The position numbers and the translations under genes were made by a program. A stretch of DNA of 21,440 nucleotides from a virus. Below are positions 1-21,440 of the stretch, piece by piece (the stretch's first letter is position 1; each line of letters opens with the position of its first letter). The notes under the pieces were generated by a model. That model was not told the DNA's origin. It saw only the letters and a program-made list of their open reading frames with translations, and searched no databases. The stretch is from positions 1 through 21,440 of IMG/VR virus record IMGVR_UViG_3300025870_000090; one strand, written 5' to 3'.

Positions 1-16
1 TTACGTAGTATTTCAT
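1..16 (-). CDS. First codons of a further late-cluster gene (partial)
   Basis: A minus-strand ATG (complement of 14-16) overlaps the TGA stop of the oxygenase gene as ATGA and opens a frame (M-K-Y-Y-V) that runs off the window. The same kind of overlap joins genes throughout this window, so a fifth gene of the cluster probably starts here. Only five codons are visible and the upstream ribosome site is weak. Nothing can be said of its function. Confidence 0.35.
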
Positions 17-609
17 AATTTATATCTCAAAGAAATTCCTGTTTTAATTCCTGACAAAACTCCTGTTGTATGAATATATTTATTGTTAAATATCATGGCT
101 GATCCTGGTGTAAAAGAATAAGCTTCACCGGTTAAACCAAACCACTGTTCTTTTGGTGCCCACTTTATATATTCATACAGGTTATCATCTATAGGTTTAT
201 CTGTAAGTCCTTCGCAATCATAGTCATATGGTTTTCCTGCTACACCAGTATTAACTTGAAATTCCATAACATCTGCGTGCAAACACCACGTAACACTATC
301 CTTATGATATTTTTGGTCGAATATAACAAGAGATGCGTTGGGATCTGTAGTGTGTAATGGTACTACAACATTAACAGTTTCTTTCCATTCTTCTCTATGA
401 TCTGTATGTGGTAAGTATGGTTTTGTATGTTGGTAATAGTTGCCGCCGACTCTTTCCCATCCACTCATAAGTTCATCTATGATTTTTGTAGCAGGACCTG
501 GATTTGCTTTTTTCATCGTAGGAGTATCATACTCATCTATAGAATTATACTCATCGAGTAAGCTTTGTATTTCTTCGTCAGTAAATATGTTTTGATAATA
601 TTTTTTCAT
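13..609 (-). CDS. 2OG-Fe(II) oxygenase-like protein (first of two)
   Basis: This 198-residue protein has the layout of a small 2-oxoglutarate/Fe(II)-dependent dioxygenase. An H-x-D iron-binding pair lies at H68/D70 (LPHTDH). A distal histidine, H180, sits in NNKYIHTTG just after an FTPGSAMIF strand. An arginine, R195 in ISLRYKL, is well placed to bind 2-oxoglutarate. Family members hydroxylate proteins, nucleobases or small molecules; the substrate here is not visible. Its start lies inside the 3' end of the next oxygenase gene (32-base overlap), so the two are probably translated together. The late-promoter box upstream of the cluster suggests late expression, hence possibly modification of a virion protein rather than of DNA precursors. 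The fold call is fairly secure; the role is unknown. Confidence 0.75.
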   Translation of the reverse strand: MKKYYQNIFTDEEIQSLLDEYNSIDEYDTPTMKKANPGPATKIIDELMSGWERVGGNYYQHTKPYLPHTDHREEWKETVNVVVPLHTTDPNASLVIFDQKYHKDSVTWCLHADVMEFQVNTGVAGKPYDYDCEGLTDKPIDDNLYEYIKWAPKEQWFGLTGEAYSFTPGSAMIFNNKYIHTTGVLSGIKTGISLRYKL

Positions 610-1138
610 TTATTTCCTCAAAGCTTTTTCCATATAACGAAATTCTTAAATTATATCTTTTGTCGTGTCCTGTGTTATCTACCATGTGCATAGTTGAAGT
701 ATTTATTAGAGCAGCTTTATATCCATCTAAATTGTAAATCTTTCCGTTGTAATCAAAGTATGTCGGAGCTCTTTCTGTATTTCTAAAGTCGTACATAAAA
801 GCAGCTTTTGGAGCACCAACTGCAGCAGCTCCATCTATATGCCACTTTAATATTTTATCAGCTTTAGTAATTAAAATAAAACAATTAAAGCCAACATCTA
901 AATCATAATAGTTTATAAAGTCTTTAGCAATGACGTTAAGAGTTTTGTCTTTGTATTCCTTGAGCTCAGGATTGTTTTCAACCCACTCGTCATGTCCATA
1001 TATAGTCGTAACTTTTGGAACTGATCCCTGGTTATCTCTATAAAAAATGTTTTCAACATAACCTTTGAAATGCTGATAATATTCTTCTATTTTGGAATCA
1101 TCTAAAACATAGTTATCTATTTTCGTATAAGGTAACAT
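578..1138 (-). CDS. 2OG-Fe(II) oxygenase-like protein (second)
   Basis: This 186-residue protein also carries a complete set of putative Fe(II)/2-oxoglutarate ligands: H100 and D102 in KWHIDG, H151 in TSTMHMVDN and R165 in RYNLRISL. The pattern resembles aspartyl/prolyl hydroxylase-like double-stranded beta-helix proteins. It is clearly different in sequence from the neighbouring oxygenase, so a recent duplication is unlikely. It overlaps the SGNH gene upstream by 22 bases and the other oxygenase downstream by 32 bases. These overlaps imply one polycistronic message. The substrate cannot be inferred from the sequence. Confidence 0.7.
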   Translation of the reverse strand: MLPYTKIDNYVLDDSKIEEYYQHFKGYVENIFYRDNQGSVPKVTTIYGHDEWVENNPELKEYKDKTLNVIAKDFINYYDLDVGFNCFILITKADKILKWHIDGAAAVGAPKAAFMYDFRNTERAPTYFDYNGKIYNLDGYKAALINTSTMHMVDNTGHDKRYNLRISLYGKSFEEINEKILSKHIY

Positions 1139-1800
1139 TCTTTTTCCTCCAACGAAGGTGTACGAAATTGTGTATAGTCTATTTTAATCTCAGTACCACC
1201 TGCCATTTGATCTAATACCATCTTATAAAGAGTTGTGTTATTTTCTTTAGTCATGTGGCAATACCTTAAATCCATATACTTACGACGTATTTCTAAAGCC
1301 GTTTCACCCCAAGCACTATCTTCTAACCTTGATATGTTTATGATAGGTGTTGCTTCAAAACCAAAATCCCAGTTTGCGCCATACATAAATTTGACGTCAG
1401 GTCGGGTTTCTAAAATTGAAGCTTTAAGAAGTCGAACATAATGTGATTCCTTTTCTTCATTATATAAATGTTTATGCCACATGCTGTAAGCAACGTATTC
1501 GTCATCAGTACCCATCCCAGAAGTATTTTCTACAAATGGTATGTGAAATCCATTGATTGATATTCTTCCTGGTCTTGGGAATACAAAAATGATATTGTCG
1601 TGTTGAGAATGATTGTCTATAAAAACTTTGTACATGTAATATGGATCACAGCCTTTTGTGCTGTAATTTGTAATATCGTAATTTTGTCTAAGAAGACTAA
1701 CCCAACTGCTACCTGCGTTAGGTAATAAAGGATGTTTTAGTAAGTTATAATTTAAAACATATTCATAAGAAAAGCTATCACCAAAAATACCTAAGTTCAT
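1117..1800 (-). CDS. SGNH/GDSL-type hydrolase-like protein
   Basis: The 227-residue product begins with LGIFGDSFSY, the block-I motif of the SGNH/GDSL esterase family, with the candidate nucleophile at S9. A candidate Asp/His pair, D177 and H182, lies in DLRYCHMTKEN, the usual place of the catalytic block V. Such proteins are lipases, esterases or carbohydrate deacetylases, and occur in marine T4-like phages. No signal peptide is apparent. It sits between the nitroreductase (3-base gap) and an oxygenase (overlap) in the late-promoter cluster. De-esterification of a surface glycan or other acyl substrate is possible but unproven. Confidence 0.7.
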   Translation of the reverse strand: MNLGIFGDSFSYEYVLNYNLLKHPLLPNAGSSWVSLLRQNYDITNYSTKGCDPYYMYKVFIDNHSQHDNIIFVFPRPGRISINGFHIPFVENTSGMGTDDEYVAYSMWHKHLYNEEKESHYVRLLKASILETRPDVKFMYGANWDFGFEATPIINISRLEDSAWGETALEIRRKYMDLRYCHMTKENNTTLYKMVLDQMAGGTEIKIDYTQFRTPSLEEKECYLIRK

Positions 1801-1803
1801 TTA

Positions 1804-2418
1804 TTAGCTTATGTACTCTACTTTGATGTCCTTAGTAAAAGTTGGAAAAGTAAAATCATTATCTTTCATATCAACTCTGCGGTTTCTTGATTTATCAGGA
1901 AAACCAATACCCATCATAAGCATAACTCTTTCAGATCCTATAACTTCTCCAACCTCTTCTGGGTTAAAGCATTGGCAACAGCCAGTAGAATAACCTAACA
2001 AGTTGGCAGTGTATGTTAAATAACCAGCTGCAATACCAAGCGCAATATTAGAATCTTTAAATCTTTCTGGATCTCCATCTTTGGATTGAGTATCTCTTTC
2101 CTCGGTTGTTCTTAAATGTTCATCTCTATCTTCTGAGAATGCAATCACTAGGTTAGCCAAAACCTGAGGATTTTTCTTAGCTTCTCGAGTTTCAAAATTA
2201 ATCATAAAGCCTTCGGTCTTATCATAAATACTTTCAATAATATCACGGTTCGTAATGAAGTGTACTTTATAAAAAACTCTATTTTGTTTTGAAGAGCATT
2301 GTGTCACAGCAGTTTGAAGAGTTTTAATATCTTCTTCCGGTAAGGATCGACTTAGGTCCCAGTTGCGTTGACAATGCTGTGATTTCACTATTGTTTTTTC
2401 AAGAAAACTGTTGAACAT
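1804..2418 (-). CDS. Nitroreductase-family protein
   Basis: The 204-residue protein looks like a compact FMN-dependent nitroreductase. It has an N-terminal RNWDLSRSLPEED segment, then SSKQNRVFYKVHF (FMN-contact region), a central helix NIALGIAAGYLTYTANLLG and C-terminal GIGFPDKSRNRR. Family members reduce nitro compounds, quinones or flavins with NAD(P)H and act in the cytosol. It is the first gene of the minus-strand cluster and is preceded by a strong Shine-Dalgarno (TAGGAGGAT) about six bases before its ATG. An exact T4 late-promoter box lies some 30 bases upstream. Such genes occur in marine T4-like phages, but their role in infection is not established. Confidence 0.8.
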   Translation of the reverse strand: MFNSFLEKTIVKSQHCQRNWDLSRSLPEEDIKTLQTAVTQCSSKQNRVFYKVHFITNRDIIESIYDKTEGFMINFETREAKKNPQVLANLVIAFSEDRDEHLRTTEERDTQSKDGDPERFKDSNIALGIAAGYLTYTANLLGYSTGCCQCFNPEEVGEVIGSERVMLMMGIGFPDKSRNRRVDMKDNDFTFPTFTKDIKVEYIS

Positions 2419-2447
2419 AATATCCTCCTAGGCGTCCATGTTTATAT

Positions 2448-2455
2448 TATTTATA
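2448..2455 (-). promoter_or_regulatory. T4-type late promoter box TATAAATA
   Basis: Read on the minus strand this is exactly TATAAATA, the -10 sequence recognised by T4 gp55 sigma. The ATG of the nitroreductase gene lies about 30 bases downstream, with a strong Shine-Dalgarno between. The placement is right for late transcription of the whole minus-strand cluster. The A+T richness lowers certainty. Confidence 0.6.
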
Positions 2456-2478
2456 TGAAAAAAAAATTAAATTAACAG

Positions 2479-2507
2479 TTGACAAGGCTTTTTAACTATG
2501 GTATAAT
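2479..2507 (+). promoter_or_regulatory. Consensus sigma-70 early promoter
   Basis: TTGACA (2479-2484) and TATAAT (2502-2507) are separated by exactly 17 bases, a perfect sigma-70 promoter. It drives the small gene starting at 2532 and lies divergent to the late promoter box at 2448-2455. Its core is shared with the copies at 2796 and 4028 (a TTAAC-GTTGACAA start and a TAACTATG motif before the -10). Confidence 0.85.
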
Positions 2508-2531
2508 AGTACTATCAATAAGGAATATAAT

Positions 2532-2786
2532 ATGCTAAACAATGATATATGGTACGAAAAGGAATCTTTGGAATCATTTGATGAGGTTTATCAGCATAAC
2601 GGATATGCTTTGTTAAATGAACTGTACGAAGATGATGAACGCTTCTATAAAAACACTTGGATGTGGGGTCGTGTCGAAGGTGACACAGTCTATGATGTTC
2701 GCATTCTTGATGACTTGTCAAGTAATAGTTTTGCTAAATATGACGAAGCTATGGAATCTTTCTTAAAAAAGCTTGAAATAAAATGA
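2532..2786 (+). CDS. Hypothetical 84-residue protein
   Basis: An acidic small protein with no recognised family. It follows a perfect early promoter by about 25 bases, with AAGGAA as a ribosome site eight bases before the ATG, so it is probably expressed immediately after infection. The C-terminus (LKKLEIK) is of interest: its coding DNA recurs at 3997-4013 as part of a duplicated promoter module. T4-type immediate-early genes of this size are often host-takeover proteins, but no function can be assigned. Confidence 0.75.
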   Translation: MLNNDIWYEKESLESFDEVYQHNGYALLNELYEDDERFYKNTWMWGRVEGDTVYDVRILDDLSSNSFAKYDEAMESFLKKLEIK

Positions 2787-2829
2787 AATTAACTGTTGAC
2801 AAAGCGGTTTAACTATGTTATATTGTTCT
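2763..2829 (+). repeat. Promoter cassette, copy A
   Basis: About 65 bases that match 3997-4061 closely. Both copies contain an A-run, CTTGAAATAAAA, TTAACTGTTGACAAAGC, TAACTATG and TTATATTGTT in the same order and spacing. Copy A includes the 3' end of the upstream gene and the whole promoter of the next gene. A third, weaker relative covers only the promoter part at 2470-2515. Confidence 0.75.
2796..2824 (+). promoter_or_regulatory. Early sigma-70 promoter
   Basis: TTGACA (2796-2801), a 17-base spacer and TATATT (2819-2824). It lies directly after the stop codon of the upstream gene and 24 bases before the ATG at 2848. It is part of duplicated promoter cassette A. Confidence 0.8.
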
Positions 2830-2847
2830 TAGATAAGGAGAACAAGG

Positions 2848-3303
2848 ATGAAAATCAAACACTCGCCAATGCTTGACACAAAGCGCGTGTGCAAGCTATA
2901 CTCTGAAAAAGATGGAGTAGATGTTAAGTACGTCTGCACTTCAGCTATTCAAGAGAATGCAGCATTTGCGGCCGATGTCTTCTACCGTGAAACTCCGCAT
3001 CCCCATTTTGGCAATCGCTACTTTGCTCTATACCTTAATCCATACTCTCTATACCGTAGTCCATACTCAGACGAAGCTGATCTTATGGTTACAAATGCTG
3101 ATAAAATTGAAGACCTCGAGTTTGGTATGGTTGAAGGTCCTGATGGTTGGGAATATTCTCAGCACCGCCACGACTATCGACAAGTTGGCGACTGTGCTGT
3201 TGATGGTGGTCGTGCATACTTCAAACGAGCCGGTCTACGCAGCGTCCCAGCAAAATATATGAAAATTGTAGATGGCAAATTTGTGGAGATGACAGATGAG
3301 TGA
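2848..3303 (+). CDS. Hypothetical 151-residue protein
   Basis: An unrecognised soluble protein rich in Tyr, His and Asp, with an aromatic central stretch (YFALYLNPYSLYRSPYSD) and a QHRHDYRQ segment that could bind a metal; no family motif is clear. AAGGAGAA lies a few bases before the chosen ATG, and an early promoter sits just upstream, so early expression is likely. Its 3' end overlaps the next small membrane protein gene by eight bases. A second promoter-like pair (TTGACA 2873-2878, TATACT 2897-2902, 18-base spacer) falls just inside the coding region. Confidence 0.75.
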   Translation: MKIKHSPMLDTKRVCKLYSEKDGVDVKYVCTSAIQENAAFAADVFYRETPHPHFGNRYFALYLNPYSLYRSPYSDEADLMVTNADKIEDLEFGMVEGPDGWEYSQHRHDYRQVGDCAVDGGRAYFKRAGLRSVPAKYMKIVDGKFVEMTDE

Positions 3304-3424
3304 TAACGCCGCCTTTTTTATAGTAATAGCTATTTTAGCAATCGCATTTACTGGTGAACCAGACTTGGTAGACTCTATCATCTACCACTTAGCGGGCCCT
3401 CAAGATGGATGGCCGGAGAACTAG
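3296..3424 (+). CDS. Small single-pass membrane protein (42 residues)
   Basis: The ATG overlaps the end of the preceding gene by eight bases. The product starts MSDNAAFFIVIAILAIAF, a short tail followed by one hydrophobic segment (residues 5-18), then a soluble EPDLVDSIIYHL stretch. Proteins of this form (short N-terminus, one membrane helix, then a PD-x(3)-II-x-HL segment) seem familiar from marine T4-like phages, but I know no function for them. Confidence 0.6.
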   Translation: MSDNAAFFIVIAILAIAFTGEPDLVDSIIYHLAGPQDGWPEN

Positions 3425-3450
3425 ACTTCCTTACAACTGGAGAATTTTAA

Positions 3451-3609
3451 ATGTCAGAATTACGTAAAGCAGCAAAATATGAACAGGCTGTTAGAGCCTT
3501 ACAGCAACTTCCATTAGATCAATGTATTAGGGCATTGGCGCAACGAGTTGGTGGCAACAAACCAGAGATTCAAGATTGGATTGAAAATGCCTCTAATGAG
3601 GACTTCTAA
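3451..3609 (+). CDS. Hypothetical 52-residue protein
   Basis: The ATG follows a good ribosome site (TGGAGAA, eight bases upstream). The product is a small, predicted helical protein (for example RKAAKYEQAVRALQQLP) with no recognised family. Its TAA stop overlaps the next ATG as TAATG, which supports a real translated and coupled gene. Confidence 0.65.
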   Translation: MSELRKAAKYEQAVRALQQLPLDQCIRALAQRVGGNKPEIQDWIENASNEDF

Positions 3610-3998
3610 TGAAACCGTTTAAAATTAAAAAGAACTCTTGGCACTATAAACTTAATGCCAATTTTATGCAATATAACTTTATGGACCGCTGGGAATATTA
3701 TCACTCTGGTTTTTGTAGCTATTGGAGAGCAACCATCGGTCGTCTTATTCTGGCTGCTTTCATGATAGTGGTCGGAGTATTGTGGGGATGCGTGCTTGGC
3801 CTTGCATTTTATTTGGACCCAGTCACATCATTATCTGTCGTTGGTGCTGCCATTCTGTTAATTGGAGCGGTTACTTTCTTTGCACGGTTTAGGACACGAA
3901 ATCACCATAAACCTTCTAAGCCTGACTCTTTGTTTATGCAGAAATACAAAGCACACAAAGCAAAGATTTGCCCAATGGTGGAGTACGAAAATAAATGA
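3609..3998 (+). CDS. Two-pass membrane protein (129 residues)
   Basis: A basic, aromatic N-terminal tail of about 44 residues is followed by two hydrophobic segments (about 45-69 and 73-92) and a basic cytosolic-looking tail. The short turn between the helices contains D70-P71. No signal peptide or enzyme motif is seen. It starts on the stop codon of the preceding gene (TAATG). A role in the host inner membrane is likely from the topology; a specific function cannot be inferred. Confidence 0.7.
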   Translation: MKPFKIKKNSWHYKLNANFMQYNFMDRWEYYHSGFCSYWRATIGRLILAAFMIVVGVLWGCVLGLAFYLDPVTSLSVVGAAILLIGAVTFFARFRTRNHHKPSKPDSLFMQKYKAHKAKICPMVEYENK

Positions 3999-4061
3999 AA
4001 AAACTTGAAATAAAAGCAAATTAACTGTTGACAAAGCAATCTAACTATGTTATATTGTTTA
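3997..4061 (+). repeat. Promoter cassette, copy B
   Basis: This is the second copy of the module at 2763-2829. Besides the promoter it carries sequence equivalent to the 3' end of the 84-residue gene: an ATG at 3995, overlapping the previous stop, would read M-K-K-L-E-I-K-A-N then stop, whereas the donor-like gene ends L-K-K-L-E-I-K. That coding tail looks like a leftover carried with the promoter. Confidence 0.75.
4028..4056 (+). promoter_or_regulatory. Early sigma-70 promoter
   Basis: TTGACA (4028-4033), a 17-base spacer and TATATT (4051-4056), identical in design to the promoter at 2796. The next ATG is at 4091, with AAAGGAA as ribosome site. Confidence 0.8.
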
Positions 4062-4090
4062 TATAAGGTAAAACAAAGGAAACCAAAACA

Positions 4091-4393
4091 ATGAAATTCA
4101 CATCTAAAAACCGCACTTCAACAGCATACCGTTTCACAGTAAAAATGGTTAATGGTCAAGTACATCCTGACGATATGGAAGCTGTTAACAATATTCGTGA
4201 TCTTATTAAAAATGCTAATAGCGAAATCCGTCGTTATAACTGGTCCTTTGTAAAACCTCAATACGTAAAACTTCAAGGTCGTGGTCCTCGTGCTGAATTG
4301 GCTCGTCGTGATTATGGATATTCACGGTCTTACGACCAAGGCCTACCTTTGAGCTTGGCAACATCTGCTGATGTATACGTATACGATCGCTAA
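4091..4393 (+). CDS. Hypothetical 100-residue basic protein
   Basis: A basic protein with many Arg/Lys and Tyr residues and no recognised domain. The N-terminus (FTSKNRTSTAYRFTVK) looks beta-like, and the central part is helical (DDMEAVNNIRDLIKNANSEI). It has its own early promoter and is effectively a single-gene unit. Charge and early timing would fit nucleic-acid binding or host takeover, but this is inference only. Confidence 0.75.
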   Translation: MKFTSKNRTSTAYRFTVKMVNGQVHPDDMEAVNNIRDLIKNANSEIRRYNWSFVKPQYVKLQGRGPRAELARRDYGYSRSYDQGLPLSLATSADVYVYDR

Positions 4394-4400
4394 ATAATAG

Positions 4401-4429
4401 TTGACAAACCATCTAAACTGTGATAGGAA
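4401..4429 (+). promoter_or_regulatory. Degenerate copy of the early promoter
   Basis: TTGACA (4401-4406) is perfect, and the flanking ATAGTTGACAAA and CTAAACTGTGAT match the other copies. At the -10 position there is TAGGAA (4424-4429), which also serves as the Shine-Dalgarno (AGGAA) of the gene at 4437. The start site would then lie at or next to the ATG. The promoter may be weak or may have been converted to a ribosome site. Confidence 0.4.
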
Positions 4430-4436
4430 TAGTACC

Positions 4437-4676
4437 ATGGATATGGAAAAACTACAAACACTTGATAAATTACCTTTAACTGAGGCTCAAGAAACTGCTA
4501 CAAGCTTAATAGATCGTCGGAAGACACGAAAAGTTGTGGCTATGGGCTTGGAACGAGATATTCAAAAGGCCCGTTCATCGGCTGAAGTTTCTCGCATTAT
4601 GTGGCAGGTTTATTTGTCAGGTAATGGTCTTGGAACTGTCGGTTCCCAATGGAAATCTTTTTATAAAGGTGTTTAA
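4437..4676 (+). CDS. Hypothetical 79-residue protein
   Basis: The product is small and helical, with a basic middle (DRRKTRKVV) and a C-terminal segment QVYLSGNGLGTVGSQWKSFYKGV. The family is unknown to me. The frame is open upstream to a TTG at 4401, but the ATG at 4437 is preferred because AGGAA lies seven bases before it and the extra residues would be read through the promoter -35 element. The stop overlaps the nuclease-like gene as TAATG, so the pair is probably coupled. Confidence 0.65.
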   Translation: MDMEKLQTLDKLPLTEAQETATSLIDRRKTRKVVAMGLERDIQKARSSAEVSRIMWQVYLSGNGLGTVGSQWKSFYKGV

Positions 4677-5278
4677 TGTTTAAGCTACCCGAACCAATCA
4701 TCGTCACACTAGACAACAATCAAGTAAGCCATATTAATACTATGGCTCAAGAAATCTTTGAAGATCCTTATCGACGTAGGCGTCGATCTCTTGAAGCTGT
4801 GTATTCTCATTGCTGGGCTGGTGTTCCACTCGAGTTTGCTCTTCAAGCACAGGGTGCTACTATGAACCCTAAACAATTTGATTATTCAAATCCAGACTCT
4901 CATAACTGGGATGTTGAATGGAACGGGCTTAAGGCTGAAGTTAAAAACTCCCAAGATCCTGGTAAATTACCAGATAAATATGAAAAGAAATGGTTGACCA
5001 TATCAAACTATATGGCAAATAAAATTGTAAGAAACCGTCGTTTATACCCAAATTGTGTTGACATAATCATATTTGGATGTTATAATAAACTATCTGAAAA
5101 TACTTTTGACGTTCGTTGGCGGGCTGTTGTACCCTTTGATACCATTCGCCAAAACCTTCGTAAGTGTCAAGAAAAATATGATAACAATTGGACAATTGAC
5201 CACGATGGTGTACGACGTATTAAATATTTTTACAGTATTAAAACTGAACCGCGTGCGGTATATAACTATGATGTATAA
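4676..5278 (+). CDS. PD-(D/E)XK-like nuclease (putative)
   Basis: The 200-residue protein contains NWDVEWNGLKAEVKNS, with D79, E88 and K90 in the D-x(n)-E-x-K arrangement of the PD-(D/E)XK nuclease core, on what reads as two beta strands and a tight turn. An upstream acidic residue (E53, in PLEFALQAQGA) could complete the site. An Arg-rich stretch (YRRRRRSLE, 32-40) and basic helix NKIVRNRR could contact DNA. T4-type phages that protect their own DNA by modification use nucleases to destroy host DNA; a gene next to the hydroxymethylcytosine genes would fit that role. The assignment rests on a short motif and the reaction is not proven. A perfect promoter for the downstream genes lies inside it. 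Confidence 0.55.
   Translation: MFKLPEPIIVTLDNNQVSHINTMAQEIFEDPYRRRRRSLEAVYSHCWAGVPLEFALQAQGATMNPKQFDYSNPDSHNWDVEWNGLKAEVKNSQDPGKLPDKYEKKWLTISNYMANKIVRNRRLYPNCVDIIIFGCYNKLSENTFDVRWRAVVPFDTIRQNLRKCQEKYDNNWTIDHDGVRRIKYFYSIKTEPRAVYNYDV
5058..5086 (+). promoter_or_regulatory. Perfect sigma-70 promoter inside the nuclease-like gene
   Basis: TTGACA (5058-5063), exactly 17 bases, then TATAAT (5081-5086). It lies about 200 bases before the pyrophosphohydrolase-like gene at 5290 and the dCMP hydroxymethylase gene, which it probably drives. Confidence 0.65.
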
Positions 5279-5289
5279 ATGGAGTAAAC

Positions 5290-5622
5290 ATGAAGTTTGA
5301 TAATGGCAAACCACCTATTAATTTAGTTCCACCTGAGGCTATCATTGCAGCTGCTCAGGTTTTTGGCTTTGGTGCTCAAAAATATGGTGAAAACAATTGG
5401 CGTCAAGATCTGGATAAGTTTCCATATTCTCGTCATTACGCTTCTATTATGCGTCACCTATTGGCATTCCATTCAGGTGAAGATCTTGATCCTGAATCTG
5501 GCTTGCCTCATACTCATCACGCGCTAACTCAAATGATTATTTTGGTTATGTGTGAAATGCAAGGTAACCAAGATTTGATTGATGATCGCTTTAAAGTAGA
5601 GGAAGATACAAATGCGATATAA
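5290..5622 (+). CDS. dNTP pyrophosphohydrolase-like protein (dATP/dGTP diphosphohydrolase N-terminal family)
   Basis: The 110-residue protein resembles the small all-helical family annotated as dATP/dGTP diphosphohydrolase N-terminal domain (formerly DUF5664). Conserved features include GAQKYGENNWRQ, SRHYASIMRHLLAFHSGEDLDPESGL and PHTHHALTQM, with the acidic and His residues expected to bind metal. Relatives hydrolyse dNTPs to dNMP and pyrophosphate. Its stop overlaps the start of dCMP hydroxymethylase by 11 bases. In T4 the equivalent partner is the dCTPase/dUTPase gp56, which removes dCTP and supplies dCMP. No gp56 is seen here, so this protein is a candidate functional replacement. Its true substrate is unknown. 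GGAG precedes the ATG at a normal distance. Confidence 0.65.
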   Translation: MKFDNGKPPINLVPPEAIIAAAQVFGFGAQKYGENNWRQDLDKFPYSRHYASIMRHLLAFHSGEDLDPESGLPHTHHALTQMIILVMCEMQGNQDLIDDRFKVEEDTNAI

Positions 5623-6310
5623 TACAGTACAAGATATTCGTGAGTTCTTTATTGGTGAACTCAAAGATGAAGCATATGAAATTGACAAAACCGGTCAACG
5701 CACTATTGAAATGCTTGGCGCTAACTTTGTTGCTTCAGAACCAGCAATTTTTGGCGAACCAGTTAAGTCTTATATTAATGCTGAGCTTGCTTGGTATGAA
5801 AGTCAGTCGACTAATATCAAAGATATTCATAGTCCTGACAAATCTCCGCCAGCTGCTTGGGAATATGCCGCCGACCCTCATGGCAATATCAATTCTAATT
5901 ATGGCCATTTGGTATTCTCTAAAAAATATCATAATCAATTTGAAAATGCTTTTGATGAGCTATGGAATAATGTTGAAAGCCGTCGTGCTCAAATGGTTTA
6001 CAATCGTCCATCTATTTGGGTTGAGTTTGATGAAGGTGGTAAATCAGATTTTATCTGTACCAATGCTCAAACATTCTATATCCGCGATGGTGTTCTAAAT
6101 ATGGTATCGCAAATGCGTTCAAACGATGTCGTATTTGGTTACAAGAACGATTATGCATGGGCTCAATATCTTATGGATAAGTTTGTTGCCCAATGGAATC
6201 AACAATGTAAGATTCCAGGTAATAAGCACTTTAATATTGAAAAAGGTATGCTTATTTGGCAAGTAATGAACCTGCATGTGTACGAGCGCCACTTTGGATT
6301 GGTGAAGTAA
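5612..6310 (+). CDS. 42: dCMP hydroxymethylase (T4 gp42 homologue)
   Basis: This 232-residue thymidylate-synthase-fold enzyme transfers a hydroxymethyl group from methylene-tetrahydrofolate to dCMP. It aligns along its length with T4 gp42 as I recall it: DKTGQRTIEMLGANFVASEP, INSNYG, a YNRPS strand, FICTN with the catalytic cysteine C149 (T4 C148), and RSNDVVFGYKNDYAW. In the last block D180 corresponds to T4 D179, the residue that replaces the thymidylate-synthase Asn and selects dCMP over dUMP, so this is not a thymidylate synthase. The C-terminus (LHVYERHFGLVK) is shorter than in T4. It overlaps the pyrophosphohydrolase-like gene by 11 bases. Its presence implies that the phage incorporates 5-hydroxymethylcytosine into its DNA. 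Confidence 0.92.
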   Translation: MRYNTVQDIREFFIGELKDEAYEIDKTGQRTIEMLGANFVASEPAIFGEPVKSYINAELAWYESQSTNIKDIHSPDKSPPAAWEYAADPHGNINSNYGHLVFSKKYHNQFENAFDELWNNVESRRAQMVYNRPSIWVEFDEGGKSDFICTNAQTFYIRDGVLNMVSQMRSNDVVFGYKNDYAWAQYLMDKFVAQWNQQCKIPGNKHFNIEKGMLIWQVMNLHVYERHFGLVK

Positions 6311-6311
6311 T

Positions 6312-6479
6312 ATGACATTTCAAAAACATAACATACAAGTTACCAATGCGGGTAAATATACATCAGATGCAGTATACGTTGAAGATGATGGAAAAAACAC
6401 TGTAGTCATCATGTGTCCTGAGTTTGATACAATTGACGAAGTGATAGAGTGGATTAGAAATCATATGGATACTAAATAA
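6312..6479 (+). CDS. Hypothetical 55-residue protein
   Basis: The ATG lies one base after the gp42 stop, and the TAA overlaps the next ATG (TAATG), so the gene is held between coupled neighbours. The sequence is a small alpha/beta-looking protein with a C-terminal helix (IDEVIEWIRNHM) and no recognised family. Confidence 0.6.
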   Translation: MTFQKHNIQVTNAGKYTSDAVYVEDDGKNTVVIMCPEFDTIDEVIEWIRNHMDTK

Positions 6480-6721
6480 TGGATAGTCCAACTGGTAAGC
6501 TCATTAAAATTACGGACATAATCGAAACAAAAGTTCGTAAAGAAAAAGAGTTAGTGTTTTACGAAAATGAACTTAAAAAACTCAAACAAAAAATGTTCTT
6601 TATACAAAAAGACATTGACATTACTAATATCATTATCAATATAATTGAGAACGAAAAGGTAATGGATATAAAAGAAAATATGGAAGCCAGAATGCTAGGC
6701 GACGACAGTGAAAAACATTAG
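6479..6721 (+). CDS. Hypothetical coiled-coil protein (80 residues)
   Basis: The Lys/Glu-rich sequence from about residue 18 to 70 has heptad-like spacing (KEKELVFYENELKKLKQKM) and probably forms a coiled coil. No family is recognised. The ATG overlaps the stop of the preceding gene. A promoter-like TTGACA-19-TATAAT lies inside it and may serve the glycosyltransferase chain downstream. Confidence 0.6.
   Translation: MDSPTGKLIKITDIIETKVRKEKELVFYENELKKLKQKMFFIQKDIDITNIIINIIENEKVMDIKENMEARMLGDDSEKH
6615..6645 (+). promoter_or_regulatory. Possible promoter for the glycosyltransferase chain
   Basis: TTGACA (6615-6620) and TATAAT (6640-6645) are both perfect, but the spacer is 19 bases rather than 17. 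It lies about 130 bases before the Agt homologue, and no better promoter is seen in the 52-base gap. Confidence 0.4.
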
Positions 6722-6773
6722 TATCTAAAATGGCTAAATAGTCCATAGCAAGATACAATGAGGAGATTATATT

Positions 6774-8198
6774 ATGAAAATTGCTTTTATTTTTGGTAAA
6801 GGTATTGAAGGTTGTGGTGTAACCAAAGGTGCAAACATCTTTGAAGATTGGTTAGTATCTCAAGGCCATGAAACTATGGTTATTGATTTTGATAATAAAC
6901 AAAGCTTTGCCCGAGCTCAAAACGTAGATTGGCATGGAAACGTTTTACGCGTAGAGTCTAATCAAGAAATAGAAGATGTACCAAGTATAGTAGATGCTGT
7001 TAATACATGTGACATTGCTATTGTACACTCTTTTCCTACCCGTAAAAATGGAAAGTACATTGATAGATTTCGTCAGTTTGTAGAAGCTATTAATGATCCA
7101 ATCATTGTTGTGCATGATCATGCTATTACTAAAAATACTATTAATCGTCAGACTGGTGCCGGCGAGTTGTTTGCGTTGGCAGACATTGGTATTACACAAT
7201 CATTTGAAGGATATTCACAAGAGTGTTATTTAGCACTTGATCCTGGCCTTGAAGGTAGACTACTTGAAAATCCTATTTGGGTTCGTACTGAAGATTACGA
7301 TCAATATCGTGTTGACTATGAAGATAGAAAAAAGCACTTCATGTATATGGGCCGCATGTCAACGCTAAAAGATCCTGGAATGATTTGTCGTATTGAACCA
7401 TATTTGAAAAATGAATGGGATCTGACTTTGATGGGTTGTGAACGTTCTATTTCATCTATTGGCGATCCTGACTCTAAGACGCTTGCAACTGATCCAGCAC
7501 CATACCACAAATCTTATCAACCAAAGATTAAATTTATTGGCACAAATTCAGCCGGTGAACATTATCTACCAGCTAAAGAAAAAGAAAAAACTGGTACTAC
7601 AATTACAGCTTATGATGGATATAAGTATGATTTTGGTATGGGTCAGCTTGGTTCCTCTATGGCTGCTTGGTGCGGATATCGCCTTGGTGATCCAAAGGAA
7701 TATGGTTATCGTATGGAATATACAGTAATTGAATCATTCCTATTATCCTTGCCTGTTATTAGTAGACACTTTGCTGAAAACGCAGTATCACCTGAAGGTA
7801 AAAAGTGGGGTGAATATTATGGTCCACTTATCTCAGAAGCTACCAAGGAAGAAGAGCTTGCAGCTGAATTAAAACGTATTGCTGATAATCCTGAAGAATG
7901 GAAAGCCCGTACCAAAGCATGCCGTGAAATTGCTTATAAGTTTAATGATATTGAAGTTCTTGGTCCAAAATTCTTAGATTTTGTATTGACAAAAGGCAAA
8001 AGACATGATAAGATAGATTTTATAGATAGGATTTCAAGTTACTTCCCAAGTGCTCGTGAACGTCGCGAAAACGGAGAAATTATTATTTCAACTCCTGGAA
8101 GTGTTCTACTTGAAAAGCCTTTCACTCTTGTTGATGGAAGACAAAATGAAATTAAAGAACCCAAGCAAGTTGGTGCTACAATTGAAGGATTTTTCTAA
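6774..8198 (+). CDS. DNA alpha-glucosyltransferase homologue (T4 Agt-like)
   Basis: The 474-residue GT-B-type enzyme aligns with T4 DNA alpha-glucosyltransferase as I recall it. The N-terminal MKIAFIFGKGIEGCGVTKG matches the T4 Agt N-terminus, including EGCGVTK. VVHDHAITKNTINR matches the Agt YQHDHSVLSLRRN block, and YMGRMSTLKD and LMGCERS match the start of the C-terminal donor domain. EYTVIESFLLSLPVI with its glutamate matches EYTHLELGACGTIPV. T4 Agt transfers glucose from UDP-glucose to hydroxymethylcytosine in DNA and protects it from nucleases. This protein is about 70 residues longer, with an insertion before EYTVIESF and a C-terminal extension. The sugar used here need not be glucose, given the sugar-activation genes next door. 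A strong GAGGAGA ribosome site precedes the ATG. Confidence 0.85.
   Translation: MKIAFIFGKGIEGCGVTKGANIFEDWLVSQGHETMVIDFDNKQSFARAQNVDWHGNVLRVESNQEIEDVPSIVDAVNTCDIAIVHSFPTRKNGKYIDRFRQFVEAINDPIIVVHDHAITKNTINRQTGAGELFALADIGITQSFEGYSQECYLALDPGLEGRLLENPIWVRTEDYDQYRVDYEDRKKHFMYMGRMSTLKDPGMICRIEPYLKNEWDLTLMGCERSISSIGDPDSKTLATDPAPYHKSYQPKIKFIGTNSAGEHYLPAKEKEKTGTTITAYDGYKYDFGMGQLGSSMAAWCGYRLGDPKEYGYRMEYTVIESFLLSLPVISRHFAENAVSPEGKKWGEYYGPLISEATKEEELAAELKRIADNPEEWKARTKACREIAYKFNDIEVLGPKFLDFVLTKGKRHDKIDFIDRISSYFPSARERRENGEIIISTPGSVLLEKPFTLVDGRQNEIKEPKQVGATIEGFF
7986..8014 (+). promoter_or_regulatory. Possible internal promoter
   Basis: TTGACA (7986-7991), a 17-base spacer and TAAGAT (8009-8014, two mismatches to TATAAT), near the 3' end of the Agt homologue and about 180 bases before the HAD/kinase gene. 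It is weaker than the perfect promoters elsewhere in the window. Confidence 0.3.
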
Positions 8199-9214
8199 TG
8201 TATCATAAACGTATCGTTGTAGACTTTGACGACACCTTAGCGTTCCATGAAAACAGAAATTTTGATGACGCCATTCCTCATGACGATTTGATTAAAAAGA
8301 CAAATCAGTTATTTGATGAAGGATGGCAAATTGATATTTTTACTGCTCGTGGATCTATTTCATGTAAAACACGTGAAGAAGCACGCCTTAAATATGAAGC
8401 TGGTATTGTAGCCTGGCTTGATAAGTATAATGTTCAATATAATTCGCTTTCATTTGATAAACCATTGGCAGCTTACTATATTGATGATAAGGGTATTACT
8501 CCTGAAGCTTTTCTTGATGTTGATATTCGAGAGCTTGAAGGTGGTTTGTCTGGAACAGAAATCTTTACTGATGGTAAAGTTGTACATAAGCAAGATCCAA
8601 ATGCTCATGATACTAACACTTGGTTTAACGAAGCATTCTTTGTTGGTATTAATGTTCCAATAATTCATCGTATTGTTGGTGAAACTATTACTATGGATTA
8701 TATCGATCATGACGAACAATTCTTTATGAAAGATTTCCATGTTGCTTTGGGTATGATCCAAACACAACTTCAAAGAATGAAAGGCCTTGAAGCATTAGAT
8801 GAACTAAAATATCAATCGTATATTAATCGCATTAAAGACCATGCGGTAGCTTCAGGCCAAGTAGAATTAATTAATAATGCCGACGTATTGGAAACGTTTG
8901 ATTTAAAAAGATCGTTTTCGCACGGTGATTTTGGCATTAAGAATATGTTATTTAAAGATCATGAGCTATATTTGATTGATCCAATTTGTAATGTATTTGG
9001 CTGTACTGAACTTGACGTAGCAAAGTTCTGTGCTAGTTTGTATATCAACCAATATCATAAAGAGTATATTCTAAAATCTATTGATATCTTGGCTGCTGCA
9101 AACGATATAAATAAAACTATGTTACTAGCACTTATACGTGCTGAAATTACACGTGTATATAAGTACCATCCTGACAAATCTTTTATTATGGAATGTTTTG
9201 AAAATGTTTACTAA
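8198..9214 (+). CDS. Fusion of HAD-type phosphatase and APH/choline-kinase-fold kinase
   Basis: The 338-residue protein has two domains. Residues 1 to about 115 are HAD-like, with D9/D11 in VVDFDDTL (motif I), IFTARG (motif II) and YYIDD near 94-97 (motif IV). From about 120 onward the protein is kinase-like, with SHGDFGIKNMLF (H242, G243, D244, N249; Brenner-type catalytic loop) and LIDP (D261, metal-binding aspartate), as in aminoglycoside phosphotransferases and choline/ethanolamine kinases. A phosphatase and a kinase on one chain followed by a nucleotidyltransferase suggests stepwise making of a nucleotide-activated sugar, alditol or amino-alcohol. The fused pair recalls HldE/GmhB heptose activation or Kennedy-type CDP-ethanolamine synthesis. 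The substrate is not known. TAATG overlap couples it to the Agt homologue. Confidence 0.75.
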   Translation: MYHKRIVVDFDDTLAFHENRNFDDAIPHDDLIKKTNQLFDEGWQIDIFTARGSISCKTREEARLKYEAGIVAWLDKYNVQYNSLSFDKPLAAYYIDDKGITPEAFLDVDIRELEGGLSGTEIFTDGKVVHKQDPNAHDTNTWFNEAFFVGINVPIIHRIVGETITMDYIDHDEQFFMKDFHVALGMIQTQLQRMKGLEALDELKYQSYINRIKDHAVASGQVELINNADVLETFDLKRSFSHGDFGIKNMLFKDHELYLIDPICNVFGCTELDVAKFCASLYINQYHKEYILKSIDILAAANDINKTMLLALIRAEITRVYKYHPDKSFIMECFENVY

Positions 9215-9668
9215 CAAATCTGAAATCGCGAGAAAAGTTGGAAAGCCGGTTGATGAAATCCGGATTGGATTTACCTGTTCAACTTTTGATATGCTGCACG
9301 CTGGCCATATTGTAATGTTACAAGAGTCTAAAGAGCAGTGCGATTATCTTATTTGTGGTTTACTAACCGATCCAACTATAGATCGACCTGAAACCAAAAA
9401 CAAACCAGTACAAACTCCGTTTGAGCGTTATGTTCAATTGGCAGGGTGTCGGTTTGTTGACGAAGTAATTCCATTTAATACCGAACAAGAACTTGTCGAT
9501 ATGATTTTGACTATTCAACCACATATTAGAATTGTGGGAGAAGAGTATAAAGGTACTGATCATACAGGTGTTGGTTTATGCCCAATATATTATAACAAAC
9601 GCAAGCATTCTTTTTCGTCGTCGGACTTGAGAAATCGCGTTATCGAATCCTCGAAAGGTAACAAATGA
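9204..9668 (+). CDS. Cytidylyltransferase-like nucleotidyltransferase
   Basis: The 154-residue protein has the HxGH-type nucleotidyltransferase core: GFTCSTFDMLHAGHIVML (HAGH motif, nucleotide binding) and the C-terminal FSSSDLRNRV, equivalent to the I-S-S-T/S-x-x-R-x-R signature. The family includes glycerol-3-phosphate cytidylyltransferase, phosphoethanolamine cytidylyltransferase and HldE-type heptose adenylyltransferase; the nucleotide cannot be decided here. The frame is open further upstream, but the ATG at 9204 gives a full-length family match and only an 11-base overlap with the kinase gene. It presumably activates the phosphorylated product of that enzyme. It overlaps the methyltransferase gene downstream as ATGA. 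Confidence 0.8.
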   Translation: MFTNKSEIARKVGKPVDEIRIGFTCSTFDMLHAGHIVMLQESKEQCDYLICGLLTDPTIDRPETKNKPVQTPFERYVQLAGCRFVDEVIPFNTEQELVDMILTIQPHIRIVGEEYKGTDHTGVGLCPIYYNKRKHSFSSSDLRNRVIESSKGNK

Positions 9669-10870
9669 CCATTACTCATGCATCTATAGTTCCACTTATT
9701 GGCGGTGAAACCATTGGCTCGGCAAATGCCTTTGGTGCACCTCCAATTCATTTTATGTCGTACGAAGCTTTTGCTGCTAATGACAGTCACATTTTAAATT
9801 ACTACGATAATCAAATTCCTTATTATGTTTTAGATAAAGATATGGCGCCACCATTAAATGAAAGAGCTGATGTTGTATCTTCAGTTTGTCCATGTGCTGG
9901 ATTATCAACCATGTCGATGGGTTATGGTGACGACAATCCAAACAATCAATGGATGAAAGAAACAGCTAATTATATCCTTGGCGAATATAAACCAAAAGTA
10001 TTTTGGGGAGAGAATGCTCCAGGATTTGCTGGTAAAATTGGTAAAACAGTTCGTGAAGAATTGAGAAGCATTGGTAAGAAAAACGGATATACAATGTCTG
10101 TATATAGAACTAAATCCCTATTACATGGATCGCCGCAGGTTCGTGAGAGATCATTCTATTTTTTCTGGAAAGGTAATAGAACACCGCTTCTAGGTTACTT
10201 CAATAAACCTCATACACCCATTGAAGAAGTAATCCGTGGAGTTAAATCTAACTTCCAAACTGATGTAATCAATCATAAAAAGAAACCAACAGACAATCCA
10301 TACTATAAGTTCATCTTAGAACATATTCATGGTGGACGTTCTCATAAAGAACACGCGGCTTTGATTGAACCAACATCAGCTCGTGGTGCTTGTGTTTATA
10401 GTTATATTGAACAGCAAGGCTATAGTTATTTACAAGTAGCTGATTGGATGGCCGAAAATGGTTTTGAACGTGAAGTAGAAAAGTGTAAATACAAACATGC
10501 TAAACTTGAATCAGGTAAAAGCATTATGCGACGTGGTGTAACAATTCCAAAAGATCGTATTGGAGCCTTTGTTGGTCACTATCCTTTAATGCTTGCGCAT
10601 CCTGATGAAGATCGCTTTATTAATTATCGTGAAGCTATGACAATCATGGGATTGCCTGAAGATTTTGAGTTAGTAGATGCTAACCCAAGAAATGCTAATC
10701 ATATTTGTCAGAATGTTCCAGTACAAACTGCGACTGACATGGCAACTGAAGTTAAAAAATATTTGAATAATGAGTTAATAACCGTTGACACGGACTACAT
10801 TATGCAGTATAATCATAGACAAGAAGCGCAATACACCGAACGCGGTGCAACTTTAGAGGCATTTTTATGA
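9665..10870 (+). CDS. C5-cytosine DNA methyltransferase homologue
   Basis: The 401-residue protein carries most of the C5-methyltransferase motifs in order. VCPCAGLS holds the catalytic C77 (motif IV, with A in place of the usual Q). FWGENAPG is the motif VI ENV-type site, and GSPQVRERSFYFF the motif VIII Q-x-R-x-R. INYREAMTIMGLPEDF and QNVPVQTATDMATEV are the C-terminal motifs IX-X. Motif I is diverged (LIGGETIG). The region between motifs VIII and IX is the likely target-recognition part. Enzymes of this family make 5-methylcytosine; in a phage with dCMP hydroxymethylase the cytosines may already be modified, so its true substrate is open. It is joined by ATGA overlaps to both neighbours. 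A perfect promoter sits in its last 90 bases. Confidence 0.8.
   Translation: MTITHASIVPLIGGETIGSANAFGAPPIHFMSYEAFAANDSHILNYYDNQIPYYVLDKDMAPPLNERADVVSSVCPCAGLSTMSMGYGDDNPNNQWMKETANYILGEYKPKVFWGENAPGFAGKIGKTVREELRSIGKKNGYTMSVYRTKSLLHGSPQVRERSFYFFWKGNRTPLLGYFNKPHTPIEEVIRGVKSNFQTDVINHKKKPTDNPYYKFILEHIHGGRSHKEHAALIEPTSARGACVYSYIEQQGYSYLQVADWMAENGFEREVEKCKYKHAKLESGKSIMRRGVTIPKDRIGAFVGHYPLMLAHPDEDRFINYREAMTIMGLPEDFELVDANPRNANHICQNVPVQTATDMATEVKKYLNNELITVDTDYIMQYNHRQEAQYTERGATLEAFL
10785..10813 (+). promoter_or_regulatory. Perfect sigma-70 promoter inside the methyltransferase gene
   Basis: TTGACA (10785-10790), 17 bases, TATAAT (10808-10813). The dexA ATG is at 10867, 54 bases downstream, so exonuclease and GT-A expression can be independent of the long upstream transcript. 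Confidence 0.7.
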
Positions 10871-11514
10871 GTACACATTTTATTATTGATTTTGAAACTA
10901 TTGGTCAAAACGCTCGTGAAGTACCTGCTATTGATTGTTCATATACCACATTTGAGTGGGAACGATTTACGGAGAATCCATACTCATTTAAAGAGTTAAT
11001 TCTTGATATGAAAACTGCAAAGTTTGATATTAAAGACCAAATGGTTAATCATGGTTGTAAATATAACAAACGAGACTTGCAGTGGTGGTTAGATCAGCCA
11101 CCTGAGCTTCGTACAAATATGAAGCCAAACCCAGAACTTGATTTGAAATCAGATCAGTTTATAGACCGACTTATTGACTATCTACAGCAAAAAGGCGACA
11201 TTGCTTGTTGGTGGTCTAGGTCAAATAGTTTTGATCCAGTTATTTTGGAACGTATTGCTCAAAATGCAGGACGACTTGAAAAGCTTGGTGCTTATTTAAA
11301 ATGGTGGGCTGTACGTGATACTCGTACTTTTATTGATGCCAAATTTAATTTTAATGTGCCAGGTGGAAAGAATGGATTTATTCCCGTATCCAATATAGAA
11401 AAATGGGAATACAATTTTAAAGCGCATGATAGTAAACACGACGTAGCAGCAGATGTTTTGAGGCTTCAAACTATCGTTAGAGCTGAAGCAGATTTGGAGC
11501 AAATTGAAATATGA
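10867..11514 (+). CDS. dexA: DEDDh exonuclease (T4 DexA homologue)
   Basis: The 215-residue protein matches T4 exonuclease A in length and motifs. FIIDFETIG holds the ExoI D-x-E. A KRDLQWWLDQPPELRTN segment matches the DexA STIEWWKNQSPEARKN region. SRSNSFDPVIL is the ExoII block, and HDSKHDVAADVLRLQ is the ExoIII block with the catalytic His and Asp. These enzymes degrade DNA 3' to 5' using two metal ions. In T4, DexA is thought to help in DNA turnover and is dispensable. It overlaps the methyltransferase stop as ATGA and is followed by the glycosyltransferase with another ATGA. Confidence 0.85.
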   Translation: MSTHFIIDFETIGQNAREVPAIDCSYTTFEWERFTENPYSFKELILDMKTAKFDIKDQMVNHGCKYNKRDLQWWLDQPPELRTNMKPNPELDLKSDQFIDRLIDYLQQKGDIACWWSRSNSFDPVILERIAQNAGRLEKLGAYLKWWAVRDTRTFIDAKFNFNVPGGKNGFIPVSNIEKWEYNFKAHDSKHDVAADVLRLQTIVRAEADLEQIEI

Positions 11515-12392
11515 GTAAAATAGAAATATCAATCGAGAAACTAAGAGAGTATAAAATCTTTGTTGGAACTCCGATGTATGGTGGCCAATGCTCTGGTTCA
11601 TACACTAAGTCTTGTACTGACTTAGCTATGGTTTGCGCAGCAAATGGTATTACCGTTAGGTTTTACTACCTATTTAATGAGAGCTTAATTCAAAGAGCTC
11701 GTAACTATATTGTTGACGAGTTTCTCAGATCTGATTGTACACACCTTTTGTTTATTGACGCAGACATTGGTTTTAATCCAAAGGATGTGTTTGGTCTTAT
11801 TGCTGTACATAACCAAGATCCAGAAAAATATAACGTTGTTACTGGACCATATCCTAAGAAAACTATTGCATGGGAAAAGGTAACTACTGCAGTTAAATCT
11901 GGTAAGGCTGATGATAATCCATTTGAGCTTGAAAACTATACAGCTGATTATGTTTTTAATCCTGTTAATAGGCAATCATCATTTGAAATTACATCACCAC
12001 TTGAGGTTGGAGAAGCTGGTACAGGCTTCATGCTAATCCCACGTGATACGTTTACCAAGTTTAAAGAGAAGACACCGCATTTGGCTTATAAACCAGATCA
12101 TGCACGTACAGAACATTTTGATGGTTCAACTATGATCCATGCATATTTTGACTGTGTCATTGATCCTAAGTCAAAGCGTTACTTATCTGAGGATTATTTC
12201 TTTTGTAATGCCGCTCGATCTTTTGGCATGAAAATTTGGATGTGTCCTTGGATACAACTACAGCACATTGGATCCTACGTTTTTAAAGGTTCTCTTGGTC
12301 ACATTGGATCTCTCGGTATGTCAGCTACCGCAGATAAAACCAGTAATAAAAAGAATTACAAAAAAAGTGTTGACAAAAAGCGTAAAAAGTGA
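11511..12392 (+). CDS. GT-A type glycosyltransferase-like protein
   Basis: The 293-residue protein starts with a nucleotide-sugar-binding-like strand (YKIFVGTPMYGG), then NESLIQRARNYIVDEF and HLLFIDADIGF, where D83-A-D85 is the D-x-D metal/nucleotide-sugar motif of GT-A enzymes. AGTGFMLIPRDTF and LSEDYFFCNAARSFG are typical of the acceptor half, where the acidic pair in SEDYF may be the catalytic base. The last 25 residues are very basic. Similar proteins are frequent in marine T4-like phages, but their acceptors are unknown. It could act on DNA after the Agt homologue or on an unrelated glycan. The promoter of the sliding-clamp gene overlaps its stop codon. Confidence 0.75.
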   Translation: MSKIEISIEKLREYKIFVGTPMYGGQCSGSYTKSCTDLAMVCAANGITVRFYYLFNESLIQRARNYIVDEFLRSDCTHLLFIDADIGFNPKDVFGLIAVHNQDPEKYNVVTGPYPKKTIAWEKVTTAVKSGKADDNPFELENYTADYVFNPVNRQSSFEITSPLEVGEAGTGFMLIPRDTFTKFKEKTPHLAYKPDHARTEHFDGSTMIHAYFDCVIDPKSKRYLSEDYFFCNAARSFGMKIWMCPWIQLQHIGSYVFKGSLGHIGSLGMSATADKTSNKKNYKKSVDKKRKK

Positions 12393-12398
12393 TACTAT
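12370..12398 (+). promoter_or_regulatory. Sigma-70 promoter of the clamp gene
   Basis: TTGACA (12370-12375), a 17-base spacer and TACTAT (12393-12398, two mismatches to TATAAT). The -35 lies in the last codons of the glycosyltransferase and the -10 directly after its stop. The gene-45 ATG follows 30 bases later. Confidence 0.7.
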
Positions 12399-12399
12399 G

Positions 12400-12407
12400 T
12401 ATAAATA
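12400..12407 (+). promoter_or_regulatory. T4-type late promoter box TATAAATA
   Basis: An exact TATAAATA begins two bases after the early -10 element and 22 bases before the gene-45 ATG. The position suits a start site in the leader. It would let the clamp gene, whose product activates late transcription in T4, be made late as well. The site is short and AT-rich, so chance is possible. Confidence 0.4.
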
Positions 12408-12428
12408 CAATATTGAAGGAGCTATATA

Positions 12429-13097
12429 ATGAAATTCAGTGAACGTACTCTTACGATTCTAAAAAGTTTTTCGACCATTAACAAATCAATCCTAATGAAG
12501 GAAGGTAATGTTCTTAAAACTGTAACACCAGAAAAAACCCTAGTTGCAACTGCAACTATCCCAGATCAAATCCCATCACAAGCATGTGTATATGATTTGT
12601 CTCGGTTTTTATCCATCCTCGGTCTATATAAAGACCCAGATGTGGAATTCCATGATAAGTATTTTATCATTCAAAACGGCAAACAACGTACCAAATACGT
12701 TTATGCTGACATCTCCATGATCCATGCGGCTCCTGAAAAAGACATTCAGTTGCCATCAGCTGATGTTGAAGTTGCTGTATCATGGGAAGATCTTCAATCA
12801 GTAATTAAAGCTGCTGGAGTTCTTCAATTCCAAGAAGTTGCTTTCGTTGGTCAAGAAGGTAAAATTTACTTGAAAGCTATCGATGGCAATAACGATAACT
12901 CTGATGATTATGGTGTTGAGATCGGCACTACATCTGATGAATTTAAGATTATTATCAAAACTGATAATCTTAAGCTTTTGCCTCAGGATTACCAAGTTAC
13001 TCTATGCGCAAAGGGTATCTCTGAGTTTAAAAGCGAAGGTGTCACATACTTTGTGGCAATTGATACTAAGTCGACTTACAAAAAAGGAAATGAATAA
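12429..13097 (+). CDS. 45: DNA polymerase sliding clamp (T4 gp45 homologue)
   Basis: The 222-residue protein corresponds to T4 gp45 (228 residues), the trimeric ring that tethers DNA polymerase and, in T4, activates late transcription. It begins MKFSERTLTILKSFSTINKS, like the T4 clamp N-terminus (K-x(10)-FATIN). Matching blocks include VYDLSRFLSILGL, EDLQSVIKAAGVLQ, KIYLKAID and the C-terminal YFVAIDTKST. A strong GAAGGAGC site precedes the ATG. The stop overlaps the next gene as TAATG. It heads the clamp/clamp-loader/RegA run in T4 order and has its own promoters. Confidence 0.92.
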   Translation: MKFSERTLTILKSFSTINKSILMKEGNVLKTVTPEKTLVATATIPDQIPSQACVYDLSRFLSILGLYKDPDVEFHDKYFIIQNGKQRTKYVYADISMIHAAPEKDIQLPSADVEVAVSWEDLQSVIKAAGVLQFQEVAFVGQEGKIYLKAIDGNNDNSDDYGVEIGTTSDEFKIIIKTDNLKLLPQDYQVTLCAKGISEFKSEGVTYFVAIDTKSTYKKGNE

Positions 13098-13378
13098 TGG
13101 CTGATAATCAGACACAAAACCCAGAACAAAAACAAGAACCGGTACAAATTTCGTTGCAGGATATTGCTACGGTTGTACAGATGATTGATGTAACCTCACG
13201 CCGTGGTGCTTTTGAAGGACAAGAGCTGGCTGGCATTGGTATTCTACGTAATAAACTTGAAATGTTTCTTCGCCAGAATGCTCCAAAAGGTGAAGAGCCT
13301 CCTCAAGGTTCAATGCCTAACCCAGACGCTCCTGCTGCAGTACCAGGCGATGCTCCCCTAGCTGATAAGGTGAGCTAA
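13097..13378 (+). CDS. Hypothetical 93-residue protein between gp45 and gp44
   Basis: The N-terminal tail is Gln/Glu-rich and disordered-looking. A helical core (about 20-62: SLQDIATVVQMIDVTSRRG, FEGQELAGIGILRNKLEMFL) comes next, and the C-terminus is Pro/Ala-rich and acidic (65-93). The family is not recognised. It starts on the clamp stop codon (TAATG), so it is translated with the clamp and could be a clamp- or polymerase-associated small protein; this is inference from position. A structured RNA region follows it before gene 44. Confidence 0.75.
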   Translation: MADNQTQNPEQKQEPVQISLQDIATVVQMIDVTSRRGAFEGQELAGIGILRNKLEMFLRQNAPKGEEPPQGSMPNPDAPAAVPGDAPLADKVS

Positions 13379-13382
13379 GGAG

Positions 13383-13421
13383 GAAAACGAATGCGGGCTC
13401 TCGTTATAAAACAAACCCGCA
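13383..13421 (+). promoter_or_regulatory. Structured leader with Shine-Dalgarno, possible pseudoknot or terminator
   Basis: AAGGAGG just after the preceding stop is followed by an ATG at 13391. TGCGGG (13392-13397) pairs with CCCGCA (13416-13421). AACGA (13386-13390) can pair with TCGTT (13401-13405). The two stems interlock as in an H-type pseudoknot, with an A-rich 10-base third loop. The outer hairpin plus CCTTATTTT could instead be a weak terminator. The short ORF from 13391 (39 codons, to 13510) overlaps gene 44 out of frame and is not called as a gene. Confidence 0.4.
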
Positions 13422-13449
13422 CCTTATTTTATATTATGATGGAGACATT

Positions 13450-14403
13450 ATGTCTATTGATGCAAAAGCAAATGAAGTGTTGTGGGTTGAAAAGTATCGC
13501 CCGCAAGTAATTAACGACACTATCCTACCTGAAAAAACCAAAGCAATGTTTAAAAAGTTTGTCGCTGATGATAGTGTACCAAACTTATTGCTGACTGGTG
13601 GTCCTGGTGTAGGTAAAACAACCATCGCAAAAGCTATGCTTGAAGAAATGGGTTGTGACTATATTGTAAAGAATGGTTCATTGAACGTAAACATTGATAC
13701 CCTTCGCTATGATATCTCAACATATGCCTCGGCTGTATCCCTTAGCGGTGGTCGTAAATATGTTATCTTTGATGAAGCCGATTACCTAAATGCTGCAAAT
13801 GTTCAACCAGCTTTACGTAATTTCATCGAGGAATATTCCTCTAACTGTGGATTTATATTCACATGCAACTTTAAAAACCGTATCATTTCACCTCTCCGCT
13901 CTCGTTTGAGTGAGGTTGATTTTACTATTGAAACCAATGATCGTCCACAGCTTGCTATGCAGTTTATGAAACGAGTAGAGGCAATCCTTGCGGTAGAAAT
14001 TGTTCCATATGACAAAGCTGTAGTTGCAAAAGTAATTCAAAAACATTTTCCTGACTTTCGTCGTGTACTGACCGAGCTACAATCCTATGCAGCATCTGGT
14101 CGTATTGATGAAGGTATTTTTGTTAACCTTAAGCAAGAGTCTATGGATGAGTTGTTTAAAATGCTCAAGTCTAAAGCTTTTACTGATATGCGTAAATGGG
14201 TTGCAAAGAACTCAGACCAAGATATGAATGAGATGTTCCGTCGCATTTATGACATGGCGTCAGATAAAGTTGAAATGAAAAGCATGCCTGGTTTTGTAGT
14301 AACATTGGCTGACTACATGTATAAAGCAAACTTTGTTGCTGATCTTGAAGTTAACATGGTAGCTTTCCTTACAGAAGTTATGATGGAAGCTGAATACAAA
14401 TGA
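13450..14403 (+). CDS. 44: Clamp loader large subunit, AAA+ ATPase (T4 gp44 homologue)
   Basis: The 317-residue protein matches T4 gp44 (319 residues), the ATPase that opens and loads the sliding clamp. Key motifs are VEKYRPQVI (13-21), Walker A GGPGVGKTT (50-58), Walker B YVIFDEADYL (104-113), and the arginine-finger SRC-type site SPLRSRLSEV (147-156), with sensor I in IFTCN. The C-terminal helical part forms the collar in T4. GGAG lies seven bases before the ATG. A zinc-ribbon ORF follows with an ATGA overlap. In T4 this message is repressed by RegA; a RegA homologue is encoded 650 bases downstream. Confidence 0.93.
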   Translation: MSIDAKANEVLWVEKYRPQVINDTILPEKTKAMFKKFVADDSVPNLLLTGGPGVGKTTIAKAMLEEMGCDYIVKNGSLNVNIDTLRYDISTYASAVSLSGGRKYVIFDEADYLNAANVQPALRNFIEEYSSNCGFIFTCNFKNRIISPLRSRLSEVDFTIETNDRPQLAMQFMKRVEAILAVEIVPYDKAVVAKVIQKHFPDFRRVLTELQSYAASGRIDEGIFVNLKQESMDELFKMLKSKAFTDMRKWVAKNSDQDMNEMFRRIYDMASDKVEMKSMPGFVVTLADYMYKANFVADLEVNMVAFLTEVMMEAEYK

Positions 14404-14606
14404 GCGAATGGATTAAAAAACTCGTAGGTATGCACACGTGTTTTAATTGTGAAAAGCTTATGAATAAAAAAGAAATATACAGTGTAGATATCGACACAGC
14501 TGAAGGTCCTCTTAATTTTAAGATGTGCCAAACCTGTGCTGATGATTTTGATGATATGTTAAAAGAGTTGGAGGAAGCCCTTGCCGAAAGAGATCAGTCC
14601 CTTTGA
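14400..14606 (+). CDS. Small zinc-ribbon protein (68 residues)
   Basis: Two C-x2-C pairs (CFNC near 14-17 and CQTC near 43-46) make a likely zinc ribbon, followed by an acidic helix (DDFDDMLKELEEALAERD). It overlaps gene 44 as ATGA, and its 3' end overlaps the first codons of gene 62 by 26 bases. T4 has no gene between 44 and 62, so this is an insertion into the conserved clamp-loader operon. Function unknown; protein or nucleic-acid binding is possible. Confidence 0.7.
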   Translation: MSEWIKKLVGMHTCFNCEKLMNKKEIYSVDIDTAEGPLNFKMCQTCADDFDDMLKELEEALAERDQSL

Positions 14607-14985
14607 TTTTATGAACGCCGTGTCTTTCTCTAAGGAAGACCTTATTGGTAATCATGATAATCCAGAAATTGCAGAAAAAGAGTACACACCTTATATGGTT
14701 AACCGTGGGTTTACTAACTTTGAGGATACTATTCTCCATGCAAATGAAATGAATATGCGAGCACACTTATTCTATGATGCTCAATTTCAATACTACCGTG
14801 GCGCATTACGTAAACGCAAACGGTTTTCCAAATGGCCTAAGGCTGATAAAAGTGAAGACCTCGATGCTATTCAAGAAGTTTACCAATGTAATCGTACCAT
14901 TGCCAAGCTATACTTGAAAGCTTTGAGTAAAGATGACCTAAAACTAATACATAATAAGCTAACTACTGGTGGAGTTTCAAAATAA
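14581..14985 (+). CDS. 62: Clamp loader small subunit (T4 gp62 homologue)
   Basis: The 134-residue protein is assigned to the gp62 family from position (after gene 44, before regA) and from sequence: ISPFDFMNAVSFSKEDLI, YTPYMVNRGFTNFEDTIL, ANEMNMR and ALRKRKRFSKWPK, matching the T4 region around FMVENALSQFPE and GKRYGKWAK. It is shorter than T4 gp62 (187), as in marine relatives. The TTG at 14581 is chosen over the ATG at 14611: GGAGGA lies five bases before it, and the PFDF segment it adds is part of the family's N-terminus. In T4 gp62 is the non-ATPase subunit that holds four gp44 subunits. Confidence 0.8.
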   Translation: MPKEISPFDFMNAVSFSKEDLIGNHDNPEIAEKEYTPYMVNRGFTNFEDTILHANEMNMRAHLFYDAQFQYYRGALRKRKRFSKWPKADKSEDLDAIQEVYQCNRTIAKLYLKALSKDDLKLIHNKLTTGGVSK

Positions 14986-14993
14986 AATAAATA

Positions 14994-15023
14994 TTATCTG
15001 ATGGTCAAGGTGGGCATCGTGAT
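14994..15023 (+). promoter_or_regulatory. Imperfect hairpin in the regA leader
   Basis: TATC and GATG near 14996-15004 can pair with CATC and GATA near 15016-15025 as two 4-bp stems with a small internal loop. It lies in the 68-base gap before regA, followed by an AU-rich stretch and AAGGTG as ribosome site. T4 RegA represses its own message, but no specific RegA site can be proved here. Confidence 0.25.
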
Positions 15024-15053
15024 AATAATTAATAATAATAAGGTGCTATCGTT

Positions 15054-15458
15054 ATGCAAAATGAAGACATTTTTAAAGGTGTCGGTATAGAGATTTCGCT
15101 TCCCTCCCCAGATAGTTTTTTAAAGGTAAAAGAAACACTTACACGTATCGGCATTTCATCTCGTAAAGAGAAAAAGCTTTACCAGACGTGTCATATTTTA
15201 CACAAGCAAGGTCGTTATTCGATCTTACATTTTAAAGAGCTTTTTATTTTAGACGGGAAAAAGAATACTTTTACTGACGAAGATGAAGCTAGAAGAAATA
15301 CAATTGTGAATTTATTAGATGAATGGGATTTAATTTCAATAGTCGCTCCGCAGGAATCAGAAAAACTTGCTGCTCCTATTAATCAAATTAAAATTCTTTC
15401 TCATAAAGAAAAATCAAATTGGATACTTGAAGCAAAATATAATATTGGAAAGAAGTAA
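15054..15458 (+). CDS. regA: Translational repressor RegA
   Basis: The 134-residue protein aligns closely with T4 RegA (122 residues): SFLKVKETLTRIGISS, LYQTCHILHKQGRYSILHFKE, DGKKNTFTDEDEARRNTIV and a C-terminal WILEAKYNIGKK. It has about 10 additional N-terminal residues. RegA binds AU-rich sequences around the start codons of early messages and blocks ribosome binding, including those for clamp-loader genes and itself. Its place after gene 62 is the same as in T4. The polymerase gene 43 that follows in T4 is not found here; dUTPase follows instead. Confidence 0.92.
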   Translation: MQNEDIFKGVGIEISLPSPDSFLKVKETLTRIGISSRKEKKLYQTCHILHKQGRYSILHFKELFILDGKKNTFTDEDEARRNTIVNLLDEWDLISIVAPQESEKLAAPINQIKILSHKEKSNWILEAKYNIGKK

Positions 15459-15461
15459 ATT

Positions 15462-15980
15462 ATGAAAGTATATAGAATGAAAGACGGTGCGTCATTGCCT
15501 GCTTATGCTACACAAGGCTCTGCTGCTTTTGATTTAACCGCATGTGTAGAACACGGCCAAAGAATTACAGCATATAATTCTTGGAATAAAAAAGTTGAAA
15601 TCGCTGTTAAAGGTGTTGGTACTGCTAGAAATGCATTCCAATTGGCGCCAGGTATGAGAGCACTTGTACCTACAGGATTAATTTTTGATATTCCAGACGG
15701 GCATGTTATGAAGATGTTCATCCGTTCAGGAACTGCTCTAAAAAGAGGGTTGACATTAACGAATAGTGTTGGTATAATTGATTCAGATTATACGGACGAA
15801 GTCTTTATGATGCTTAGTAATATTACAGATAGTTTAGCAGTTATTGAACATGGAGATAGACTTGTACAGTGTATGATTGAAAAAACACTTCGCAGTCAAC
15901 CTAAGCTCAAAATTGTTGAAACAAAAGAAAAACCAGAAAAAAAACTTGACCGAGACGGTGGTTTTGGGAGTACTGGTTAA
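15462..15980 (+). CDS. dut: Trimeric dUTPase
   Basis: All five motifs of the trimeric dUTP pyrophosphatase are present in the 172-residue protein: GSAAFDLTA (19-27), FIRSGTALKRGL (86-97), NSVGIIDSDYTDEV (101-114, catalytic Asp in the IDSDY block), GDRLVQCMI (131-139) and the C-terminal DRDGGFGSTG. A roughly 20-residue insertion (about 35-55) is seen after motif I. The enzyme hydrolyses dUTP to dUMP, keeping uracil out of DNA. T4 itself uses an unrelated dCTPase/dUTPase. It starts three bases after the regA stop. A perfect promoter for hsp20 lies inside it. Confidence 0.92.
   Translation: MKVYRMKDGASLPAYATQGSAAFDLTACVEHGQRITAYNSWNKKVEIAVKGVGTARNAFQLAPGMRALVPTGLIFDIPDGHVMKMFIRSGTALKRGLTLTNSVGIIDSDYTDEVFMMLSNITDSLAVIEHGDRLVQCMIEKTLRSQPKLKIVETKEKPEKKLDRDGGFGSTG
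15750..15778 (+). promoter_or_regulatory. Perfect sigma-70 promoter inside the dUTPase gene
   Basis: TTGACA (15750-15755), 17 bases, TATAAT (15773-15778). It would express the last part of dUTPase and the Hsp20 gene at 16049. Confidence 0.6.
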
Positions 15981-15987
15981 TAAATAG

Positions 15988-16016
15988 TAGGTGAGTTCGC
16001 TTCGGGTTCTCACCTA
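15988..16016 (+). terminator. UUCG hairpin between dUTPase and Hsp20
   Basis: TAGGTGAG (15988-15995) pairs with CTCACCTA (16009-16016), with a CTTCGG core in the loop. No U-run follows, so it may be a weak terminator or an RNA-stabilising intercistronic hairpin. Confidence 0.45.
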
Positions 16017-16048
16017 TTAAATCTTGCTTATATAAAGGAGATAGCAAA

Positions 16049-16492
16049 ATGAATACACGTAGACTAGACACAACTCTGCTTAACGATCCATTCTTCATCG
16101 GCTTTGACCGTATGGTAGATAGGATGAAAACAGCAACGCCAGGTCAAGGCAATTACCCTCCATACAACATTGTTAAAACAGGCGAAGATAGCTATGAACT
16201 ACAATTAGCTATTGCTGGTTTTAAGTATGAAGATTTAGAAATCATGTTGAAAGATGGTGAGCTTAGTATCACTGGCAAACATCCCGCTCCAAGTGAAGTT
16301 GATTATATCCACAAAGGTATTTCAACACGAGGTTTTGAGCGTAGATTTACTTTGATGGATTCAATCGTCGTTAATGGTGCTGATCTTTCAGACGGAATTT
16401 TGACAGTTAAATTAGAAAATGTAATTCCTGAAGAAAAGAAACCACGTAAGATTGAAATCAATACTAGTAATCCTGAATTACTAAACGGTTAA
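16049..16492 (+). CDS. Small heat-shock protein (Hsp20/alpha-crystallin family)
   Basis: The 147-residue protein has the IbpA-like pattern: an N-terminal LNDPFFIGFDRMVDRM, then an alpha-crystallin domain (about 38-130) with YELQLAIAGFKYEDLEI, LSITGKH, RGFERRFTL and ADLSDGILTVKLENVIPEEKKP. An I-E-I C-terminal motif in PRKIEIN follows, used for oligomer assembly. It is an ATP-independent holdase in the cytosol. Such genes are widespread in marine T4-like phages and may aid assembly of phage proteins. AAAGGAGAT precedes the ATG at a good distance. Hairpins flank it on both sides. Confidence 0.9.
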   Translation: MNTRRLDTTLLNDPFFIGFDRMVDRMKTATPGQGNYPPYNIVKTGEDSYELQLAIAGFKYEDLEIMLKDGELSITGKHPAPSEVDYIHKGISTRGFERRFTLMDSIVVNGADLSDGILTVKLENVIPEEKKPRKIEINTSNPELLNG

Positions 16493-16505
16493 TTGTATTA
16501 ACACT

Positions 16506-16528
16506 GGGAGGGTTTACGCCCTCCCTTT
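16506..16528 (+). terminator. Rho-independent terminator after hsp20
   Basis: GGGAGGG (16506-16512) pairs with CCCTCCC (16519-16525) across a six-base loop, followed by TTTAT. It lies 14 bases after the hsp20 stop. Confidence 0.7.
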
Positions 16529-16545
16529 ATGTGACAATTTGACCT

Positions 16546-16594
16546 ATTTACTTTTATGCAATTAGTGATATATTAATAATATACATAATAAATA
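16546..16594 (+). promoter_or_regulatory. Possible promoters before the small-gene operon
   Basis: After the terminator, TTTACT (about 16547-16552) and TATATT, 16 bases further on, could form a weak sigma-70 promoter. AATAAATA (16587-16594) differs from the late box TATAAATA at one base. A promoter is expected here because the upstream transcript ends at 16528. Confidence 0.3.
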
Positions 16595-16616
16595 CACTCA
16601 CACACGGAGAATTAAT

Positions 16617-16976
16617 ATGAAAAAAGTAAAGCCTATTGGATGGGCAACTACACTTACTGAACTCGCTTCAATCCCCAGAGACATGTGGGATAGCGTAATG
16701 ACAGTTGAAAAATCCCCACTACGAAATTTAGACCCTATGGTAGGACACATGATCTTTCAGTGTCTATTCTTTATTTGGTCTGGTATCTTTGCCCTAATGG
16801 TAGGAAGCTATGTCGCTTTCGGTCTTAGTGCTGCATTCCACCTGCTTTTGATTAGTGGTATTACAATCACAATTGTAACATTCCGCCAAGCTGAAAATAA
16901 TCCTGAGTCATTAAATAATATTTTGAAAGCAGGACGTAAGTATGATGGTCGCGCCAACGGCGGCGAGCATGAGTAA
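16617..16976 (+). CDS. Two-pass membrane protein (119 residues)
   Basis: The cytosolic-looking N-terminus (WATTLTELASIPRDMWDSVM) is followed by two hydrophobic segments (about 45-65 and 67-88) and a charged tail ending in DGRANGGEHE. No enzyme motif is seen. ACGGAGAA is the ribosome site. It heads an operon of small overlapping genes after a terminator. Function unknown. Confidence 0.7.
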   Translation: MKKVKPIGWATTLTELASIPRDMWDSVMTVEKSPLRNLDPMVGHMIFQCLFFIWSGIFALMVGSYVAFGLSAAFHLLLISGITITIVTFRQAENNPESLNNILKAGRKYDGRANGGEHE

Positions 16977-17181
16977 AATCCAAGAAAAACTTAATGATGT
17001 TATGAATGAAATCCAAGCGCTAATGGAATCACATCCACGAGCGCATCTTGAAGAAGATTCGAATATTCATGCGCTAATGGCATCAGCAGGTTTATATTTT
17101 GCACATATGGACGATGAAAATAGAGATTATTATCAGTTCGTATCAATGGCTATTGAAGAAAAAATGGAGTGGAACGTATGA
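16969..17181 (+). CDS. Hypothetical 70-residue protein
   Basis: A small acidic helical protein (SKIQEKLNDVMNEIQALM, then PRAHLEEDSNIHALM). The ATG at 16969 overlaps the preceding stop by eight bases. An ATG at 16942 in the same frame, with AGGA upstream, would give nine more residues and a 35-base overlap, and cannot be excluded. No known function; the sequence type looks familiar from marine T4-like phages. Confidence 0.65.
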   Translation: MSKIQEKLNDVMNEIQALMESHPRAHLEEDSNIHALMASAGLYFAHMDDENRDYYQFVSMAIEEKMEWNV

Positions 17182-17339
17182 GTGAACAAACAAACTATTG
17201 CACAACAAAAGGCTTAGGCTGGGCATTTTTGCTTATTACTATTATGATGGTAGGATTGCCTATTCTTGGGTCAGCTATTGCTTATCCAGACAATTGTAAG
17301 CAAAGTATTCTTATTCCTTGTATAGGATTAGAAAAATGA
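17178..17339 (+). CDS. Small membrane or secreted protein (53 residues)
   Basis: The ATG overlaps the previous stop as ATGA. The sequence has one hydrophobic segment (about 14-35: LGWAFLLITIMMVGLPILGS), ending in an A-I-A-Y that could be a signal-peptidase site. A tail with two cysteines (C40, C48) follows, possibly a periplasmic disulfide. No family recognised. Confidence 0.6.
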   Translation: MSEQTNYCTTKGLGWAFLLITIMMVGLPILGSAIAYPDNCKQSILIPCIGLEK

Positions 17340-17404
17340 GCGCCAATAATAAAGAAAGACACATTCCTTTAGAGGGGCATGAATTTGCTGGATGGGGAAG
17401 CTAA
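17336..17404 (+). CDS. Micro-ORF (22 residues)
   Basis: Begins MSANNKERHIPLEGHEFAGW. It starts in an ATGA overlap with the preceding gene, ends in a TAATG overlap with the next, and has AGGA about 10 bases upstream. The two overlaps argue for translation, but it may only pass ribosomes to the next gene. Confidence 0.4.
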   Translation: MSANNKERHIPLEGHEFAGWGS

Positions 17405-17583
17405 TGCATATCATTAGAAAAAAAGACGGCGAAATTATTGCTATAGCATCACGTTTAGAAGATGCTATAGGTATAGCGGATGCCGCCCGAGTTGACAAAG
17501 AAGACTATGTCGTTCAAGAGTCAACTGACCAACGAGAACTTGCTGAAGTTTATCGTTCTTATTACGGGACAAGATCGCTATGA
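17404..17583 (+). CDS. Hypothetical 59-residue protein
   Basis: Begins MHIIRKKDGEIIAIASRLED; an alpha/beta-looking small protein with no recognised family. The ATG at 17404 overlaps the previous stop and has GGGGAAG four bases upstream; an earlier in-frame ATG at 17392 is less well placed. Ends with ATGA overlap to the next gene. Confidence 0.6.
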   Translation: MHIIRKKDGEIIAIASRLEDAIGIADAARVDKEDYVVQESTDQRELAEVYRSYYGTRSL

Positions 17584-17798
17584 AACCCAATAACAAATTT
17601 GATCTTTCTGTAAGAGACATTGAAGTTATTGAATCAGCGCTAAGAGCAAAGGCTGGCCGAAGAGGTTTGGCTATTGCTCAAGGCGAAGCATCAGACGAGT
17701 CTCGTGCTGAAATGCATGAGATACAGGAATTGCTTGGACGTATTCACAACCAAAAAAATTGGTATCGTCCAAGTGATAAGTGGGTAGGTGGAGGATGA
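17580..17798 (+). CDS. Hypothetical 72-residue protein
   Basis: A helical, charged protein (SVRDIEVIESALRAKAGRRG, then SRAEMHEIQELLGRIHNQ). It could fold as a helical hairpin. No family recognised. It starts as ATGA on the preceding stop. Confidence 0.6.
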   Translation: MKPNNKFDLSVRDIEVIESALRAKAGRRGLAIAQGEASDESRAEMHEIQELLGRIHNQKNWYRPSDKWVGGG

Positions 17799-17836
17799 AC
17801 CTTTGCTGCCCTTTTAACACACACAGGAGAACTAAA

Positions 17837-18046
17837 ATGTTTAATGACTTTACAACCAACTACTTTATCGACCACGTACAATCAACTAAGAAAACAATGG
17901 TTGATACATTGGTCAAAGACGAAAAATTGTCTGCACCATTACATGCTTTTATTGAAGCTCAAACAGCTTTCTCAAAAGTTGCAGTAAAATCAATGACTGA
18001 ATTTATGAATGCAACTGGTGAAACCGCAGCAAAGGTAATGAAATAA
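17837..18046 (+). CDS. Phasin-like hypothetical protein (69 residues)
   Basis: A short amphipathic helical protein: FIDHVQSTKKTMVDTLVKD, AFIEAQTAFSKVAVKSM, FMNATGETAAKVMK. The pattern resembles phasin-type proteins, but the similarity is loose. The start at 17837 has ACAGGAGAA upstream. An in-frame ATG at 17795 forms ATGA with the preceding stop and would add 14 residues (MNLCCPFNTHRRTK) that do not look like the family core. The stop couples to the next gene (TAATG). Confidence 0.65.
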   Translation: MFNDFTTNYFIDHVQSTKKTMVDTLVKDEKLSAPLHAFIEAQTAFSKVAVKSMTEFMNATGETAAKVMK

Positions 18047-18264
18047 TGAGTAAGAACCCTTTTGAGATTCGTGCTGATATGTTGCAAATGGCTAAAGAGT
18101 ATATGGATCAAATCCACGAAACTAACCATATCTATGCAGCTAAAATGATGGAATTAGGACAAATTCAATTTGAAGAATATCAAAAGATGACTGAGCTATA
18201 TTCAGTTGAGGAACTTACGAAAAAAGCTACAGAAATGTATTCGTTTGTTTCAAATAAAGACTAA
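18046..18264 (+). CDS. Hypothetical helical protein (72 residues)
   Basis: Begins MSKNPFEIRADMLQMAKEYM and ends KKATEMYSFVSNKD; helical throughout. It resembles the preceding phasin-like protein in style and the two are coupled by TAATG, so they may form a pair. Small proteins with an NPF-x-IR start and YxFVSxKD end seem familiar from marine T4-like phages; no function is known to me. It is the last gene before the strong terminator. Confidence 0.65.
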   Translation: MSKNPFEIRADMLQMAKEYMDQIHETNHIYAAKMMELGQIQFEEYQKMTELYSVEELTKKATEMYSFVSNKD

Positions 18265-18266
18265 TT

Positions 18267-18294
18267 AAAGGGGATCTTCGGGTCCCCTTTTTTT
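18267..18294 (+). terminator. Strong terminator between convergent operons
   Basis: A 10-bp stem, AAAGGGGATC (18267-18276) with GGTCCCCTTT (18281-18290), closes a TTCG tetraloop and runs into a T-tract of seven. It ends the plus-strand small-gene operon and overlaps the stop of the minus-strand tail gene. On the minus strand the T-run is only three bases, so termination there would be weaker. Confidence 0.9.
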
Positions 18295-20362
18295 ATCTTG
18301 GACCAGCAAGGCCGTTTGTTAATCCAATTTCGCGCATTACACCGCCACCACCGCCTCCTGCTGAAACGTTAGTCATTGCAACTTGTTTATTGCCTTCTGT
18401 AATATTAAAAGATTGAGGTGCAATAGTAGTTGGCTGTATTGTTATAATCTGGCCATAGCCACTACCTGCTCCATCTTCTATGGTAGTAAGGTTAGGTCTT
18501 TCATTCTGACCTTGAACATAAGCTCTACCATTGCGATCAGTAAACATTAAATTTCCGGCTGAGTTTCTAACATAATTTCCTCTAAAATATGGACTATCAG
18601 ATAATCTAACATCAGCACCTGTATTATAATTTTGACCTAGGGATTGACTAGCAAAATTACCATCTAAAGCTTCGCGCATTCCGCCAGGACGACCACCTCC
18701 AGCGATATATTCTTGCTCTGCAGTAATTGCTGATCTTTGGTCTTCTGGTAACGCGTCAAAAGTATCACGAGCTTGTCTTTCTTTATCAGACATCCAGTCT
18801 TCGTAGGCCTGGTGTAATTCTTCTCCAATACCTTCCATAATTTCAACATGTGCTTCGTTATCAGGATTAAACGACTCATTAGTAACAGCAAAGAAAATTT
18901 CAGTTGCAACACTACCAATATCAATAGCAGTTCCTGAAATTGTAGGTAAAGGAATAGAAGTTACTTGTAGTGCGGCTGATGTGAAATCTCCTTTTGCAAA
19001 ATTCCATACTGCATATCCAAGCGATGCAACAGCCCCAACAATTGGAACACCCATAAGAATAACTTTACCAATTTTATTCCGAGCCATTCTAGCTATAAGG
19101 CCTCTTTTTTCAGTTAATACTAATCGCCCTGCATTTCTTCTCGCTTCGGCTAATCCAGCGTCACCCTGTCTAGGACCTCGGTTTCTAGGGCCATCATATG
19201 CTGAAGGTGGCCGCGGTGTTGATGTGTCTACATTAGGAAGTCCATCTCTTCCAAAACCAGCAGCTTGAAGCCTCGATTGTGCATCAGCGTTACGAATATA
19301 TCTACCGTTAGCGTCCATGTCTTGGTATCTAAAATTATCCGGTCCAATTTGAGTTACTCTTAAATTAGGAGCTGGAGCTACAGGTTTATCTGGAACATAG
19401 TCAACGCCAGCTGGTCTAAAGTTAGTTCTAAGGTTTGGATCTGAGGCTCTTAATCTCGCTCTCTCTTCTGGGGTCATATTGTCTACTGGATTAGATCGGT
19501 TTGCTGGGTTGGTCGCGCCTGCTCTTGCTCTAACTTCTGCATCTAGGTCAGGATCTCCAGAAAATATTCTTCGTAAAACTTCTCCAGTAACACCACCTGC
19601 TAAAAGTCTTCTAAAGAATCCTCTTCGGCCGGGAGTGCCGCCGCCGGGCCTATTACGATTCATAAGAGCTAAAGCTGTTCTCATAGTTAGGTTATATGCT
19701 TGAAGAGCACCAATAGACAATAAAACTGTTTTTGCTATGTCTAACCAACCAATATTAGTAATTGTATCTAAGCTTGCTTTAAGACTTGCTAATGACTCTC
19801 CAATTCCATCTAAAGAAGCTTGAAGGTTGGAAAACGTTAGTGGTAAAGTTGAAAAATCAATTCCACCTAATCCTTTTGCCATTGATCCTAAGTTGGTTTC
19901 AAATGCTGTCCAGCCGCCATTTGTTTTTTCATCAACAAATCCTTTAAGAAGATTGTACCCTACAAACAATCCCGCAGCGCCTAGAGCAAAGTTCTTTAAA
20001 GAAAATCCTGATGCAATAGAAGCTGCTATATTATCAATTTTTTTATCAGTTTCTGCTTTAGCTGCAGCATCATTGGCTTTTGATTCAGGTTCTAATGTAG
20101 GTTTTTGCGCCTGTCCTCCAAGTTCATCAAACTGTTCACTAGTTCTTCCTCTTTCAACCGCTTCTTGTTGCAGACCGAGCTGGGCTTGCATCATTTCTGT
20201 TTGCATTTTAATATTGCTATTAATAGAAGTAAACAATCCATCAAATTTTTCTAATTTGATGTTCATAGACTTAATAGAATTAGTCCCAGTATTTCTAATG
20301 AGATCACCTTCTGATTTTAAGCGCTCTATAATCGCTTTTGTTTCTTCTGATAATGAAGCCAT
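18293..20362 (-). CDS. Large tail protein, putative tape measure or baseplate hub
   Basis: The 689-residue protein has a predicted helical N-terminus (1-75, including LEKFDGLFTSINSNIKMQTEMM) and hydrophobic segments near 124-143, 206-233 and 430-460. A low-complexity Arg/Pro/Asp-rich middle runs from about 270 to 415, and the C-terminus contains a run of five glycines. Helices plus membrane-like segments, directly downstream of gp26 and its frameshift extension, fit the tail tape-measure position known from other tailed phages (chaperone, then tape measure). T4 gp29 (590 residues) is the functional counterpart, but I cannot show direct homology. Its ATG follows the stop of the frameshift product with no gap, so translation is probably coupled. 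Confidence 0.5.
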   Translation of the reverse strand: MASLSEETKAIIERLKSEGDLIRNTGTNSIKSMNIKLEKFDGLFTSINSNIKMQTEMMQAQLGLQQEAVERGRTSEQFDELGGQAQKPTLEPESKANDAAAKAETDKKIDNIAASIASGFSLKNFALGAAGLFVGYNLLKGFVDEKTNGGWTAFETNLGSMAKGLGGIDFSTLPLTFSNLQASLDGIGESLASLKASLDTITNIGWLDIAKTVLLSIGALQAYNLTMRTALALMNRNRPGGGTPGRRGFFRRLLAGGVTGEVLRRIFSGDPDLDAEVRARAGATNPANRSNPVDNMTPEERARLRASDPNLRTNFRPAGVDYVPDKPVAPAPNLRVTQIGPDNFRYQDMDANGRYIRNADAQSRLQAAGFGRDGLPNVDTSTPRPPSAYDGPRNRGPRQGDAGLAEARRNAGRLVLTEKRGLIARMARNKIGKVILMGVPIVGAVASLGYAVWNFAKGDFTSAALQVTSIPLPTISGTAIDIGSVATEIFFAVTNESFNPDNEAHVEIMEGIGEELHQAYEDWMSDKERQARDTFDALPEDQRSAITAEQEYIAGGGRPGGMREALDGNFASQSLGQNYNTGADVRLSDSPYFRGNYVRNSAGNLMFTDRNGRAYVQGQNERPNLTTIEDGAGSGYGQIITIQPTTIAPQSFNITEGNKQVAMTNVSAGGGGGGVMREIGLTNGLAGPR

Positions 20363-20533
20363 TTACTTGTTCTCGCTTTGTTTTTCTAAATAATCGCTCA
20401 ACATACTAAAATATAAATCTCTTTCATAAGGTAACATATTTTCTATCTCAGTTATAGAATATTTATGGTGCTGTGCCATTGCAAATATAATCCTATAATA
20501 ATCTTTCAAGGATATATGACACAGCGCTAGGAA
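20363..20533 (-). CDS. -1 frameshift extension of gp26 (putative tail chaperone fusion)
   Basis: A 56-codon open stretch in the -1 frame runs from the slippery T-run before the gp26 stop to a TAA touching the tape-measure ATG. Its product (FLALCHISLKDYYRII, then SITEIENMLPYERDLYFSML) is protein-like and ends SDYLEKQ. It has no start of its own at the beginning; the first ATG is 18 codons in, with a poorly spaced AGGA. Slippage on T-TTT-TTT would fuse it to gp26 residues 1-231, giving about 287 residues, as in the lambda G/GT pair of tape-measure chaperones. Internal initiation at 20477-20479 is an alternative. Confidence 0.65.
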   Translation of the reverse strand, partial: FLALCHISLKDYYRIIFAMAQHHKYSITEIENMLPYERDLYFSMLSDYLEKQSENK

Positions 20534-21225
20534 AAAAAACTTCGAATTCCTTCTACCACAAATGTCTTATCATCACCATTGTTATTTTTATAATGCATTT
20601 CATGTCTAAGCTTTGGCATTGTTTCAAAGAATCTTTGAATGCCTTTTACCACATCGCCTGAAACGTCTTCCATAAATTGGTTGACTTCGTTTTCTGTATA
20701 GTTTTTAAATTCAAATACCTCATCTGCCGAAGCAACTTTGTCTAAACAAGATATCATGATAAAATAGCTTGCCAATGGATCGTCAGCTGTAAAAGTTGTA
20801 ATTTTAAGAAATTCGTCAATTGTTGGATATTTTAAATATAAAATGTAGTCGTCATTAATTTTTACTTCGTTAGTATGATCTTTGTCTGTAGTAAGCTGAA
20901 CTTTATCAAGATCTAACTCAAGGGAAACTTTTTCTTCTGTATCAGGATCTAGGATATTAAAAGTAATACCATTATCTACAGATCTAGATCTTAAAGTAAG
21001 TAGCAAATATTCTAAATCAAACATAGGTAATTTTGTTGCGTCAATTTCAAAACAACAATTTGATACAACTTGTTTAATAGCTGTAATTTGTTGTGACACA
21101 TCATCAGACTCTGCTGCAACTAAAAGTATTTTTTCTTCTTTAACAGTAAAAGGTCTATATTTAATTGTTTCTTTGCTTGATGGTAAAATTAGTTCAAAAA
21201 GTGGTAAATCAATCTTAGGCAGCAT
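20527..21225 (-). CDS. 26: Baseplate hub assembly protein (T4 gp26 family)
   Basis: The 232-residue protein resembles the T4 baseplate family that includes gp26. It has an N-terminal LPLFELILPSSKETIKYRPF, then TVKEEKILLVAAESDD, IKQVVSNCCFE, DLEYLLLTLRSRSVD and a C-terminal helical region. These proteins help assemble the tail hub. In T4 gp26 is 208 residues and lies next to gp51, the hub assembly catalyst. GGAGAAATAAATT precedes the ATG. The last codons contain eight consecutive T residues directly before the stop (see the frameshift extension). Family call fairly firm; exact role by analogy. Confidence 0.8.
   Translation of the reverse strand: MLPKIDLPLFELILPSSKETIKYRPFTVKEEKILLVAAESDDVSQQITAIKQVVSNCCFEIDATKLPMFDLEYLLLTLRSRSVDNGITFNILDPDTEEKVSLELDLDKVQLTTDKDHTNEVKINDDYILYLKYPTIDEFLKITTFTADDPLASYFIMISCLDKVASADEVFEFKNYTENEVNQFMEDVSGDVVKGIQRFFETMPKLRHEMHYKNNNGDDKTFVVEGIRSFFS
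20532..20539 (-). promoter_or_regulatory. Slippery T8 frameshift site at the end of gene 26
   Basis: Eight T residues (minus strand) give T-TTT-TTT in the reading phase, followed by TCC-TAG. The stop is two codons after the slip point. Both tRNAs can re-pair fully after a -1 shift. Confidence 0.6.
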
Positions 21226-21243
21226 AATTTATTTCTCCATTAT

Positions 21244-21440
21244 CTAAAAAACTCTTCGGAGTTCATTAATTGTTTTATCCCATGTATTTGTTACACGAGT
21301 ATATTTGTTAACCGCATCTGTAATTGAACGAGGAACTAAGTCTTGGCCAATGAACTGACCAATGGCTCCAACCTGATTAATTAAACCAAGTAAGCCGTTG
21401 CCTCTTCCAAATGGTGCGGTTGGCGATCCTATTTTTTCTC
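21244..21440 (-). CDS. 3' end of a tail or baseplate gene (partial)
   Basis: A minus-strand frame open from the window edge ends in TAG 18 bases before gene 26. The visible 60-odd residues include FGRGNGLLGLINQVGAIGQF and SITDAVNKYTRVTNTWDKT. Position suggests a baseplate or tail-tube-cap protein such as gp48 or gp54, but I cannot confirm the family from this fragment. Confidence 0.6.
   Translation of the reverse strand, partial: EKIGSPTAPFGRGNGLLGLINQVGAIGQFIGQDLVPRSITDAVNKYTRVTNTWDKTINELRRVF

Follow-up and report, generated by a model that had tools for sequence, protein, structure and literature searches.

The minus strand of the 21.4-kb fragment of a marine T4-like virus analysed here (referred to as the window) carries a homologue of gp26 followed, in the -1 frame, by a homologue of gp51, and the features of this locus (Table 1) are very probably those of a -1 frameshift of the lambda G/GT type in a tail assembly chaperone (TAC) gene with a downstream RNA stimulator. 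A -1 frameshift at the end of gene 26 that feeds a chaperone-like extension had been proposed in the first-pass annotation of this DNA, and the proposal is supported: the extension is homologous to gp51; heptamer, phase and open frame are kept over very divergent phages; the extension evolves as a protein; and T4 gp51 is a fusion of the same two parts. We infer the following course of translation, product ratio included: Most ribosomes would halt at the TAG codon and release gp26 of 232 amino acids. In a minority of ribosomes, the tRNA-Phe molecules occupying the P and A sites would slip back by one base on T TTT TTT, and reading would go on for 56 more codons, resulting in a gp26-gp51 fusion of about 287 amino acids. 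The 9-bp stem, which lies within the coding sequence of the extension, would probably make slipping more frequent by keeping the ribosome on the heptamer. The expected role of both chaperone forms is to coat the tape-measure protein and to recruit tail-tube or hub subunits.

Table 1. Features of the gp26-gp51 locus in the window.
Feature	Position	Strand	Basis and remarks
gp26 homologue (short form, TAC-N), 232 aa	20527..21225	-	PF12322 and phrog_150; includes TAG stop 20527-20529
Slippery heptamer T TTT TTT	20533..20539	-	sequence; inside T8 20532-20539
-1 frame extension, gp51 homologue (TAC-C), 56 codons	20366..20533	-	phrog_634, dN/dS; TAA stop 20363-20365
Shine-Dalgarno-like GAAGG, 9 nt 5' of heptamer	20549..20553	-	sequence, GARGG in most relatives; weak
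Stem 5' arm GCTGTGTCA, 7 nt after heptamer	20517..20525	-	fold and conservation analyses
Stem 3' arm TGGCACAGC	20470..20478	-	fold and conservation analyses
689-aa ORF, start abuts extension stop (TAAATG)	18293..20362	-	tape-measure candidate by position

The 3' end of gp26 reads ATT CGA AGT TTT TTT TCC TAG on the minus strand, the T run standing in the context AG TTTTTTTT CC TAG. The eight T residues noticed in the first-pass annotation are thus present, but they do not lie directly before the stop codon: the two C residues of a TCC codon intervene. After the slip, the -1 frame continues as TTC CTA GCG ... AAG TAA, and its description as open for 56 codons up to the next ATG is exact, since the TAA codon directly abuts the ATG (20362) of the 689-aa ORF. 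A given frame stayed open over this stretch in only 72 of 20,000 dinucleotide shuffles; as the arrangement also recurs in all but one of the 114 distinct junctions from related loci, it is not due to chance.

Both parts of the presumed fusion have clear relatives. The gp26 homologue matches the Pfam profile PF12322 (E=4e-54, 184 bits at a cut-off of 24.5) and phrog_150, a "baseplate hub" family (E=6e-56), and its predicted structure (pLDDT 87.6) resembles other phage "baseplate hub" proteins. A fold search of the PDB with this predicted structure gave no significant match, the HK97 chaperone 2ob9 appearing at rank 24 (E=2.1, probability 0.14), and a profile search of the PDB sequences had no match. 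The extension matches phrog_634, the "baseplate hub assembly catalyst" or gp51 family (E=6.7e-22). Its median dN/dS is about 0.14 (pairwise, NG86), a rough value given that the median dS is above 1; judging from these substitutions, the extension is under purifying selection and evolves as a protein. None of the annotated stretches that we fetched has the joined gp26-gp51 product annotated; annotators list the gp51 extension as a separate CDS. A gp51-like extension in the Aeromonas phage AS-yj (L093:3206-3372), open in the -1 frame after TTTTTTC, is wholly unannotated.

The homologues give a consistent picture. A scan of viral contigs yielded 80 loci at 58-99% identity, and further scans together with annotated phages raised the set to 215 loci with 135 distinct junctions. 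Among these, 114 distinct junctions are Kyanoviridae-like, including those of Caulobacter phage Cr30 and Nitratidesulfovibrio phage SRB7757. The comparison of homologues that had been recommended for this locus showed a canonical T TTT TT[T/C] in the gp26 frame at the very end of the gene in 113 of these 114 marine and cyanophage-related junctions, with the same -1 phase and an open extension; the sole exception (L075) has G TTT TTT. Heptamer and -1 extension recur beyond this group in KVP40-like Vibrio phages, Aeromonas AS-yj, Stenotrophomonas BUCT608 and Agrobacterium OLIVR6. The codon TTT was the first codon in all 73 representatives, which carries no evidential weight because the set had been selected for the heptamer. 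Moreover, the phase relation alone is no proof of frameshifting, since in Ackermannviridae and in some Vibrio and Pseudomonas phages the extension lies in the -1 phase without a canonical heptamer. Kuttervirus-like loci (L102-L116) and Limestonevirus loci (L097, L099-L101) have a -1 extension after gp26 and the non-canonical sequence ATT TTC ATT TAA; the Limestonevirus junction is an overlapping TAATG, and the Kuttervirus-like loci are without ATG or GTG at the start of the extension. Most relatives with the heptamer also have GARGG upstream of it, a motif not separable from a conserved Gly codon. An upstream stimulator resembling a Shine-Dalgarno sequence is therefore a weak proposal: GARGG encodes conserved residues, and the Gly is also present in T4 gp26, which is made without frameshifting.

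A one-base homopolymer sequencing error, named in the first-pass annotation as a possible artefact, is ruled out: two contigs of 99% identity (L005 and L006), which come from other metagenomes, have the identical T8, and the relatives keep the same phase with T7 or T6C at the slip site. It is quite improbable that gp51 is a separate short protein, whose translation would restart at the gp26 stop after termination or begin at an internal ATG, even though annotators call a separate CDS and an ATG or GTG lies no more than 12 nt from the stop in 56 of the 114 junctions. The other 58, among them that of the window with the codons CTA GCG CTG, have no such codon near the stop, and with about half of the junctions lacking a start we rejected termination-reinitiation as a general mechanism. 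The window does contain an internal ATG in the frame of the extension, 50 nt after the beginning of the stop codon; initiation there would, however, lose the conserved LCHISLKDYY part, and the codon is TTG or CTG in many relatives. In many relatives the -1 frame closes 10-13 nt before the gp26 stop, which leaves no room for a start of the extension ahead of the slip site. Homologues that dispense with the slippery site in favour of a separate start, the other case held to speak against frameshifting, do not form a pattern here, as no separate start is conserved. Finally, the conservation of the heptamer far exceeds what the coding of gp26 needs.

Slippage of the RNA polymerase rather than of the ribosome, giving mRNAs of altered length that encode the fusion, is hardly credible. 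The eight T residues in the window would suit it, but most relatives have only six or seven (TTTTTTC or TTTTTTT), a length that is probably too short for efficient polymerase slippage, whereas a slip of tRNA-Phe works on all of these sequences. An RNA stem at a fixed spacing likewise fits a ribosomal mechanism.

This stem brings us back to ribosomal frameshifting and to the way it might be controlled. In the group of the window, the two arms listed in Table 1 can form a 9-bp stem in the mRNA, with a constant spacer of exactly 7 nt between the heptamer and the 5' arm, and all nine positions are paired in 37 of the 43 distinct sequences of this group. When the partner is slid, pairing drops from 0.90 to at most 0.64. 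Folding in 50-nt windows hid this long-range stem in the group of the window; folding in 70-nt windows revealed it, with a mean z of -3.56 at +2 nt and values of about 0 elsewhere, and 97% of 34 representatives were below -1.5. For the sequence of the window alone, z is modest (-1.84). The consensus fold reaches -12.6 as compared to -0.1 +/- 0.5 for column shuffles. Cyanophages have other hairpins at the same position, such as GTATGGCTCA/TGAGTCATAC and GTTCTATAAT/TTATAGAAC, with a mean z of -2.5.

Could the stem be a mere by-product of conserved amino acids, with the heptamer alone being enough for the frameshift? Both arms do encode conserved residues (LCH and MAQHH), and sequences obtained by resampling synonymous codons already pair at 7.01 of the nine positions on average (500 nulls, sd 0.15, maximum 7.44). 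We nevertheless regard this explanation as unlikely: the observed mean of 8.74 of 9 lies beyond all 500 nulls, and pair 5 is A-T in 12 sequences and T-A or T-G in 28, the third base of an Ala codon tracking a switch between Cys and Ser. Moreover, by inspection, one relative (L063) still pairs perfectly over 10 bp, in a register that is shifted, and the hairpins at the same place in other clades are unrelated. On the best tree, the 5' base of the covarying pair changed at least six times; well-supported branches provide one independent contrast, the tree being poorly resolved and the test underpowered. The conserved stem, lying as it does shortly downstream of the slip site, looks like a further control element, and one that is probably undescribed: we found no description of it in the literature, where the study of Vladimirov et al. 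2022 was accessible through the papers citing it.

The comparison with T4 is instructive for the function of the fusion. The first-pass annotation was right that T4 gp26 and gp51 are encoded by separate genes, which are also divergent, but this picture is incomplete, since T4 gp51 holds a whole gp26-like domain: Its residues 1-201 match PF12322 (E=4e-52), its residues 147-246 match phrog_634, and the two T4 proteins align with each other (E=2e-6). From these matches, T4 gp51 is a full gp26 paralogue plus extension, i.e. a hard-wired fusion, and this strongly, if indirectly, supports the fusion as the functional long form. Relatives of T4 gp51 were found in 1,339 phage records, with the similarity covering at least 80% of the gp51 length in 1,334. 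The same two protein families are thus involved at both loci; T4 gp51, however, has its own gp26-like domain and its own gene, whereas the extension in the window directly follows gp26 in the -1 frame. The T4 arrangement with a long form from its own gene, which marks the T4 subgroup rather than the family, is absent from the window. A short and a long product would accordingly come from two paralogous genes in the T4 lineage and from one frameshifting gene in the virus of the window.

The 689-aa ORF downstream of the extension has tblastn similarity in 75 fetched loci and gave no informative family match in Pfam and PHROG profile searches. By position only, it is a candidate for the tape measure; the gene annotated as tape measure in Cr30 and HTVC008M lies two genes downstream of gp51. 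Elsewhere in the window, neighbouring genes on the plus strand (6774-10870) encode a DNA alpha-glucosyltransferase-like protein (PF11440), a protein without a Pfam match, a cytidylyltransferase-like protein and a C-5 cytosine methylase, and these genes are possibly a DNA hypermodification cluster. The plus strand also encodes a phage small heat-shock protein (HSP20, E=4e-19; 16049-16492), adjoining an ORF that is dUTPase-like by eye, and two small adjoining ORFs without a Pfam match that are phasin-like by eye (17780-18264). On the minus strand, there is a gene for a protein of the nitroreductase family (PF00881, E=6.5e-6; 1804-2418).

With respect to known systems, the likeness of the window to lambda G/GT is one of arrangement: a short chaperone precedes a large tail gene and is prolonged by a -1 extension at a slippery heptamer, and in the window the heptamer indeed sits among the last codons of the first ORF with the -1 extension open behind it. 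The lambda heptamer is G GGA AAG as compared to T TTT TTT in the window, and the conserved downstream stem sets the locus apart from lambda G/GT. Vladimirov, Gautam and Davidson are said to have found in 2022 frameshifting to be conserved across several groups of T4-like phages, T4 itself using genes 26 and 51. PMC10885494, citing Vladimirov, Gautam & Davidson 2022 (Virology 566:9-15), describes T4-like phages in which a short TAC gene is accompanied by a longer gene for a fusion, and PMC12846349, citing the same work, mentions poly-T -1 frameshift signals in the TAC-N genes of T4-like phages. A 2016 review (PMC5009743) still listed T4 as an exception. The core frameshift interpretation is already published, and the window is a new, uncultured member. 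The TAC locus of the Vandenendeviridae/Andersonviridae, exemplified by phage Adele (PMC12846349), resembles that of the window in having a T-rich slip site where TAC-N ends and a -1 frame that is open in all genomes, but differs in the phage families and in the motif GTTTTT; the accessible part of that paper mentions no downstream structure.

We favour, with some reservation, the idea that marine phages of the T4 type use an RNA stem at a fixed distance from the slip site to adjust the proportion of short and long chaperone, that stems of differing sequence and geometry arose at the same place in different clades, and that the T4 lineage uses paralogous genes instead. The frameshift would correct the annotation of a locus conserved in cyanophages and pelagiphages, where current annotations give gp51 as a free-standing mini-gene or miss it. 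The conserved stem lends itself readily to testing how frameshift ratios are set in phages, and frameshifting as against gene duplication amounts to a natural experiment.
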